From Glaciimonas sp. CA11.2 (GTDB lineage: Bacteria > Pseudomonadota > Gammaproteobacteria > Burkholderiales > Burkholderiaceae_D), in NCBI RefSeq assembly GCF_034314045.1, contig NZ_JAVIWL010000001.1:1798001-1862000 (forward strand): DNA of 64,000 nt. Direction: 5' to 3'. The position numbers and the translations under genes are program-made. A model generated the notes under the pieces. That model saw nothing but the letters and a program-made list of their open reading frames with translations, was not told the origin of the DNA and did not search any database. Below, one piece after another: positions 1 to 64,000 of this stretch (position 1 is the stretch's first letter; the number at the start of each line of letters is the position of its first letter).

Positions 1-529
1 ACGCGGCGATACCAAATACATCGCGCAAAGCGCCGTGCGTTTCGATCAGAATATGGATGGGAATATCACGATGCAAGCCAACCGCAGCACGGCGTTGTTC
101 GATATAGTCGATCATTCTGGATGCATCGCCGGTGCTGCCTACTTTCGGCAAAGTCAAATAGGCCAGCCTCTCACCGGCCTCACCGATAAGAATATCAATA
201 TCATCGCGCCAGAACGGTGATGACGGATCATGGATGCGTGCACCGATCATGCCATGGCGATTGGCCGTCGAATTGATGACGCTAGCGGCCATGTGCGCGT
301 GCTTTTGTTCCTCTCCCGCAGCGGCGCCATCTTCACAATCACAGGTGACGTCGAATACCGGTCCATAGTCTTGCTGCAATTGCAGCGCTTTGACCATCAG
401 CTTTTCGCTGCCAGCATAGTGTTCGCAGGACGCGATGACCGGTGCAGACTTTTCACCTGCAAATAATGCCGTGGCAGGATGCGCGGCAATACTGACGCTA
501 GTTTGGTCAGCTTGCATGGAAGATTCCAT
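1..529 (-). CDS. CitE/HpcH-type CoA-ester lyase, partial
   Basis: The reading frame runs off the left edge, so only about the first 176 residues are present. The reverse strand translates without a stop from an ATG at 529 (MESSMQADQTS; an in-frame ATG at 517 is an alternative). Conserved CitE-superfamily elements are visible: CDCEDGA, the acidic metal-site segment, then LTLPKVGS and ILIETHGALRDV, which are beta strands of the TIM barrel. Members of this family cleave or form C-C bonds in 3-hydroxyacyl-CoA or citramalyl/malyl-type CoA esters. The gene lies on the same strand as a CaiB CoA-transferase and a second CitE-like gene and is probably co-transcribed with them. The substrate is unknown. 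Confidence 0.85.
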   Translation of the reverse strand, partial: MESSMQADQTSVSIAAHPATALFAGEKSAPVIASCEHYAGSEKLMVKALQLQQDYGPVFDVTCDCEDGAAAGEEQKHAHMAASVINSTANRHGMIGARIHDPSSPFWRDDIDILIGEAGERLAYLTLPKVGSTGDASRMIDYIEQRRAAVGLHRDIPIHILIETHGALRDVFGIAA

Positions 530-597
530 CTTTTATTCTTTCGTCGATAAATTAAATATTACGTTTGTGCACTTCGCCATTACGTTCAAAGTCACGT

Positions 598-1827
598 TCA
601 AATCGCCCGCTGTTCGCGCAGCATGGCAATCGCTCGCGCGTCGAGTCCGAGCAAAGTGCGCAAGATGGTGTCTGTATCAGCACCCAAAGCGCCACCGAGG
701 TGACGCAAAACTGCCGGCGTCTCCGACAACATCGGTACCGACACTGGCACCACGATTTCCCCGACGCGGGCGTCATTAACGGTGACCAAATCGCCCCGGG
801 CAGCGTATTGCGGATCTGAAAAGATGTCATCAATACCCATTACCGGACCGCAAGGCACGCCCGCCCCGTCGCATCGCGCTATCACGTCTTTCAAGCTGTG
901 GTCGCCGATCCAGCGTGCAATGGTGGCGTTGATCTCGCCGCGTCCGGCAAGCCTTTGGGGGTTGGTCGCATAACGATCCGGCCGCGCCAACTCAGGTTGT
1001 TCCATCAGGATTGCCAGACGTTCGAATATCTTGTCGCTTGAACAGGCCAGTGCCACCCACTTACCTTCTTTGGTCTGCCAGTGGCCATGCGGTACAACGT
1101 GCCCGACATCCGCACCCATGCGCGTGCGCACGTGGCCGAATTTTGCATACGCCGGTGCCAGTTCGTCGAGCAGGCGAAATACCGATTCATACAAAGAGAC
1201 ATCGATAACCTGTCCGATGCCGGACTGCTCGACCGTGCGCAATGTCAGTAGAACGCCAATCGCGCCCCACATGCCGCTGATGTAATCCGCTAACGAGGTA
1301 GAACCGGGTACCACAGGCGGACCGTCGGCCATGCCAGCCAGTTCGGCCAGTCCGCTGAATCCATGTGCGACGCGAGCGAAACCCGGCCGCTCGCGGTACG
1401 GTCCGGTCTGGCCATAGGCGCTTACACGCAGTAGCACAATGCGTGGATTTACCGCACGCAGAACCTCAAATCCGAGGCCCCATTTTTCCATCGTCCCGGG
1501 ACGAAAGTTCTCCAAAATAACGTCGGATTGTTCGACCAGTTTCAGGAACAGGTCCCGACCCTCGGGAATCCGTAAATCGACTGTTGCAAAGCGTTTGTTA
1601 CGCGCTTCACTGAGCCAGATCAACGTATCCCCGCATTCGGTCGGGGTGCCGAATTTGCGCAGCGGATCGCCAGTGCCCGGTTGTTCGATTTTGATCACTT
1701 CCGCGCCAAAATCCGCCAATATCGTGCCGGTGAAAGGGGCGGCGAGAAACGTGGCGATGTCGAGCACGCGTATGCCTTGCATCGGTTGCGATTGACTGTT
1801 AGCCCCAGCGTTGCTTACGGTATTCAT
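598..1827 (-). CDS. CaiB/BaiF (family III) CoA-transferase
   Basis: The 409-residue product has the family III CoA-transferase layout. An N-terminal segment reads GIRVLDIATFLAAPFTGTILAD, followed by FGAEVIKIEQPGTGDPLR, the LENFRPG motif around the catalytic-loop region and an Asp-containing ISGMWGAIG helix. Enzymes of this class move CoA between carboxylic acids through a covalent acyl intermediate. Its start overlaps the stop of the upstream CitE-like gene by 4 bases (ATGA), so the two are translationally coupled. That pairing recalls mesaconyl-CoA transferase with malyl/citramalyl-CoA lyase, but the true donor and acceptor are not evident from sequence. Confidence 0.9.
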   Translation of the reverse strand: MNTVSNAGANSQSQPMQGIRVLDIATFLAAPFTGTILADFGAEVIKIEQPGTGDPLRKFGTPTECGDTLIWLSEARNKRFATVDLRIPEGRDLFLKLVEQSDVILENFRPGTMEKWGLGFEVLRAVNPRIVLLRVSAYGQTGPYRERPGFARVAHGFSGLAELAGMADGPPVVPGSTSLADYISGMWGAIGVLLTLRTVEQSGIGQVIDVSLYESVFRLLDELAPAYAKFGHVRTRMGADVGHVVPHGHWQTKEGKWVALACSSDKIFERLAILMEQPELARPDRYATNPQRLAGRGEINATIARWIGDHSLKDVIARCDGAGVPCGPVMGIDDIFSDPQYAARGDLVTVNDARVGEIVVPVSVPMLSETPAVLRHLGGALGADTDTILRTLLGLDARAIAMLREQRAI

Positions 1828-2825
1828 CGTGCGACGTTCACTGCAGGAGAGGCCTGCTCAATAATATAAGCCGCACGTTGCTGGATCGAACGCGCTAATT
1901 TTGCATGCGCCAGATCGATCAATACGCCTTTCGAGCCGAAAGCACCATTGCCTTGGGCCGCTGACAGCGCAAGCTCTTCAAGCACGTTGGAGGCCCAGGA
2001 TAATTGGGAAGCGGCAGGAGAAAACACCTCGTTTGCGATGTCGACCTGGCTTGGATGGATAGCCCATTTACCTTCAAAGCCCAGCGCTGTCGCGCGCACG
2101 GCAGATGCCCGATAACCCTCAACATCGCCAAAGTCTGCATAAGGCCCATCGATCGCCCGCAAACCGTAGGCACGGCAGGCGTTGGCGATGCGCGCTAGAG
2201 CAAAATGCCATTGGTCGTTCCAGTGGCGCTGACGCAAGCCATTCTGATCGGGCGCGGTAAGGACCGTATAATTTGGACTAGACGTGCCAAACACCACATC
2301 GTTAGTGCGCATATCGACGGTGTAATCGCCGACCCCAAAAATCATCGCCTCAAGCCGGTCGGAGGAGGCCGCGATCTCTTCGGCATGGGCGACACCTTGT
2401 GATGTTTCGATCAATACTTCGATACCGACGCGTTTGGCGCGGTTCTGTTCACGTTCGATTGCGGTCAGGATTTGCGCTACAAACTGGACATCAAATGCAG
2501 AACCAGCTTTCGGCAGCAATATCATATCCAGGCGTGGACAGTGCGTCACTATATCGATCAAATCGCGCAATGCCCATGGGGTATCGAGACCATTAATGCG
2601 CACCGCCACGGTCTTGTTACGCCAGTCGATGTTATTCAGGGCCACAATTGCATTTTTTCTGGCTTCATCCTTGCGATGATCGGCCACCGCATCTTCCAGA
2701 TCGAGGAATAAGGTATCGACTGCACTATTTGCCGCCTTTACAAAGAATCGTTCGGACGTGGCGGGAACAGCCAGTTCAGAGCGTTGCAGCCGTTTGGTTC
2801 TGGGCTGGATGATAGTTGCAGACAT
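1824..2825 (-). CDS. CitE-like HpcH/HpaI aldolase family CoA-ester lyase
   Basis: A start at 2825 (MSATIIQPRTKR) is chosen because GAGGAAA lies just upstream, giving 333 residues; a longer frame to 2900 has no better site. The protein shows LFLDLEDAVADHRKDEAR near residue 40, the AVRINGLDTPW arginine segment, ILLPKAGSAFDV, the metal-ligand glutamate in VLIETSQGVAHAEEI, and the C-terminal KWAIHPSQVDIANEVF typical of CitE/malyl-CoA lyases. It is predicted to split a 3-hydroxyacyl-CoA into acetyl-CoA (or propionyl-CoA) and a keto acid. It is the promoter-proximal gene of a three-gene reverse-strand unit and is divergent from the LysR gene, which probably controls it. Confidence 0.9.
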   Translation of the reverse strand: MSATIIQPRTKRLQRSELAVPATSERFFVKAANSAVDTLFLDLEDAVADHRKDEARKNAIVALNNIDWRNKTVAVRINGLDTPWALRDLIDIVTHCPRLDMILLPKAGSAFDVQFVAQILTAIEREQNRAKRVGIEVLIETSQGVAHAEEIAASSDRLEAMIFGVGDYTVDMRTNDVVFGTSSPNYTVLTAPDQNGLRQRHWNDQWHFALARIANACRAYGLRAIDGPYADFGDVEGYRASAVRATALGFEGKWAIHPSQVDIANEVFSPAASQLSWASNVLEELALSAAQGNGAFGSKGVLIDLAHAKLARSIQQRAAYIIEQASPAVNVAR

Positions 2826-3179
2826 ATTTTCCTCGAATCGATGAAGGCACTGGGTTTGAAATTGATTCCGGCCGATGCGTAAAAGCTGCCATAGCGTCAC
2901 TCAGCGGCGGTTAGCAGTGCAATGTGAACAGGCGGACAAGCGCAACAAAATACCGGTCCGGAATCTCATTGCAAGTGTACGAACAGCCGACTTGCTTAGA
3001 CAAGCGCAATTAACTGATCGATTCTGAAGATTTTCTTAACAATGGGATGGATCGAGGTGTGGATTAGGAACAGGCGCATAAATCACTGTTTCCGCCAACT
3101 AAAGACTCTTATCACGCAGGTCATCTAAAACTTCAGTATCAATTACAATAGTGCTAATCCGAGACATTAATAAGAAAAA
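2826..3179. promoter_or_regulatory. Divergent intergenic region between lyase operon and LysR gene
   Basis: These 354 bases hold no credible gene. The region is AT-rich toward the LysR side and must contain the divergent promoters of the reverse-strand lyase/transferase unit and the lysR gene. A LysR-type T-N11-A box is expected here, but I could not single one out with confidence. Confidence 0.5.
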
Positions 3180-4082
3180 ATGAATATTAATTTGAAGCTG
3201 CTTCACTCATTTCTGCTGGTCGCTGACCATAGCAGTTTCCGCGAAGCGGCCGAACGTGCGAATCGATCACTGCCTGCTATCAGCATGCAAATCAAGCAGC
3301 TGGAGAGTCAGCTCGGCGTGGTGTTGTTCCATCGCACTACGCGACGCGTCGAATTGACGCGTGAAGGTGAGCATTTGGTCATTAGCGTGAGAAAATCGCT
3401 GGCAGAAATCGAAGCGGGACTGATGCAATTGAAAAGCGCCGTGGATATTCAAACTGGCCAAATCACGTTTGGATGCGTCCCCACCGTCGCTAGTACGCGT
3501 TTACCCGCGATCTTAGCTGCCTTTGCGGAGGCTTATCCAGGGATCGTGATTACGTTGCGAGAGCTTGCCGCAAAAGAGTTAATGGAGGCCGTGAGACGCC
3601 GTGATGTCGACTTCGGGATTGGTCCGAAAACCGAAAAAATGAATGGCTTTAATTTTCAATCGATTCTTGAGGATGAATACTTTGCGCTGGTTCCACCAAA
3701 TTACAAAACCACGCGCAAGACCCGCATCACAGTTGAAGAGTTAGGGAAGTTGCCACTGCTGAAGTTAAGTGCCGGTTCGGCTTTGCGCGGGCATATTGAT
3801 ATGGTGTTGCAATCGCGCTTTCCTGACCTTGAAACAAAATTTGAAATGATGCAAGTGACGACACTGATCGCCATGGCGGAGGTGGGATTAGGGGTTGCTC
3901 TGTTGCCGAAAATTTCTCTTCCTAAGCGTTCGACACTGCGCGCATTGCGGATCGTCGAGCCGGAAATCAGTCGTGAAATCGGTATCATCTCGATCAACGC
4001 GCACACGCTTTCTCCTGCGGCCACGCGGTTGGTGTCGTTCGTCGAACGCATGCTTCCGATGGATGACGCGAACGCTAAGTAA
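3180..4082 (+). CDS. LysR-family transcriptional regulator
   Basis: The 300-residue protein has the LysR winged helix-turn-helix at the N-terminus (HSFLLVADHSSFREAAER, then SLPAISMQIKQLE and LGVVLFHRTTRRVELT) and a periplasmic-binding-like effector domain from about residue 90 (GQITFGCVPTVASTRLP). LysR regulators usually control the divergent operon and respond to a pathway intermediate. Here that would be the CitE/CaiB unit on the other strand and possibly the flavin reductase downstream. The Shine-Dalgarno sequence ahead of the ATG is weak (an A-rich tract). Confidence 0.93.
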   Translation: MNINLKLLHSFLLVADHSSFREAAERANRSLPAISMQIKQLESQLGVVLFHRTTRRVELTREGEHLVISVRKSLAEIEAGLMQLKSAVDIQTGQITFGCVPTVASTRLPAILAAFAEAYPGIVITLRELAAKELMEAVRRRDVDFGIGPKTEKMNGFNFQSILEDEYFALVPPNYKTTRKTRITVEELGKLPLLKLSAGSALRGHIDMVLQSRFPDLETKFEMMQVTTLIAMAEVGLGVALLPKISLPKRSTLRALRIVEPEISREIGIISINAHTLSPAATRLVSFVERMLPMDDANAK

Positions 4083-4255
4083 TCATTACAAACATCCATG
4101 TCGTCTTGGTGTTCAGTGTGTTTTCAGTATCCGGTAGATCGCGGCGGGATTTCGAATTATTCAATTAAGCTAATGAATGCCTTACATAATTTGATTAGAC
4201 TTATTGAATGCACTTTTCTAACATGGATGCATTAACCCAGTTTGAAAGGTATGCG

Positions 4256-4750
4256 ATGGACTCTACCATTTTTCGTCAGGCGATGAGACAGCAGGTTGGT
4301 GCCGTTGCGGTGATCGCGGCCGGTGCCGACGGTGGCCGCACTGGCATGACCGCCACCGCCGTTTGCTCCGTGTCCGATACGCCTCCGATGGTTCTGGTGT
4401 GCGTCAATAAAAACGCCAGTGCACACGCCCTGATTAAAAGTGCGGGCCATTTTTCGGTCAACTTTCTGTCGGCGCAACAGGAAGATATCGCGGATTGCTT
4501 TTCGGGTGGGACCGGTTTGAAAGCCGAAGCGCGTTTTGCATTCGGAACCTGGTCCACGTTGCAGACCGGCGCACCGGTACTCGCCGATACGTTGGCGAGT
4601 CTCGATTGCGAACTGATCAATGAACATCAGTACGAGACGCATTCGATTTTCATTGGGCGCGTACGTGCTTGCAGCAAGGGCCTGGAAGACGAACCGCTTG
4701 TTTATTTTCGTGGAAAATTTACCAGCTTGCCCGAAGGTGTGGCTTTGTAA
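4256..4750 (+). CDS. Flavin reductase (HpaC/NtaB-like) partner of an FMN monooxygenase
   Basis: I place the start at 4256 (MDSTIFRQAMRQQVG) because GAAAGG lies 8 bases upstream; ATGs at 4208 and 4223 are in frame but lack a ribosome site. The 164-residue product matches the flavin-reductase-like domain: an N-terminal VGAVAVIAAG strand, GMTATAVCSVS flavin-binding loop, PPMVLVCVNKNASAH and HFSVNFLSAQQ. Such enzymes reduce FMN or FAD with NAD(P)H and hand it to a two-component monooxygenase. The obvious client is the luciferase-like monooxygenase encoded convergently 85 bases downstream. Confidence 0.9.
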   Translation: MDSTIFRQAMRQQVGAVAVIAAGADGGRTGMTATAVCSVSDTPPMVLVCVNKNASAHALIKSAGHFSVNFLSAQQEDIADCFSGGTGLKAEARFAFGTWSTLQTGAPVLADTLASLDCELINEHQYETHSIFIGRVRACSKGLEDEPLVYFRGKFTSLPEGVAL

Positions 4751-4795
4751 GAAGCACAAAATGCGGCAATATGCGGATACGGAATACGCACTTCA

Positions 4796-4817
4796 CGTGA
4801 CCGCAATTGCGGTCACG
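4796..4817. repeat. 22-bp perfect palindrome between convergent genes
   Basis: The two halves CGTGACCGCAA and TTGCGGTCACG are exact reverse complements with no spacer. It sits in the 84-base gap between the convergent flavin reductase and monooxygenase genes. No T-tract follows on either strand, so a classical terminator is unlikely; a protein-binding site or a bidirectional transcript-end hairpin is possible. Confidence 0.7.
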
Positions 4818-4834
4818 ATTGCTGAGCGCAGAAT

Positions 4835-6199
4835 CTAGCGATACATCTTTTTCCAGTCACCAGAGTTAGGGCGCGACAAGCCTAGATTTTCCCTCAACGT
4901 CGTGCCTGCGTACTCCTTTTGGAACAATCCGCGACGTTGCAGTTCTGGTACCACCAGCTGCACGAATTCTCTGTAGGTTCCTGGCATGTGCGTAGCGGCT
5001 AGTACGAAACCATCACATGCACCGCCAGTGAACCATTCTTCGAGCTGGTCGGCGACATCCGTTGGGCTGCCCACGAAGGTTGGCAATTCCTTGGTGGTTC
5101 CACGGCCACTAAATTTGAGGAATTCCGCTAGCGTTGGATTCTTTTTGCCACTCGCCAGAATGACCCGATCCAAAATGGCGCGCAATCCCGAAATCGATGA
5201 AAGTTCATCATCGGTAAATTGGTCATCCGGCCGCTTGCTTGAGAAATCGAAATTCAGCACTTCGGATAATAGTGCCAGCGAATCGATCGGTTGCACCAGC
5301 GCATCAATTGCAGCACGCCGGTCTTCGGCTTCGGCTTTACTGGATGCGACCACGGCATAAATTGCGGGAGCAACCCTCACGCTGTCCGGGTCCCGGCCAT
5401 GCGCGGCAAGTTTTGCTTTGAATTCCTGATACCGTTTGCGCGCAACCTCGATATTGGGCTGAATGACGAATACCAGCTCGCCCCAGCGTGCAGCAAATTC
5501 ACTACCGCGCCCACTTTGGCCAGCTTGTATCAATACCGGATGCCCTTGCTCTGAACGTGGTACGGTGAACGGTCCACGCGAGTTGAAAAATTCTCCATGA
5601 TGGTCGAGGCGGCGCACTTTGTCCGGATCGGCAAACAGATTTGCTGCCTTGTCACCCACCAGCGCCCCTTCATGCCAGGTGTCCCAGTGACCAAGCACAA
5701 CTTCGAGGAATTCATCGGCACGGTCATAACGCAAATCATGTTCCTGATGCTTGCTCACGCCGAAGTTGTTGGCTTCTGAATCGTTGAGCGAAGTAACGAC
5801 ATTCCAGGCCACCCGGCCGCGCGTCATGGCATCCAGTGTGGAAAACACACGAGCGACATGAAACGGTTCGTAATAAGTCGTTGAATAAGTCGCACCGAGT
5901 CCTAACTGTTTGGTCGCCAGACCCATCGCGGTGAGCACAACTACCGGGTCCAGTTTTACCGCCCGCACGCCGTTACGCACCGTGTCGGCATGGCTATCGC
6001 CATAGACATCTGGCATTGCGAGTCGGTCATCGAAAAACGCGAGATGAAATTTTCCCGCTTCCAGCGTGCGTGCGATGTCTTGATAGTACTCAGGTGTCAG
6101 ATATCCGGCATTGGTTTCAGGGTGGCGCCAAGAGGCGACCAGATTCGAGCAGTTCTGCGCCTGTAGGAATGCAACCAACGCCATTTGTTTATTAGCCAT
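4835..6199 (-). CDS. Luciferase-like FMN-dependent monooxygenase (NtaA/SnaA/DszA family)
   Basis: The 454-residue protein has full family length and the expected blocks: AFLQAQNCSNLVASWRHP at the start, ARTLEAGKFHLAFFDDRLA, DPVVVLTAMGLATKQLGLGATYSTTYYEPFHVAR, GRVAWNVVTSLNDSEA, and the flavin-phosphate segment VLIQAGQSGRGSEFAARW. The family uses reduced FMN from a separate reductase to oxidise nitrilotriacetate, dibenzothiophene sulfone and related compounds. AAGGATGAC precedes the ATG at 6199. The neighbouring flavin reductase completes a two-component system. The substrate is not predictable, but the gene sits among CoA-transferases and lyases, suggesting it feeds a carboxylate into them. 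Confidence 0.9.
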   Translation of the reverse strand: MANKQMALVAFLQAQNCSNLVASWRHPETNAGYLTPEYYQDIARTLEAGKFHLAFFDDRLAMPDVYGDSHADTVRNGVRAVKLDPVVVLTAMGLATKQLGLGATYSTTYYEPFHVARVFSTLDAMTRGRVAWNVVTSLNDSEANNFGVSKHQEHDLRYDRADEFLEVVLGHWDTWHEGALVGDKAANLFADPDKVRRLDHHGEFFNSRGPFTVPRSEQGHPVLIQAGQSGRGSEFAARWGELVFVIQPNIEVARKRYQEFKAKLAAHGRDPDSVRVAPAIYAVVASSKAEAEDRRAAIDALVQPIDSLALLSEVLNFDFSSKRPDDQFTDDELSSISGLRAILDRVILASGKKNPTLAEFLKFSGRGTTKELPTFVGSPTDVADQLEEWFTGGACDGFVLAATHMPGTYREFVQLVVPELQRRGLFQKEYAGTTLRENLGLSRPNSGDWKKMYR

Positions 6200-6472
6200 G
6201 TCATCCTTGGATCATAGGTGTCGCATTAGCGCGACGATGATGCATGTTAAAAATAGGCTACGGCTACGTCCAATCAAATTATGTTAGGGATTGCTCAGTT
6301 ATCTTGAATAGTTATTTTGGGACGTACGCAACTTCACAGGTGGTAATTAGCCTTATCCATTACTCGTCTTTTTTGAAGTATCGGTAAGATTATTTGATTT
6401 GTGACCACTCTATGGTTCTGATAGCATCATTTGACCCTCAATATTGTCAACCTACACCCAGATCGGAACAGC

Positions 6473-7267
6473 ATGAGCAGGAAGAAGAAGGCAATCAGCA
6501 CCAATATCGGGTGGAGTAACGCCAGCAGCATTACCTTGTTTGGTAAAGACTTTGTTTCCGAGATTCTGGGAAATCTCAATCTGGGCGATATGGGCTTTCT
6601 GGAGCTGACCGGCCGCATACCTAATCCCAATGAATCGCGGATGTTCAATGCGATGGTGGTCTCGCTGGTAGAACATGGTCTTACGCCAAGTTCGATCGTC
6701 GCTCGCATGACGTATCTGGGCGCACCGGAATCGCTGCAAGGCGCTGTCGCGGCGGGTTTGAATGGTCTGGGGTCCGTGTTTGTGGGCAGTATAGAAGGCG
6801 CGGCAAAAATGCTTTCAGAAAGCATGCCCGTGCCCGATGCAGAGGCTGACTTTGCAGCGTTAGCAGTCACAGCAGTGACGTCGTTCCGTGCGCAAAAGCG
6901 TATCGTGCCAGGGATTGGACACCCGTTTCATAAACCCATTGATCCACGTACGCCACGACTCATGGAACTAGCCCGCGAGACCGGTTTTGATGGTCCTTAT
7001 CTTAAGCTAATTGTAGCGATTGCCGAGGAGGCAGCCCAGCGTAGCGGTAAGCTATTGCCGGTTAACGCGACCGGTGCCATTGGCGCATTGTGCTGCGAAA
7101 TGGGATTTGACTGGAAAATTTGTCGTGGTCTGGGCGTAATGGGTCGCGCTGTTGGACTGGTCGGACACATCCTCGAAGAGTCGCGCAACCCGATGTCTGA
7201 AGAGATATGGCATTCGATCGAAGCGCGTGCCACGGCGCATATGAATCCGGATGCTGAGCCGGAGTAA
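6473..7267 (+). CDS. Citrate-synthase-like short lyase (citryl-CoA lyase family)
   Basis: The start at 6473 (MSRKKKAISTNIGW) gives 264 residues; the frame also extends to a TTG at 6431 without support. This is the short, citrate-synthase-like fold without the large N-terminal part. It has conserved histidines in SLVEHGLTPSS and in VPGIGHPFHKPIDPR, in the positions of the two catalytic histidines of citrate synthase. Characterised relatives are citryl-CoA lyases, which split citryl-CoA into acetyl-CoA and oxaloacetate. It leads a three-gene forward unit with an SDR and a MaoC hydratase. The actual CoA ester cleaved here is unknown; citryl-CoA is only one possibility. Confidence 0.85.
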   Translation: MSRKKKAISTNIGWSNASSITLFGKDFVSEILGNLNLGDMGFLELTGRIPNPNESRMFNAMVVSLVEHGLTPSSIVARMTYLGAPESLQGAVAAGLNGLGSVFVGSIEGAAKMLSESMPVPDAEADFAALAVTAVTSFRAQKRIVPGIGHPFHKPIDPRTPRLMELARETGFDGPYLKLIVAIAEEAAQRSGKLLPVNATGAIGALCCEMGFDWKICRGLGVMGRAVGLVGHILEESRNPMSEEIWHSIEARATAHMNPDAEPE

Positions 7268-7322
7268 GCGGCGGTCTTCAGAAGATAAATTAAAAGATAA
7301 AAAAACAGAAGGAGATCGCGAC

Positions 7323-8243
7323 ATGCAAGCAGGTATTTTTGTTAAAGATAAAGTAGTACTGGTAACAGGCGCAGGCGGCGGCATTGGTCGCGACTTTGCA
7401 TTGGCACTGGGCCGTGAAGGTGCGAAGGTCGTCGTGAATGACCTCGGTGCAACCGTTAAAGGCGAGGGCCGTGACTTGTCACGTGCAATATCGGTAGTCG
7501 ACGAGATTGTTGCCGCTGGCGGCGAGGCCATTGCCAACGGTGACAGCGTTGCCGATTGGGACGGTGCGAATGCCATGGTGCAGCAGGCGGTGGATACCTA
7601 CGGCAAGATTGACTGCGTCATCAATAACGCTGGTATTTTGCGTGATAAGTTTTTCTTCAACATGAGCAAGGAAGAATGGCTCGCGGTCATTGACGTTCAT
7701 CTAAATGGACCATTTTTTGTATCGCGCGCCGCGGCACCGTATTTCAAAAGCCAGCAGTCGGGTTCTTATATTCATATGGTGTCAACCTCGGGCCTGATCG
7801 GCAATCTTGGCCAAGCAAATTATTCTGCAGCCAAGCTAGGTCTGGCTGCACTGTCTAAATCGATAGCCATGGATATGGCAAGGTTTAATGTGCGCTCCAA
7901 TTGCATTGCTCCCTTCGCGTGGAGCCGCATGATCGATGGAATGCCAACTGAGACAGAGGAACAGAAGGCACGCGTAGCGCGGTTGCAGCGCATGGATACC
8001 GCAAAGATTGCACCACTGGCTGTCTATCTGGCCAGCGATGATGCCGTCGATGTGTCGGGTCAGGTGTTTGCGGTGCGTGCGAACGAGATATTTCTCATGA
8101 GCCAAAGTCGTCCGTTGCGATCCATGCACACCGAAGAAGGCTGGACGCCACAGACGCTCGCCGACCGCGTGATCCCGGCAATGCGTCCAAGCTTTTATAA
8201 GCTGGACCGTTCGCAAGATGTGTTCGATTGGGACCCGGTCTGA
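7323..8243 (+). CDS. Short-chain dehydrogenase, MFE-2/17-beta-HSD4-like 3-hydroxyacyl-CoA dehydrogenase
   Basis: GAAGGAG ends 7 bases before the ATG at 7323, which fixes the start (306 residues). The Rossmann motif is VTGAGGGIGRDFA, followed by NDLGATVKGEG (typical of the peroxisomal multifunctional enzyme type), NNAG in CVINNAGILRDKFF, the catalytic serine region HMVSTSGLIG and the YxxxK pair in NYSAAKLGL. This subgroup usually oxidises (3R)-hydroxyacyl-CoA esters. The next gene is a hydratase-2 type MaoC protein 12 bases downstream, so the two together mirror the two halves of eukaryotic MFE-2. Confidence 0.9.
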   Translation: MQAGIFVKDKVVLVTGAGGGIGRDFALALGREGAKVVVNDLGATVKGEGRDLSRAISVVDEIVAAGGEAIANGDSVADWDGANAMVQQAVDTYGKIDCVINNAGILRDKFFFNMSKEEWLAVIDVHLNGPFFVSRAAAPYFKSQQSGSYIHMVSTSGLIGNLGQANYSAAKLGLAALSKSIAMDMARFNVRSNCIAPFAWSRMIDGMPTETEEQKARVARLQRMDTAKIAPLAVYLASDDAVDVSGQVFAVRANEIFLMSQSRPLRSMHTEEGWTPQTLADRVIPAMRPSFYKLDRSQDVFDWDPV

Positions 8244-8255
8244 AAGTGAGTTGTC

Positions 8256-9155
8256 ATGGCGATCAACGTTGATTTCGTAAAAAATTGGTCCTCGCCAGTG
8301 GTGCGGCAGACTTACTCGGAAAAGGACGCCATCCTGTATGCGTTGGCATTAGGGTATGGCAGCCAGCCGAATAGTCCTGACGAGCTACGGTTTGTGTATG
8401 AAAAAGGGATGCAGGCGGTTCCTACTTTGGCAACGACGTTGTGTTATCCAGGCTTTTGGATCACCGATCCCCGCACCGGTATCGATGCCTCAAAAGCGGT
8501 GCATGGCGAACACAAAGTCATTTTTCATGCGCCGCTTCCTGCAAAAGGAAACGTCCGTGGCCAAAGCCGCGTCGTTGATTTGATTGATAAGGGGCCGGAA
8601 AAAGGTGCCTTACTTATCTTTGAGCGTGATATTTATAACGATGATACCGGTGTTCTTTTAGCGTCTATTGAGCATCGGACGGTGTGTCGGGCGGATGGTG
8701 GATTTTCGACAAATTCAGCCAATTTGCACAGTCCCGTAGCATCTGCGCCTTCGCCATTGTCGAAGTCACCTGCCACCGCTCCATGGCTGCAACGTGACGC
8801 CGATTATTCCGTCGACATTGCCTCATTACCACAGGCTTCATTGATTTATAGGCTTAGTGCAGACCCGAATCCGCTACATGCTGACCCGCAAGCTGCACGC
8901 GCAGCCGGGTTCTCGCGTCCCATAATGCATGGGCTTTGCACGTATGGAATCGTAGCCAGAGCGATCATGGCCGTCTGTTGCGAAAACAATGCGGATGCCT
9001 TAAAGACACTCGGAATTCGGTTTCTGGCACCGGTTTTTCCCGGAGAAACAATTCGTACTGAAATATGGAAAGACAGTGACGTTTTGCATTATCGCTGTCT
9101 TCTACCTGATCGCAATACAATCGTGATCGCTACAGGCACGGCTGACATAGCTTGA
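8256..9155 (+). CDS. MaoC-like enoyl-CoA hydratase 2 (double hot-dog)
   Basis: The 299-residue protein is two hot-dog domains long. The C-terminal domain carries the hydratase-2 signature LIYRLSADPNPLHADPQAAR followed by GFSRPIMHGLCTYG, with the catalytic Asp and His in DPNPLH. The N-terminal half (ILYALALGYG, VPTLATTLCYPGF) is the substrate-cradling degenerate domain. It should hydrate trans-2-enoyl-CoA to the (3R)-hydroxyacyl-CoA used by the preceding SDR. GAAAGTGAGTTGTC precedes its start, and the stop converges on the reverse-strand CaiB gene. Confidence 0.9.
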   Translation: MAINVDFVKNWSSPVVRQTYSEKDAILYALALGYGSQPNSPDELRFVYEKGMQAVPTLATTLCYPGFWITDPRTGIDASKAVHGEHKVIFHAPLPAKGNVRGQSRVVDLIDKGPEKGALLIFERDIYNDDTGVLLASIEHRTVCRADGGFSTNSANLHSPVASAPSPLSKSPATAPWLQRDADYSVDIASLPQASLIYRLSADPNPLHADPQAARAAGFSRPIMHGLCTYGIVARAIMAVCCENNADALKTLGIRFLAPVFPGETIRTEIWKDSDVLHYRCLLPDRNTIVIATGTADIA

Positions 9156-9258
9156 GCGAGCCAGCGTAGACTAACGAAGCAGAATGAATGCGGATTTGTC
9201 CCGGACCGGTTTGATTCGTTGATCTGGCCTCAGGCAGCAGCCTGATGCCAGATATCGG

Positions 9259-10512
9259 TCAGATCGCCCCATCCAGCTTTAAGTCCTCGCATTCCTGCTC
9301 TGTCAATCCAAGTACGTCACGAAGAACTTCAGCGTTGTGCTCACCGAGCTTGGGCGGATCGCGGCGATACGTCGGCGGCGTGCGTGACATCCGGATAGGG
9401 CTCGCTATCGCACGCACCTGACGGCCATCCGTCGTGCTAAGGTCGCGCACCATCTCGCGGGCGATGACCTGTGGATTAGCAAAAACCTGTTTTAAATTAT
9501 TGATCGGACTTGCCGGAACACCGGCTGCATCCAGCAAGGCCTGGCATTCTGCCATTGTGCGTTTGGCCATTGCTGCGGAAACCAGTCCGGATAGGATATT
9601 TGCGTTGCGCATACGCAATTCGTTTCTGCAGAAACGGGGATCTTCGGCCACACCCGGCATTTCCATTGCCTTACAAAAGTTTCGAAACTGCCCATCGTTT
9701 CCTACAATTAGCATCAGGTCCCCATCACTGCAGGCGAAGCTATCACTCGGGTACACCGATGCCAGTCGATTGCCGGCACGTTGTGGCACATCGCCAGTGG
9801 CCAGGTAGTTCATGCCGAGATTAGACAGCGCCGAAACCTGTACATCGAGTAGTGACATGTCGATGTATTGACCCAGGCCAGAACTATGGCGCTCGTTCAG
9901 GGCCGCCAAAATGGCGACGGAAGAATACAAGGCGGTCATCAGGTCTGAGACCGCCACACCAGCCTTACGCGGGCCAGCGCCCGGCGTGCCGTCCGGATTG
10001 CCGGTCAGGCTCATCAATCCGCCCATAGCCTGCACGATGGTGTCATATCCGGGCCGCGCACTATACGGGCCGGTCTGACCGAAGCCAGTGATGGAGCAGT
10101 AGATAAGTTTGGGATTAATCTTTGACAGAGCGGCATATCCTAAGCCGTAACGCTCCAGCGTGCCAACCTTATAATTTTCAATGAGTACATCACTTTCGGC
10201 TGCAAGGCGTGCAATCAGCTTACGGCCGCTTTGCGTGGCGAGATTGATGCCGATGGAGCGTTTGCCGCGATTGCAGGACCAGAAATAAGCCGATTCATCG
10301 AGTGGTGTCTGCGGCGCACCTGCCACAAAAGGAGGTGCCCATTGGCGCGAGTCGTCGCCGCTGTCAGGACGCTCGACCTTGATCACATCCGCGCCGAGGT
10401 CGGCCAGCACCTGCGCCGACAACGGTCCTGCCAAAACCCGTGACAGATCCAGGACGCGCACGCCATCAAGCGCGCCTTTAGCACCGGTGGAGGAATTTTC
10501 AGCTTGCTTCAT
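9259..10512 (-). CDS. CaiB/BaiF (family III) CoA-transferase, second copy
   Basis: At 417 residues this is a second family III CoA-transferase. It shows GVRVLDLSRVLAGPLSAQVLAD, GADVIKVERPDSGDDSRQW, FWSCNRGKRSIGINL, LIENYKVGTLERYGLGY, the ITGFGQTGPY loop and the Asp region SDLMTALYSS. It is only distantly similar to the copy at 598-1827, so it is not a recent duplicate and probably activates a different acid or works at another step. It is the second gene of a reverse-strand pair with an enoyl-CoA hydratase, about 140 bases downstream of it. Confidence 0.9.
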   Translation of the reverse strand: MKQAENSSTGAKGALDGVRVLDLSRVLAGPLSAQVLADLGADVIKVERPDSGDDSRQWAPPFVAGAPQTPLDESAYFWSCNRGKRSIGINLATQSGRKLIARLAAESDVLIENYKVGTLERYGLGYAALSKINPKLIYCSITGFGQTGPYSARPGYDTIVQAMGGLMSLTGNPDGTPGAGPRKAGVAVSDLMTALYSSVAILAALNERHSSGLGQYIDMSLLDVQVSALSNLGMNYLATGDVPQRAGNRLASVYPSDSFACSDGDLMLIVGNDGQFRNFCKAMEMPGVAEDPRFCRNELRMRNANILSGLVSAAMAKRTMAECQALLDAAGVPASPINNLKQVFANPQVIAREMVRDLSTTDGRQVRAIASPIRMSRTPPTYRRDPPKLGEHNAEVLRDVLGLTEQECEDLKLDGAI

Positions 10513-10649
10513 GCTTGCCTTTGCTCGAAGAACTTATAGATGGACCAATTGCCGTCGCAGACCAAAGGCTTAAAAAGGGGTGGGTACTTGATGCAGGCGA
10601 CCATTAAGCTCGTTGACAATGCATCAGCAGTCGTCGTTTAGCTGCTTAT

Positions 10650-11435
10650 TTAGCGACCTGATGATGGCTTTTTCCACACTGGTTTGCGTTTCTCTACAAA
10701 TGCAGACAGGCCTTCTTTCGCATCGTCGGTGCCAAAGACGGTACAGGCGAGATTCACCGCTGCCGCCACGCCTTGTCGGTAATCGCCATCAATGGCGCGG
10801 GTGAACGCGGTTTTCCCGAGCTTCATCAGCTCTGGTGATTTGTCCGCCAACACCTTTGCCAGCTTGCGTGCTTCGTTTAGTAAATCAGCGGCCGGAGCAA
10901 TGCGGCTAACCAAGCCCAGTTGCAAGGCTTCCTGTGCATCAAACGATCTACCGGTGAACAGCAGATCGAATGCACGATAGCGTCCCACCAGCCGGTGCAA
11001 ATGGGTGTAGTGGACAGCGGGTAGCAACCCGATATCCAATTCCGGATAGCCAAAGGTGGCAGTATCCGCTGCAACAATCATGTCGCAGGTGATCGCCACG
11101 GACATGCCACCGCCGCGCGTCGTACCCGCAATCGCCGCAATCGATGGCTTGCCCAGATTGAACTGTACATCGCACAACTCGACGTAAAGCTTTTGCACCG
11201 CTTCATGAAATTGCGTCGGAGAACTTCTCAGGAAATCACCCAAATCCTGACCAGCGCAAAACCGTCCGGGTATGGCACTACCAATGATGACAGCCCGCAC
11301 TTCGCTGTCTTGTCCCGCCTGCCTGAGCATTGCCAGAAAACTGTCCATCAATTCCCGCGTAATGGCATTGACCGGCGGATTATTGAACAGAATCTCGGCA
11401 ATGTTATCCCGAACCTCGTATTGAATGACTGACAT
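10650..11435 (-). CDS. Enoyl-CoA hydratase/isomerase (crotonase) family protein
   Basis: The 261-residue crotonase-fold protein has NNPPVNAITRELMDSF, the oxyanion-hole segments GRFCAGQDLGDF and AGTTRGGGMSVAITCD, and PELDIGLLPAVHYTHL, where the glutamate matches the catalytic residue of hydratases. The gene is transcribed away from the ABC transporter operon, ahead of the second CaiB gene, with GGAAATCAGCC before the ATG. Crotonase members also include isomerases and dehalogenases, so hydratase activity is a family-level inference. Confidence 0.88.
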   Translation of the reverse strand: MSVIQYEVRDNIAEILFNNPPVNAITRELMDSFLAMLRQAGQDSEVRAVIIGSAIPGRFCAGQDLGDFLRSSPTQFHEAVQKLYVELCDVQFNLGKPSIAAIAGTTRGGGMSVAITCDMIVAADTATFGYPELDIGLLPAVHYTHLHRLVGRYRAFDLLFTGRSFDAQEALQLGLVSRIAPAADLLNEARKLAKVLADKSPELMKLGKTAFTRAIDGDYRQGVAAAVNLACTVFGTDDAKEGLSAFVEKRKPVWKKPSSGR

Positions 11436-11791
11436 GGCTGATTTCCTTTACGTGCGAGAACCGGGATTCAGGTGGAATCGTCTAGTAGCTCTGTGCCGTG
11501 ATGCGAAATGATAAGTTTAGCGTGACCATGCAACAAGTCAAATAATGCGAAGCATTATTAAACTTAACTAATGAGTCGGGGAAGTCTTTTAGCTCTAAAA
11601 CGGTGTCTCCGGCTTGCTGATGATGCGCTCTCAAACGCCGATATTGAAAACATAAAAACTGAACAATGCTTCAGATTATTTTATTTGTTTTCGTAAAGGG
11701 ACGGCAGTAATATTTTGGCACAGGACTCACTGCATCCCAATCGCACTGCGGAATTGGTCCAGAAAACTATAAAAATGAGAAAGGAGACGCT

Positions 11792-11908
11792 ATGTTATGT
11801 TCCGCTCGGCTCGCCCGGCATCTTGTGATTCCAGCCCTTTTAGCAAGCGCTTCCGTGAGGCATTCGTCTGCCGTTGCTGCCACTGCGTTTGCCGCGTACC
11901 GCAGCTGA
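11792..11908 (+). CDS. 38-codon leader ORF, or the frame-shifted N-terminus of the LivH permease
   Basis: An ATG at 11792 follows a very good ribosome site (AAAGGAGACGCT) and opens a 38-codon frame. It encodes a basic, hydrophobic, signal-like peptide (ARHLVIPALLASASVR) and stops at 11908, one base before the permease ATG. The permease itself has no strong ribosome site, so it may be translated by re-initiation. Alternatively, the permease frame upstream of 11910 reads LPLLPLRLPRTAADMELSQL back to a stop at 11856, so one indel near 11855 could have split an original N-terminal extension. Confidence 0.5.
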   Translation: MLCSARLARHLVIPALLASASVRHSSAVAATAFAAYRS

Positions 11909-11909
11909 T

Positions 11910-12782
11910 ATGGAATTATCGCAACTTTTTAATGTGGTTCAGTTGGGTAATGCGCTCGCGCTGTCATCATTGTTGACGATCCTGGCCAGCGGCCTCGCAT
12001 TGATCTTCGGTTTGCGTGACGTGATGAATTTCGCCCACGGTGCGCTGTACATGCTTGGTGCTTACCTCGGCTACACATTCTCGGGCTTGTTCGGTTTTTG
12101 GGTTGCACTCTTGATTGTTCCGATTCTACTGGCGCTGGTGGGACTAGCATTTGAGTATGGTGTCATGCGCGCATTTAAAAATCGTTCGCAGATGGAGGTG
12201 GCGCTAGTCACTTTTGGTCTGGCCCTGATCCTGGTCAAGCTGGTGACGCGCATCTGGGGTACTTCACCACTGTCGGTACAAGCACCACTATCACTGTCGA
12301 AGGCCATCGACCTTTTCGGTCATCCTTATCCGGCTTATAGAATATTCCTGATTGTGGTGGGATTTGGTACGTGTCTGGCACTGGCTATTTGGCTTAAGTG
12401 GACCCGCTCGGGCATGCATGTGCGTGCCGTCAGTCAGCAACCACTGGTTGCTCGCATGATGGGCGTCAATACTGATCGTCTTGGACTCGTTGTGGTATGC
12501 CTCGGTACCGGCTTTGCCGGACTGGCTGGCGTGCTGGCCGGACCTTATCTTTCGGTCGATCCCAGTATGGGCGCGAACGTGCTGATCAGTTGTCTGATTA
12601 TCGTCGTTATCGGCGGGCTAGGCAGTATTGGTGGTGCAATCGCTGCGGCTGTGGTGTATGGATTTATCCAGGTCATCGGCGCGGTCATCTCACCGACACT
12701 GGCTGTGCTAGCGCCTTACCTACTGCTATTTTTTGTGTTGCTATGCCGCCCGCAGGGGTTTGGACGAGGAAGGGTCGCATGA
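11910..12782 (+). CDS. livH: Branched-chain amino acid-type ABC permease (LivH)
   Basis: The 290-residue inner-membrane protein begins at ATG 11910 (MELSQLFNVVQLGNAL). It shows the LivH core: LTILASGLALIFGLRDVMNFAHGALYMLGAYLGY, then VVCLGTGFAGLAGVLAGPY and the cytoplasmic-loop motif VVIGGLGSIGGAIAAAVVYG that contacts the ATPase. It forms the translocation pore with LivM. It is the first full gene of livH-livM-livG-livF-binding protein-binding protein. In this context the solute is more likely an aromatic or organic acid than a branched-chain amino acid, but that is inference. Confidence 0.92.
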   Translation: MELSQLFNVVQLGNALALSSLLTILASGLALIFGLRDVMNFAHGALYMLGAYLGYTFSGLFGFWVALLIVPILLALVGLAFEYGVMRAFKNRSQMEVALVTFGLALILVKLVTRIWGTSPLSVQAPLSLSKAIDLFGHPYPAYRIFLIVVGFGTCLALAIWLKWTRSGMHVRAVSQQPLVARMMGVNTDRLGLVVVCLGTGFAGLAGVLAGPYLSVDPSMGANVLISCLIIVVIGGLGSIGGAIAAAVVYGFIQVIGAVISPTLAVLAPYLLLFFVLLCRPQGFGRGRVA

Positions 12783-13819
12783 CGCGCTCAACACCAACAT
12801 TGGGCGTCGAGGTTAAATTGCCAGCGATCGCCCCGCGCAATACGCTATCCGGATCGCTGAAGGCGGCTTTGATCGTGACGGCACTTGTCATCCTGGGCTT
12901 GTTCATTCCCTCGCTCGTCAGCAGCAGCTTTTATCTGGGGCTGATGATCAATACAATCGTGTTGGGAGTTGCCGCGATATCGATTGGATTTCTGGCCCAT
13001 CAATGCGGGCTCATCATGTTTGGCGCTGCGGGTTTCACCGGCGGCGCTACGTACTTGTTCGGCATTGCAGTGACACAGTTCGGATGGAACGTCACGGCGG
13101 CCGCAGTATTTTGTCTGCTTGCAGCTACGCTATTGAGTGTGCTGATCGGTGCATTAGTGGTGCGTGCCCGACCGTTGCCTTTTGCGATGCTGACGCTAGC
13201 GCTGGCGCAAATGCTGCGCTCTCTTGTCATGCTGACCGATTTCAGATCCGTCACGGGTGGTGACGATGGACTCACGATGCAATGGGACGGATTGTTCTTT
13301 GGCCTGAATCAGGCGCAGCTTTCCCGACCGAGCACTTTCTGGCCGGTGGCATGGCTCGCCTTGTGCGGCGTCATGTTGCTGGCATGGGTGGTCGGTCGCT
13401 CGCGCACCGGACAAATCTTGCGCGCAACCCGCGCTAACGAAGAGCGCATGCGGTTTTCTGGCTTCAACACTTACTTGCCACGTGTATTCGCCTTCGCTCT
13501 GGCTGGCTTTATTGCTTCCGTTTCCGGTTTGCTGATGGCCTTGAATATGGCTTTTGCATCGCCCGAGCTGCTTGACTTTGCAACCGGTAGCAATACGCTG
13601 GTTGCCATGCTTGTCGGTGGCTCAGCCACCGTTGGTGGTCCGGTGTTGGGCGCATTACTCTTTGTAGTTGGACAGGATCGCTTTGGCGCGAGCGGTAACC
13701 TTGAGTTACTGACCGGTATAAGCGTAGTGCTGGTTATCGCTGCTTTCCCCGAAGGGATGATGGGATTTATTCGCCGCGGCTTACGTCGCATTACAGGACG
13801 CCATCATGTTGCGCATTGA
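12779..13819 (+). CDS. livM: Branched-chain amino acid-type ABC permease (LivM)
   Basis: The start ATG at 12779 overlaps the LivH stop (ATGA), giving 346 residues. Several transmembrane helices follow a short cytoplasmic N-terminus. The LivM hallmarks are visible: GFLAHQCGLIMFGAAGFTGGATYLFG, LPFAMLTLALAQMLRSL, the VVGRSRTGQILRATRANEERM cytoplasmic loop, and MLVGGSATVGGPVLGALLF near the C-terminus. It pairs with LivH to form the membrane channel of the importer. Confidence 0.92.
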   Translation: MTRSTPTLGVEVKLPAIAPRNTLSGSLKAALIVTALVILGLFIPSLVSSSFYLGLMINTIVLGVAAISIGFLAHQCGLIMFGAAGFTGGATYLFGIAVTQFGWNVTAAAVFCLLAATLLSVLIGALVVRARPLPFAMLTLALAQMLRSLVMLTDFRSVTGGDDGLTMQWDGLFFGLNQAQLSRPSTFWPVAWLALCGVMLLAWVVGRSRTGQILRATRANEERMRFSGFNTYLPRVFAFALAGFIASVSGLLMALNMAFASPELLDFATGSNTLVAMLVGGSATVGGPVLGALLFVVGQDRFGASGNLELLTGISVVLVIAAFPEGMMGFIRRGLRRITGRHHVAH

Positions 13820-14504
13820 AGATCTCGGCGTTTCTTATGGCAGTGTCAAGGCGCTCGAAGGTATCAACCTCGACATCGCCCAGCGTGGCGTGCTACATGG
13901 AATAATCGGCCCCAACGGTGCTGGCAAATCCACGCTGATGGACGCCATCACTGGCCGCTGCAAGTTGACGCGCGGACGCGTATTTGTTGACGGGCAGGAT
14001 ATCACTGACCGCTCCGTCATCTGGCGTCGTCGTCTTGGTATGTCACGCTCATTTCAGCGCACCAGCATCTTTCCCGGCATCAGCGTAGGTGAGCAACTGG
14101 AACTGGTAAGCAAGCAACTCTGTGAGACCGACTTGCGCGGCATCGTTGACACGCTTCAGTTGGGCGCAGTCTACGACCAGATCGCTGACAGCATTGCCTA
14201 CGGCGACCAACGTCGGGTGGATATCGCGCTAGCCCTAATTGGCAAGCCAAGTCTGATGTTGCTCGACGAACCCGCCGCTGGTCTGTCAACTGCCGAGACC
14301 ATCATATTATTCGAACATCTGGTCAAGATAGTACGGGAGCGAAATGTCACGGCCGTAGTGGTCGAGCACGACGTGGATGCCGTGTTCCGATTTTGCGATT
14401 CCATCACCGCGATTGACCTCGGCAGATTGCTGGCGACCGGCTCACCTGCCGAAGTGCGTGCCGATCCACGTGTCATCACCGCCTACCTTGGAACCGAAGC
14501 ATGA
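13806..14504 (+). CDS. livG: ABC importer ATP-binding subunit (LivG)
   Basis: The 232-residue ATPase overlaps the end of livM by 14 bases. Walker A is GPNGAGKSTLMDAITG, Walker B is LMLLDEPAAGLSTAET and the H-loop is VVEHDVDAVFRFC. The signature motif is degenerate: AYGDQRRVDIAL replaces the usual LSGGQ. This is seen in a subset of LivG-type proteins and is compatible with function because the second ATPase carries a canonical LSGGQQQ. It energises the LivHM channel. Confidence 0.93.
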   Translation: MLRIEDLGVSYGSVKALEGINLDIAQRGVLHGIIGPNGAGKSTLMDAITGRCKLTRGRVFVDGQDITDRSVIWRRRLGMSRSFQRTSIFPGISVGEQLELVSKQLCETDLRGIVDTLQLGAVYDQIADSIAYGDQRRVDIALALIGKPSLMLLDEPAAGLSTAETIILFEHLVKIVRERNVTAVVVEHDVDAVFRFCDSITAIDLGRLLATGSPAEVRADPRVITAYLGTEA

Positions 14505-14569
14505 AATCAAATCCGATGATCAGCACGGCTTTCAGGCCGATCCGGCCAGTCCACCGGAGCCCGGCATGA
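14501..14569 (+). CDS. 22-codon relay ORF between livG and livF
   Basis: An ATG overlapping the livG stop (ATGA at 14501-14504) opens a 22-codon frame (MKSNPMISTAFRPIRPVHR and on). Its TGA overlaps the livF ATG in the same ATGA arrangement at 14566-14569. A ribosome could step from livG through this frame into livF. The peptide has no recognisable family. It may simply keep ribosomes flowing across the 61-base gap. Confidence 0.45.
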   Translation: MKSNPMISTAFRPIRPVHRSPA

Positions 14570-15261
14570 GCTTTATCCGGGTTAGGGGCCTCCGCGCAGG
14601 CTACGGCAAATCAGTCGTGCTGCGGGATATTGATCTCGATATTGACGAGGGCGAGGCAGTGGCCGTAGTGGGGAAAAACGGTGCAGGCAAGTCGACCTTA
14701 CTCATGTCATTTTTTGGCGCTACTACGATCAGTGGCGGCTCCATTGAGGTCGGCGGAAGTCTGCTCAACAAGCTCCCGGCATACGCAGCGGCCAAGCAGG
14801 GCGTCACGATTTCACCGCAAGGTCGCATGATCCTCCCGCATCTGACAGTAGGTGAAAATTTATTGCTTGGCGCAGCCTGCGGGCGCAAGGGACATTGGAC
14901 TGTTGAGACGGTCAACCGCCTGTTTCCAATATTGCAGGAGCGACGCGACAAGATGGGCAACGCGCTTAGCGGCGGCCAGCAACAGATGTTAGCGGTGGGC
15001 CGTGCCCTGCTGGGCAACCCGCGCGTGTTGTTGCTGGATGAACCTTCTGAAGGTTTATCGCCAGTGCTGGTGGACGATCTGGCACGGGTATTCAACCAGA
15101 TTTGCGCCGCTGGGACTGGCATCCTGATGGTTGAGCAACACCTGAATCTGGTACGGCGGATTAGCCAGCGCTTCGTGGTGATGGCTAAGGGCGAAATCAT
15201 TGATCGTGGTCAGACCGACAATATTGACTCGGCGCAGCACAGCGCTGCGCTGGCTTTTTAA
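14566..15261 (+). CDS. livF: ABC importer ATP-binding subunit (LivF)
   Basis: The start at 14566 (MSFIRVRGLRAGYG) gives 231 residues, normal for LivF; the open frame extends upstream but that part has no homology-like features. Walker A is GKNGAGKSTLLMSFFG, the Q-loop region is ISPQGRMILPHLTVGENLL, the signature is LSGGQQQMLAVGRAL, Walker B is VLLLDEPSEGLSPVL and the H-loop is MVEQHLNLV. It is the second ATPase of the LivHMGF importer. Confidence 0.93.
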   Translation: MSFIRVRGLRAGYGKSVVLRDIDLDIDEGEAVAVVGKNGAGKSTLLMSFFGATTISGGSIEVGGSLLNKLPAYAAAKQGVTISPQGRMILPHLTVGENLLLGAACGRKGHWTVETVNRLFPILQERRDKMGNALSGGQQQMLAVGRALLGNPRVLLLDEPSEGLSPVLVDDLARVFNQICAAGTGILMVEQHLNLVRRISQRFVVMAKGEIIDRGQTDNIDSAQHSAALAF

Positions 15262-15282
15262 CTAAAAAAAATGGGGACAACG

Positions 15283-16464
15283 ATGATAAAAAAGCTGTTG
15301 GCAATAGTGGTTGCCACGACGGTGATGCAAGGCAGCGTGTTAGCGCAGGAGAGCATCAAGGTCGGATTGGTCAATATCGACTCCGGCCCATTCACCGTTT
15401 TGGCACCGTTCGTGCAGGATGGTGCCACGTTTGCCATTGAAACGCTGAATGCGCAGGGCGGCGTACTCGGTCGCAAATACGCGTTGATCACCCAGAATCA
15501 CGTCGGTACACCTGCCGCAGCGATTGCTGCCGTCAATCGGCTGGTAGAGCAGCAAGGCGTTACGTTTATAGCAGGTTTGAGCAGTTCCAGCACGTCGCTC
15601 GGTCTGGCGCCCAAGTTGGCATCCATGAATGCCCTATTTCTGGATACAACCGCTGCCGCGGATGACCTGACAGGAAAAAATTGCCAGCCTAATTATTTTC
15701 GCATTGGCGTCAGTGACGGTTACTACATCAAAGGCTTCCGCACCTTGCTCAAGGAGAGCGGCACTAAATCGTGGGATTTGCTCATGGGCGATTACGCGCT
15801 CGGTCACGACTATGCCAAACGGTTTTCGGCATTGGTGCAGGAAAAAGGCGGTTCGGTTCAAAAAACACTATTCCCGTCCATGACAGCGCCCGACGTGGGC
15901 AGTTATATCTCCCAATTACTGGTCAAGCCGGCCGATGGCCTGATGGTGGTCTATCCGGGAACCGGCGGCATTACGCTGGCCAAGCAACAACAACCGTTCG
16001 GCCTGTTTTCCAAGTACAAGTCTGTGCTATCGGTGTATTCCACCAACGACACAATCATCAGCGCCCAAGGCGATACAACGGCTGGCATGGTGTCCACGCA
16101 AAGCTATTACTGGTCCATGCCAGGCAGTCGGAATGCGGCTTTCGTCAAGGCGTTCGAGGCACGTTTCAAGCGCAAACCGACCTATCTTGATGCGGACGCT
16201 TACATGTCATTTGAAGTCCTGAACGCCGCTATTGCCAAGGCAAAGTCAACCGATTTGGTGGCGGTTCGCACGGCGCTGGCTGGCTTGAAAATGATGTCCA
16301 TCGTGGGTGATGTCGAAATGCGTGCCGCCGATCATCAACTGTTGCGTCCGCTGGTAGTGGTGCAGGCAGTAAAAGCAGGTGAGGGCAAGGGCGACTTCGT
16401 CCTGAAGTCAGTCGAGCCGGTAGCGCAAGCGGCACCCGAGGCAAGCAGCGAATGCAAGATGTAG
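15283..16464 (+). CDS. Periplasmic substrate-binding protein of LivK type, copy 1
   Basis: I prefer ATG 15283 (MIKKLLAIVVATTVMQGSVLA) with GGGGAC upstream; an ATG at 15271 would add four residues. A signal peptide ends at SVLAQES, and the mature protein is a type I periplasmic-binding fold (IKVGLVNIDSGPFTVLAPF, FIAGLSSSSTSLGLAPKL, SWDLLMGDYALGHDYAKRF). It captures the imported solute for LivHMGF. The next gene encodes a close paralogue. Conserved cysteines near KNCQPNYFR and the C-terminal SECKM are shared by both and may form a disulfide. Confidence 0.93.
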   Translation: MIKKLLAIVVATTVMQGSVLAQESIKVGLVNIDSGPFTVLAPFVQDGATFAIETLNAQGGVLGRKYALITQNHVGTPAAAIAAVNRLVEQQGVTFIAGLSSSSTSLGLAPKLASMNALFLDTTAAADDLTGKNCQPNYFRIGVSDGYYIKGFRTLLKESGTKSWDLLMGDYALGHDYAKRFSALVQEKGGSVQKTLFPSMTAPDVGSYISQLLVKPADGLMVVYPGTGGITLAKQQQPFGLFSKYKSVLSVYSTNDTIISAQGDTTAGMVSTQSYYWSMPGSRNAAFVKAFEARFKRKPTYLDADAYMSFEVLNAAIAKAKSTDLVAVRTALAGLKMMSIVGDVEMRAADHQLLRPLVVVQAVKAGEGKGDFVLKSVEPVAQAAPEASSECKM

Positions 16465-16534
16465 GAATGCAAAATGACGCACGTGGCCGCAACGCGACCA
16501 CGCTGTATTTTCTACTTAACAAGGAGACGCAAAC

Positions 16535-17719
16535 ATGATAAGAAAAATGTTGGTAATTGCAGCGACAGCAATGGTGATGGTGCAGGGCAGCGCCTTTGCG
16601 CAAGAGACAATCAAACTTGGCCTGATTAATTTTGACGCCGGACCATTCGCGGTGTTTGCGCCGTTCGTCAAGGATGGCGCGACGCTTGCGGTGGAAACGC
16701 TCAATGCGCAGGGCGGTGCACTTGGACGCAAATATGAACTGGTCACCCAGTATCATTCAGGCGCACCGGCTACCGCAATTGCGGCCGCCACGCGCCTCGC
16801 CGAGCAGCAGGGTGTGTCTTTTATCGCTGGGCTGAGTAGTTCAAGCACGTCACTTGCGCTGTCTCCAAAGTTATCGGCCATGAACGTGCTGTTCCTCGAC
16901 TCCACTGCCGCATCGGATGATCTGACCGGCAAGAATTGTCAGAAAAATTATTTCCGCGTCGGGCTCAATGACACCACCTTCATCAACGGCGTGCGCGCCC
17001 TGTTAAAAGATAGCGGAACAAAATCCTGGGATCTTTTCATGGGCGACTACGCACTAGGCCATGATTACGCCAAACGCTTTACCGCGCTGGTGCAAGAAAA
17101 CGGCGGTACTGTCCAGAAAACCCTGTTTGTTTCCCCATCCGTGGCCGACGTTGGCAGCTACATCTCTCAACTACTTGTTAAGCCTGCCGATGGCTTGATG
17201 GTGCTGGCACCGGGCACGGCTGGCATAGTTCTGGCAAAGCAGCAGCAACCATTCGGTTTATTTGCTAAGTACAAATCGGTATTTTCGGTATTTTCCACCA
17301 ATGAAACCATCATCGCCGCGCAAGGGGATGCCACTGCCGGCATGTTGACGCCGCAAAGCTACTTCTGGTCCATGCCGGGAGCACGCAATGCTGCCTTCGT
17401 GAAGGCCTTCGAAGCCCGTTTCAATCGTAAACCGACCTTTGTTGATGCCGATACCTACCTTTCTTTCGAACTGTTAAACCAAGCCATACTCAAGGCAAAG
17501 TCCACCGACGTCGCCGCCGTGAGGACAGCACTGGCTGGCCTAAAAGCCGCCACTATCGCGGGCGATGTCGAGATGCGGGCAGCGGATCACCAGCTTCTGC
17601 GTTCTCTCGTCATCACGCAGGCCACCAAGGTGGGCGACGGCAAGGGCGACTTGACGCTCAAATCGGTGGAATCAATGGCAAAGATCAGTCCCGAACTGAA
17701 TACCGAATGCAAGATGTAA
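16535..17719 (+). CDS. Periplasmic substrate-binding protein of LivK type, copy 2
   Basis: The 394-residue protein aligns with the preceding one along its entire length. Nearly identical blocks include SWDLFMGDYALGHDYAKRF, QLLVKPADGLMVLAPGT, LAKQQQPFGLFAKYKSVFS and FVKAFEARFNRKPTF. It has its own signal peptide (AMVMVQGSAFAQET) and its own strong ribosome site (AAGGAGACGCAAAC). A short hairpin-forming sequence (CGTGG...CCACG) lies in the 70-base gap between the two genes. This is a tandem duplication that probably broadens the solute range of a single permease. Confidence 0.93.
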   Translation: MIRKMLVIAATAMVMVQGSAFAQETIKLGLINFDAGPFAVFAPFVKDGATLAVETLNAQGGALGRKYELVTQYHSGAPATAIAAATRLAEQQGVSFIAGLSSSSTSLALSPKLSAMNVLFLDSTAASDDLTGKNCQKNYFRVGLNDTTFINGVRALLKDSGTKSWDLFMGDYALGHDYAKRFTALVQENGGTVQKTLFVSPSVADVGSYISQLLVKPADGLMVLAPGTAGIVLAKQQQPFGLFAKYKSVFSVFSTNETIIAAQGDATAGMLTPQSYFWSMPGARNAAFVKAFEARFNRKPTFVDADTYLSFELLNQAILKAKSTDVAAVRTALAGLKAATIAGDVEMRAADHQLLRSLVITQATKVGDGKGDLTLKSVESMAKISPELNTECKM

Positions 17720-17789
17720 ATTTTCAGGCGGTTGTTTCACTCCGCTGCCCTGAGTTTCAAATGATTACCCTCTCACCTGGTAACTAAAA

Positions 17790-19295
17790 ATGGCCAATTT
17801 TTCATCAACTACAGCTTCCATCCTGCCCCGCCCTCGCTTCATCGAGACCTTGGCAGAAAAGCGCTTGTTCATCGACGGTCGCTGGGTGGCCGCACAATCA
17901 GGGCAGACCTTTCCCACTACCGACCCCGCCACTGGCGAGCTGTTGGCAAATATTGCAGATGGTGGCGCAGCCGATATTGAGGCTGCGGTGATCGCAGCGC
18001 GGCAGGCTTTTGAAGGGGCATGGGGTAAAACCAAACCGATCGAACGACAACGATTGCTGTTGCGTCTGGCGGATCTGGTAGAGCGTGAATACGCCCAATT
18101 TGCGCTGCTCGACACATTAGAAATGGGCATGCCGATTACGCGTAGCACTGCGGGTCAGCAGCGCGTGCTAGGCATGATTCGCTTTTACGCCGGACTTGCC
18201 ACGGCCATTCATGGTCAGACTATCCAAAATTCGATACCCGGCGCAGTCCTGTCGTACACCGTCAAAGAACCGGTGGGCGTTGTGGGTGCCATCATTCCTT
18301 GGAATGGCCCCTTAAGTCAGGCCATCTGGAAGGTCGCGCCGGCGCTGGCAACTGGCTGCACCGTGGTTCTCAAGCCAGCGGAGCAGGCTTGCTTGTCTTC
18401 CCTGTTGCTGGCAGAGCTGATCGCGGAGGCTGGATTCCCACCGGGCGCATTTAATGTTGTCACCGGCGCTGGTGAAGCGGGTGCGGCGTTGGCTGCCCAT
18501 CCCGGCGTCGACAAAGTTGCTTTCACCGGTTCGACCGAAACCGGACAGGCGATCGTGCGGGCATCGGCAGGGAACCTTAAACGCTTATCGCTCGAACTTG
18601 GCGGTAAGTCGCCCAACATTGTGTTCGCCGATGCCGATCTTGATGCCGCAGTTATCGGTGCGGCGAATGCGGTTTTCACCAACTGTGGTCAGATTTGCGT
18701 CGCTGGCACCCGCTTGTTTGTAGAGCGAAAAATTTACGATGAGTTTATCCATCGGGTCGCGGATATCGGTCGCAAGATGGTCGTCGGAATGCCGCAGGAT
18801 CGCGCGACCGAAATGGGACCGCTGGCATCGACCCAGCAGCTGGAGCGGGTAATGCGTTACATCGACAGTGGTATTGCAGCGGGCGCCAACCCGATTGTCG
18901 GCGGTGCGCGCGCACTGGATGGCGCATTGTCCAACGGTTGCTTCGTGCAGCCGACTGTGTTTGCTAACGCCAAAGACGATATGCAAATCGTTCGCGAGGA
19001 AATCTTCGGGCCTGTTGTCAGCGCCATGCCTTTTGACGATATCGAAGAAGTAATCCGGCGTTCAAATAACACACCGTATGGTCTTGGTGCTGGTGTATGG
19101 ACCCGCGATCTCAGCAAGGCCCATCGGATGGCGGCAGCGCTGCAAGCTGGCACAGTCTGGGTGAATTGCTATCTGCAACTGGATGCCGCGATTCCTTTTG
19201 GCGGTTACAAGATGAGTGGCTACGGACGTGAATCAGGCACTGAGCATCTCGACTACTACCTGAGCACCAAGTCGGTAGTGATCAGAACGGACTGA
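17790..19295 (+). CDS. NAD(P)-dependent aldehyde dehydrogenase
   Basis: The 501-residue protein is a full-length ALDH superfamily member. It shows IIPWNGPLSQAIWKVAPALATGCTVVLKPAEQ, the cofactor loop VAFTGSTETGQAIV, the catalytic glutamate in LELGGKSPNIVFADADLDAA, the catalytic cysteine in NCGQICVAGTRLFV and the EEIFGPVVSAMPFD segment. It oxidises an aldehyde to the acid. With the alcohol dehydrogenase immediately downstream it could convert an alcohol or hydroxymethyl side chain to a carboxylate for the CoA-transferases of the island. Confidence 0.93.
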   Translation: MANFSSTTASILPRPRFIETLAEKRLFIDGRWVAAQSGQTFPTTDPATGELLANIADGGAADIEAAVIAARQAFEGAWGKTKPIERQRLLLRLADLVEREYAQFALLDTLEMGMPITRSTAGQQRVLGMIRFYAGLATAIHGQTIQNSIPGAVLSYTVKEPVGVVGAIIPWNGPLSQAIWKVAPALATGCTVVLKPAEQACLSSLLLAELIAEAGFPPGAFNVVTGAGEAGAALAAHPGVDKVAFTGSTETGQAIVRASAGNLKRLSLELGGKSPNIVFADADLDAAVIGAANAVFTNCGQICVAGTRLFVERKIYDEFIHRVADIGRKMVVGMPQDRATEMGPLASTQQLERVMRYIDSGIAAGANPIVGGARALDGALSNGCFVQPTVFANAKDDMQIVREEIFGPVVSAMPFDDIEEVIRRSNNTPYGLGAGVWTRDLSKAHRMAAALQAGTVWVNCYLQLDAAIPFGGYKMSGYGRESGTEHLDYYLSTKSVVIRTD

Positions 19296-19333
19296 GCCTC
19301 TCCATGCAGACCTTGCGTGTTGGTGGAAAAAAT

Positions 19334-19367
19334 GATTCAACGATCAGATCAATCTGCTCGTTGAATC
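19334..19367. repeat. Hairpin between aldehyde and alcohol dehydrogenase genes
   Basis: Outer arms GATTCAACGA (19334-19343) and TCGTTGAATC (19358-19367) are exact inverted repeats. Inside them CAGAT and ATCTG pair as well, with single mismatched bases between. No T-run follows, so this looks like an mRNA processing or stabilising hairpin, or an operator, rather than a terminator. Confidence 0.6.
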
Positions 19368-19439
19368 GATTGACGATAAGCGTAAAAATAAAACGAAACC
19401 CGTGAAATGACCGATAACAACGCAGAATCAGGTGATGCC

Positions 19440-20492
19440 ATGAATAGCTACCAAATCGTTGAATGGGGCAAACCGCTCCAGTTGCGCCTGCGCGAAAAGC
19501 CAGAGCCGCAAGGGGAAGAAGTCCTGGTAAAGATAGCGGCAGCGGGCGTTTGCCATAGTGACTTGCATATACGCGACGGGTTTTTTGACCTCGGAGGAGG
19601 GCGACGCCTGACCGCCGAGCAGTTCGGCTCAAAATTGCCATTGACGCTAGGGCACGAAATGGCCGGTACGGTCGCGGCACTCGGCCCCCAAGCGGTAGGC
19701 CCGGAAGTCGGAACGCCAGTCGTGGTCTATCCGTGGATAGGCTGCGGGGTTTGCACCGCTTGCCTTGAAGAACGCGATACCGATTGCGAGGCGCAACGCA
19801 GTCTGGGAACGCGCCGCGACGGCGGTTTTGCCGAGTACGTCATCGTACCGAAGGGCAGATATGTCGTGCCAACCGGCAATGTCGATCTCAAACTGGCATC
19901 CACCTTCGCCTGCTCGGGCCTGACCGCATACGGCGCTCTCAAAAAAATGCCGCACATGTCAGCCAATGATCGCCTGTTGATCATCGGTGCGGGTGGCTTG
20001 GGATTGGCATCGATTGCGATTGCGCCTTTAGTGACGGACGCCGTGCTGGTCGTCGCCGATCTTGATCCAATCAAGCTGGCGGCGGCAACGCAACAAGGCG
20101 CGCAGCTTGTATTCGATACCCGCACACCCGAGGCCGCCGCCGCCCTCAAACTGGCAGCCGGAGGACCGATTCGCGGGATCATCGATTTTGTCGGATCAAG
20201 GGAAACCGCGGAGCTGGCAATGGCCGTCGCAGTCAAAGGCACGGTGATTGTTATTGTCGGGATGATGGGCGGCAGTCTTGAGATTCCGCTGGCGCTGCTG
20301 TCCCCGCGCAACCTTACCATCCGTGGTTCTCACGTCGGGACGCTGGACGAATTGAAAGCGCTGCTGCAATTTGCGCAAGAAGGTCGATTGCCCGCGATAC
20401 CAGTAACAACCCGACCCATGAGCGAGATCAACGAGATTTTAGATGATCTGGAGGCGCGTCGTTTTGTTGGGCGTGTGGTGACGGTGCCTTGA
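19440..20492 (+). CDS. Zinc-dependent alcohol dehydrogenase (MDR family)
   Basis: ATG 19440 (MNSYQIVEWGKPLQL) is preferred because AGGTGATGCC precedes it; ATG 19407 would add 11 residues. The product is 350 residues. Catalytic-zinc ligands lie in AAGVCHSDLH and LGHEMAGTV, the structural-zinc cysteines in WIGCGVCTACLEERDTDC, and the nucleotide-binding motif in IIGAGGLGLASIAIAP. It interconverts an alcohol and an aldehyde with NAD(P)H. It lies about 145 bases after the aldehyde dehydrogenase gene, and a hairpin occupies the gap. Confidence 0.92.
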   Translation: MNSYQIVEWGKPLQLRLREKPEPQGEEVLVKIAAAGVCHSDLHIRDGFFDLGGGRRLTAEQFGSKLPLTLGHEMAGTVAALGPQAVGPEVGTPVVVYPWIGCGVCTACLEERDTDCEAQRSLGTRRDGGFAEYVIVPKGRYVVPTGNVDLKLASTFACSGLTAYGALKKMPHMSANDRLLIIGAGGLGLASIAIAPLVTDAVLVVADLDPIKLAAATQQGAQLVFDTRTPEAAAALKLAAGGPIRGIIDFVGSRETAELAMAVAVKGTVIVIVGMMGGSLEIPLALLSPRNLTIRGSHVGTLDELKALLQFAQEGRLPAIPVTTRPMSEINEILDDLEARRFVGRVVTVP

Positions 20493-20547
20493 AGGGGGTT
20501 GTTGCGCCGGGTGCATACACAAATGCAGCGCGTCGCAAGAAGCGCTG

Positions 20548-21041
20548 TTATGGTTTGTTTCGCCACTTAGCCAGGCGGGCGTTGCATTCGAATTGAGGCA
20601 GCCGTGCGCCCGAGGCCAGCATCGCGTCTAAGCCATTTGCAGCCTGTCTGGCGGATATGATTAGATGTTCTACAAGACGGTCAAGTAGCCAGAGCGCGCC
20701 ATATACCTGCAAACCGTCTTGCTGAGCTTGTCGTCGCAATTGCCCATCGCCAGTCAGCAAGGGGCGACCTGTGTCTTTCGCCAGAAGGTAACACGACACG
20801 TCAGCCAGTGAACTGTTGTTTTGTTCGATGTTGAGCTCAGACAAACGTGAGATGAGCGCACTGTCCAGCACTTCTATTTGAAGGCCTTGCTCAATTACGC
20901 TTCATGATCAAAGTCGTTCAACTCAAAAAGTACAAAATCTGTGCAGCAGAGCGTGAAAGGTAATCGAAATAACACGCTCAGAAGCCCTGCATGTCTAAAA
21001 TCTATCCAAATATTTGTATCGCTAATATAAATTCGCTTCAT
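20548..21041 (-). pseudogene. PIN-domain toxin gene, frameshifted (DUF4411-like)
   Basis: Starting at ATG 21041, the first 48 codons encode the N-terminal half of a PIN domain (RIYISDTNIWIDFRHAG, with catalytic aspartates, then CTDFVLFELNDFD with the glutamate). They end at a TAA at 20895-20897. The C-terminal half continues in another frame down to 20548: VIEQGLQIEVLDSALISRL, then SLADVSCYLLAKDTG, LLTGDGQLRRQA and GALWLLDRL. A single missing base around 20895-20903 would join the two into one protein of about 164 residues. The start overlaps the stop of the regulator gene (ATGA). PIN proteins are RNases, and this one is probably inactive as read. Confidence 0.75.
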
Positions 21042-22096
21042 TCTCGCCCCAGCGGGTCGGACAAACTGGTGTCAAAAGTGCCGACTGGTTGTTGGAGAAA
21101 TTCTGCAGCGCGCGAGAGGGTGAAAATATCTTCGGCAAGCCCCCAAAAAACGAGCGATTCAAATCGTCTTGGACGCTCTGATAGGAACACACCAGGTTCA
21201 TTCTTGCGCCAGCCATTCACGCTGAATTGAATGTTGATAGATTTGTACCCAGGCTCGCTGAGCAAACTGAGGTCCTTCAAACGGCGCAAAACGACTTGCA
21301 TGGAAACGCCATATAACTGTTTGGCATTCAACAATTCGCGTGGATGAACCCGAGAGCGCTGATGGTGACCGAAATCAGTCTTGACGCGTTCTGCCGGATA
21401 GAGGAACGCTCCGGCAAATCGATGACAGCAAAGTTCTTTTATTTTTTCGGGCATTGAGGCTGGAAGTGCCATCACCCAGTGGCCGAGTTCGTGCGCTGCA
21501 GTAAAACGCATGCGTTCACCCGGACGGCTAGCATTAAGTGCCACCAGCACATGTTCCTCATCTTTGGTAGCCGCGCAGGCGCCATCAAAATCATCACAAC
21601 CGCTTAAAAGCGCTACCTTGATGCCATGCTCTTCGAGCAGTTCGGTGAGATTGGCGATGGCGTCGCCACCTATCTTCCATTGGTCTCTTAGAGTTGATGC
21701 TGCATTTTCTGCGTCCTCAACTGAGATAACGGAGATAGATCGAGGAGCCATGACCGGGACGCTATTATCGGCGGCGTCAAAACATTTTTCGAGTTCGATA
21801 TAACGTTCAAGATGTTCGCGGATTTGCTCTTCCACTTGCTCCTGACGATATCGCGGCATTTTTGCCAATTTTCGAAATTCCAGCGGAGCGAGAGAAACAG
21901 AATCTTTGCGGAAAAAATATTCCGGTTTTACCTCTAACGCTTTGGCCAATTGAATCAGGCGAGTTGAGTTCGGGGTAACTTTCCCCTGTTCGTACTTGCT
22001 CAGCCCTTGTTTGGTCACGTCGCCCAATTTTTGGGCTAAGCCATCAAGGCTCAGACCCCGTAAAATTCTGGCGCGTCGAATGCGATCGGCAATCAT
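21038..22096 (-). CDS. XRE-type HTH protein fused to ImmA/IrrE (M78) metallopeptidase domain
   Basis: The 352-residue protein begins with an XRE helix-turn-helix (IRRARILRGLSLDGLAQKLGDVTKQGLSKYEQGKV). A linker follows, then the COG2856-type peptidase with the zinc motif AAHELGHWVM and the typical CCHRFAGAFLYP. AGGAG precedes the ATG at 22096. This architecture commonly acts as antitoxin-like regulator beside PIN-like (DUF4411) or other toxins, and the PIN gene here overlaps its stop. It likely represses its own promoter through the inverted repeat at 22106-22151. Confidence 0.9.
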   Translation of the reverse strand: MIADRIRRARILRGLSLDGLAQKLGDVTKQGLSKYEQGKVTPNSTRLIQLAKALEVKPEYFFRKDSVSLAPLEFRKLAKMPRYRQEQVEEQIREHLERYIELEKCFDAADNSVPVMAPRSISVISVEDAENAASTLRDQWKIGGDAIANLTELLEEHGIKVALLSGCDDFDGACAATKDEEHVLVALNASRPGERMRFTAAHELGHWVMALPASMPEKIKELCCHRFAGAFLYPAERVKTDFGHHQRSRVHPRELLNAKQLYGVSMQVVLRRLKDLSLLSEPGYKSINIQFSVNGWRKNEPGVFLSERPRRFESLVFWGLAEDIFTLSRAAEFLQQPVGTFDTSLSDPLGRE

Positions 22097-22105
22097 TGTT
22101 ATCTC

Positions 22106-22151
22106 CTATGGTTGACAAAATATATTTTTCTTCTTAATTTGTCAACCATAG
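22106..22151. promoter_or_regulatory. Operator/promoter of the XRE-PIN operon
   Basis: Two exact 14-base inverted arms (CTATGGTTGACAAA at 22106-22119 and its complement at 22138-22151) flank an AT-rich core. Read on the reverse strand, TTGACA in the distal arm and TATATT in the core form a plausible -35/-10 pair, with the ribosome site immediately after. Repressor bound to the arms would block the promoter, as expected for an autoregulated XRE protein. Confidence 0.7.
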
Positions 22152-22205
22152 TCAGCATAAATCGACTTTGCTGGCCTGCATGAATCCACAATGCGGCAAT
22201 CAACT

Positions 22206-22235
22206 TTCACAAAATTTGGCGTGATGCTCTATACT
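22206..22235 (+). promoter_or_regulatory. Sigma-70-like promoter for the C4-like RNA
   Basis: TTCACA at 22206-22211 and TATACT at 22230-22235 are separated by 18 bases, each one or two bases from consensus. Transcription would begin near 22242, at the start of the structured region. Confidence 0.5.
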
Positions 22236-22241
22236 CCTTTA

Positions 22242-22440
22242 GTCCCTTAGAAAAAGGGGAACTGGTTTGACGACCTGACAACACAGAAGCACACAAACGG
22301 CGCAATGCCGGTTTTTTTTCGTGTGTACGTATCGTGCCTCTTTGGGCGGTGGTGGTGGGGAAGCCTTCGGGCTTGCCGGTTTTCTTTTGTGTACCGGTTC
22401 GTCAACCCTGTTATTTACCGCCCACCCGTTTGACGACGGG
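22242..22440 (+). ncRNA. Structured leader resembling the phage C4 antisense RNA
   Basis: The stretch contains nested complementarity. GGGCGGT (22344-22350) pairs with ACCGCCC (22417-22423), enclosing a perfect AAGCC-TTCG-GGCTT hairpin (22361-22374). CGGC-GCAAT-GCCG followed by eight T lies at 22298-22319. TCGTCAA (22399-22405) can pair either with TTGACGA upstream (22267-22273) or with the identical TTGACGA at 22430-22436, next to the ribosome site of the following leader ORF. In phages P1 and P7, C4 RNA represses a short ORF to which a downstream gene is translationally coupled, and the same order is seen here. Family assignment is by architecture only. Confidence 0.55.
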
Positions 22441-22470
22441 AGGTGATTAACTACACACAAAGAAAACATA

Positions 22471-22584
22471 ATGCCTAACATTACGTCTTACCCTTTCTGT
22501 TCACCCGTTATTAGACGAATTCCTAAACAGCCGCCAGACCTATCCGATATAGTCTGTCACGCCGTTGGGGAGATGTCATCATGA
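22471..22584 (+). CDS. 37-codon leader ORF coupled to the downstream gene
   Basis: An ATG at 22471 lies about 26 bases after GGGAGGTGA and opens a 37-residue frame (MPNITSYPFCSPVIRRIPK and on). Its TGA at 22582-22584 overlaps the ATG of the next gene at 22581 (ATGA). The gap to the ribosome site is longer than usual, so the exact start is uncertain. The position matches the small orfX that couples C4 RNA to its target gene in phage systems. Confidence 0.5.
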   Translation: MPNITSYPFCSPVIRRIPKQPPDLSDIVCHAVGEMSS

Positions 22585-22916
22585 CCGACGCATCCAAACC
22601 GACCCAGTCAACAGCACCCGAGCCACTCCATCAAGCATTTTCATGGTTGCCGCTGCATCACAGAGCCGATCCGCACGCGCAATTTATTGCGATGACCAAG
22701 GACGTCTGCCAAGGGCTCCAGACTTGCATTGATCTGGCGCATTTCAGCACGATGGATCGCGGCAGCGATACAACGCCGATGTTGGATGTTACTGATACGG
22801 ATCGTTTGCTGCGGCTGGCTTCCACCTCTTTACGGATGTTGGCGGATGCTGCGTCAAGCCGGATTGATGGGTTGGATAATCTAAATCGGCATGGTGTGCT
22901 GAGGACGGAAAAATAA
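22581..22916 (+). CDS. 111-residue protein of unknown function
   Basis: The family is not recognised. The protein is soluble and has no signal peptide. A proline-rich N-terminus (QSTAPEPLHQAFSWLPLHH) is followed by two likely amphipathic helices (AMTKDVCQGLQTCIDLAHF and TDRLLRLASTSLRMLADAAS). Size and helical layout recall small DUF3077/DUF6124-type proteins of pseudomonads, but I see no decisive motif. Its ATG overlaps the stop of the 37-codon leader ORF, so it should be expressed only when the leader is translated. A strong terminator begins right after the stop codon. Confidence 0.7.
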   Translation: MTDASKPTQSTAPEPLHQAFSWLPLHHRADPHAQFIAMTKDVCQGLQTCIDLAHFSTMDRGSDTTPMLDVTDTDRLLRLASTSLRMLADAASSRIDGLDNLNRHGVLRTEK

Positions 22917-22951
22917 TTGAAAAAGCCAACCGAACCGGTTGGCTTTTTCAA
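22917..22951. terminator. Bidirectional terminator
   Basis: A perfect 16-bp stem (arms 22917-22932 and 22936-22951) with a 3-base loop carries A5 on one side and T5 on the other. It can therefore end both the 111-residue protein gene and the convergent porin remnant. Confidence 0.85.
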
Positions 22952-23018
22952 TATAAACACTTACAAAATCCAGTCAAAAATTCACTAATAATCCTGGCGA
23001 ATAATGGTTGACCAATAC

Positions 23019-23698
23019 TTAGAACGAATGGCTGACGCCCGAATAGAAGGCGTTCTGATTGACGCCAACAGCGCTAGTACCTGTCTCTACAGCAAAGCTG
23101 GTGAGTGCGCTGTTGCGTACAGTACCGATACTTGCATACAGCAGAGTGCGTTTGGACAAGCTGTAGTTTGTGCCCAGCGTGAACAGGTTGGCACTGCCGC
23201 TATTTTGGTTCAGCTTGACGTGATACGCGCCAGCGATCAGGGTCAGGGCAGGTGACAACTGGTAGTTAGCGCCTAGCCAAATCTGGTTCGCCTTGTCAGG
23301 ATTGCCCGTGCTGCCGGTCATGCCGGGCGCGGATAGATTTTGATAACCGGCAAATAACTTCAGTCGGTCGATTGTGATCGTACCGCCTAGTGTCAACTCT
23401 TTTGAGAATTGAAACAGGGAAGAGTATTGGCCATTCGCGTCATTGGCGTAGTCATACATCGCGCGCAATTCATAGCTTGGCTGAATGAAAGCCAGTGAAA
23501 GACCGCCAGTGCTACCTTTTTTGGTCGAGCCAGCCACTTCACCCATGCCATACACGCCTTGGGCCGTGAAGCCGCCAATGGTTGGAGAGATGTAGTCGAT
23601 TTCGTTGTTGTAGGTTGGCCAGTTACGTCCTTTTACCAGCGTTGCCGTGCCCATTGCTTGTTGTCCACTGGAATCCAGCGTCCAGACCACATCTGCGT
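23019..23698 (-). pseudogene. Gram-negative porin, C-terminal part (split by IS21 element)
   Basis: This is the 3' portion of a Porin_4-type trimeric outer-membrane porin: YADVVWTLDSSGQQAMGTATLVKGR, many beta strands (IDRLKLFAGYQNLSA, LTLIAGAYHVKLNQ, NLFTLGTNYSLSKRTLLY) and the C-terminal phenylalanine signature YSGVSHSF needed for BAM-dependent assembly. It has no start of its own in a sensible context. The missing 5' portion lies at 26319-26745 beyond the insertion. Joining 26319 to 23698 gives an uninterrupted 368-residue reading frame. Confidence 0.92.
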
Positions 23699-23785
23699 AT
23701 TCTGGTCAACGTGACCGCTCATTCTGGCCGATCGTGACCGCTGCGCCTGCGATGTTGTTACGCGGTTAAATTGTAATGTCTGCGG

Positions 23786-24571
23786 TCACGATGGGTCGAT
23801 AGTTTTCTCCTTTTTGCTGGTTTTAGGTCGTTCTGCGCCACGCAGTGAATCGCCGGTCAGTGTCAGCCGATGATTGCGCTGCAGAATGCGGTCCAGGATG
23901 GCGTCGGCAATAGTGGCGTCGCCAATCCAGGCATGCCAATGGTCAACAGGAAGTTGACTGGTAATAATCGTCGCTCTGTTTGCCGCCCGGTCGTCAATCA
24001 TCTCCAGCAAGTCGGAACGGGTCGTGCTGTCGATCGCGCCCATGCCCCAGTCATCAAGTACCAAGACATCGATCTTGGCGAGTTGGAGCAGCCATTTCCC
24101 AAAGCTGCCGCTGCCGTGCCGGATGCGTAGTTCTTCCTGTAGACGGGGTACGCGTTGATAAACAGCAGAGTATCCGCGCCGACAGGCGTACTGTGCCAGT
24201 GCGCAGGCCAGCCACGATTTGCCAGCACCGGTCGGTCCGGTAATGAGAATGCTGTGGCCAGCACTGACCCAATCTCCCAGCGCCAGACTCATCACTTCAC
24301 GGCGGTCGATGCCACGCCCCGAGCGGGCATCAATGTCTTCAATCGCCGCTTGTGCGTATTTCAGGTGGGCGTTCTTAAGCAGGCGCAGGAGCTTGCGGTC
24401 ATTGCGGCAATGGACTTCGCGATCAACCAAGAGTGCCAGACGTTCCTCGAAACTCATCGCCGCCATACTGGCCTGCGTCAATTGTTCCTCCAGTCCGGTC
24501 GCTAAGCCATCGAGTTTTAAGGTCCGCAATTGGGCCAGAGTGGTATGCATCATCATCGTTGACATCCTCAT
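23786..24571 (-). CDS. istB: IS21-family helper ATPase IstB
   Basis: The 261-residue DnaC/IstB-type AAA+ protein has an N-terminal helical segment (TTLAQLRTLKLDGLATGLEEQ), Walker A in ITGPTGAGKSWLACALAQ, Walker B in IDVLVLDDWGMG and the IITSQLPVDHWH sensor region, ending with RGAERP. It assists IstA by selecting and remodelling target DNA. Its ATG overlaps the istA stop by 4 bases (ATGA). Full length suggests the element is active. Confidence 0.95.
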   Translation of the reverse strand: MRMSTMMMHTTLAQLRTLKLDGLATGLEEQLTQASMAAMSFEERLALLVDREVHCRNDRKLLRLLKNAHLKYAQAAIEDIDARSGRGIDRREVMSLALGDWVSAGHSILITGPTGAGKSWLACALAQYACRRGYSAVYQRVPRLQEELRIRHGSGSFGKWLLQLAKIDVLVLDDWGMGAIDSTTRSDLLEMIDDRAANRATIITSQLPVDHWHAWIGDATIADAILDRILQRNHRLTLTGDSLRGAERPKTSKKEKTIDPS

Positions 24572-26070
24572 TGATAGTAATCAGGGCCACGCACATGGGC
24601 ATGGTCAGGACTGACCCAATCGCCAACTGGGGCACACGGTGTGCGATCACGGTTATTTTTGAGAATGTCACGGACGTGGCGGTATTGGCAGGCACCGAGC
24701 TGTAAGGCCAGCATGCATCCTGCTTCAAGACGTGGCTTGCCGTAGCGCTTGGCCAATGACAGCAGACCAAGACAGGCACGGTAGCCGTGCTCGGGATGTC
24801 TGTTCTCGGCCATCAGACGCGTCACCGCCTCCGCTGTCGCCGTACCGATGGTCTGTCCCCAGTGAATCAGTCGCTGTGGCGTCCATTCCAATTGCGCACG
24901 ATGCGCCACCGGCATATGCAGGGTGTCGGTGGTGAACCCGCCTTCGCCACTGTTGCGCGGATGACTGGCGACACGTTGACCGCGATGCAGGATTTCCACT
25001 GTCGTCGCTGTCATCCGGGCTTCCAGCACCTGACCGACCAGGGCTTGCGGCACACTGTAGTGATGGCGGCCGATCTCAACGTGGTAATCGTTATGCACCC
25101 TGACAGTCTTGAAATGCGCCATCTCATAACATTGCAATGGCAAAGGCCGTAGCGCCGGGACATCGAGTTGGGCAAACGCACTGGCGCGACTACCGGGTAG
25201 CTTCTGAAACGGCTTATCGTTAAGTACGCTCAGCAGCGGTGCGATGGCGACATCGACCTCGTGGACGCTGCTAAATTGCTGATGTCGCAGACGCGCCATG
25301 ATCCAGCGCTCGACGATCTGCACTGCTGATTCGGCCTTCGCTTTATCCTGAGGATGACGCGGACGGGCTGGCAAGATGGAGGTGCCGTAGTGGCGCGCAA
25401 AATCGCGTACGGTGTCGTTACTGCGTGGTTCGTAGCGATTGGCGTCGGCGATCATAGCCTTCGGATTATCGGGAACAATCAACTGCGGTACCCCGCCGAA
25501 GAAGCGCAGCGCACGCGCTGTCGAAGTGAGCCAGTCGGCCATCGTCTCACGCGGCGTAGCACAGGCATAGGTGTAGCTCGATGCGCCCAGAGCAGCGACG
25601 AAGATGTGGGCACGGCTACCATCAGTGAGACCGATAGTCGGACCAGCATAATCAATGAACAGTTTCTCGCCAGCCCGGTGAATCTGGCGCATAGAGCGTT
25701 TGAGCTGTTTGGCAAACTGCCGGTAATTCACGCAGAACTGTGAGTAGGCATAGGTCTGGTGCTGGGCATAATCGGCACGATACTCTTCCCATAGCAACAT
25801 CAGCGTCATCCCCTTGCGCCGCAGTTCGTGATGCAGCCTGGCGTAATCTGGCTGGACATGGTCTCGGGTCCGTTCTGGCGTGACCAAAAGCCGGTGCGCC
25901 AACTCGGTGTCGTCTACATCTTGCACCGCCGACCAGTCCAAACCGGCAACGGCGGCCAGGCCGACATACTTGGTGACGACTCCTTTTGAAATCCCCAGTG
26001 CTGCGGCAATCTGCTGGTGCGATAGTTTGGCATCCAGTTTTAAACGTAATACGTCTTTTATCTTACGCAT
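24568..26070 (-). CDS. istA: IS21-family transposase IstA
   Basis: The start at 26070 (MRKIKDVLRLKLDAKLSHQQ) follows AAGGAT and gives 500 residues; the frame continues upstream without support. An N-terminal HTH (IAAALGISKGVVTKYV) is followed by the retroviral-integrase DDE core, with aspartates in KLFIDYAGPT and IVPDNPKAMI and the glutamate in KAKAESAVQIVERWI. A C-terminal beta-barrel and helical region (YHVEIGRHHYSVPQALVG) follows. It carries out strand cleavage and transfer of the element. Confidence 0.95.
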   Translation of the reverse strand: MRKIKDVLRLKLDAKLSHQQIAAALGISKGVVTKYVGLAAVAGLDWSAVQDVDDTELAHRLLVTPERTRDHVQPDYARLHHELRRKGMTLMLLWEEYRADYAQHQTYAYSQFCVNYRQFAKQLKRSMRQIHRAGEKLFIDYAGPTIGLTDGSRAHIFVAALGASSYTYACATPRETMADWLTSTARALRFFGGVPQLIVPDNPKAMIADANRYEPRSNDTVRDFARHYGTSILPARPRHPQDKAKAESAVQIVERWIMARLRHQQFSSVHEVDVAIAPLLSVLNDKPFQKLPGSRASAFAQLDVPALRPLPLQCYEMAHFKTVRVHNDYHVEIGRHHYSVPQALVGQVLEARMTATTVEILHRGQRVASHPRNSGEGGFTTDTLHMPVAHRAQLEWTPQRLIHWGQTIGTATAEAVTRLMAENRHPEHGYRACLGLLSLAKRYGKPRLEAGCMLALQLGACQYRHVRDILKNNRDRTPCAPVGDWVSPDHAHVRGPDYYQ

Positions 26071-26174
26071 AGTGATCCTTTGTACGGGCACGTTGTCTCC
26101 AGACAAACTGGAAGCGTACCCGTTCGGTTGCTCTATGCGTAACATCATCACGGTGCTGTACGACACCATTCCGG

Positions 26175-26318
26175 TATCGTGACCGATGATTCTGCTATCG
26201 TGACCGCCGATTCTGGTCGGGCTTGAAATCGGTCACGATAGACCGGAATGAGCGGTCACGATGCGCCAGAATGGTCGGTCACGATAGACCAGAATCGGTG
26301 GTCACGATCGGCCAGAAT
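26175..26318. repeat. Multiple transposase-binding repeats at the IS21 right end
   Basis: Six copies of an approximately 22-base unit lie here. Two face one way (26175-26194, 26195-26216). Four tandem copies face the other way (26228-26249, 26250-26272, 26273-26295, 26296-26318), each holding GGTCACGAT and CCAGAAT or CCGGAAT. The left end of the element has two copies (23699-23720 and 23721-23743). IS21 elements normally carry a few such repeats; this end is unusually rich. Confidence 0.8.
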
Positions 26319-26745
26319 ACCCAACATCGCTAGGAAGTGTCAGGTCACGACCAATTTTCAGAGTACCAAGGCTGCCGCTCAAACCGACTAACGAACGACG
26401 TGTCCACAGACCCGATCCACCGTTGACCGTGCCAGTGCTGCCGTCAAAGCCGTTTTCCAATTGGAACAGCGCTTTCAAACCGCCGCCCAGATCTTCGTTG
26501 CCTTGAAAGCCGAACATGCTGGTTCCCCAGACATTGCCATCAACACCCCATTTGCCGCCAACGATGGGTTTGTTGTTGGCATTGACGCTGCCGGTAAGCT
26601 GGTTACTTTGATAATTAATGCCGTCAACGACACGGCCGTAAATCGTGACGTTGGTTTGCGCTTGCGCGTTGCCAATGCAAGCACAAGCGAGTAGGCCAGC
26701 GACAACGACTGGTTTTGCCAGCAGCATTTTGAAAATTGTTTTCAT
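26319..26745 (-). pseudogene. Gram-negative porin, N-terminal part (split by IS21 element)
   Basis: AGGAGATGAA precedes the ATG at 26745. The fragment has a classical signal peptide (KPVVVAGLLACACIGNAQA, cleaved before QTNV) and the first strands of a porin (VTIYGRVVDGINYQSNQ, GFQGNEDLGGGLKALFQLENGF, RRSLVGLSGSLGTLKIGRD). The frame enters the IS after SDVGY. As it stands it would yield a truncated exported product of about 142 porin residues that cannot form a barrel. Confidence 0.92.
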
Positions 26746-27030
26746 TTCATCTCCTAGGTACAACACATGGTGTTAAACACCGATTCCGAGCTTTAAGTAA
26801 CTCGATTTTTATTGTCAATTAAATAAAATATTTCTCACCTACAAGGCTTCGTCTCATAGGAGAGTGATCAACGAACAATTAATAAAGACAGTTGATTTAT
26901 TAATTAAATGCGAATATATTACGAATCAGAAATGCGGTAAAGGACTTATCGATAAAACATAAAATATTTTTTAGATAACGTTGTTTGACGTTGCTTTCTA
27001 TCTAATTGTTTAGAACCGGAGGAGACATAA

Positions 27031-28002
27031 ATGAAACTTAAAAATCGCGTTGCCCTAGCTGTTTTGACCATGGTCGCAGGATTGGCCGCTGCCGCTGATC
27101 AACCGATCATCGGGCTGATCACCAAAACTGATACCAATCCGTATTTCGTAAAAATGAAGGAAGGCGCACAAGAAGCCGCTAAAGCCAAAGGCGCTAAGTT
27201 GCTGACAGCCGCTGGCAAGTCCGACGGCGATAATGCTGGTCAGATCGCGGCGATTGAAAACATGATTGCGGCGGGTGCAAAAGTTATTCTGATCACGCCA
27301 AGCGACGCCAAGGCGATCGTTCCTGCGTTAAAAAAGGCGCGTGACCAAGGCGTGATGGTGATTACCTTAGATAGTCCGACTGACCCGCAAAATGCGGCGG
27401 ACGCGCTGTTTGCGACGGATAACTTCAAGGCTGGCGTTCTGGTTGGTCAATATGCCAAAGCAGCCTTTGGTGACAAACCGGCCAAGATCGCCACGCTGGA
27501 TTTATTTCCTGGTCATCCGGTCGGCATCCAGCGTCATGATGGGTTCCTGCAAGGCTTTGGCATCAAAAAAGGTGATGCAAGCATCGTTTGTATGCAGGAT
27601 AGTTTTGGCGATCAGGCTAAAGGTCAGACTGCGATGGAAAACTACCTGCAAAAGAATCCCGAGATCAACCTTGTCTACACCATTAATGAGCCTGCCGCAG
27701 CTGGCGCTTACAAGGCTTTAAAAGCCGCAGGTAAAGAAAAAAGCGTGATGATCGTCTCTGTCGACGGTGGTTGCGACGGTGTGCGCAATGTCAAGGGCGG
27801 GGTAATTGCGGCGACTTCCCAGCAGTATCCGCTACGGATGGCGTCCCTCGGCGTTGACGCGGGTGTCGACTACATTAAAACCGGCAAGAAGGTCAGCGGT
27901 TACGTTGATACCGGCGTCATGCTGATTACCGATAAAAAGCAAAAAAATATCGACAGCAAAGATAGTGCATTTGGCCTGAACGCTTGTTGGGGCATGAAGT
28001 AA
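27031..28002 (+). CDS. frcB: Sugar ABC transporter periplasmic binding protein (FrcB-like)
   Basis: The 323-residue protein has a signal peptide (AVLTMVAGLAAAADQ) and the type I periplasmic sugar-binding fold (IIGLITKTDTNPYFVKMKEGAQEAAKAKGA, AIENMIAAGAKVILITPSDAKAIVPALKKA, VSVDGGCDGVRNV). GGAGGAGACATAA precedes the ATG. The set of neighbours (permease, ATPase, mutarotase, ROK regulator, PfkB kinase) matches the frc fructose importer of rhizobia. The sugar could also be another ketose or pentose. Confidence 0.9.
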   Translation: MKLKNRVALAVLTMVAGLAAAADQPIIGLITKTDTNPYFVKMKEGAQEAAKAKGAKLLTAAGKSDGDNAGQIAAIENMIAAGAKVILITPSDAKAIVPALKKARDQGVMVITLDSPTDPQNAADALFATDNFKAGVLVGQYAKAAFGDKPAKIATLDLFPGHPVGIQRHDGFLQGFGIKKGDASIVCMQDSFGDQAKGQTAMENYLQKNPEINLVYTINEPAAAGAYKALKAAGKEKSVMIVSVDGGCDGVRNVKGGVIAATSQQYPLRMASLGVDAGVDYIKTGKKVSGYVDTGVMLITDKKQKNIDSKDSAFGLNACWGMK

Positions 28003-28154
28003 TGTGAACCGGGGCTGGCGAGTAAGCGATCGATTTGAGAGTCAGCTTATTTGAACGCTGCGTATTTAGAAGCCGACCCAACAGATGATTGCAAGGTCGC
28101 TTTTAAAGCTAATCGCCGCCAGCCCATTTCCTGAACCAATAAGGATACCAATTT

Positions 28155-29111
28155 ATGAAGCGTTACTTAGATCATTTGCCTCCGCTGTCTTCGCTGGGGC
28201 CGTGTATTGCGCTATTAGTCGCATGTCTGTTTTTTTCAACGCAATCCGACCGCTTTTTGAGTGGAGAGAATTTTTCTCTGATTCTGCAACAAGTGATGGT
28301 GGTTGGTGTGATTGCCATAGGCCAGACGCTAATTATTTTGACGGCCGGTATTGATTTGTCTTGCGGCATGGCAATGGCGTTAGGTTCGGTTGTGATGACC
28401 AAATTCGCTACCGAACACGGCGTGCATCCGTATCTTGCCGTGATATGCGGGTTAATGGCCTGCACGTTGGTTGGCTACCTGAATGGCGCGTTAGTGACCA
28501 AGGTCAAATTACCTGCATTTATTGTCACACTCGGCACGATGAATATTGTCTTTGCGATTACGCAGGTGTATTCCGGGGCGCAAACAGTGACCAATCTGCC
28601 AGACGCATTACTATTCTTTGGCAATACCTTTCATATCGGCCAGACCAATATTACCTACGGCACGGTGCTGATGTTGGGGCTGTATCTGCTGACGTGGTTT
28701 TATCTGCGTGATACTGCGCCAGGACGGCATATTTATGCCGTCGGCAATAACCGTGAAGCGGCACGGCTGACCGGTATTGCGACCGATCGCGTATTACTCA
28801 ATGTGTATATGCTGGCCGGTTTGTTATACGGCATTGCCGCACTTCTTTCTGTCGCCCGTATGGGCGTGGGCGATCCGCAAGCGGGCCAGACCGATAATCT
28901 GGATAGCATCACAGCGGTGGTGCTGGGTGGTACTAGTCTGTTCGGTGGACGCGGCATGATTGGCGGTACGCTGATCGGCGTCATGATTGTGGGCGTATTC
29001 CGCAACGGCTTGACCCTGATGGGCGTGCCATCCGTGTTTCAGGTGATGGTAACCGGTATTCTGGTCATTCTGGCAGTTGCTACCGACCAATTCACGCACA
29101 AGAAAGGTTGA
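28155..29111 (+). CDS. frcC: Sugar ABC transporter permease (FrcC/RbsC-like)
   Basis: The 318-residue multi-spanning inner-membrane protein belongs to the RbsC/FrcC family. Visible blocks are VVGVIAIGQTLIILTAGIDLSCGMAMALGS, YLNGALVTKVKLPAFIVTLGTMNIVF, AVGNNREAARLTGIATDRV and AVVLGGTSLFGGRGMIGGTLIGV. AAGGATACC precedes the ATG. It forms the homodimeric channel for the sugar delivered by FrcB. The 150-base gap after frcB holds no gene. Confidence 0.92.
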   Translation: MKRYLDHLPPLSSLGPCIALLVACLFFSTQSDRFLSGENFSLILQQVMVVGVIAIGQTLIILTAGIDLSCGMAMALGSVVMTKFATEHGVHPYLAVICGLMACTLVGYLNGALVTKVKLPAFIVTLGTMNIVFAITQVYSGAQTVTNLPDALLFFGNTFHIGQTNITYGTVLMLGLYLLTWFYLRDTAPGRHIYAVGNNREAARLTGIATDRVLLNVYMLAGLLYGIAALLSVARMGVGDPQAGQTDNLDSITAVVLGGTSLFGGRGMIGGTLIGVMIVGVFRNGLTLMGVPSVFQVMVTGILVILAVATDQFTHKKG

Positions 29112-29113
29112 AA

Positions 29114-29908
29114 ATGACGACGAATAATTCAGCCATCATTTTTCAGGCACGTGGCATTACCAAACGGTACGGGCATGTGACTGCGCTTGATGGCGTCGAT
29201 TTTGATCTGCGTGCCGGTGAAATTCTGGCCGTGATTGGTGATAACGGTGCTGGCAAATCCAGTCTGATTAAAGCTTTATCGGGCGCTCTCGTTCCCGATT
29301 CCGGAGAGATGCTGCTGGACGGTCAACGGGTCCAGTTTCGCTCGCCGATTGATGCGCGTCGCTATGGGATTGAGACGGTTTATCAGGATTTGGCTGTCGC
29401 GCCAGCGATGACCATTGCTGAAAATCTGTTTCTTGGGCGTGAGATATTGAAAGCCGGTTTTCTGGGAAAATTTCTGAAGGTGATCGATAAGAAGAAAATG
29501 CTGGCAGAAGCAATCAAGCATATGCAGGATCTGAAAATCGGTATCCGTTCCATGAATCAGGCGGTAGAGACCTTATCCGGCGGTCAGCGTCAGGGTGTTG
29601 CTGTAGCCCGTAGTACGGCGTTTGCCAAGCACGTCGTGATTCTTGATGAGCCGACGGCGGCGTTGGGCGTCAAAGAGGGCAATATGGTGCTTGAACTGAT
29701 TCGACGGGTGCGGGATCGGGGCCTTTCGGTGATACTGATCAGTCACAATATGCCGCATGTGTTCGAGATCGCCGACCGCATTCACATTCAGCGGTTAGGC
29801 AAGCGCGTGGCAGTAGTCGATCCCAAGCACATCAGCATGTCAGACACGGTTGCCGTAATGACCGGTGCAAAAAATCCTGAAGACCTGCCGAAAGATGCCC
29901 ATGCTTAA
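29114..29908 (+). CDS. frcA: Sugar ABC transporter ATP-binding protein (FrcA-like)
   Basis: ATG 29114 (MTTNNSAIIFQARG) with AAAGG upstream is the likely start, giving 264 residues with a single nucleotide-binding domain as in FrcA, not the double domain of RbsA. Walker A is GDNGAGKSSLIKALSGA, the signature is LSGGQRQGVAVARS, Walker B is VVILDEPTAALGVKEG and the H-loop is ILISHNM. It powers FrcC. The end of the gene overlaps the mutarotase start. Confidence 0.92.
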   Translation: MTTNNSAIIFQARGITKRYGHVTALDGVDFDLRAGEILAVIGDNGAGKSSLIKALSGALVPDSGEMLLDGQRVQFRSPIDARRYGIETVYQDLAVAPAMTIAENLFLGREILKAGFLGKFLKVIDKKKMLAEAIKHMQDLKIGIRSMNQAVETLSGGQRQGVAVARSTAFAKHVVILDEPTAALGVKEGNMVLELIRRVRDRGLSVILISHNMPHVFEIADRIHIQRLGKRVAVVDPKHISMSDTVAVMTGAKNPEDLPKDAHA

Positions 29909-30341
29909 AGGTATCGACGCGCTGTTATCGCCGGAATTGCTGAAAATACTCTGTGAAATGGGGCACGGGGATGAAGTTGCGGTGGTAGATGCCAACTTCA
30001 CTGCCGAGTCGTTGGGGCGGGGAAAACCGATTGTCAGGTTGCCGGGATGCGATTTGTATCGAACCTGTGCAGCCGTGTTGTCGGTATTTCCGTTAGATGC
30101 CGCAGTGACGCAGCCGGTCGCTTACATGCAAGTGTCTGATAGCCCGGCCGGATTCACGTCGACGGTTCAGTTATCGGTGATTGTGTTGTTGGAAGTGGGC
30201 GATTTGGCTAGGCCGGAACAATGCGAAGCGATGGAGCGGTTCAGTTTTTATGAGCGGGTTAAGCAAGCTTACGCGATTGTGCAAACGGGTGAGATGCAAT
30301 CTTACGCCAATTTTATTTTCAAAAAAGGCGTCATTAACTGA
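29904..30341 (+). CDS. RbsD/FucU-family sugar mutarotase
   Basis: ATG 29904 (MLKGIDALLSPELLKIL) has GAAAG six bases upstream and overlaps the end of frcA; ATG 29898 is the alternative. The 145-residue product has the family signature MGHGDEVAVVDANFTAESL, RLPGCDLYRTCAAVLSVFPLD and the C-terminal RFSFYERVKQAYAIVQTGE, YANFIFKKG. RbsD and FucU interconvert sugar anomers. Here it probably supplies the anomer or ring form required by the kinase or transporter. Confidence 0.9.
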   Translation, partial: LKGIDALLSPELLKILCEMGHGDEVAVVDANFTAESLGRGKPIVRLPGCDLYRTCAAVLSVFPLDAAVTQPVAYMQVSDSPAGFTSTVQLSVIVLLEVGDLARPEQCEAMERFSFYERVKQAYAIVQTGEMQSYANFIFKKGVIN

Positions 30342-30636
30342 CAATTAGTAGCGTAACAATTAGCAGCACACTGAAGTTGACACATTGAGAGACGGTAAGA
30401 TGCACCCCACAAGGGCGATGCTGAAAACTAACCACTTCCATGTCGCGCAAACCTGAATGCCTTGTCACGCAGAAGTGCTCTCTTGCGAGGGAAATGTGTT
30501 GTACGGGCACGCGGATGGAAAAGTGTGTAATTATGCCGCTGATGCTCTCCTGCAAGGAGCACAAATTGACGATAATGCGCAAGAAATTCATACTCTTACC
30601 TCAGAAAGGAAGCGGTAAAGCGCCGCTTCTATTAAC

Positions 30637-31890
30637 ATGAAAAATGAACACACGGAATCATCGGTGAGCCAGCCAGTCGACGACGACAGCGAATGGCTCA
30701 GACCGCGTGGTTCAAATCAGATTGGAATGAGTCAGTTTAATGAGCGCGTTGTACTGCAAGCAATACGATTTCACGGCAGTATGCCAAAAGCTGACCTTGC
30801 CCGACTCACCAAGCTCAGTACGCAAACGATCTCAATCATCATTAATCGTCTGCTCGAAGAAGGATTGGTGATAAAGCTTGCACCGTTGCGCGGCAAGGTT
30901 GGCCAACCATCCGTCCCGATAGCGCTCAATCCGGACGGTGCTTTTTCTATTGGTATCAAGATTGGTCGCCGTAGTCTGGACGTGTTGCTGGTCGACTTTG
31001 TCGGAAACGCACGCGAGCGGTCATCGTTGTCGTACGCGTTTCCCGACGCCGATGTGTTGTTTAACGAAATTGAACAGCAACTCAAGAATATGAATGGGCT
31101 GCTGGGTCCTAGACGCGCAGGGCGACTCAGCGGTATCGGTATCGCAGCACCGTTGGCGTTGGGTGGGTGGCAAACGCTTCTCGGCATGCCTCCCGAGCAA
31201 GCCGAAAAATGGAAGCAGCTTGATATCAGGGAACGCGTGCAAGGAATGACAAACCTGCCGGTCGAGTTCGCCAAAGACACTGCGGCAGCCTGTGTTGCGG
31301 AACTGGTCGCTGGGCGTGGCAGAAGTATTAAAAGTTTCTTGTATGTGTTTGTTGATACCTTTATCGGCGGCGGCCTTGTCATCGACAGTCATTTGCGAGG
31401 CGGTCTTCATGGGAACGCTGGCGCCCTTGCCTCGATCCCGCTCGGGCTGGCGAAAAGTGACAGCAAAACGGCACCTGATCAACTGTTGAGTGATGCGTCG
31501 CTGTTCAAACTGGAACAATTATTTGGCGCCGCGGGGCTGGACCAGGCTGCGTGCTTTGATGCCCGCGCATTGCAAGCGCCTTGGGTCACGCATACGCGCG
31601 CCTGGCTCGACGATGCAGCGCGTGCGATTGCACTTGCGATTAACAGCGCAACCTGTTTGCTGGATTTGGACAAAATTATTATCGATGGCTCTTGTGATCG
31701 AACACTGCTCGAAAAACTCCTTGAAGAAGTAGAAATTTCGCTCGGCTATTACAATTGGGAAGGGGTTATGCGTCCGGAAATTCTCGCCGGTACTATCGGC
31801 TCGGACGCCCGGGCAATAGGTGGCGCGCTGTTACCGCTGTATGCCAACTTTGCCCCGGATCGGGATCTGTTTCTCAAGTTAAGCAATTAA
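30637..31890 (+). CDS. ROK-family transcriptional regulator (FrcR/NagC/XylR type)
   Basis: The 417-residue protein joins an N-terminal winged helix (QFNERVVLQAIRFHGSMPKADLARLTKLSTQTISIIINRLLEEGLV) to a ROK sugar-binding domain (FSIGIKIGRRSLDVLLVDFVG, FLYVFVDTFIGGGLVIDSHLRGG). The cysteine-rich zinc motif of many ROK proteins is not visible. As in rhizobial frc loci it probably represses the operon and is relieved by the sugar. It lies about 295 bases after the mutarotase gene, so it may have its own promoter. Confidence 0.9.
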   Translation: MKNEHTESSVSQPVDDDSEWLRPRGSNQIGMSQFNERVVLQAIRFHGSMPKADLARLTKLSTQTISIIINRLLEEGLVIKLAPLRGKVGQPSVPIALNPDGAFSIGIKIGRRSLDVLLVDFVGNARERSSLSYAFPDADVLFNEIEQQLKNMNGLLGPRRAGRLSGIGIAAPLALGGWQTLLGMPPEQAEKWKQLDIRERVQGMTNLPVEFAKDTAAACVAELVAGRGRSIKSFLYVFVDTFIGGGLVIDSHLRGGLHGNAGALASIPLGLAKSDSKTAPDQLLSDASLFKLEQLFGAAGLDQAACFDARALQAPWVTHTRAWLDDAARAIALAINSATCLLDLDKIIIDGSCDRTLLEKLLEEVEISLGYYNWEGVMRPEILAGTIGSDARAIGGALLPLYANFAPDRDLFLKLSN

Positions 31891-32032
31891 CGTTGAAAGC
31901 ACTTGCTGGATTCGTCATTGTTCGACACTGAAGGTGGTTGCTGGCAACCAAAAGGTAGGTCCCAACACAGTTACGCCACCGGCTAATGCAACGAGTCGGT
32001 TTTATCATCAATGAGCGAATAACGAGAATATT

Positions 32033-32980
32033 ATGATAGCGACAATAGGGGAAGCACTGGTGGATTTGATCGAGCAACCGGACGGGCGTTTTCAAGCCTG
32101 TCTTGGTGGTTCGGTATGTAATTTCACGGTGGGATTAGCGCGACAAGGCGTCCCCACCGCCTACCTCAACCCGCTGTCACAAGATAAGTTCGGGAAGAAA
32201 TTTTATTCTCTTCTTACCGACAATGGCGTCCATCTGGGTGCAAACGCAACGAGTTCGTGGCCGACTTCGCTCGCGGTGGTCAGTCTTGATGCGCAAGGTT
32301 CGCCGACTTACGCCTTTCACCGTGAAGCGGTGGCGGATAGGGATGTCAGCGCCGAGATGTTGATTTCACGCTTCCCAGAAGGCATGGAATTGCTGCACAC
32401 GGGCGGACTGGCATTGGTCCCGGATGATCTGGAAAAGATCCTCACTGCGATAGACGAAGCAAAAAATCGTGGTGCCATTGTGTCGATTGATGCCAATTTG
32501 CGACCGCTGGCGGTGGCACATCGTGATGACTATATTGAAGGCGTCAAACGCGCTATTGCCCAGTCGCATATCGTCAAAGTCAGTGACGAGGATCTGGAGA
32601 TTCTTGGTTTTGGCGCGCCGTCCCTTGCCGAACTGGCCAACATTTTATTTCAAGCATCAACGTTGCAACTGATTGCATTGACGCGCGGTGCGCAAGGTGC
32701 CGCATTGCTGACGCGTGCTCATCAGGTCGAATTGCCGACTCCAGGAGCGCTAAATGTGGTTGATACGGTCGGGGCGGGCGATTGTTTTCATGCCGGATTG
32801 ATCGCTTATCTAAGGCGTTCGGACAAGTTGACCTCATCCCGGGAACTGGCCCAAGTTGATCAACATTTTTTGCGCGGTGCACTTCAACACGCGATTGCAG
32901 CGGCCAGTATTAACATTACGCGAGTGGGTTGTGATCCTGCGTCTTGGGAAGAGACTGAGCAATTTGTTCCTAGTCTCTGA
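32033..32980 (+). CDS. frcK: PfkB-family carbohydrate kinase (fructokinase-like)
   Basis: The 315-residue protein has ribokinase/fructokinase motifs: TIGEALVDLIEQPDGRF, LGGSVCNFTVGLARQGVPTAYLNPLSQDKFG, and the catalytic-base segment NVVDTVGAGDCFHAGLIAYL with the DTVGAGD anion hole. It should phosphorylate the imported sugar, fructose by analogy with frc operons. It ends the functional part of the operon, and only 20 bases later a decayed PEP-CTERM fragment begins. Confidence 0.9.
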   Translation: MIATIGEALVDLIEQPDGRFQACLGGSVCNFTVGLARQGVPTAYLNPLSQDKFGKKFYSLLTDNGVHLGANATSSWPTSLAVVSLDAQGSPTYAFHREAVADRDVSAEMLISRFPEGMELLHTGGLALVPDDLEKILTAIDEAKNRGAIVSIDANLRPLAVAHRDDYIEGVKRAIAQSHIVKVSDEDLEILGFGAPSLAELANILFQASTLQLIALTRGAQGAALLTRAHQVELPTPGALNVVDTVGAGDCFHAGLIAYLRRSDKLTSSRELAQVDQHFLRGALQHAIAAASINITRVGCDPASWEETEQFVPSL

Positions 32981-32998
32981 ATTCTGATTGGCATGATT

Positions 32999-33321
32999 GA
33001 TCAATCCACCGACCCTATGACCCTGACAGCATACAGTGGAGTCAATGGGACGGGCCTGAACCTCGGATACACATCGGTTTTAGATATTCTAAATTTCCAG
33101 AATAATAAACTCTGTTTATGGGTGTCACTGATTCTGATAATGACATACGTTCGGTTGTGTTTTCTTATAACGGAAATAACACGGGCGACACAATTGGAAT
33201 GGATGACATTTCGTTTGCAAGTAACGCCGTTGCTGAACCAACAAGCCTGGCATTGCTTGGACGAGGTCTTTTCGGTTTTGTAGCATCCCGCCGCAAATCA
33301 TCGAAAAACCAAAACGCATAG
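32999..33321 (+). pseudogene. Remnant of a PEP-CTERM protein (C-terminal part, frameshifted)
   Basis: Two frames together encode the end of a PEP-CTERM protein. The first reads LTAYSGVNGTGLNLGYTSVL and on to about 33118. The second continues MGVTDSDNDIRSVVFSYN, then the sorting tail VAEPTSLALLGRGLFG, FVASRRKS. That tail has the PEP-like EP, hydrophobic stretch and basic end recognised by exosortase. A one-base loss near 33110-33118 separates the frames, and the signal peptide and most of the body are missing. No exosortase gene lies in the window. Confidence 0.75.
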
Positions 33322-33418
33322 ATCTTCTTTTCTGGTGCCGTTCAAACGTCGCCGCGTGCGTCGTTTTTCGTTTACCAGTGCTTTATGTCGTCGAATTACC
33401 CAACGTTGCAACACTGAC

Positions 33419-33449
33419 AAAGCGCCAACCTTAACGGGTTCGCTTTTTT
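33419..33449 (+). terminator. Rho-independent terminator
   Basis: AAGCG and AACC pair imperfectly with GGTT and CGCTT, followed by a run of six T. It would end transcripts from the frc operon and the PEP-CTERM remnant. Confidence 0.55.
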
Positions 33450-33516
33450 ATTTACATCGCTGACTCGCTGACTTTTTCTCGATCTTGCGTGTTGAAGGAC
33501 CTGAAAAATCCACCTC

Positions 33517-33605
33517 GCCATAGCGGACCGACCATGAGCACAACGCGGCGTTTGAGAGATGGTCCATCAAACCTATTACGAGCACCAAAAATGCTAGAGC
33601 GATCT
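33517..33605 (-). pseudogene. Shred of an amino-acid permease gene, paralogous to 35535-35623
   Basis: About 89 bases align with the segment 35535-35623 inside the APC permease gene, in the same orientation. Long shared runs include ACCATGAGC, CAACGCGG, CCATCAAACCTATTAC and AAAAATGC, with scattered substitutions and a one-base gap. The fragment has no intact frame. It is a decayed copy of the last transmembrane region. The PhyH gene sits between the copy and the intact gene. Confidence 0.7.
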
Positions 33606-33723
33606 TTCAAACTAAATCGATCCGCACGTCCAATTTATTGAGGTAAGTGTGAAGATGCCTTGGCTTTGCAACGTTGGTGCAATAAACCCAATCGTCAGTG
33701 ATTCGGTCCAGTCGAGCAATGCT

Positions 33724-34824
33724 TTACTCTCCACCTTTTTCTAATGGTTTTGCCCGCAATCTGCACACCGACATCCAATACTCCAAGCTCAATCGCACAG
33801 TATTTTTGATTGTTCGGACTGGATCCAAATGCCGAATATAATAAAAGACGGAAAACCTTTCACTTTCGGTGATGGTGGTCCGATAAGAAGGGAGATCAGT
33901 TCCACGGGCATCCGTGCCTATCGGCGCTTTGACGGCACCCTTCCAATAAAAATACTCGCGTAGAAGCGCAGACAATGCAGAGGAGGAAGAAGATGAGCCG
34001 TTATGGGTCACCCATGCCATGAACTTGCTTTGCTGAAGATTTTCGCTTCGTGGAGCAGGATCAATACGAAACATATGTCTATAAGGGAAAGGTATTACTT
34101 CGGCTGCGTGGGCCACTTGTTCAGCAGGGATACATGGACTCCAGCGGGTCGAATCGCGACTTGAACGACTATAAAAATTAAAAAATAAACGACAAGTCGA
34201 TGTATCGGTCGAATTTTCTGCGCGTCCATGCCATGCTTCAGGTGTAAAAAAGATGACGTCGCCAGCTGCACCGGTCAACTGGGCTTCGCGCTTGTGATCA
34301 AGCATGATGTTTGACATGCAAAAAACAGGTGGTGGCGTATTCCGATGAGTGCCAGGAACGAGGCAGGTACTGCCGCTGCGCCAACCAATATCGTCCAACG
34401 GCATCGTGATAGACACAGAACCATGCTCGTCTTTGTGATAGCCCATTCTTCCAGTGCCCGGAGGAACTACTTGTAGCCATACGTTGGACAAATAAAAATC
34501 CCGGCCAACGACCCGCTCTATGGTTTCATAAACAGCAGGATTTTGTAAAGGCAAAAAAAGATCCGGCTCTATAAAACCAGCGTTATGATAAATCAGCGTA
34601 GGGGCGCGATCGTTGGGTAAGGGCGGCGTTGTTCGGGGGAGCATCTTTGTCGATCCAAAACCCTCAGAATGATCAAATCCATTGGGATATGCCGCTCTTA
34701 ATCTATTGGCCGCAGCCAATACTCGATCCACAACTTCCGGTCCATTCGGTTGAACAAAACGAAAATACCCGTTTGTAAAAAACTGCGCCAGATCGTGCAT
34801 GCTAAGTTGATTTGGAATGGACAT
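33724..34824 (-). CDS. PhyH-family Fe(II)/2-oxoglutarate dioxygenase
   Basis: The 366-residue protein resembles phytanoyl-CoA dioxygenases. The HxD iron-binding pair lies in GYHKDEHGSVSITMPLDDIG, the distal histidine in FFTPEAWHGRAENS, and the 2-oxoglutarate-binding arginine probably in STCRLFFNFYS. GSTCLVPGTHR is the typical strand before the distal motif. Family members hydroxylate diverse small molecules, natural products or cell-surface components. The gene is isolated from any pathway and lies between a permease remnant and a gene-poor stretch, which suggests acquisition by transfer. The substrate is unknown. Confidence 0.88.
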   Translation of the reverse strand: MSIPNQLSMHDLAQFFTNGYFRFVQPNGPEVVDRVLAAANRLRAAYPNGFDHSEGFGSTKMLPRTTPPLPNDRAPTLIYHNAGFIEPDLFLPLQNPAVYETIERVVGRDFYLSNVWLQVVPPGTGRMGYHKDEHGSVSITMPLDDIGWRSGSTCLVPGTHRNTPPPVFCMSNIMLDHKREAQLTGAAGDVIFFTPEAWHGRAENSTDTSTCRLFFNFYSRSSRDSTRWSPCIPAEQVAHAAEVIPFPYRHMFRIDPAPRSENLQQSKFMAWVTHNGSSSSSSALSALLREYFYWKGAVKAPIGTDARGTDLPSYRTTITESERFSVFYYIRHLDPVRTIKNTVRLSLEYWMSVCRLRAKPLEKGGE

Positions 34825-35450
34825 GGGAACCTGACCGAAAGTTTATAATTAAATATCGAATGGTAGAGGATAGCCGTATTTACTACCCTGCAAGGAAAAT
34901 ATTTGAGATGGCGAATACGTGCGCAAAGCTTTCGGAGCAAACGGCTGGGGATAGCCATAATGGGCGATCATCACCGCCTTTTACCCAGCTCAGAGAACGC
35001 GGTGAACGCCAAGGGCGCAGAGAGCGTTTACCGCAATAAGCCGCTGGTTTGTCCAGGGAAGCGCTGATTTATTCGTTTAAAGATGGTTGCGGTGATGTGC
35101 GCCGTCATTGGCCCGACCGGCTATGATTCTGACGTCATGTCTTATGACGATGTTTGTCGCGACGACTATTTCAAGACGGAAATAAAAGTGCTAATTTTTT
35201 GAAAGCAGGGGAAATTTTAGAGGGGCGTTCTACACTGGAAGCCGCTTCACATCGCGACAAAACTACCTTTGTACCAAGCAATTGAGAATTTATTCTACGG
35301 ACGATTCGCATGGTTTAAATCATGGCGCGTGTTGAGCCAAACTATATGCAAAGAATAGGCATTGGTGACTTTGGTGAACGACAAAAAAGCCACTGTAAGC
35401 AAAGAAAGGGCAAAACAAACGCCCTCTCTTGCACAGCGCAACAACGGTAA
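34825..35450. other. Gene-poor interval between PhyH and amino-acid permease genes
   Basis: No convincing gene is present in these 626 bases. A 75-codon forward frame (34812-35039) begins inside the PhyH gene and shows no family features. A hairpin CGTCAT-GTCTT-ATGACG lies at 35133-35149. The composition is heterogeneous, consistent with decayed or inserted DNA. Confidence 0.5.
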
Positions 35451-36842
35451 TTATCTCGCCCTGACGCCACTCACGCCCTGATTGTGGTGCGGCGCAAGGC
35501 GCAGCGCGTAATACAGGATGGTCAACAGTACCAGCCATAACGGACCAACCATGAGCGCAACGCGGGTGTCCGGGAAATAGGCCATCAAACCTATTACCAG
35601 CGCTAAAAATGCCAATGCGATCCATGAGCCATAAGGCCAGAAAGGCATCTTGAAAGCGAGCGCTTTCCGTTCGGTTGGAGACAAAGATGCGCGGAAGCGC
35701 ATTTGCGTGACCAGAATCACGCCCCATGTCCAGATCGCGCCAAAGGTTGACACTGAGGTGACCCACATGAACACTTTTTCTGGCACCAGATAGTTTAGCA
35801 ATACTCCGAATAACAGCGCAACGACCGATGTCAGGACCGCCCAGCGTGGCACGCCGTTGGCCGATGTTTCAGCAAATGCGCGTGGTGCGTGACCTTGTTC
35901 TGCCAGATTAAACAACATCCGACCGGTGCTGAAAATGCCGCCGTTGCATGACGATAGCGCAGCGGTGAGGACGACAAAGTTAATGATGCCAGCGGCAGTC
36001 TTGATGCCAAGGCGCTCAAAGGTCATGACGAACGGACTGCCCTGGACGCCAATTCCATTCCATGGATAGATCGATAGGATGACAAACAGCGCGCCGACGT
36101 AAAAGATCAGAATGCGCCAGAACACCGAGTTGATGGCATCCGGGATCGATTTTTTGGGATTGGCTGCTTCGCCCGCGGTCAGGCCGATCATTTCTACGCC
36201 CAAATAGGCAAACATGACCATCTGAAATGACATGAGCACGCCTTGTACGCCGTGGGGTAAGAATCCTCCGTGGCTCCATAGATTCGAAATACCGATGGCA
36301 ACGCCATGATTACCGAGGCCAAAAATGATCATGCCAAAGCCACCGACGATCATGAGTACGATGGTGACCACTTTGATCAATGCGAACCAGAATTCAAATT
36401 CACCATACGCTTTCACCGCTAATAGATTGACGGAACCCATCGCGGCTAATGCGGCTAATGCCCAAATCCAGCGTGGCACGTCAGGGAACCAGATACCCAT
36501 GTAAATACCGACGGCGGTAATTTCTGCGATACACGTCACCAGCCATAAAAACCAGTAGTTCCAGCCAGTCAGATATCCCGCCAACGGGCCTATATAGTCT
36601 TTTGCATAGCGGCTGAACGATCCTGCAACCGGGTTGTGTACGGACATTTCACCCAGTGCGCGCATGATCAGAAATATGACTGCACCGCCGATAATGTAGG
36701 CCAGCATAATGCCGGGTCCAGCCATTTTGATGGCATTGGCTGATCCTAAGAACAGCCCGACGCCGATTGCTGCGCCAAGTGCCATGAGGCGAATCTGGCG
36801 TTCGCCCAAGCCACGATGAAGGCCCTGATCGGTTTTTTTCAT
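35451..36842 (-). CDS. APC-family amino-acid permease (AnsP/CycA/ProY type)
   Basis: The 463-residue protein has twelve predicted membrane helices and the amino-acid transporter family signature: LGERQIRLMALGAAIGVGLFLGSANAIKMAGPG, RALGEMSVHNPVAGSFSRYA, YLTGWNYWFLWLVTCIAEITA and TAGEAANPKKSIPDAINSV. It imports an amino acid by proton symport. The ATG at 36842 follows CAGGAGATGAAAC. A decayed copy of its 3' portion lies about 2 kb away at 33517-33605. Confidence 0.92.
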   Translation of the reverse strand: MKKTDQGLHRGLGERQIRLMALGAAIGVGLFLGSANAIKMAGPGIMLAYIIGGAVIFLIMRALGEMSVHNPVAGSFSRYAKDYIGPLAGYLTGWNYWFLWLVTCIAEITAVGIYMGIWFPDVPRWIWALAALAAMGSVNLLAVKAYGEFEFWFALIKVVTIVLMIVGGFGMIIFGLGNHGVAIGISNLWSHGGFLPHGVQGVLMSFQMVMFAYLGVEMIGLTAGEAANPKKSIPDAINSVFWRILIFYVGALFVILSIYPWNGIGVQGSPFVMTFERLGIKTAAGIINFVVLTAALSSCNGGIFSTGRMLFNLAEQGHAPRAFAETSANGVPRWAVLTSVVALLFGVLLNYLVPEKVFMWVTSVSTFGAIWTWGVILVTQMRFRASLSPTERKALAFKMPFWPYGSWIALAFLALVIGLMAYFPDTRVALMVGPLWLVLLTILYYALRLAPHHNQGVSGVRAR

Positions 36843-37384
36843 TGTTTCATCTCCTGTTTTTTTTAACGTATGGACAATCAGATTGCCAATTTTTGGAACG
36901 GCAATCTGACGTAGCCTTGTCCCGGACCTGCTGTTAATATTTTTGAACGCAATGCGTTAGCGGCTAAGGAAGCATCGTTTTAAGATGTCATAGCGCCCTC
37001 TGCGCCACGATTATTTCCTTACCGACGATTCCTCCAGCCGGTGTTTATTGCTGCAAAAAGGCCATCTAATTCAATGTAGCGCTATGCTAACGCTCAGTAA
37101 GTAAGATTTGTAACCAAAAAACAGTTGAATTTCAGCAATAAATCATAAATAGATAAGCAGCTATGACAACGGCTTTAAGGGGATATTAAAAATGTCGCCG
37201 GCTTCTGAACCGGCAGTCAAGCCGTGTGTCAAAGTGTGTGTCCAGGATTTTGCTTAATGTTTCGATAAGAAGTTTTTTCGGACAAAATATGTGTATTGCT
37301 TTTAACCAATTGATCTTATCAATGCCGAGAAGGACGAGTCAGTTGTCGCTAATTTTGCATTTATGATCAAACGAGGATAAATAT
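36843..37384. promoter_or_regulatory. Intergenic region upstream of the permease, with inverted repeat
   Basis: The 542 bases contain no gene I can support. CAGATTGCC at 36879-36887 and GGCAATCTG at 36900-36908 form a perfect 9-bp inverted repeat about 35 bases before the permease start. They could be an operator or leader hairpin. The rest is AT-rich and would hold the promoters of the permease and of the small membrane protein. Confidence 0.5.
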
Positions 37385-37720
37385 ATGTTGCCAGGTGCGG
37401 AGGCAAATCCCAATGCGTGGACGGGTGTGGAAATGATTTTCATCTGCCTGTTTGCTTCGCTTTACTTTTCCTGCCTGTTTTTTTCTATCTGGAAAGGGTG
37501 TCGATCCGTTCGCCGACGCTGGTACTGGATAACCTGCGCAGGGCTTATCATTGTCGGGACGACGGGTATGATCTTTGCCGTTCCGGACTCACCAACCAGC
37601 GGCGAAATGCCGCGCCAATTCGGGCTTGGCGCAAGCCTCATGATGTTAGGTTTACTCGGCACAGCTATTGGTGCCACTCGCGGATTACTGCGTCGCGCCT
37701 TTGGTCGGCTAGTCCATTGA
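37385..37720 (+). CDS. Small membrane protein of unknown function
   Basis: The 111-residue protein has three likely membrane helices (GVEMIFICLFASLYFSCLFF, WYWITCAGLIIVGTTGMIFA and SLMMLGLLGTAIGATRGLL) joined by arginine-rich loops. The gene begins with ATG 37385 after an AT-rich leader containing GAGGATAA. I do not recognise a family. A second frame over the same bases (37417-37752) has no such hydrophobic pattern and is rejected. Confidence 0.65.
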   Translation: MLPGAEANPNAWTGVEMIFICLFASLYFSCLFFSIWKGCRSVRRRWYWITCAGLIIVGTTGMIFAVPDSPTSGEMPRQFGLGASLMMLGLLGTAIGATRGLLRRAFGRLVH

Positions 37721-38021
37721 ATTCGAGTTGGTTGAAGGGGCTGTCCATTTAGATTTACCCAGCGCTAAGATGATGCGCCGAATACCAAAGAACCGGACTT
37801 TTTGATTGATGTCGTGTCGGTGTGCGTGTGCACAGGCGGCCTCTAATTCAAATGCATTCCGCGCCGATCTCGTCGCCGCAATGTCTGACGATAGTTTCCC
37901 GCCGCACCAATCATGTCGTGTCTAGACAAAGATCAACAAAAAACTTCGGCCAGGATTGCTCCAATGCCGTTGATGAAAGCTTGCTCTATCAAACTAAACT
38001 TTCTCATTAAAAAAGGACCGT

Positions 38022-38876
38022 ATGATCCTTCGACTTATCAGTGGTTTGGTCTTGACCTTGGCATTACAGAATGCGGTATTTGCGGGCCAAAGCTGTTCAG
38101 AAACGACCCCGAGTCCCAGCTCTGTCCGGATGGCCTTCAATAGCGCTAGCAAGCTTTCAAAAACACTAGACAAGGAACAGCCACAAGTTGCGTTAATTGC
38201 CCGCGTCGGCTCGGATTTGTCTAAGTACGGATTACGTTATTCCCACATTGCTTTCGTTCTTAAAGATCCAGCATCTGGTACTTGGCGCACCATGCATTTG
38301 CTCAACGCATGCGGTACTGCTACCTCGGCAATCTGGAAAGAGGGTTTGGCTAATTTTTTCCTTGATGATTTATTTAGCTTCGATTCGCTGTTAATGATTC
38401 CGTCTCCGGCGGCGCAGAAAAAAATTCTGGCAAAGCTTTCAAATCCAGCCGATTATCTTGCTTTATTTACCCCGCATTACAACATGCTGGCCTATTCATT
38501 TGCGACCCGTTATGAAAATTCGTATCAATGGGTATTGGAATTGCTAACCGTTATGCTTGCTGAAAACGTAAAAATAGACAGCCGTGAAAAAGCGCAACAA
38601 TGGTTAAAGTTGATGGAATATGAACCCACCACGTTGGCGCTTGGTCCGATGACAAGGCTAGGCGGTCGCCTGTTTCGTGCAAATATTGCGTTCGACGATC
38701 ACCCTGGCAAGCGGCGATACGCGGATCAAATTGACATCGTCAGCGTGGTGTCAATGACGCATTTCCTGAAAAAAATTGATCCTGCAGCAAAGCTAATCTT
38801 TGTGGCGGAGCCTGAAGTAGCGCCGCCATCTACTGCATTGGCTGCGTATCCATGCGAAGCGCCTGATCGTCCGTAA
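38022..38876 (+). CDS. DUF2145-family secreted protein
   Basis: The 284-residue protein has a signal peptide (LRLISGLVLTLALQNAVFAGQ) and the DUF2145 blocks: QVALIARVGSDLSKYGLRYSHIAFVLKD, TWRTMHLLNACGTATSAIWKEGLANFF, and a C-terminal YADQIDIVSVVSMTHFLKK. The invariant histidine and cysteine in these blocks suggest an NlpC/P60-like or peptidase-type fold, but no activity is established. It is periplasmic. The 301 bases before it carry no gene. Confidence 0.85.
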   Translation: MILRLISGLVLTLALQNAVFAGQSCSETTPSPSSVRMAFNSASKLSKTLDKEQPQVALIARVGSDLSKYGLRYSHIAFVLKDPASGTWRTMHLLNACGTATSAIWKEGLANFFLDDLFSFDSLLMIPSPAAQKKILAKLSNPADYLALFTPHYNMLAYSFATRYENSYQWVLELLTVMLAENVKIDSREKAQQWLKLMEYEPTTLALGPMTRLGGRLFRANIAFDDHPGKRRYADQIDIVSVVSMTHFLKKIDPAAKLIFVAEPEVAPPSTALAAYPCEAPDRP

Positions 38877-39011
38877 AAAGTTAGGACCTAATCCATGCTT
38901 CGTCACCGCTTAAACTTTTTGGTGCCGAAGCGGATTGAAGTAATAACATTAAGTTCTTGGCGCGCGTTTTAACCTATCGGACTGTCAAAGTCAGCACAAT
39001 AGTCGGCGTTC

Positions 39012-40093
39012 TCAAAGACCAAGTGCAACACCTTCTGCTGTAAGGTGCCGCCATGGCGAAAATTTACAAACATTTAACTACTCAGGAACGCGCCGTCGTC
39101 ATGACCATGCGCGACGACCTGTGCTCCACCCGATCCATTGCTAAACGCCTTTGCCGTTCAGCCAGCACGATTAGCCGCGAACTCAAACGCACCAGCGGTG
39201 CCGGCGTCTACGATGCCAATCTGGCCCACGCACAATGCCAGGCGCGTCGTGTCCTGCCGCGACGTCTTCCCAAACTGCACGCGGACGGGGCCTTGTTCCA
39301 GGTCGTCCGGCATCAGCTAAAACTCCTCTGGTCGCCGCAGCAAATAGCGCGCAAACTCAGGGCCCTTTGGCCCGACAATTCTGAGAAATCTGTGTCCCAC
39401 GAGACCATCTACAACGCCATCTACTTGCACCCACGCGGCGAACTCAAGCGTGAGCTGATTGCCTGCCTGCGTCACCACAACCAGGTCCGTAAGCCACGCA
39501 GCCGTGGCACCGATCGCCGGGGTCAGATCCCAGATATGCAGAGCATCCACATCCGGCCTCCAGAGGTCGAGGACCGCCTCATTCCCGGCCATTGGGAAGG
39601 GGACTTGATCAAGGGTGCCGGCAACCGCTCATCGGTGGGCACGCTGGTCGAGCGCACGACCGGCTTTGTGGTGCTCGCCAAGATGGACAACGCAACCACC
39701 AAAGCGGTCGTCGACAGCTTCTCGGCGGTGCTCAACCGCGAGCCGGCAGCGATGCGCAAGACCATGACTTACGACCAAGGGCGCGAGATGCACGGCCACA
39801 AAATCCTCACCGAGCGCACCGGTGTTCAGATCTATTTCGCCGACCCGCACAGCCCTTGGCAGCGCGGGTCAAATGAAAATACCAACGGCTTGTTGCGCCA
39901 ATACATGCCCAAGGGTTCGGACCTGTCGATCTACTCTCAGGACGAACTCGACGCCATCGCCTTGTCGCTCAATACGCGTCCAAGAGCAAGGCTCGATTAT
40001 GAGTCGCCACTCGTCGTTTATACTCAGCACATCGCGTTGCTACAACATCCGACTGACACTGTTAATTAACCCAGTGTTGCGCTTGGTATTTGA
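39012..40093 (+). mobile_element. IS30-family insertion sequence
   Basis: Imperfect 20-base terminal inverted repeats lie at 39012-39031 (TCAAAGACCAAGTGCAACAC) and 40074-40093, whose complement reads TCAAATACCAAGCGCAACAC. They enclose a single full-length transposase gene. The element, about 1.08 kb, sits in the gap between the DUF2145 gene and the FecI-type sigma gene and disrupts no recognisable gene. A target duplication of the usual 2-3 bases could not be confirmed. Confidence 0.85.
39053..40069 (+). CDS. IS30-family transposase
   Basis: The 338-residue protein has the IS30 N-terminal HTH (KHLTTQERAVVMTMRDDLCSTRSIAKRLCRSASTISRELKR). Its DDE catalytic core has GHWEGDLIKGAGNRSSVGTLVERTTGF, MTYDQGREMHGHK and DPHSPWQRGSNENTNGLLRQYMPKG with the final glutamate. 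All elements are intact, so the copy is potentially active. Confidence 0.95.
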   Translation: MAKIYKHLTTQERAVVMTMRDDLCSTRSIAKRLCRSASTISRELKRTSGAGVYDANLAHAQCQARRVLPRRLPKLHADGALFQVVRHQLKLLWSPQQIARKLRALWPDNSEKSVSHETIYNAIYLHPRGELKRELIACLRHHNQVRKPRSRGTDRRGQIPDMQSIHIRPPEVEDRLIPGHWEGDLIKGAGNRSSVGTLVERTTGFVVLAKMDNATTKAVVDSFSAVLNREPAAMRKTMTYDQGREMHGHKILTERTGVQIYFADPHSPWQRGSNENTNGLLRQYMPKGSDLSIYSQDELDAIALSLNTRPRARLDYESPLVVYTQHIALLQHPTDTVN

Positions 40094-40232
40094 AACCGCC
40101 GTCCTTTAACATCATTGGCAATGTGGGAAGTCCATTCACCTCAGACACCCACGTTGGCAATTCATCTCTCTTTGCCTTCAATTAAAGATAAGAAAATTTC
40201 GCATTGCTCCTAAGATAAATCGTTAACAAGTA

Positions 40233-40259
40233 GTAAATGCGAATCATTTCTATTATAAT
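40233..40259 (+). promoter_or_regulatory. Fur-box-like site overlapping a promoter -10 element
   Basis: AAATG and CATTT at 40235-40249 form an inverted repeat around CGAAT, resembling a Fur box, and a perfect TATAAT follows at 40254-40259. Fur repression under iron sufficiency would suit the downstream FecI/FecR/TonB receptor genes. Confidence 0.55.
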
Positions 40260-40319
40260 TGCCCAAGAAGCGTTTCTCTTGCGCAACTTTCATCCCTTCT
40301 GGTTTTACCTTAACAAGCT

Positions 40320-40874
40320 TTGTTAACCGCGCGTCATCGCGTCCCGATCGTGTCCAGCTCCAGCACTCCGTTAAACAATACGCTTGCGAGTTTCAAAACT
40401 ATCTACAGCAATCATCACGGTTGGTTGTATAGCTGGTTATGGCGCAAACTTGGTTCGAGAGACGACGCGGCGGAACTGGCGCAGGATACATTTGTGCGTT
40501 TGTTGGCCAATAAATCTGCAACAGGTCTGCTTGAGCCACGCGCTTATCTGAGCACGATCGCTAATGGGTTGGTCGTCAATCATTGGCGGCGATTGTCATT
40601 GGAGCGGGCTTATCTGTCTGCGCTGGCGGCGCGACCAGAGATGGCAATGCCATCGCCAGAAGAGCGCGCCTTGGTGATGGAAACCTTATTTCAAATTGAT
40701 ACGATGCTCGATAAGTTGTCGACCAAGGCACGGCAAGCTTTTTTGTTGGCGCAACTCGACGGGCTGACGTACGGTCAGATTGCGATTCAACTTGGCGTTT
40801 CAGATCGTATGGTGCGCAAATATATGGCGCAGGCAATGTTGCAATGCGTATTACTGGTGGAGTTGGCGGGATGA
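40320..40874 (+). CDS. fecI: FecI-type ECF sigma factor
   Basis: The product is up to 184 residues. Region 2 is seen in WRKLGSRDDAAELAQDTFVRLLA and AYLSTIANGLVVNHWRR. Region 4 is seen in LSTKARQAFLLAQLDGLTYGQIAIQLGVSDRMVRKYMAQAM. It should direct RNA polymerase to the receptor gene downstream when the FecR/TonB pathway signals. The start is uncertain: the frame begins at TTG 40320, and GTG 40350 is an alternative, neither with a good ribosome site. The stop overlaps fecR. Confidence 0.9.
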   Translation: MLTARHRVPIVSSSSTPLNNTLASFKTIYSNHHGWLYSWLWRKLGSRDDAAELAQDTFVRLLANKSATGLLEPRAYLSTIANGLVVNHWRRLSLERAYLSALAARPEMAMPSPEERALVMETLFQIDTMLDKLSTKARQAFLLAQLDGLTYGQIAIQLGVSDRMVRKYMAQAMLQCVLLVELAG

Positions 40875-41881
40875 TCGATAAAGGCGTTTATCTGCCGCCT
40901 CCGCGCGCCAATCCGCCGGGTTCGGGCGCAAAAGACTTTAGCGTGTTGCAGGAAGCGGCAGAATGGTTTGCCGTGCTGCGATCCGAGAAAGCAAATGCCT
41001 ACGATCACCGCCGTTGGGCTGTGTGGATCAATGCCACACCGTTGCATGCTGAGGCGTGGAGTCGTGTCGAGGCGGTCAATCAACAGTTTGGGTTGTTGTC
41101 TGCGGTACCAGCACACGCAGCGCTATCGGCACCCGGGCGCCAGCGACGCACGTTGGTGAAGTCTTTGGTCGCGCTGTGCGTCATGGTTGCTGTTGGTGAT
41201 ACGGCTCTGGATACCTATTCGGCGCGCACTTATCTGGCCTCGATGAAAGCGCAATATCGGACCTATATCGGGCGAACGCGTAAGCTGACACTTGAGGATG
41301 GTACTGTCGTGTGGCTCAACACTGACAGCGCGGTGGATGTTTACTACACCGGTTCTACGCGGCAAATACGATTGCGCGCTGGTGAAATATTAGTGCAAAG
41401 CGCACACGACACACAAATTCCTGCCCGTCCGCTGGAAGTATCCACGCCAGACGGTCAGGTGCGCGCACTCGGAACGCGGTTTACCGTGCGATATCAGGAA
41501 ACCGGGTCGGCTGTTGCTGTGTTCGAAGGAGCAGTGGAGATAAGTCTGGCTAAAAGTAACGCAATCCAGTTGGCGCAAGCCGGATTCGCACGTGATTTCG
41601 GTGTTAGCTGGATCGGTGCGTCCAGAGTCAGCGACGAAAGTCGCGCAGCGTGGGTGAATGCATTGCTGACACCGGATAACATGCGTCTCGACGATTTTTT
41701 GGCAGAGTTGGGCCGTTACCGTCATGGTTACTTGGGATGCGCTCCCGAAGTGGCGTATTTGCGGTTGGTGGGCGTCTATCCGCTGGCCGATACTGACCGT
41801 ATTCTGACGACGCTGGCAGCAACGCTGCCGGTTCATATCAGACGCAGATCATCGTGGTGGGTGACTGTAGAAGCGCTCTGA
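40871..41881 (+). CDS. fecR: FecR-type anti-sigma/sensor protein
   Basis: ATG 40871 (MIDKGVYLPPPRANP) overlaps the fecI stop and gives 336 residues. The cytoplasmic N-terminus holds EWFAVLRSEKANAYDHRRWAVWI, matching the DUF4880 sigma-binding motif. One membrane span follows (VKSLVALCVMVAVGDTAL). The periplasmic FecR domain then reads KLTLEDGTVVWLNTDSAVDV, RQIRLRAGEILVQSAHD and RALGTRFTVRYQE. It relays receptor occupancy from the periplasm to the sigma factor. Confidence 0.92.
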   Translation: MIDKGVYLPPPRANPPGSGAKDFSVLQEAAEWFAVLRSEKANAYDHRRWAVWINATPLHAEAWSRVEAVNQQFGLLSAVPAHAALSAPGRQRRTLVKSLVALCVMVAVGDTALDTYSARTYLASMKAQYRTYIGRTRKLTLEDGTVVWLNTDSAVDVYYTGSTRQIRLRAGEILVQSAHDTQIPARPLEVSTPDGQVRALGTRFTVRYQETGSAVAVFEGAVEISLAKSNAIQLAQAGFARDFGVSWIGASRVSDESRAAWVNALLTPDNMRLDDFLAELGRYRHGYLGCAPEVAYLRLVGVYPLADTDRILTTLAATLPVHIRRRSSWWVTVEAL

Positions 41882-41986
41882 TATTTTCTGTTAAGAAATA
41901 TTTTTATAAAAATGGTTCCGCTTTTGGGATATCGCTTGGCAATGGATAAACAGTTGTTGCCATTGATGATTACCTTAAGGATTTCC

Positions 41987-44479
41987 ATGTCTACATCCCA
42001 TTCTCCGCACACCGTCCGGTCTCGAAATAAGCGTCATACTTTACATAACCTTCGGAACCCGCTGCCGTTGCCCTTTGTATGGCAACTCTGCGGGTTCGCG
42101 CTGCTGTCGGTTCCATTGTTGACGTCGATATCTGCTCAAGCGCAAGGGACCGCCGCAGTGACACACAATGCAGTGGTTAAAAGTTATGACATTGGCGCTG
42201 GCGCGTTGGGATTGGCGTTGCGTCAATTTGCTAGTCAGGCCGGTATTCTGTTGTCAGCGGACGCCAGTCTGATGGAAGGTAAGTCCAGTTCGGGGTTGCA
42301 TGCAAATGTGGCGGTTCCGCAAGGTTTGCAGCAGTTGCTGGTTGGCACAGGGTTGACCGCAGTGGTGCAAAACGACGGTGGCTACATTATTATCCGTGCG
42401 CCTCAGGTGAGCGACGCATCCTTGACGGAATTACCTGAAATATCGGTCAACGCATCCGCCGGCAGCGGCTATCGTCCTGCACCGAATTCAACGACGCTGC
42501 GCTCGGACGCGCCGGTGCTGGACATTCCGCAAATCGTCAACGTCGTACCGGCGCAAGTTCTGAACGACCAGCGCCCGCGCAATATGGACGACGCACTGAT
42601 CAATGTTAGCGGCATCACACAGGGAAATACCTTGGCTGGCACGCAGGACACGATCATGAAACGTGGTTTTGGGGGCAATCGTGATGGTTCAATTATGCAT
42701 AACGGCATGCCGTTAGTGCAGGGCCGCGGGCTTAATGCCGCGGCTGAAAGTATCGAAGTATTGAAAGGGCCATCGTCGTTGATCTACGGTATTATGGACC
42801 CGGGTGGCGTCGTCAACGTGATCAGCAAAAAGCCGGAGCTGTTGCGCCATACCACGCTTTCGGCCACCGGTTCTACCTACGGTGGCGGCAAAAATGGCGG
42901 TGGAGTCACGCTGGATACGACTGGTGCTTTCGGCAATAGTGATCTGGCTTACAGATTGATCTTCGATCAGGTTGAAGAGGACTACTGGCGCAATTTCGGT
43001 ACGCATCGGGAAACCCTCTTTGCGCCTTCGTTAGCCTGGTATGGACGCGATACGCAAGTCGTAGCCTCTTACGAACACCGCCAGTTTTTGTATCCATTTG
43101 ATCGTGGTACAGCCATCAATCCGACTACCGGCCGACCGCTGGATATTCCGGCCACGCAACGGCTGGATGAGCCTTATGATCGCATGCAAGGGCAATCGGA
43201 TTTGGCGCAACTGACGGTTGATCACCAGATCAATGATGTCTGGAAGGCGCATATCGGTTTAAGCTATAACCGCGAAACTTATGATGCCGAACAGCAGCGT
43301 TTATTCGGCGTCAACATCATCACAGGTGCGCTAACACGCAGCCACGATGCGACCCATGGCGCGTTAATTATGGATAGTTACGGCACCGCGTATTTGCAGG
43401 GCAGGGTTGATATCGCGGGTTTGCGCAATGATATCCAGTTTGGTACCGACTCTGAATACCGACGGATTTTCCGGGGTGATCTCTTGCGCGGCACCACGAC
43501 CACGAATGGCAACTATTTGCGTCCGGTATATGGTCAGGACAAGTCGGTGTCCACCGTTTCGGCCTCTGACAGCGACCAAAGCGACCAGTTACACAACAGC
43601 GCGTTATTCTTTCAAGATTCACTTTATCTGGGTAAAAAATGGATTTTGGTGGGCGGCGGGCGTTATCAGACTTGGTCCCAAATCGCGGGTCGTGGTCGCC
43701 CATTTACTGCAAATACCAACACCACCGGTTCGATATGGTTGCCGCGTCTCGGTCTGATTTATAAGGTGTCGGACGAAGTCTCGTTGTATGGCAGTTATAC
43801 CAAGTCGCTGAAGCCAACGTCGACTATCGCGCCGCTGCTTTCGGGCAATATTATCGACTCCTCGGTTGAACCAGAACAGGCGACTTCGTTTGAGTTGGGC
43901 ACCAAATTTGATTTTACGACCGCGCTGACCGGAGCCATCGCAGTATTTGATATAAAAAAGAAGAATGTCCAGATTGTGCAATACAACGCGACTTCCAACC
44001 TGAACGAATATCGCACCAACGGTGCGGCGGCCTCTCGCGGTATCGAAGTCGATCTTACGGGTCAGTTAACCGAGCGCTGGAGTCTGATTGGCACGTATGC
44101 CTACATCAATGCCAAGACCACAAAAGATCCGCTTTATGCTGGCTATCGACTGGCTAACGTAGCCAAACAAACGGCCTCGCTGTACGCAGCGTACGATGCA
44201 CGTCAGATTTTTGGAAATGACCAATTGCGGGTGGGCGGTGGTGCTCATTATGTCGGCGCACGGGCCATTGATTCTGCCAATACCTTTGAAATGCCGGGTT
44301 ATACCGTTGCCGATGCGTTTGCCACTTACGACGCAAAAATTGGCGGTCAGGCCGTCAAGTTTCAGTTAAATATCAAGAACCTGTTCAACAAGACTTACTA
44401 CCCGTCCGGCGTCAATCGGTACTTCGTTTCAATCGGCGATGCGCGTCAGGTCTCGTTCGTCACCAGTGTGGATTTCTGA
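41987..44479 (+). CDS. TonB-dependent siderophore receptor with STN signalling domain
   Basis: ATG 41987 (MSTSHSPHTVRSRNKRH) follows AAGGATTTCC and gives 830 residues. A long signal peptide ends at SISAQAQG. The STN secretin/TonB N-terminal domain (IGAGALGLALRQFASQAGILLSADA, QLLVGTGLTAVVQNDGGYIII) contacts FecR. The plug follows (LDIPQIVNVVPAQVLNDQRPRNMDDAL, ESIEVLKGPSSLIYGIMDPGGVVNVISK), then the 22-strand barrel ending with VSFVTSVDF. It imports a ferric siderophore and signals through FecR/FecI. Confidence 0.93.
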   Translation: MSTSHSPHTVRSRNKRHTLHNLRNPLPLPFVWQLCGFALLSVPLLTSISAQAQGTAAVTHNAVVKSYDIGAGALGLALRQFASQAGILLSADASLMEGKSSSGLHANVAVPQGLQQLLVGTGLTAVVQNDGGYIIIRAPQVSDASLTELPEISVNASAGSGYRPAPNSTTLRSDAPVLDIPQIVNVVPAQVLNDQRPRNMDDALINVSGITQGNTLAGTQDTIMKRGFGGNRDGSIMHNGMPLVQGRGLNAAAESIEVLKGPSSLIYGIMDPGGVVNVISKKPELLRHTTLSATGSTYGGGKNGGGVTLDTTGAFGNSDLAYRLIFDQVEEDYWRNFGTHRETLFAPSLAWYGRDTQVVASYEHRQFLYPFDRGTAINPTTGRPLDIPATQRLDEPYDRMQGQSDLAQLTVDHQINDVWKAHIGLSYNRETYDAEQQRLFGVNIITGALTRSHDATHGALIMDSYGTAYLQGRVDIAGLRNDIQFGTDSEYRRIFRGDLLRGTTTTNGNYLRPVYGQDKSVSTVSASDSDQSDQLHNSALFFQDSLYLGKKWILVGGGRYQTWSQIAGRGRPFTANTNTTGSIWLPRLGLIYKVSDEVSLYGSYTKSLKPTSTIAPLLSGNIIDSSVEPEQATSFELGTKFDFTTALTGAIAVFDIKKKNVQIVQYNATSNLNEYRTNGAAASRGIEVDLTGQLTERWSLIGTYAYINAKTTKDPLYAGYRLANVAKQTASLYAAYDARQIFGNDQLRVGGGAHYVGARAIDSANTFEMPGYTVADAFATYDAKIGGQAVKFQLNIKNLFNKTYYPSGVNRYFVSIGDARQVSFVTSVDF

Positions 44480-44482
44480 CCT

Positions 44483-45584
44483 ATGAAAACGATTAATGAT
44501 GCTTTTCCATCGCTGGCCCTGCGAGGCTTGAATGCGCTAGGTGCAGCGCTCCTGTTTGCTGGCGGCGCGTTGTCCGGCAATTCTGCGCTGGCGCAAGAAA
44601 ATAGCTTGTTAGCGGCGATCACACACCACTACGCTGCCTGGCAGTGGTCATAGTTGGGGTTTTGCGGCACAAGATCCGACCCGTCCTTACCTTTTTATTG
44701 CCCGCCGTGAAAACGGACTCACGGTGTTTGATGTTGAAAAACAGCGCGTAGTACGCTCTCTCGATAACAGTGTGGGCGCAAATGCCGTGGTTTTCGTGCC
44801 GAGTGTGGATCGGGCTTACATTACCAACATGGACGGTTCTCTGACGATCGTGCGGTTATCCGATCTGATGACGCTGAAGCGCATTCCGGTAGCCGACGCA
44901 AACCTGAATAGTGCAGTCTACGAACCCGTCACTGGATGGGTGATTATCGCCAGCGGCCGCCGTGCAGACAAGTCGACTTTATTCGTCCTCGATCCAAAAG
45001 AGGACAGAATCGTCGCGCAACAAGATGTCGACGTCAAGAAAATTGATCCTCTTGTCGCTGTAGGTGACGGCACGATATTATTACCGATGCGGGATGAAGG
45101 CAAGGTCATGCGTATTGCAGCAGCAAGTCTGAAGACTAGCGCAATCTGGCGCTTTGATGGCTGTACGCAGCCAAGCGCACTGGCGCTTGATCCGCAAAAT
45201 CGCCGGTTGTTCGTGGCTTGTCGCGGCAACTCACCTATTTTGGTTGTGGCCGATCTCGACAGCGGTGCGTTAAAGGCATCATTGCCCATCACGCATGCGG
45301 TCAATGCAGTTGCTTACGACGCAAAACGTCGGCGACTGTTGGTAGCAAGCGGTGTAGATGCGAATCTGACCGTGATCGCGCAATCGGGGCCAAATGACTA
45401 TCGAACATTGGGTTTTGTCGGCACGCGACCCTGGGCGCACAATATGGCTTACGACCCTCAACGCGGTCAGGCGTATTTGTTCACGATGGATTTTACGCAA
45501 CCAGCTCCGGGGCCGGACCTGAAGAAGCAAGATCCACAGTTTCATGCGGACTCGTTTTCGGTTTTGACGATGCAATTGCGGTAA
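44483..45584 (+). pseudogene. YncE-like beta-propeller protein gene, frameshifted near its start
   Basis: The original start at ATG 44483 encodes a signal peptide (GAALLFAGGALSGNSALAQ) and runs into a TAG at 44651. The mature body continues in another frame: TTTLPGSGHSWGFAAQDPTRP, YLFIARRENGLTVFDVEK and on to 45584, with repeated propeller blades (ALALDPQNRRLFVACRGN, AVAYDAKRRRLLVAS, NMAYDPQRGQAYLF). The two frames meet at the CA-rich ACACACCAC around 44624-44634, where one extra base explains the break. A 286-residue remainder begins at GTG 44724 but would lack an export signal. Confidence 0.8.
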
Positions 45585-45715
45585 TACGGCACATGCGCAT
45601 CTGGCGGCAATATCAATATAGCGCCGACCTGGCGCTGATGTGATTGGTTACACAGGCGCTAGCATGCATGGAATAATAGGCGCGGCAAAATTGTTTTGCC
45701 GACACTTACCAGACC

Positions 45716-46786
45716 ATGATCAAAAAAAATAACCTTAGCGCATCCGCCAGTATTCCGCGCACCACTACGATCAATGACGTTGCGCGGGAAGCACAGGTCG
45801 GCAAAACCAGCGTCTCGCGTTATCTGAACGGCGAGATGGATGCGTTGTCGGAAGAGTTGCGTAAACGGATAGCGCGCGCTATCCAAAAGCTCGATTTTCG
45901 GCCGAATCAGATGGCACGTGGTTTAAAGCGAGGCCGTACGCGTCTGATCGGCATGGTCGTGGCAGATATCACCAATCCTTATTCGGTCGAGGTGATGCGC
46001 GGTGTTGAAGCTGGATGCCAGCAGCACGGCTATATGTTGATGTTGTGCAATTCGGCCAACGAACTGAAGCTTGAGCAACGCTATCTGGAGTTGCTAACTA
46101 ATTATCGGGTAGAGGGATTGGTGGTCAATCCAATCGCGCTACCGGAGGAAGATCTGGAAGCGATCACGCGCACTGGCGTTCCGTTGGTGTTGATCGATCG
46201 TCGCGCCAGCCGTATTAAATGCGATATGGTTGGCCTCGACAATGACCAGGCTGCGAGGCTGGCGACGCAACATTTGCTGGATCAGGGTTATACGGCAATT
46301 CATTTTTTGACCGAACCTATCGGACTGATCAGTAGTCGCCAGGAACGCCACCACGCGATGCGCGCACTGGTTGATGCCAGCGCCGGAAAATGTCTCAGTG
46401 TCACCTCAGAAGTTGATCTGCGTGAACCGGCTACGCTTGATGCGGCATTGCGGCACTGCCTGGCGAGTACTGCCTTGCACCGGACTGCCATTTTGGCAAG
46501 TAACGGTCGCGTGCTTTTACGCGCGGCGCTTGCCTTACGTGAATTGGGCGCGCAATGGCCGAAGGATATCGGATTGCTCGGTTTTGATGATCCGGAGTGG
46601 GCAGGTTTGGCGGGCGCGGATATTTCCAGTATCCGGCAACCAACTTTCGATATAGGCCATGCCGCTGTCGAATTTTTGATACAGCGTATTGATGGTGTGG
46701 CAACTTCTGCGCGAGTACTCAGTTTTCCGGGCGAGTTAAAGATACGGGGCTCAACCCTCAACGAGATATCACAAAAAAAACCTTGA
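45716..46786 (+). CDS. ptxS: LacI-family repressor, PtxS-like
   Basis: The 356-residue LacI/GalR protein has a DNA-binding domain TTINDVAREAQVGKTSVSRYLNG plus the hinge helix PNQMARGLKRGRTRLIG. The effector domain follows with LVLIDRRASRIKCDMVGLDNDQAARLATQHL and GLLGFDDPEWAGLAGADISSIRQP. It lies directly before kguE, kguK, kguT and kguD genes, the arrangement of the pseudomonad PtxS regulon, where 2-ketogluconate releases the repressor. Two LacI-type operators follow its stop codon. Confidence 0.88.
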   Translation: MIKKNNLSASASIPRTTTINDVAREAQVGKTSVSRYLNGEMDALSEELRKRIARAIQKLDFRPNQMARGLKRGRTRLIGMVVADITNPYSVEVMRGVEAGCQQHGYMLMLCNSANELKLEQRYLELLTNYRVEGLVVNPIALPEEDLEAITRTGVPLVLIDRRASRIKCDMVGLDNDQAARLATQHLLDQGYTAIHFLTEPIGLISSRQERHHAMRALVDASAGKCLSVTSEVDLREPATLDAALRHCLASTALHRTAILASNGRVLLRAALALRELGAQWPKDIGLLGFDDPEWAGLAGADISSIRQPTFDIGHAAVEFLIQRIDGVATSARVLSFPGELKIRGSTLNEISQKKP

Positions 46787-46808
46787 CGAGGCATTTTTTA
46801 CCGGCTAT

Positions 46809-46826
46809 CTTGGAATCGGTTCCAAG
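46809..46826. promoter_or_regulatory. LacI/PtxS-type operator 1
   Basis: CTTGGAATCGGTTCCAAG is a near-perfect palindrome with the central CG of LacI-family sites. It lies 22 bases after the repressor stop codon and about 86 bases from the second site. Confidence 0.75.
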
Positions 46827-46895
46827 CTATTTTTGCCTTATGAATTGTTTCTTTATGGGGAAAATTAATTAGTCACCAATTTTTTACGTCATAAA

Positions 46896-46911
46896 ATGGA
46901 AACGGTTCCAT
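46896..46911. promoter_or_regulatory. LacI/PtxS-type operator 2
   Basis: ATGGAAACGGTTCCAT has exact 6-base arms around ACGG. Both sites share the TGGAA-TTCCA half-sites, and their centres are about eight helical turns apart, which suits DNA looping by a tetramer or two dimers. The site lies 118 bases upstream of the proposed kguE start. Confidence 0.75.
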
Positions 46912-47028
46912 CGCGTTGAATTGAAAAATAATGGAGCGTGTCACGCCGAAATTCAGGGTAAAAAAATAAAATATTCGAACATCTGCTGCACCGAGCCAAC
47001 AGCGCCGTCAGCAAATCAGGAGACAGTT

Positions 47029-47796
47029 TTGCCGTTACCAAAGATCGTTATTGTCGCCTCATCTTTTGGCATAGAGTCCGTCATCAAACAAGGCCACGCC
47101 ACGCTCGTGCCGCTTGCGGTGGCTGCCGGTGCGGATGGTATTGAGATCCGGCGCGAGCTATTTCATGATGCCGTTTGCCATAGCGTTGACGCGCTGCAAG
47201 CGCTGGCAAAAACACTCAATAGTCAACAGTTGCTCGCTGTGTATTCCGCGCCCACACCGTTATTTCTCGACGATGGCGCGCTCAATCTGGATGCACTTTC
47301 GGATCTGTTGCGCGAGGCCGAAGCATTAAACGCATCGTCCCTCAAACTCCAACTCGGGCATTTCGCGGGTGACGTTGACGTTAGTGCGTTGCGCGCCACA
47401 TTGGCGGCCAGCAACGTTGCGTTATTAGTCGAAAACGGACAACTCCAAACCGGTGGACGAATCGCCGACTTCACCAATTTCTTCGCCATTTGTAGTATGG
47501 CAAAACTGCCTGTCGGAATGACTTTCGATATAGGCAACTGGATATGGGCGGGCGAAGATCCGCTCCGGGCGGCGCAGCAATTAACTCCCTACGTGCATTA
47601 CATCCATTGCAAAGGCGTGGAGGGCGAAGGCATGCGGCGTTTTGCGGCCGCGCCCAATGAAGATACGCTGGCTTACTGGCGCAAGTGTCTGGCAGTATTG
47701 CCAAAGACCGTCCCGCGTGGAATCGAATACCCGCTGCCTGATCAGGGAATCGGGCCCGCCGCGAAGCAACATGTTGCACAGTTACGGTCGGTTTGA
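47029..47796 (+). CDS. kguE: Xylose-isomerase-like TIM-barrel epimerase (KguE)
   Basis: A TTG start at 47029 is chosen because AGGAG lies six bases upstream; the open frame extends to 46921 but without a ribosome site and across the operator region. The 255-residue protein belongs to the sugar-phosphate isomerase/epimerase family (IVIVASSFGIESVIKQGHATL, ADGIEIRRELF, SLKLQLGHF, GMTFDIGNWIWAGEDP, YVHYIHCKGVEG). KguE is conserved in 2-ketogluconate operons, but its precise reaction is not settled. Confidence 0.85.
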   Translation: MPLPKIVIVASSFGIESVIKQGHATLVPLAVAAGADGIEIRRELFHDAVCHSVDALQALAKTLNSQQLLAVYSAPTPLFLDDGALNLDALSDLLREAEALNASSLKLQLGHFAGDVDVSALRATLAASNVALLVENGQLQTGGRIADFTNFFAICSMAKLPVGMTFDIGNWIWAGEDPLRAAQQLTPYVHYIHCKGVEGEGMRRFAAAPNEDTLAYWRKCLAVLPKTVPRGIEYPLPDQGIGPAAKQHVAQLRSV

Positions 47797-47897
47797 CTAT
47801 GGACGATAAAGGTTATTGAGGGTTATTGCCTTTGGACGTTATTTAATTTAGATGTGATTGCATTAAAAATGCCATATCAGGATTTACGGAGAATGTA

Positions 47898-48848
47898 ATG
47901 AAAGAACTTGATGTTGTGACTTATGGCGAAGCCATGACCTTGTTTGTTGCCACCGAACCTGGCGATTTGGGTGACGTCACTTCCTTTGTCAAACGGGCCG
48001 CGGGTGCCGAGCTTAACGTCGCTATCGGGTTGGCGCGTTTAGGTTTTAAGGTTGGCTGGGCCAGTCGTGTCGGCGCGGATTCCTTCGGGCGTTTTATCCT
48101 CAAGACACTCAACGACGAGAACATCGATACGGGTGCAGTGACCATTGATGACCGTTATCGCACCGGCTTTCAATTAAAGTCGCGCAGCGACGATGGCAGC
48201 GATCCGCAAATCGAATACTTCCGTAAGGGTTCGGCGGCCAGTCATTTGTCATTGGCCGACTATAAGCCGGAATACTTTGGCGCAGCGCGTCATTTGCATT
48301 TATCCGGCGTAGCGCCGGCAATTTCTGAAACCTCATTCGAACTGGCGCTGCATATCGCGCAGGAAATGCGCGCCGCAGGAAAAAGTATCAGCTTCGATCC
48401 CAATTTGCGCCCAACCTTATGGGCCTCACGCGATGTGATGATCGCACGCCTGAATAAGCTGGCCGCCTATGCCGACTGGATCATGCCCGGCTTAGAGGAA
48501 GGACGGATTTTGACAGGATTGCAAACACCGCGTGAAATTGCAGACTTCTATCTGTCGGGCGGTGCTAAAGGTGTCGTCATCAAGTTAGGTGAAAAAGGTG
48601 CCTACGTACGCACCGCCGACCGTGCGTTAACCGTCGAAGCATTGCCGGTCGCAAAGGTAGTCGATACGGTCGGCGCGGGCGACGGTTTTGCGGTCGGCGT
48701 GATCAGCGCCCTGCTGGAAGGGCGCGATCTGGCGTTTGCGGTAGAGCGCGGTAACCGTATCGGTGGCATGGCTATTCAAGTCATCGGCGATAGCGAAGGA
48801 TTGCCCACCCGCGCCAGATTGGATCAGGAAGAGTTGGCGATAATCTGA
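47898..48848 (+). CDS. kguK: 2-ketogluconokinase-like PfkB kinase (KguK)
   Basis: The 316-residue PfkB kinase shows VVTYGEAMTLFVATEPGDL, the GAELNVAIGLARLGFKVGWASRVGADSFG substrate lid, SFDPNLRPTLW and the catalytic segment KVVDTVGAGDGFAVGVISALLEG. On sequence alone it could be a 2-keto-3-deoxygluconate kinase. Its position between kguE and a MFS transporter argues for 2-ketogluconate 6-phosphorylation. TACGGAGAATGTA precedes the ATG. Confidence 0.88.
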   Translation: MKELDVVTYGEAMTLFVATEPGDLGDVTSFVKRAAGAELNVAIGLARLGFKVGWASRVGADSFGRFILKTLNDENIDTGAVTIDDRYRTGFQLKSRSDDGSDPQIEYFRKGSAASHLSLADYKPEYFGAARHLHLSGVAPAISETSFELALHIAQEMRAAGKSISFDPNLRPTLWASRDVMIARLNKLAAYADWIMPGLEEGRILTGLQTPREIADFYLSGGAKGVVIKLGEKGAYVRTADRALTVEALPVAKVVDTVGAGDGFAVGVISALLEGRDLAFAVERGNRIGGMAIQVIGDSEGLPTRARLDQEELAII

Positions 48849-48971
48849 TTTGTTTCGGATGAAGGCTGGATGATTTTTAAGAAGCCGATCTGAATAAAAA
48901 AACAAGATTCAACAAGTAATTCAAAAATTAAAATTCACTCTCAACATAGATTCAAAACTAAAGAGAAAATC

Positions 48972-50255
48972 ATGGAGACAAAAACATTAGCAGTACGGCG
49001 TTGGTGGTACATCATGCCGATTATATTTATCACATACAGTCTGGCATATCTGGATCGCGCCAATTACGGTTTTGCCGCAGCAGCAGGGATTAACAGCGAT
49101 CTCGGCGTCTCGCATGGCACGTCATCGTTGATCGGTGCTCTGTTCTTTTTGGGCTATTTCTTCTTTCAGATTCCAGGCGCGATGTATGCGCAGCGCGGTA
49201 GTGTCAAAAAGCTGATTTTCTGGAGCCTTATTTTGTGGGGCGCGTGCGCTGCGATGACCGGAATGGTCAGCAATATCCCCATGCTGATGGTGATCCGCTT
49301 TACGCTTGGCGTGGTCGAGGCAGCGGTGATGCCAGCGATGTTGATTTATATCTGTAACTGGTTCACCAAAACCGAACGCTCACGTGCCAACACGTTTTTG
49401 ATCTTAGGCAATCCCGTCACGGTGTTGTGGATGTCGGTCTTATCAGGTTATCTGGTCAACAGTTTCGGCTGGCGTCACATGATGATCGCTGAAGGTATAC
49501 CGGCAGTAATATGGGCGGTTATCTGGTGGTTTGTGGTGCAGGATAAACCGGCTGAATCGACCTGGTTATCACCGCAAGAAAAGGCTGATATTAAAGCCGC
49601 GCTGGAGTTGGAGCAAGCGGCGATGAAGCCGGTCCGCAATTATGGTGAGGCATTCAAGTCGCCAGCGGTCATGAAGCTTTGTGCGCAATATTTTTGCTGG
49701 AGTATTGGTGTGTATGGCTTCGTATTGTGGCTGCCATCTATCCTTAAAAATGCGTCGTCTATCAGTATGGTCGAAACCGGCTGGTTATCCGCAGTTCCTT
49801 ATCTGGCGGCGATCATCGCCATGTTGCTGTCGTCATGGGCGTCGGATAAATTGCAGAATCGTAAGCTGTTTGTATGGCCAGCTTTGTTGTTGGCCGCATG
49901 TGCTTTTCTGGGTTCGTTCCTGATCGGGACCGGTCACTTTTGGTGGTCTTACACGTTACTGGTGATTGCCGGTGCCGCGATGTATGCGCCTTACGGTCCA
50001 TTCTTTGCAATTGTTCCCGAGCTTCTCCCTAAGAACGTTGCCGGTGGCGCGATGGCGTTGATTAACAGCATGGGTGCGCTCGGTTCTTTTCTGGGATCGT
50101 ATGTGGTCGGGTATCTCAATGGCGCAACCGGAAGTCCGTTGGCGTCCTATCTGTTCATGGCAGGTGGTTTGCTGATGTCGGTGTTGCTGATGCTATGGGT
50201 AAAACCGCCAGTGGAAGTGGTCGCGCCGCGTCATTTGCAACCGGCAACACGCTAA
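48972..50255 (+). CDS. kguT: MFS transporter of the ACS family (2-ketogluconate transporter KguT)
   Basis: The 427-residue protein has twelve predicted helices and anion:cation symporter hallmarks: ITYSLAYLDRANYGFAAAAGI, FFLGYFFFQIPGAMYAQRGSVKKLI, TLGVVEAAVMPAMLIYICNWFTKTERSRAN and NVAGGAMALINSMGALGSFLGSYVVG. This family imports hexonates such as gluconate, glucarate and 2-ketogluconate by proton symport. It is followed immediately by the reductase gene. Confidence 0.9.
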   Translation: METKTLAVRRWWYIMPIIFITYSLAYLDRANYGFAAAAGINSDLGVSHGTSSLIGALFFLGYFFFQIPGAMYAQRGSVKKLIFWSLILWGACAAMTGMVSNIPMLMVIRFTLGVVEAAVMPAMLIYICNWFTKTERSRANTFLILGNPVTVLWMSVLSGYLVNSFGWRHMMIAEGIPAVIWAVIWWFVVQDKPAESTWLSPQEKADIKAALELEQAAMKPVRNYGEAFKSPAVMKLCAQYFCWSIGVYGFVLWLPSILKNASSISMVETGWLSAVPYLAAIIAMLLSSWASDKLQNRKLFVWPALLLAACAFLGSFLIGTGHFWWSYTLLVIAGAAMYAPYGPFFAIVPELLPKNVAGGAMALINSMGALGSFLGSYVVGYLNGATGSPLASYLFMAGGLLMSVLLMLWVKPPVEVVAPRHLQPATR

Positions 50256-50278
50256 CTATCCAAGGTGAAATACAAGCT

Positions 50279-51247
50279 ATGCAACCAATAATCGTACTCT
50301 ACAAAAAAGTGCCGGAAGATGTGCTGGCAATGTTGCAAGAGCGCTCTAAAGTACTGCAATTTGACAGCGTCAATGACGGTAATCGGGAGGCGTTCATCGC
50401 TGCATTAACCAACGCCGAAGGCATGATCGGTGCGAGTTTAAAAATCGATGCCGCGATCCTTGATGCTGCACCAAAACTGTTGGCGATTTCGACAATCTCG
50501 GTCGGGACCGATCAATTCGATGTAGATGATCTGACCCGCCGCAATATCGCGTTGCTGAATACACCAGACGTTCTTACACAAACCACTGCCGATACCGGCT
50601 TCGCTTTGATTCTGGCGACTGCACGGCGGGTAGTGGAAATGGCCGATTATGTGCGTGCTGGTGAATGGACGCGTAGTATCGGCGAGGCGTGTTTTGGTAC
50701 CGACGTGCAAGGGAAAACGTTGGGTATTATCGGGATGGGTCGCATCGGCGGGGCTATCGCCCGACGTGCCGCATGTGGTTTTGGGATGCGGGTGTTGTAC
50801 ACCAACCGCACGCCCAACGTCGCTGCCGAAAAAGCCTACGGAGCGCAACTTACACCGCTCGATGATTTGCTGAAGACCTCCGATTTTGTGTGTGTTACCG
50901 TACCGCTAACGCCCCAAACTGAACGCATGATTGGCGCGCGCGAGTTGGCCTTGATGCCATCCCGGGCTATTCTGGTCAACATTTCACGCGGCAGTATTAT
51001 CGATGAGTCGGCGTTAATAACCGCTCTGGAAAACGGTCAGCTTCGGGGCGCAGGGCTTGATGTATTTGAGCGCGAGCCGTTGCCGCAAGATTCGCCGTTA
51101 TTGCGCATGAAAAATGTCGTCGCGCTTCCGCACATCGGTTCGGCTACGCATGAAACACGGCACGCAATGGCGGTCTGTGCAGCGCAAAATTTGATTGATG
51201 CTTTGGATGGCAAATATTCAGGGAACATTGTCAATCCAAAACGCTAA
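50279..51247 (+). CDS. kguD: 2-hydroxyacid dehydrogenase / 2-ketogluconate reductase (KguD/GhrB)
   Basis: ATG 50279 (MQPIIVLYKKVPEDVL) gives 322 residues, with AAGGTGA upstream. It is a D-isomer-specific 2-hydroxyacid dehydrogenase: ISTISVGTDQFDVDDLTRR, NTPDVLTQTTADTGFALIL, the NAD(P) loop GKTLGIIGMGRIGGAIARRA, catalytic arginine in LVNISRGSIIDESAL, glutamate in DVFEREPLP and histidine in ALPHIGSAT. In kgu operons this enzyme reduces 2-ketogluconate 6-phosphate to 6-phosphogluconate. Confidence 0.9.
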   Translation: MQPIIVLYKKVPEDVLAMLQERSKVLQFDSVNDGNREAFIAALTNAEGMIGASLKIDAAILDAAPKLLAISTISVGTDQFDVDDLTRRNIALLNTPDVLTQTTADTGFALILATARRVVEMADYVRAGEWTRSIGEACFGTDVQGKTLGIIGMGRIGGAIARRAACGFGMRVLYTNRTPNVAAEKAYGAQLTPLDDLLKTSDFVCVTVPLTPQTERMIGARELALMPSRAILVNISRGSIIDESALITALENGQLRGAGLDVFEREPLPQDSPLLRMKNVVALPHIGSATHETRHAMAVCAAQNLIDALDGKYSGNIVNPKR

Positions 51248-51284
51248 CCCGACCAATATCTTGATTGACTGTATTGATGACACA

Positions 51285-51348
51285 ACGCCCTCTTCAGTAT
51301 TTCCACTATTTTTTAAAATGGAAATACTGAAGAGGGCGTCATTTTTTT
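51285..51348 (+). terminator. Very strong Rho-independent terminator of the kgu operon
   Basis: Arms 51285-51305 and 51319-51339 are perfectly complementary over 21 bases with a 13-base loop, followed by CATTTTTTT. It lies 37 bases after kguD. Confidence 0.9.
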
Positions 51349-51409
51349 ACCTGTGCAGTGCGCTATCGAGGTGATCCGAAACATTCTGGCGATAGGTTAC
51401 CGCCAACGC

Positions 51410-51436
51410 AAACGACATCCATCACGGATGTCGTTT
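51410..51436 (-). terminator. Hairpin at the 3' end of the DUF3761 gene
   Basis: AAACGACATCC and GGATGTCGTTT pair perfectly around ATCAC, 18 bases beyond the stop of the reverse-strand gene. The T-run on that strand is short, so termination strength is uncertain. Confidence 0.5.
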
Positions 51437-51453
51437 GAAATACTTCTAACCCA

Positions 51454-51906
51454 TTAACCGCAAGCTTTGCCATGATCGGCGTGATAGCCCTTGGTTTTTG
51501 CGTCAGCTTCTGACATGTAAGCACCCGCTTTGGTTTTGCCGTAATACTTGGTGTTTTGGCAGTGATACACCTTGGTGCTGGTATTTGCCCACACTAAACC
51601 GGGACCGCCACCGGGAGCGACCGCCGAGCTAGCAGTCGACGCTGCGCTTGGGGCAGCCATTGGTTTTGATGCTGGCGCTGGTGTTGCAGCCGGTGTCGCT
51701 GCTGGTGTTGTGGCTTTGGTCGCATACCAATCCTTCACGCCTTTATGGCCAGAACATGCACCACTTTTGGTTGCGCCGGAGTAATAAGTGCCATCTTTAC
51801 ATAGGCCGGTGCTTCCTGCGGGAGCGCCTGCCGGTGCCTGGGCATAGCTTCCGGCCGATGTCAGCAAAGCTAAGGCCAAACTTGCGGAGAGTAATAAAGT
51901 TTTCAT
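51454..51906 (-). CDS. DUF3761-family secreted protein
   Basis: The 150-residue protein has a signal peptide (LLLSASLALALLTSAGSYAQA). The DUF3761 core follows with its paired cysteines (GLCKDGTYYSGATKSGACSG, HKGVKDWY), a proline/alanine-rich linker of about 40 residues, and a second cysteine module (VYHCQNTKYYGKTKAGAYM, GYHADHGKACG) that looks like a degraded repeat of the first. It is probably periplasmic or secreted; the function is unknown. Confidence 0.85.
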   Translation of the reverse strand: MKTLLLSASLALALLTSAGSYAQAPAGAPAGSTGLCKDGTYYSGATKSGACSGHKGVKDWYATKATTPAATPAATPAPASKPMAAPSAASTASSAVAPGGGPGLVWANTSTKVYHCQNTKYYGKTKAGAYMSEADAKTKGYHADHGKACG

Positions 51907-52002
51907 TTTAAGTTCCTATACAGTAAGAAAAGTAAAAAAATCAGGTAAAAAGAGGAAAATGTTAGCCTTCTTGTATGCAACAACTAGCCCGATTTTGTCG
52001 AT

Positions 52003-52245
52003 TTACTTTGATGGCGCGGGTTGTGTCGTTGCGGCTTGATTTTTTTGTTCAGCAGCTTTTTTGTTGGCCATATGGCGTCCAACCACACAACCACCAGCCG
52101 CACCGAGTACGGCATGGTGGCCCGCCACATGACCGGCAACGCCACCTACTGCAGCACCCTTCAAACAGCCTTTGGCCTCGACCAGTCCAGAGGTTCCGGC
52201 AAGGGTGAGTGCGCAGGTCAGCACAAAGATAATTTTTGATCGCAT
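52003..52245 (-). CDS. Small secreted glycine-zipper-like protein
   Basis: The 80-residue protein has a signal peptide (IIFVLTCALTLAGTSGLVEA) and a glycine-rich segment with regular small residues (GAAVGGVAGHVAGHHAVLGA, AGGCVVGRH), followed by a hydrophilic tail. The spacing resembles glycine-zipper membrane-inserting or lipid-associated proteins. The two cysteines may pair. It is predicted to be in the envelope; the function is unknown. GGAATCATT precedes the ATG. Confidence 0.75.
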   Translation of the reverse strand: MRSKIIFVLTCALTLAGTSGLVEAKGCLKGAAVGGVAGHVAGHHAVLGAAGGCVVGRHMANKKAAEQKNQAATTQPAPSK

Positions 52246-52515
52246 AATGATTCCTTTTCAAAAAATGTACGTCTGATAGCAATACAGAAACGCGCCTAAA
52301 GCCAAACTGGTTGACCCAGTAACAATTGTTTGCAAATAACCCCAGATGGTATTGTATATAGTTGATTTTAGGCAACGTAAGCGACGTTTGCCTCGCCTAA
52401 TTATTGAGCGTTAAGTTGTGGCTTTCATCGGTGGCCGATGAGCAAGTTGCCCACATTCTTCCAGCAGCTCAACCCCTATCAAACCAGGTGGCTATCAATT
52501 CTCATTTTTCATTTT

Positions 52516-53394
52516 TCATTCAATAAAAAACGGCATGACCTGGGCCATGAGCGCTTCTGGTGCTTCTTCCGGAATATAGTGACCGCAGTCGAGGGCCTTG
52601 CCGGTGACGTTTTTGGTGAGTAGCTGCCATTCGTTGAGAGGATCGAAACACTTTTCGATGACGCCATGCGCGCCCCACAAAACTAACGTATCGCACTGAA
52701 TTTTCTTGCCGTCGGCGAGATCCTTACGTTCGTGTTCAAGGTCAATGCTGGCGCTGGCGCGATAGTCTTCGCAAATGCCGTGAATGGTGGCTGGATCACT
52801 CAGACAACGCAGGTATTCAGCATACGCCTCCGGCGTAAATGGTCCGAGACCTGCGCTGCGTGCGCCGATGGTGTGCTCTAAATAGGCTTCGGGATGCGCG
52901 CCGAGTAGTATTTCGGGAAAGGGAGCGGGCCTGATTAAAAAGAACCAATGATAGTAAGTGCTGGCAAATTCCATCGTAGTTTTTTCATACATTGCCAGCG
53001 TCGGCGCAATGTCCAGCAAAACCAGTTTGAGAATCGCATCAGGATGGTCAAGTGCCATACGGTACGCAACGCGTCCGCCGCGGTCATGTCCCATGAGTAA
53101 AAATTGCTTGAAACCTAACGTTTTCATTAAGTCAATTTGATCCTGGCCGACGGTGCGCTTGGAATAATTGCTGTGATCAGCCAATCCGACTGGCTTGCCG
53201 CTATCGCCGTAGCCGCGCAAATCAGCAGCAATTACGGTGAAGTGTTGCGCAAGTTGTTGTGCCACTTTATGCCAGATCACATGCGTTTGTGGATGGCCGT
53301 GCAACAAAAGCAACGCTGGTCCATTGCCTCCGCGAACATAATTTATGTGCGTACCGTTGACCTCAGCGACGTGACGTTCAAATCCTGTAAACAT
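52516..53394 (-). CDS. Alpha/beta hydrolase, fluoroacetate (haloacetate) dehalogenase-like
   Basis: The 292-residue protein is close in motif pattern to DehH1-type haloacetate dehalogenases. It has HGHPQTHVIWHKVA (oxyanion side), DLRGYGDSGKP, the nucleophile aspartate in LLMGHDRGGRVAYRMALDHP with the two flanking arginines that bind the carboxylate, a WGAHGVIEKCFDP acid region, and the histidine in LDCGHYIPEEAPE. An aspartate nucleophile rather than serine separates it from esterases. It may hydrolyse haloacetates; epoxide hydrolase activity is the alternative. Confidence 0.85.
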   Translation of the reverse strand: MFTGFERHVAEVNGTHINYVRGGNGPALLLLHGHPQTHVIWHKVAQQLAQHFTVIAADLRGYGDSGKPVGLADHSNYSKRTVGQDQIDLMKTLGFKQFLLMGHDRGGRVAYRMALDHPDAILKLVLLDIAPTLAMYEKTTMEFASTYYHWFFLIRPAPFPEILLGAHPEAYLEHTIGARSAGLGPFTPEAYAEYLRCLSDPATIHGICEDYRASASIDLEHERKDLADGKKIQCDTLVLWGAHGVIEKCFDPLNEWQLLTKNVTGKALDCGHYIPEEAPEALMAQVMPFFIE

Positions 53395-53674
53395 GGTGTT
53401 TCTCCTCTTTATATTTGGATGAATTGTATAGCGCTTCTGTTGTTAATATTTCATTACAATCTGTCTTTAAAAGCCCGAAGTGGAGTGACGCCGAACTTGT
53501 TGTCGCATCTTCCCGCACCGCGGCACAACTAAAGGCACACTGACATTAGCTTAACCGGTGTCAGTTAAACCTTTCAGTAACACTGGCAAACGCTATTAGA
53601 TCATCCAATAGAAACAAAGCAGCTTCAACTTGCATCTTGATAAGTCGCAACCTATACTCGGCGGGTAGCAATAG

Positions 53675-53872
53675 CTTTAGGTGTTTTGCGTGCAGTCGTG
53701 CGTAAAATTAAACGGGAAGTCGGTGCGTGCCCAGGCATTAATCCGACGCTGCCCCCGCAACGGTAAGCGAGTAAAAAGTTTGCAGTACGCCACTGTGCCA
53801 ACGCATGGGAAGGCGCGAACTTCGAAGTCTGTCAGCAGATTTCACCTCGTGAGCCCGGATACCGGCCTAAAG
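53675..53872 (+). promoter_or_regulatory. Cobalamin riboswitch
   Basis: P1 is formed by CTTTAGG (53675-53681) and CCTAAAG (53866-53872). Conserved aptamer blocks are in order: ACGGGAAGTCGGTG, CGCTGCCCCCGCAACGGTAA, CCACTGTG, GGGAAGGCG and the B12 box GAGCCCGGATACCGGCC. It lies about 200 bases upstream of cbtB. Binding of adenosylcobalamin should reduce expression of the cobalt-uptake and corrin genes downstream; no clear intrinsic terminator is seen, so translational control or Rho is possible. Confidence 0.95.
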
Positions 53873-54074
53873 TGTTATGCAGTTTGTGTCGCGGCGGGCG
53901 ATTCAGATGGATTGCCTTGCCTTCCTGTGCACCCCGTCTTGTATTTCCTCGTCTTTTGCTGTCGCGCTTTCTGCATTCTTGCTGCACCTTTATGCCTTCC
54001 TGGTCACACTCCGTTCTGGTGCGGAGGCCGTGTGCCAGTCATATCGTTGTAAGTTATAAAAAAGGAAGATCGCT

Positions 54075-54275
54075 ATGGCAATATCCTCAACTGGTCTTAT
54101 TGATCACATTGTTACGGCAGCCCCTGCCGCCACCTGGAAAGATCGCGTTATTCCAGCATTGCTGAGTGCAATAGTCGGTCTATTGCTGGTTTACGCGATG
54201 GGGTTTTCTCACAACATGACATTGCATAATGCGGCGCATGACGGTCGTCATTCGGCTGGATTCCCATGTCATTGA
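54075..54275 (+). CDS. cbtB: CbtB, small subunit of a cobalt transporter
   Basis: The 66-residue protein has one membrane helix (VIPALLSAIVGLLLVYAMGF) followed by a histidine-rich C-terminal tail (SHNMTLHNAAHDGRHSAGFPCH), the mark of CbtB. AAAGGAAGATCGCT precedes the ATG. CbtB and CbtA form a predicted B12-regulated cobalt uptake system. The gene ends inside the start of cbtA. Confidence 0.9.
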   Translation: MAISSTGLIDHIVTAAPAATWKDRVIPALLSAIVGLLLVYAMGFSHNMTLHNAAHDGRHSAGFPCH

Positions 54276-55060
54276 GCGGGACTAACACTGGTGATTTTTT
54301 AGCAATAAAGCCGGGGGTTAAGCGCTTTATATCGTCAGTTCTGCTGGCTGGATTATTCGCCGGATTGGTACTCACCGCGGTGCAAAAAATACAAGTAACG
54401 CCGATTATTGCTCAGGCGGAAGTTTACGAGGAAGCGGCTGCACATGCGGCTGCAATCAAACCAGCGTCAGCGATAGCAAGCCTGCCTCCAGCGTCATCGG
54501 TGTCAACGTTGCCACCTTCCGCGACAGAGCATCATCACGAGGCGCAGGAATGGGAGCCGACCAACGGCATCGAGCGCACGCTTTATACCGTGATGGCAAA
54601 CGTGACGATGGCGGTCGGTTTTGCACTCTTATTGGGTGCAGCGATTTTGCTACGTGGTGGCATTAGCGGTTGGCAAGAGGGATTGTTGTGGGGACTTGCC
54701 GGATATGTCGTCGTATTTGTTGCCCCTTCACTTGGCCTTGCCCCCGAAGTGCCGGGGACGCAAGCTGCGCCATTACTTGACCGGCAATTGTGGTGGACTG
54801 CTACAGCGACGCTGACAGCCATTTCTTTGGCTCTCCTCGTTTTTGGGCGTCATTGGTCGTTGAAATTGCTCGCTGTAATGTTGATTTTGACGCCGCATTT
54901 ATTGGGTGCGCCAGAGCCGCAGATACACGGCGGTGCAGCGCCAGCTGAGTTAGCGAGGGCGTTTATTGTCGCAACAGCGATTGCAAACGGCCTATTTTGG
55001 CTTGCTTTGGGAGGCGCTTTCGGCTTTTTGAAGCGTCAATTTGGCGACCCCAAAGGCTAA
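54266..55060 (+). CDS. cbtA: CbtA, cobalt transporter membrane subunit
   Basis: The 264-residue protein has several membrane helices (RFISSVLLAGLFAGLVLTAVQ at the start, VAMVGFALLLGAAIL-like segments, GLLWGLAGYVVVFVAPSLGLAPE). A periplasmic loop contains the putative metal ligands ATEHHHEAQEWEP. It overlaps cbtB by 10 bases and is the main channel component of the predicted cobalt importer. Confidence 0.9.
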   Translation: MSLSGTNTGDFLAIKPGVKRFISSVLLAGLFAGLVLTAVQKIQVTPIIAQAEVYEEAAAHAAAIKPASAIASLPPASSVSTLPPSATEHHHEAQEWEPTNGIERTLYTVMANVTMAVGFALLLGAAILLRGGISGWQEGLLWGLAGYVVVFVAPSLGLAPEVPGTQAAPLLDRQLWWTATATLTAISLALLVFGRHWSLKLLAVMLILTPHLLGAPEPQIHGGAAPAELARAFIVATAIANGLFWLALGGAFGFLKRQFGDPKG

Positions 55061-55281
55061 ATTTATCGCAAAAAAAGTAGCAGTCGAGCAAGTGTATTAC
55101 GTAATATTACGTTTTATTTTTGACCGTGATGCAATTAAATGGAACTAGCTGATTGTGGATATGTTTGATGGATCAATTGCTGTTTTTATGTGCAATTTTT
55201 GATTCCTCTCATTCTTAACAATCATCATAGTCCTTCTATGAAATAACTGCACTAGCTGTTGTATGTTCCAAAGAAAAGCTT

Positions 55282-55620
55282 ATGAGAACCCATTCCCGAC
55301 ACATTTTTATGTGTACCGGCCCACGTTGTACTGAAGATGGTGTGCGTGCTGAAGCCATGTTCGGCATTCTTGGCGCTGCCATTGATGCACGGCCGGAGTT
55401 GCGCGTTAAGCGCACGCGCACCCACTGTATGGTTGCCTGCAAAAATCAAGGCCCGTTGGCGTTGGTCTATCCGGAAGGAATATGGTATCGCTGCGAAGAT
55501 GCGACCGCTATTGAGCGCATCGTCACCGAGCATCTTGAAAACGGTCATGAAGTGACTGATCTGGTGTTTCATCGACTTGGTAGCGGCGACGTCGTAACAG
55601 AGAAAGAAACCGATGTCTGA
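55282..55620 (+). CDS. 2Fe-2S thioredoxin-like ferredoxin of cobalamin operons
   Basis: The 112-residue protein has the cysteine pattern of thioredoxin-like 2Fe-2S ferredoxins: FMCTGPRCTEDG near the start and HCMVACKNQGPLALVYPEG in the middle, followed by YRCEDATAIERIVTEHL. Such proteins recur next to cobN and may supply electrons for cobalt reduction or a corrin step. The gene overlaps cobN by 8 bases. Confidence 0.88.
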   Translation: MRTHSRHIFMCTGPRCTEDGVRAEAMFGILGAAIDARPELRVKRTRTHCMVACKNQGPLALVYPEGIWYRCEDATAIERIVTEHLENGHEVTDLVFHRLGSGDVVTEKETDV

Positions 55621-58600
55621 CGCGCCACCTTATTCTCCTGGTTCTGCCATCGCGTTGCTAACGCACACCGCCAATGATTTAACGGTATTGCTCAGCGCTA
55701 AAAGCCAATTGCCGCAGGATTTTCCGCTCGTGACCGGGATCAACCTGCAAACGCTAGATAAAGAATCTCACATCGCTGATCTGTTGTCGGGTGATCTGGC
55801 TGGCACGCGGATTATTATTTTGCGTGTGTTGGGACGATTGGGAGGCGTGCCGGGTTTTAACGAACTACTACGCCATGCACGTGACAATGGTTGTTATCTG
55901 ATTGCCATCAGTGGCACGGGTGAGCCCGATCCTGAACTCGCCGCCGTCTCGACCGTCTCTTCAGCCGTGGCAGAGCAAGCGTTGTCTTATTTTCATGCCG
56001 GTGGCAGTGTCAACCTCGCGCAGTTGTTGCGCTACCTTTCGGATCATCTGATGTTGACCGGGTTCGGCTATCTACCAGCGCAACCTTTGCCGGACCATGG
56101 CATCTATCACCCCGATCTGGCGGAGGGCGCGACGACAGCCGATTGGATGGCTGTGCACTCGGCGCAGGATAAATGTGACCGGCCGGGTGTTGGCATCGTG
56201 TTTTATCGCGCCCATTGGATGAGTGGCAACACGCGCTTTATCGACGCGATGATCGCGGCACTGGAACAACGCGGCATGAACGTTTTGCCGGTGTTTACAT
56301 CCTCGTTGCGCAGCGGCGCCGATGGTGAATCCAACTTGCCGACCGCGTTGCGGTATTTCACGGCAGACGGAAAAAGTGGTAAACGGGAAAAAAAATCAGC
56401 GCTAATCGATGTCTTGATCAACACCACCGCGTTTGCCATGGGCGAGATTACCCCGGGCGGACCGACTCCCGCCGGATGGTCGGTATCGGTGCTGGAACAA
56501 CTTAACGTTCCCGTGTTGCAAGCGATCACCAGCGGCATGACGCAAGATCAGTGGCAACAATCTGCGCGGGGTATGAACCCGCTGGATGCGGCGATGAACG
56601 TGGTTTTGCCAGAGTTTGATGGCCGTATCATTACCGTCCCCATTTCTTTCAAGACCAAAGCTGCCAGCGCCGCTGGTCAGATGATGGAATATGCACCGAT
56701 GCCGGATCGCATCGCCAGAGTGGCGGGACTGGCACAGCGATTTGCGCGCCTGAAACATACGCCAAACGCGAATAAGCGCGTGGCATTTATTTTTACCAAT
56801 GCCAATAGCAAAGCCGCCCAAATCGGCAACGCGGTCGGCCTTGATGCGCCCGCCTCGTTGATGGCAATTCTGCGGGCTATGCAAGCGCGAGGTTACCAAA
56901 CGGGGGAGTTGCCGGAGAACGGCACCGCCTTGATTCATGACCTAATTGATCGCTGCGCGTACGACAATACCTATCTCACCGAACAGCAGTTACGCAACGC
57001 GGTTGGACGCGTTCCAGCCGCACAATATGCGCAGTGGCTGGCCGATTTGCCGCCAGAAATGCAAGCGCGCATGGTCGCCCAATGGGGCGCAGCACCCGGT
57101 GCGGCCTATGTGCACGACGATCACGTAGTGTTGGCAGGAATCGCGTTAGGCAATACCTTTGTCGCATTGCAGCCGCCGCGTGGCTACGGGATGGACCCGG
57201 ACGCGATCTATCATCAGCCGGACTTACCGCCGACGCATCACTATTACGCGTTGTATCGCTGGCTGCGTGACACATGGCGCGCCGATGCGATCGTCCATGT
57301 CGGCAAGCACGGCACGCTGGAATGGTTGCCCGGCAAAGGTGTTGGCTTGTCGGAAAATTGCTTTCCCGATGCGCTGCTCGCGGATATGCCCTTGTTTTAC
57401 CCGTTCATTATCAACGACCCGGGCGAGGGCGCACAGGCCAAACGGCGCGCGCACGCGGTCGTTGTCGATCACCTGACACCACCGATGACCACCGCCGACA
57501 CATACGGCGCATTGGCCCAGTTGACGCAATTGGTGGATGAGTATTATCAGGTCGAAGTACTGGACCCCAGCAAGTTGCCGCTGTTGCAGCAACAAATTTG
57601 GGAACTGGTCAAACAGACCAATCTCGATTCTGATTTACAGGCAAGATTGCTGCACCACGATCATGACCACGACCACGACCACGACCATGACCACGGTCAT
57701 GGAAACGGCGCACACGATCACCATGATCATGAAGCAGAGCATGATCATCCCCATGCTCACGACGACAAACTACCCGCCGCGCTCAGTACGTTGGACGGTG
57801 CGGGGGTTGCGCATCTAATCGAAGATCTGGACGGTTATCTGTGCGAACTTGGCGCGGCCCAAATTCGCGACGGATTGCATATTCTCGGCGAGCGTCCAGC
57901 CGATAATCAGTTAGTAGACATGCTGGTTTCGCTGGTACGACTGCCGAATCAGGATGTGCCGGGCTTGCAGGAAGAAATCGCCAAACTCTTTGGCTTGAGT
58001 ATGGATATGTTGCTCGACAACAAAGGTCGTCGTCTAAACGCCGATCCCGCGCTGGCACGTTTGGCGCAGTGCGCGATTGTGACCCGCGCCGATGCCTTAG
58101 ATGCGATTGATGTGTTATGTCGCCAACTGTTCGTCGCACTGCAAGAAAAAGCCTTCTCCACAGACGCCATCGAACCGGTTTTGACCGCGTTATTCGGCGG
58201 CGTCGCGGGCGCGGAAGCTGCCACTCAGCCGTTAATGCAACCGACCCTCGTTGTCACTGCGGCACGTCCTTTCAGCATGTTATCTCAGGCAAAAAAGTTT
58301 CAGATCAAAAGCAGCGTTGCGCGACCAGCTAACAAGATTGCGCCCGCATCGCTCATCTCATCCCAAACGACTGAGCGCTTTGTAGGATTGCGTCGGGTCA
58401 TCACCTTCGCCTGTACCAATTTAGTCCCCAATCTGGCCCGTGCGACAGACGAAATCGATAATCTGCTCAATGGTCTCGATGGTGGCTATATTCCGGCCGG
58501 TCCGAGTGGATCGCCGACGCGAGGCATGGCGCACATACTGCCGACCGGGCGCAATTTCTATTCCGTCGATCCTCGCAGCGTACCTTCGCAATCGGCCTGG

Positions 58601-59773
58601 CGCGTGGGTCAGCAACTGGCGAATGAGGTCCTAAGCAGACATCTGCGCGAAACCGGCGCCTATCCCGAAAGTGTCGCCATCAGCATCTGGGGAACCAGCG
58701 CGATGCGTACCCATGGCGATGACGTAGCGCAGATTTTGGCGCTGCTTGGCGTGCGTCCGCTGTGGCGTCCGGAAAACCGTCAACTCACTGGCGTCGAGGT
58801 GATTCCGCTAGATCAACTCAAGCGCCCCCGTATCGATGTGACGACGCGTATCAGCGGTTTCTTTCGGGATGCGTTTCCGCAGTTGATTACACTCATTGAT
58901 GACGCGGTGAACGCCGTGTTGATATTGGATGAGCCACTGACGCACAATTTTATCCGCAAACATTATCTGAACGAACTCGACGGCTGGCTCGGCAAGGGCA
59001 TGCAAGAGACCGAAGCCAAACGGCGCGCTACGTATCGGATTTTCGGTGCCAAACCGGGCAGTTACGGTGCGGGAATTCTGCCGCTTATTCAGGAAAAAAA
59101 CTGGCAGGCCGATACCGACTTTGCCGAAGCTTACGTCAATTGGGGTGGTTACGCGTATGGGCGTGAGGCGCAAGGGATCGATGAGCGCGACGCCTTCAGT
59201 GTGCGTTTATCCGGTGTACAGGTTGCATTGCATAATCAGGATAATCGTGAACACGATATTTTTGACAGTGATGATTACTTACAATTTCACGGCGGCATGA
59301 TTGCGACCATTCGCGCCCTTACCGGCACGCAGCCCAAGCATTATTTTGGCGATAGTCACGATCCGGCCAGAGCGCAAGTGCGGGACCTGAAAGAAGAAAC
59401 GCTGCGCGTATTCCGCTCACGGGTAGTGAACCCAAAATGGCTTGCCAGCATACAGCGGCATGGCTATAAAGGTGGTCTGGAACTGACCGCAACCGTTGAT
59501 TATTTGTTTGGTTACGATGCCACCGCGCAGGTCATGGACGACTGGATGTACGAAGAGGTTGCCAGCACTTACGGCTTCGATCCAACCATGCAACAGTTTT
59601 TACAGGAGGCCAATCCATGGGCGCAAAATGCCATCGCCGAACGCCTGTTGGAAGCGGCCAGCCGAGGCATGTGGGCAGCGCCAAAACCGGAAACACTGGA
59701 CGCATTACGGGAGCTGTATCTGCGCAGCGAAACGCTACTGGAAGCGCGGGGCGAAACCCCGCGTGCTGGCTGA
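55613..59773 (+). CDS. cobN: Cobaltochelatase subunit CobN with histidine-rich insertion
   Basis: The 1,386-residue protein is a full-length CobN/Mg-chelatase-H-type subunit. Blocks include IIILRVLGRLGGVPGF, VGIVFYRAHWMSGNTRFID, PRGYGMDPDAIYHQPDLPPTHHYYA, HVGKHGTLEWLPGKGVGLS, GMQETEAKRRATYRIFGAKPG and YLFGYDATAQVMDDWMYEE. It binds hydrogenobyrinic acid a,c-diamide and cobalt during late cobalt insertion. Residues about 682-720 form an unusual His/Asp-rich insertion (HDHDHDHDHDHDHGHG and on). The gene follows the ferredoxin with overlap. Confidence 0.95.
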   Translation: MSDAPPYSPGSAIALLTHTANDLTVLLSAKSQLPQDFPLVTGINLQTLDKESHIADLLSGDLAGTRIIILRVLGRLGGVPGFNELLRHARDNGCYLIAISGTGEPDPELAAVSTVSSAVAEQALSYFHAGGSVNLAQLLRYLSDHLMLTGFGYLPAQPLPDHGIYHPDLAEGATTADWMAVHSAQDKCDRPGVGIVFYRAHWMSGNTRFIDAMIAALEQRGMNVLPVFTSSLRSGADGESNLPTALRYFTADGKSGKREKKSALIDVLINTTAFAMGEITPGGPTPAGWSVSVLEQLNVPVLQAITSGMTQDQWQQSARGMNPLDAAMNVVLPEFDGRIITVPISFKTKAASAAGQMMEYAPMPDRIARVAGLAQRFARLKHTPNANKRVAFIFTNANSKAAQIGNAVGLDAPASLMAILRAMQARGYQTGELPENGTALIHDLIDRCAYDNTYLTEQQLRNAVGRVPAAQYAQWLADLPPEMQARMVAQWGAAPGAAYVHDDHVVLAGIALGNTFVALQPPRGYGMDPDAIYHQPDLPPTHHYYALYRWLRDTWRADAIVHVGKHGTLEWLPGKGVGLSENCFPDALLADMPLFYPFIINDPGEGAQAKRRAHAVVVDHLTPPMTTADTYGALAQLTQLVDEYYQVEVLDPSKLPLLQQQIWELVKQTNLDSDLQARLLHHDHDHDHDHDHDHGHGNGAHDHHDHEAEHDHPHAHDDKLPAALSTLDGAGVAHLIEDLDGYLCELGAAQIRDGLHILGERPADNQLVDMLVSLVRLPNQDVPGLQEEIAKLFGLSMDMLLDNKGRRLNADPALARLAQCAIVTRADALDAIDVLCRQLFVALQEKAFSTDAIEPVLTALFGGVAGAEAATQPLMQPTLVVTAARPFSMLSQAKKFQIKSSVARPANKIAPASLISSQTTERFVGLRRVITFACTNLVPNLARATDEIDNLLNGLDGGYIPAGPSGSPTRGMAHILPTGRNFYSVDPRSVPSQSAWRVGQQLANEVLSRHLRETGAYPESVAISIWGTSAMRTHGDDVAQILALLGVRPLWRPENRQLTGVEVIPLDQLKRPRIDVTTRISGFFRDAFPQLITLIDDAVNAVLILDEPLTHNFIRKHYLNELDGWLGKGMQETEAKRRATYRIFGAKPGSYGAGILPLIQEKNWQADTDFAEAYVNWGGYAYGREAQGIDERDAFSVRLSGVQVALHNQDNREHDIFDSDDYLQFHGGMIATIRALTGTQPKHYFGDSHDPARAQVRDLKEETLRVFRSRVVNPKWLASIQRHGYKGGLELTATVDYLFGYDATAQVMDDWMYEEVASTYGFDPTMQQFLQEANPWAQNAIAERLLEAASRGMWAAPKPETLDALRELYLRSETLLEARGETPRAG
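57655..57771 (+). repeat. Histidine/aspartate codon repeat inside cobN
   Basis: A run of CAC/CAT GAC/GAT hexamers encodes alternating His-Asp residues within an otherwise conserved region of CobN. The nucleotide repeat could expand or contract by slippage in steps of two codons. It probably acts as a cobalt-buffering loop. Confidence 0.8.
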
Positions 59774-59895
59774 TGCCAAAATGAAGTCACATCGAGCTGG
59801 GATGTAAGCGTTCATGTGAGCGCGCATTTGAGTGCGTTAGTCCATGTAGAAAGGTCCAGCAACGTTGCTGGATTCGGATAAATAAGTATAGAGCT

Positions 59896-61836
59896 ATGAC
59901 AATATTGAATTTTCCTTTTTCCGCCATTGTCGACCAACCGCAGTTGAAGACCGCGTTGCTGCTGTGCGCGATCGACCCGACCCTTGGCGGTGTGTTGATT
60001 CGCGGCGACAAAGGCACCGCAAAAAGTACCGCCGCACGTGCCTTGCCAGCGATTCTGCCGCGCATTGAGCGGACCGTGGGATGTGCCTTTAACTGCCGCC
60101 CCGATGAGCCGTCAAGTTTATGCGATGCGTGTATCGATTCGGCTCGGACAGTTACGTCGGCGAGCGTACCGTTTGTGACCTTGCCGCTGGGTGCAACCGA
60201 AGATCGTGTCCTCGGCACGCTGGACTTGCAACGCGCATTGAAGGGCGACGCACGTACTTTTCAACCGGGTTTGCTGGCCGCCGCACATCGTGGAATTCTC
60301 TATATTGACGAGGTCAACTTGCTGGCCGATCATCTGGTCGATGTGTTGCTTGATGTGGCAGCGATGGGCGTCAATTCGGTACAACGGGAAGGTCTTTCGG
60401 TCAAGCATCCGGCGCGTCTGACGTTGATTGGCACGATGAATCTGGAGGAGGGAGACTTGCGACCGCAATTGCTGGATCGTTTTGGTCTCATGGTTGAGGT
60501 GTTCGCGCCGCGCGACAAAACACTTCGGTCAGAAGTAGTACGGCGTCGTATCCGGTATGAAGCCGATCCGACCGCCTTTTCTACACTCTGGTCGGTACAG
60601 CAAACAGCTTTGCTAGCCCAACTCACCGCTGCCCAAAAATTGCTGCCAACGGTCGAAATGAGCGATGCATTACTGGATCTGATCAGCCATCTTTGCTGCG
60701 AGTTTGAGGTTGCCAGTTTGCGTGCAGACATTGTTATGCACAAGGCGGCACGTGCATTGGCTGCGCTGGAAGGGCGCACAAGTGTCACGCCCGAGGATAT
60801 CCGTCAGGCCGCGCAACTGGTATTGCCGCATCGTCGTCGTCGCAAGCCTTTTGAGCAGCCGGGTTTGGATCAAAATAAGCTTGATGAGTTGATGCAACAG
60901 ACCACGGCACCTGATTTGCCATCGCCATCATCCAACGATGCATCAGAACATAATCCGGATCAGCAGGATGACACGGGAGACGACACGGGAAAATCGAACG
61001 ACGCCGAACAGCATCAGGTATTTTCCATCGCCGCAGCCGCCAACGCCCGCCAACTCTCGATCTCCGGTATCAATGCCCACGGTGCAGCAGTCGTTGCCGG
61101 TCGCCGTAGCGACATTCAAGATGCTTCGCAAGGACGTATGGTGCGCAGTATTCCTGATCCGCATCCGCGTAGTCTGGCGATTGCCGCAACGTTGCGCTCT
61201 GCCGCGCTAAGAGATCCGCAAGACTTTCAAGTGACGAATCAAGATTTGCATGCGCAGGTCCGGGTAGGGAAAACGGCGAATCTTATTTTATTTGTTGTCG
61301 ATGCTTCCGGCTCCATGGCAGCGCAACGTCGCATGGAAGCTGTGAAGGGCGCGGTGTTAAGTTTATTGACAGACGCTTATCAGCGCCGTGATGAAGTCGC
61401 CGTTATCACTTTTGGCGGCCAGTCCGCGCAATTGTTACTGGCACCGACGCGTGGGATTGATCTTGCTGAAAAGAGTTTGCGTGAACTTCCCACCGGTGGC
61501 CGCACGCCTTTACCGCATGCTTTGCAGTTGGCTTGCGAACTATTGCAACGACGCGCACAACAAAGCACAGCGGCAACCCCATTGCTGGTAATTCTCAGTG
61601 ATGGCAAAGCCAACGTTGCGCTAACCACCGGCGGCGATCCATGGCGCGAGACCCTCGAATTGGCCGCACAACTGTTTGATAATGGCATTGCAGCGCTGGT
61701 GCTGGATACGGAAGATGGCTATTTGCGTCTGGGCCGAGCGGCGCAATTGGCCGAAGCGTTAGGTGCTGAATGCCTGACGTTGGAGCAACTCACTGCCGAT
61801 AATCTGGCGTTGACGATTAGGGCGCGCATGCAATAA
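59896..61836 (+). CDS. ChlI-ChlD-type AAA+/VWA chelatase subunit for cobalt insertion
   Basis: The 646-residue protein joins an AAA+ domain (Walker A GDKGTAKSTAARALPAILP, Walker B GILYIDEVNLLADHLVDVLLD, sensor IGTMNLEEGDLRPQLLDRFG) to an acidic linker and a von Willebrand A domain with the MIDAS motif FVVDASGSMAAQRRME. It has the fused ChlI-ChlD arrangement used with CobN in bacteria that lack separate CobS and CobT. It should hydrolyse ATP to drive cobalt insertion by CobN. Confidence 0.92.
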   Translation: MTILNFPFSAIVDQPQLKTALLLCAIDPTLGGVLIRGDKGTAKSTAARALPAILPRIERTVGCAFNCRPDEPSSLCDACIDSARTVTSASVPFVTLPLGATEDRVLGTLDLQRALKGDARTFQPGLLAAAHRGILYIDEVNLLADHLVDVLLDVAAMGVNSVQREGLSVKHPARLTLIGTMNLEEGDLRPQLLDRFGLMVEVFAPRDKTLRSEVVRRRIRYEADPTAFSTLWSVQQTALLAQLTAAQKLLPTVEMSDALLDLISHLCCEFEVASLRADIVMHKAARALAALEGRTSVTPEDIRQAAQLVLPHRRRRKPFEQPGLDQNKLDELMQQTTAPDLPSPSSNDASEHNPDQQDDTGDDTGKSNDAEQHQVFSIAAAANARQLSISGINAHGAAVVAGRRSDIQDASQGRMVRSIPDPHPRSLAIAATLRSAALRDPQDFQVTNQDLHAQVRVGKTANLILFVVDASGSMAAQRRMEAVKGAVLSLLTDAYQRRDEVAVITFGGQSAQLLLAPTRGIDLAEKSLRELPTGGRTPLPHALQLACELLQRRAQQSTAATPLLVILSDGKANVALTTGGDPWRETLELAAQLFDNGIAALVLDTEDGYLRLGRAAQLAEALGAECLTLEQLTADNLALTIRARMQ

Positions 61837-61865
61837 AAAGAGCGTGAAAAATCGTCACCGTCATC

Positions 61866-61896
61866 GTCATCCTCTTGATGACTGTTTATTTTATTT
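61866..61896 (+). terminator. Weak terminator-like hairpin after the ChlI-ChlD gene
   Basis: GTCATC and GATGAC pair around CTCTT, followed by TGTTTATTTTATTT. The 6-bp stem is short, so it may attenuate rather than end transcription before cbiE. Confidence 0.35.
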
Positions 61897-61922
61897 ATGC
61901 TGTTTTGTATTGAAAGTTTTTT

Positions 61923-62630
61923 ATGATCATCTGTATCGGCGCCGGTCCCGGCGACATTGGCTATCTCACACAGCGTGGCGCAGAATTGATTCGTGCTGCG
62001 GATGTCGTGGCGGGGTTTGATGCGGTCGTTAATGTTATCCAGAGCATCATTCCAGCGACTGCCGAAGTGGTCCTCATGAATTATCGTGATCAGGTCGCGC
62101 AACTGGATCTGGTGGCCAAAGCGCATCACGAAGGCAAACGCTGCGTCGTGGTGTTTATGGGCGATATTCACTTTAGCGGTTTTCAGTATCTGGAACGGGT
62201 TGAGCGTGCTTGCGGTCATTCTGTGGAGACTTTGCCAGGTATTTCATCGGCACAAATACTGGCTTCGCGTGCGAAGGTTTGTTTTGACGAAACCACGTTC
62301 ATTACCTTCCATCGACGTGGCGATTTGACGCCGTTCAAGCGTCATCTGGTGCACGTGCTTCAGGATGCGCGCAATGCGATTGTTATTCCGTGTCCATGGG
62401 ATGCCGCCCGTTCGTTTATGCCGCCGCATATTGCGACTTATTTGCTGGAGCAAGGTATTGATCCACAACATCCAACCGAAGTCTGGGAAAATCTGACACG
62501 CGCCGAGGCCGAGTGGCATGGCACGTTGGCAGAATGCGCACACAAGACGTTCAGCGACATGAGTATTATGTTGATACGGACGTTGGCACCGATGGATAGC
62601 CAGATCGAAGCGGCACCGGAGGCCAAATGA
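61923..62630 (+). CDS. cbiE: Precorrin-6Y C5,15-methyltransferase subunit CbiE
   Basis: The 235-residue tetrapyrrole methylase has the SAM-binding start [31 protein letters not shown] and [37 protein letters not shown]. It corresponds to the N-terminal methylase half of CobL. The decarboxylating partner (CbiT or the CobL C-terminal domain) is not in the window and probably lies beyond the right edge. Its stop overlaps the next start (ATGA). Confidence 0.9.
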
Positions 62631-64000
62631 ACCTTGCGCCTCCAGCATCCTCAGTCAGCGGCTTTGGCATCGTCATCGCCGGTCACGGTAGTCGCGATCC
62701 CGACGCCGTGCGCGAATTCGAGGCCTTGGTCACGTTGGTTCGCGCACGTGCGCCGCAGCATGCGGTGTCACATGGTTATCTGGAGTTTTCCAGCCCGACT
62801 ATCGGTGATGCACTTGTTGCGGCAGTCAGTGCCAATGTGGCCGCAGGATCGACGCAGATAGCGGTCGTACCAGCCGTGTTACTGGCTGCGCGCCATGCCA
62901 AGAACGACATGCCCGCCGAAGTGCTGGCGATGGCGCGCGATTATCCGGCCATTGATTTTCACTTCGGTGCGCCGTTGAATTTACATCCGCAATTGTTGCA
63001 GCTGGCGCAAGAGCGCATCATCGCTGCCGAGGCCACATCCACCCAGACCATCCGTCGATCTGATACGTGTCTGGTGTTGGTGGGGCGCGGCACGACTGAT
63101 CCTGATGCTAATAGTGAAGTTTCCAAACTGGCGCGGATGCTGGAAGAAGGCATGGGTTTCGGTAGCGCTATGGTGTGCTACTCAGGGACCGCCAAGCCAC
63201 TTGTTGCGGATGGCCTCCGCGCTGCCGCACAGTTGGGATTCGCACGGCTTGTAGTGCTGCCTTTCTTCTTGTTTGATGGTGTATTGGTGAAGCGTATTTA
63301 CGCCGCCGTGGACGATCTGCAACACCGCGAGTCGAATGTGGATATCGTGAAAGCCGGGTATTTCGGTGCACATCAACACGTCGCCGATGTCATTATCGAA
63401 CGGGCGCGTGAGGCGGTCGCAGGCCGCGCCGATATGAACTGTAGCTTGTGCAAATATCGGGTGCAAATTGTTGGCTTTGAAGAGCAAGTCGGCGAACCAC
63501 AGCGCGCCCACCATTTGCTGGTGCGCGGGTTGCTCGAAAAAGAGCTGCAAACTATGGCGGAGCCGACGACAGCGGTAGCAATGCCGTATGTGCCGCATCC
63601 AATTGAAGCCGAAAGTTTTCGCATCATCGCGGCAGGGCGTGACTGGTCGGCGTTTCCTGCTGCGCATCTCACGGTGCTACAACGTCTGGTGCATACCAGC
63701 GGCGATTTTAATGCGGTCGATAATATTTTTGTGTCGGCGGGTGCGGTTGAAACCGGGATTCGTGCTTTATTGCGCTGCAAGCAAATTGTCACGGATGTGA
63801 CCATGGTGCAGACCGGATTGAAACGCGCTTTGCTGGAACAGCTCGGTATCGAAACCTGGTGCGGCGTCCATGATCGGGAGACCCATTTACTATCCGCTGC
63901 GCAAGGCATCACGCGCTCGGCGGCAGGTATGCGGCGTGCGTTTGAAAAGTTTGGTAATGACATCGTGTTAGCGATTGGTGATGCGCCTACCGCGATCATG
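62627..64000 (+). CDS. CbiX-CbiC fusion: cobaltochelatase plus precorrin-8X methylmutase, partial
   Basis: An open frame of 458 codons runs from ATG 62627 ([16 protein letters not shown]) to the right edge without a stop. Residues 1 to about 270 are a CbiX sirohydrochlorin cobaltochelatase with histidines in [12 protein letters not shown] and [12 protein letters not shown] and the second half [16 protein letters not shown]. From about residue 323 a CbiC/CobH methylmutase begins ([17 protein letters not shown], then [20 protein letters not shown] and [13 protein letters not shown]). A cysteine pair (NCSLCKYR, about residue 272) lies in the linker. The fusion places an early chelatase and a late isomerase in one chain. 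Confidence 0.9.

Follow-up and report, generated by a model that had tools for sequence, protein, structure and literature searches.

In Glaciimonas sp. CA11.2 we identified a C4 antisense RNA that precedes a sequence complementary to two of its own segments, a' and b', followed by a short leader ORF and an overlapping gene for a 111-residue protein (the payload). Judged from its sequence, the locus is with good probability a C4-type cassette in which a self-matched C4 represses the leader and the coupled payload, an upstream RNA carrying copies of the same addresses (a1 and b1) may act as a decoy, and the whole descends from a satellite or prophage. Self-addressed antisense repression of leader and payload would be the most likely function. 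In the mechanism that we propose, a single promoter would give rise to a transcript that begins with an isrK-like RNA, closed by a partial terminator, and continues through the C4, the leader and the 111-aa gene. The C4 would be cut out of this long transcript, and its a' and b' segments would pair with the address copies a2 and b2 by the ribosome site of the leader, so that the leader would no longer be translated. Through the overlap of its stop with the payload start, expression of the payload would drop as well. Both addresses recur in the a1/b1 RNA, which can pair with C4 and so may bind it as a decoy and relieve the repression.

The whole stretch of DNA that was analysed (the window) is 64,000 nt long, and the elements of the cassette lie on its forward strand in the order promoter, a1/b1, terminator-like hairpin, C4 (with a' and b'), a2/b2, leader and payload. 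The putative promoter, which the initial annotation of this DNA had recognised, is sigma-70-like (TTCACA-18 nt-TATACT, 22206–22235, 10/12 matches). Four promoter-like sites occur around the locus compared to a shuffle mean of 1.5, and TATACT boxes are also seen by eye 5' of many other cassettes in the same genome. An isrK-like 5' RNA follows (22242–22320), made up of a small hairpin, the first address copy a1 (TTGACGA, 22267–22273), b1 (ACACAGAAG, 22281–22289), which complements b' with one G-U pair, and a terminator-like hairpin (stem 22298–22310 and a T run). The Rfam isrK model (RF01394) aligns to 22242–22317 with 31.5 bits, below its cut-off of 50, and c4-a1b1 (Rfam family RF03163) was not among the Rfam matches listed for this part. 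Terminator-like sites in the region number two compared to a shuffle mean of 1.2, so the hairpin is of a kind found at chance level, which counts against the proposed scheme.

The C4 RNA itself (22338–22429) is matched by the Rfam C4 model (RF01695) over its full length with 68.4 bits (E 3.6e-11; cut-off 45). The locus is therefore a member of the family that the initial annotation had named, by the test that it had suggested. Folded alone, the RNA adopts a predicted three-stem shape of -37.8 kcal/mol. The b' segment (22384–22392) lies in the loop of the third stem, and the alignment to the C4 model puts TCGTCAA (22399–22405) at a'. The target address copy a2 (TTGACGA, 22430–22436) follows inside a small CCCG...CGGG hairpin, and b2 (ACACAAAG, 22455–22462) lies directly 5' of the leader start codon. 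The a' and b' segments thus have their complements around the ribosome site of the gene that follows C4, which counts for membership in the C4 class. The leader ORF encodes 37 aa (22471–22584), and its stop overlaps, as had been noticed earlier, the start of the payload gene (22581–22916, 111 aa), here as ATGA. A terminator-like hairpin 3' of the payload (22916–22952) is listed on the minus strand and is nearly symmetric.

The initial annotation had also pointed out, with correct positions, that TCGTCAA at 22399 complements both TTGACGA copies, at 22267 and 22430. This repeat proves little by itself since TTGACGA is common in the window (20 matches compared to a shuffle mean of 9.8). The triplet rises above chance because the C4 model places TCGTCAA at a' and because cassettes with different address letters obey the same rule.

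Several further features adjoin the cassette or lie elsewhere in the window. An intact HTH plus ImmA/IrrE gene stands next to a PIN/DUF3368-like gene that is split into two frames (20548–21041, minus strand), the latter a weak match below cut-off. The toxin-antitoxin relic proposed earlier for the neighbourhood does adjoin the locus in this form, with the PIN part weak, and its presence is probably incidental. The HTH/ImmA gene was considered as a cassette part and rejected, since it was matched in just one of the four other genus genomes, at 28% identity. Within 23019–26766 on the minus strand lie a porin gene fragment (23019–23690, Pfam Porin_4) and a second porin-like fragment, and the two genes between them look by eye like an IS21-type element. 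A cobalamin riboswitch is found at 53662–53884 on the plus strand (113.1 bits).

The C4 of the window is one of many. The 5.5-Mb genome holds 23 C4 matches, 22 of them above the cut-off and dispersed over the chromosome, and the other four genomes of the genus hold 26, 9, 2 and 1. In a search of 40 genomes (this one included), C4 was found in nine, and four genomes outside the genus had one each. Across a sample of the class, at least 24 of 369 genomes (again including this one) carry any C4, the counts being lower bounds since at most 11 candidates were scored per genome. Rescanning nine of the sampled genomes gave 10, 6, 6, 4, 3, 3, 3, 2 and 2 C4 loci, and 29 of these 39 were read. In three multi-copy genomes (G313, G405 and G300; among loci L078–L107), short proteins that look helical by eye lie behind C4; those tested from G313 and G405 did not match the profile of the window protein. 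The cassettes compared below number 65, 23 from this genome and 42 from eight others. These genomic copies, together with the second address b, the isrK-like 5' part and the link to satellites, go beyond what the initial annotation had described.

The addresses covary across cassettes. We placed a' solely by its position inside C4, which was possible for 64/65 cassettes (in G027 it could not be placed by this rule). A perfect 7-nt complement of the cassette's own a' was present upstream in 57/64, downstream in 49/64 and on both sides in 45/64, and the cassettes with both-sided matches span 17 different a' sequences. When a foreign, different a' was used as a control, matches fell to 21/3760 upstream and 12/3760 downstream, and the own a' reversed, or complemented without reversal, gave 0/64. 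With a2 likewise placed by position (57/60 cassettes, the rest lacking the anchor), five variable positions were Watson-Crick in 46–49 of the 57, with several pair types each. For the second address, a complement of b' of at least 7 nt was found upstream in 48/64 and downstream in 34/64, compared to 13% and 11% for foreign b' and to 4/64 and 1/64 for reversed b'. The stems of C4 covary as well: 12 of 22 pairs show compensatory types and 97.1% of cells are paired among 61 genus sequences, as scored on the structure predicted from that same alignment. Covariation, one of the signs that the initial annotation had named, is therefore present both within C4 and between C4 and its targets.

We also ranked targets by duplex energy. 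The own target came first for 15/23 C4 RNAs of this genome, 17/26 of G004 and 9/9 of G001, and the own upstream copy for 15/23, 15/26 and 9/9, respectively. Three observations count against self-matched repression: the own target was not the best by energy in 8/23 cassettes of this genome, a2 is imperfect in 6/23, and the window copy prefers its own target by only 1 kcal/mol (-20.0 vs -19.0). Taken as a whole, the comparison supports the earlier reading of the locus, made from sequence, as C4-type regulation of a leader and payload.

The arrangement of RNA, leader and protein, which the initial annotation had proposed to look for in other genomes, recurs. A leader that starts 30–60 nt after C4 and overlaps the next start by NTGA was found in 39/60 cassettes (60 of the 61 from the genus, G002's being left out), including 15/23 in this genome. 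At L031, roughly 1 kb ahead of the window (C1:1796908-1797455), a long tract of CCCAA repeats, in frame with the payload, takes the place of the leader. A different number of repeats would alter this frame, so L031 may be phase-variable. Payloads fall into at least three sequence groups: that of the window protein, marked by an FSWLP motif; another in G001; and one of 75- to 78-aa proteins encoded directly behind C4. One C4 operon (L076, G010:C28) encodes a DUF3077 protein and then a member of the window group (61.7 bits).

The 111-aa payload matched no Pfam, PHROGs or NCBIfam family at E values up to 1, in agreement with the earlier statement that it is not an antirepressor. AlphaFold2 (91 sequences) predicts two long helices with a mean pLDDT of 86.5 and a pTM of 0.65, and searches of solved and viral structures with this model gave no fold match at E 0.001 or better. 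Payload genes show purifying selection, with a median dN/dS of 0.29 and all 39 filtered pairs below 1 (dS 0.05 to 1, at least 70 codons; drawn from 44 payloads). Twenty of the 39 pairs come from G001's other payload group, and the seven pairs from this genome have a median of 0.24. The window payload group has 22 matches in this genome, 18 of which are beside a C4 by position. The four without a C4 match count against our preferred explanation; two of them (L131 and L132) have sub-threshold isrK remnants, a third (L133) looks by eye like a degenerate C4 cassette, and the last (L134) is a payload-group fragment with no isrK- or C4-type match found.

A small gene that is preceded by an antisense RNA and shows purifying selection, in cassettes that are dispersed and multi-copy, would also fit a maintenance module of the type I toxin-antitoxin kind. 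The payload would then be harmful, C4 its antidote, and the cassette retained by addiction. That a cell-division inhibitor is also under C4 control in P1 can be counted in favour of this explanation. However, the toxins of type I systems are short membrane proteins. While the antisense part of such a system is present here, the protein, at 111 aa with two long helices predicted, is unlike them. Furthermore, payload frames stay open at L131, L132 and L133, where C4 is missing or degenerate. We therefore regard addiction as possible but improbable, and it is compatible with C4-mediated repression of leader and payload.

A relative of the cassette was found in a satellite-like element. Two C4-core patterns were searched on viral contigs; one gave no match and the second gave five. 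One of the five, L125, is an 11.3-kb contig that encodes an integrase, isrK/C4, a 109-aa protein, and then a major capsid protein, a protease, a portal and both terminase subunits. Its C4 scores 68.5 bits, its isrK 51.1 bits (above the cut-off of 50), and its 109-aa protein 70.3 bits with the window-group profile, compared to 12.3 for the best of 1800 shuffles. This protein is identical to one of Noviherbaspirillum galbum. From the gene list, we read L125 as a probable capsid-forming satellite of the cfPICI-like kind. cfPICI make their own capsids, as described in PMC11389934, and L125 is like them in its capsid, protease, portal and terminase genes; the window cassette corresponds to the RNA, leader and payload part only. 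The other four contigs also have a C4 above the cut-off. The downstream proteins of L126 and L127 did not match the window profile in a test that covered L125–L127 (L129 was left out and L128 is cut off). L125 is the sole contig of the five with a demonstrated payload homologue, which counts against satellite descent.

Homologues of the window protein also occur in runs of small genes at three loci, two on viral contigs (L042 and L043) and one in Massilia rubra (L041). The window group (34% identity) and the G001 group (37%, E 1e-21) each have homologues in the Massilia run, and the L043 protein is 35% identical to the window payload. A divergent Arc-type repressor gene was confirmed at two of the three loci (L041 and L043), and no C4 was found at any of them. 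Scanning genome contigs gave one confirmed relative, that of Massilia rubra. Phage and plasmid records held no match to the 111-aa protein, and phage records none to the 109-aa protein of L125, for which a protein search returned only itself. Searches of viral contigs gave no confirmed relative of the G001-type payload and, for the L043 and L125 proteins, only their own contigs.

Since L125 carries isrK, C4 and a payload homologue beside capsid and terminase genes, the cassettes probably descend from the immunity or early regions of satellites or prophages, reduced to the RNA, the leader and one early gene. We do not class the window locus as a P1-type immunity region, because its payload has no family match and 21/23 C4 copies in this genome have no tyrosine integrase within 35 kb. 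This distance and the purifying selection on payloads make the domestication suggested in the initial annotation plausible; it is not proven.

A less probable reading concerns the addresses. In it, satellite-derived cassettes would have spread over the chromosome in Glaciimonas and their two-part addresses would have been driven apart, so that each C4 would be insulated from the others and would possibly block invaders with the same address. Pairs that share both a' and b' number 0/614 within genomes and 5/1039 between genomes. Address uniqueness was considered as proof of selection and rejected, as label shuffles expect 0.88, 0.33 and 0.44 such pairs (P 0.37, 0.69 and 0.63). In Fisher tests of sharing within versus between genomes, p was 0.08 to 0.16 for a and b together at four identity cut-offs; for a alone it was 0.026 at 70% identity (8/102 within vs 12/59 between) and 0.35 to 0.75 at the other three. 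Among C4 scaffolds at least 90% alike, the same a' is found in 6/29 pairs within genomes and 13/61 between them.

Closely related cassettes within a genome mostly differ in address. Pairs at least 80% identical differ in a' in 16/17 cases, one of them by a single letter, although the 17 pairs are not independent and 14 come from G001. Two in G001, L045 and L048_68918, share 99% identity across a leader-payload stretch of 431 nt and have different, internally matched sets of a1, a' and a2, with 3/7 letters changed in each of the three segments. Their b1 and b' are different as well, and b2 is alike. Conversion of payloads between cassettes whose addresses are older would look the same as address turnover. 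Because payload conversion fits too and uniqueness is not significant, we keep insulation as a reading and not as a result.

Between genomes, the site occupied by L019 has no cassette in G004 (147 nt compared to 956 nt in G000), with no target-site duplication seen, and at the L025 site G001 shares no sequence upstream. Flanking genes, over short stretches, pair five cassettes of this genome with cassettes of G004; a' agrees in two pairs and differs in three. In one of the three differing pairs, a neighbouring cassette about 8 kb away (L016) shares a' and b' with the G004 cassette. The neighbouring porin is multi-copy and gives no synteny answer.

The absence of within-genome pairs sharing both addresses is also what would be expected if C4 RNAs were kept as a bank of immunities, silencing in trans any incoming satellite or prophage with the same address, with the local payload a by-product. 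A satellite-like element does carry C4 and a homologous gene. In the account given in PMC5320573, C4 confers superinfection immunity in P1/P7, where a 4-nt difference separates the two, and targeting of incoming phages is proposed for the C4 family described there. However, immunity alone would not need purifying selection on the payload, and address uniqueness does not exceed the shuffle expectation (P values above). Moreover, no invader with matching a and b was met in searches of viral contigs by two C4-core patterns and by four protein or alignment queries. Such a bank is therefore an unlikely reason for the cassettes to persist.

Self-addressed repression, our preferred reading, can be compared with known C4 and isrK systems. 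In P1 and P7 the gene order is C4-orfX-ant, and the C4 mechanism includes Rho-dependent termination. According to the description in PMC5320573, RNase P cuts out C4 (about 77 nt) in these phages, b' lies over the ribosome site, and a' pairs upstream and gives specificity. The window cassette is like P1/P7 C4 (RF01695) in its Rfam score, fold and a'/b' arrangement, and unlike it in having a payload of unassigned role that is not an antirepressor, a chromosomal location, and 23 copies with varied addresses. C4 and c4-a1b1 appear as listed motifs in PMC2864571. The Group 1 sRNAs of A. baumannii AB5075 are also similar, comprising 21 C4-like RNAs with variation concentrated in a', and the description in PMC5320573 assigns no targets to them; here, by contrast, most C4 RNAs precede a matched target and many precede a paralogous payload. 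In B. cenocepacia J2315, a transcription-start study places isrK and C4 (ncS23/ncS24) in one transcriptional unit, as we propose for the window cassette, for the one locus in its table (PMC4603805).

The closest parallel for the 5' part is IsrK/orf45/anrP of Gifsy-1 in Salmonella (RF01394), which, as described in PMC4825925, likewise has a short RNA running to a terminator, read-through and a coupled leader. There the order is isrK, terminator, orf45 and coupled anrP. Processing of the read-through transcript yields an RNA of around 80 nt, and IsrK supplied in trans increases translation of anrP 114- to 171-fold. The authors propose that IsrK binds the long mRNA directly, and they report that it still took effect in the presence of constitutive STnc1160 (PMC4825925). 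For these two reasons the decoy step of our scheme may be wrong. By analogy, the a1/b1 RNA might itself switch on translation of the long transcript, C4 being a minor by-product. We doubt this, since the isrK score at the window is 31.5 against a cut-off of 50 and the recurrent covariation joins C4 to both copies, which makes C4 the central partner. The window cassette also differs from Gifsy-1 in that its downstream gene is not an antirepressor.

Some cassette copies are truncated or have no payload (e.g. L019, L020, L029 and L032), which counts against a functional cassette. It is nevertheless quite improbable that the cassettes are decaying satellite or prophage relics without present function, as these copies and the empty site in a congener might suggest, given the purifying selection on payloads and the both-sided matched addresses in 45/64 cassettes.

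Earlier descriptions exist of C4, c4-a1b1 and isrK, and of a C4 family with 21 copies in Acinetobacter. In the open literature searched, we found no report of a Glaciimonas small RNA and, among the papers listed on C4 and satellites, no mention of C4 antisense RNAs; C4 terms were not found in two later A. baumannii interactome papers. The C4 cassette anatomy, the payload families, the satellite link and the address diversity therefore appear to be new. This one genus offers a natural library of related antisense RNAs and targets, dozens of pairs whose addresses can be read. As its members have matched upstream copies, the library makes the specificity of RNA regulators after duplication directly testable, in a many-copy bacterial RNA family tied to phage satellites.
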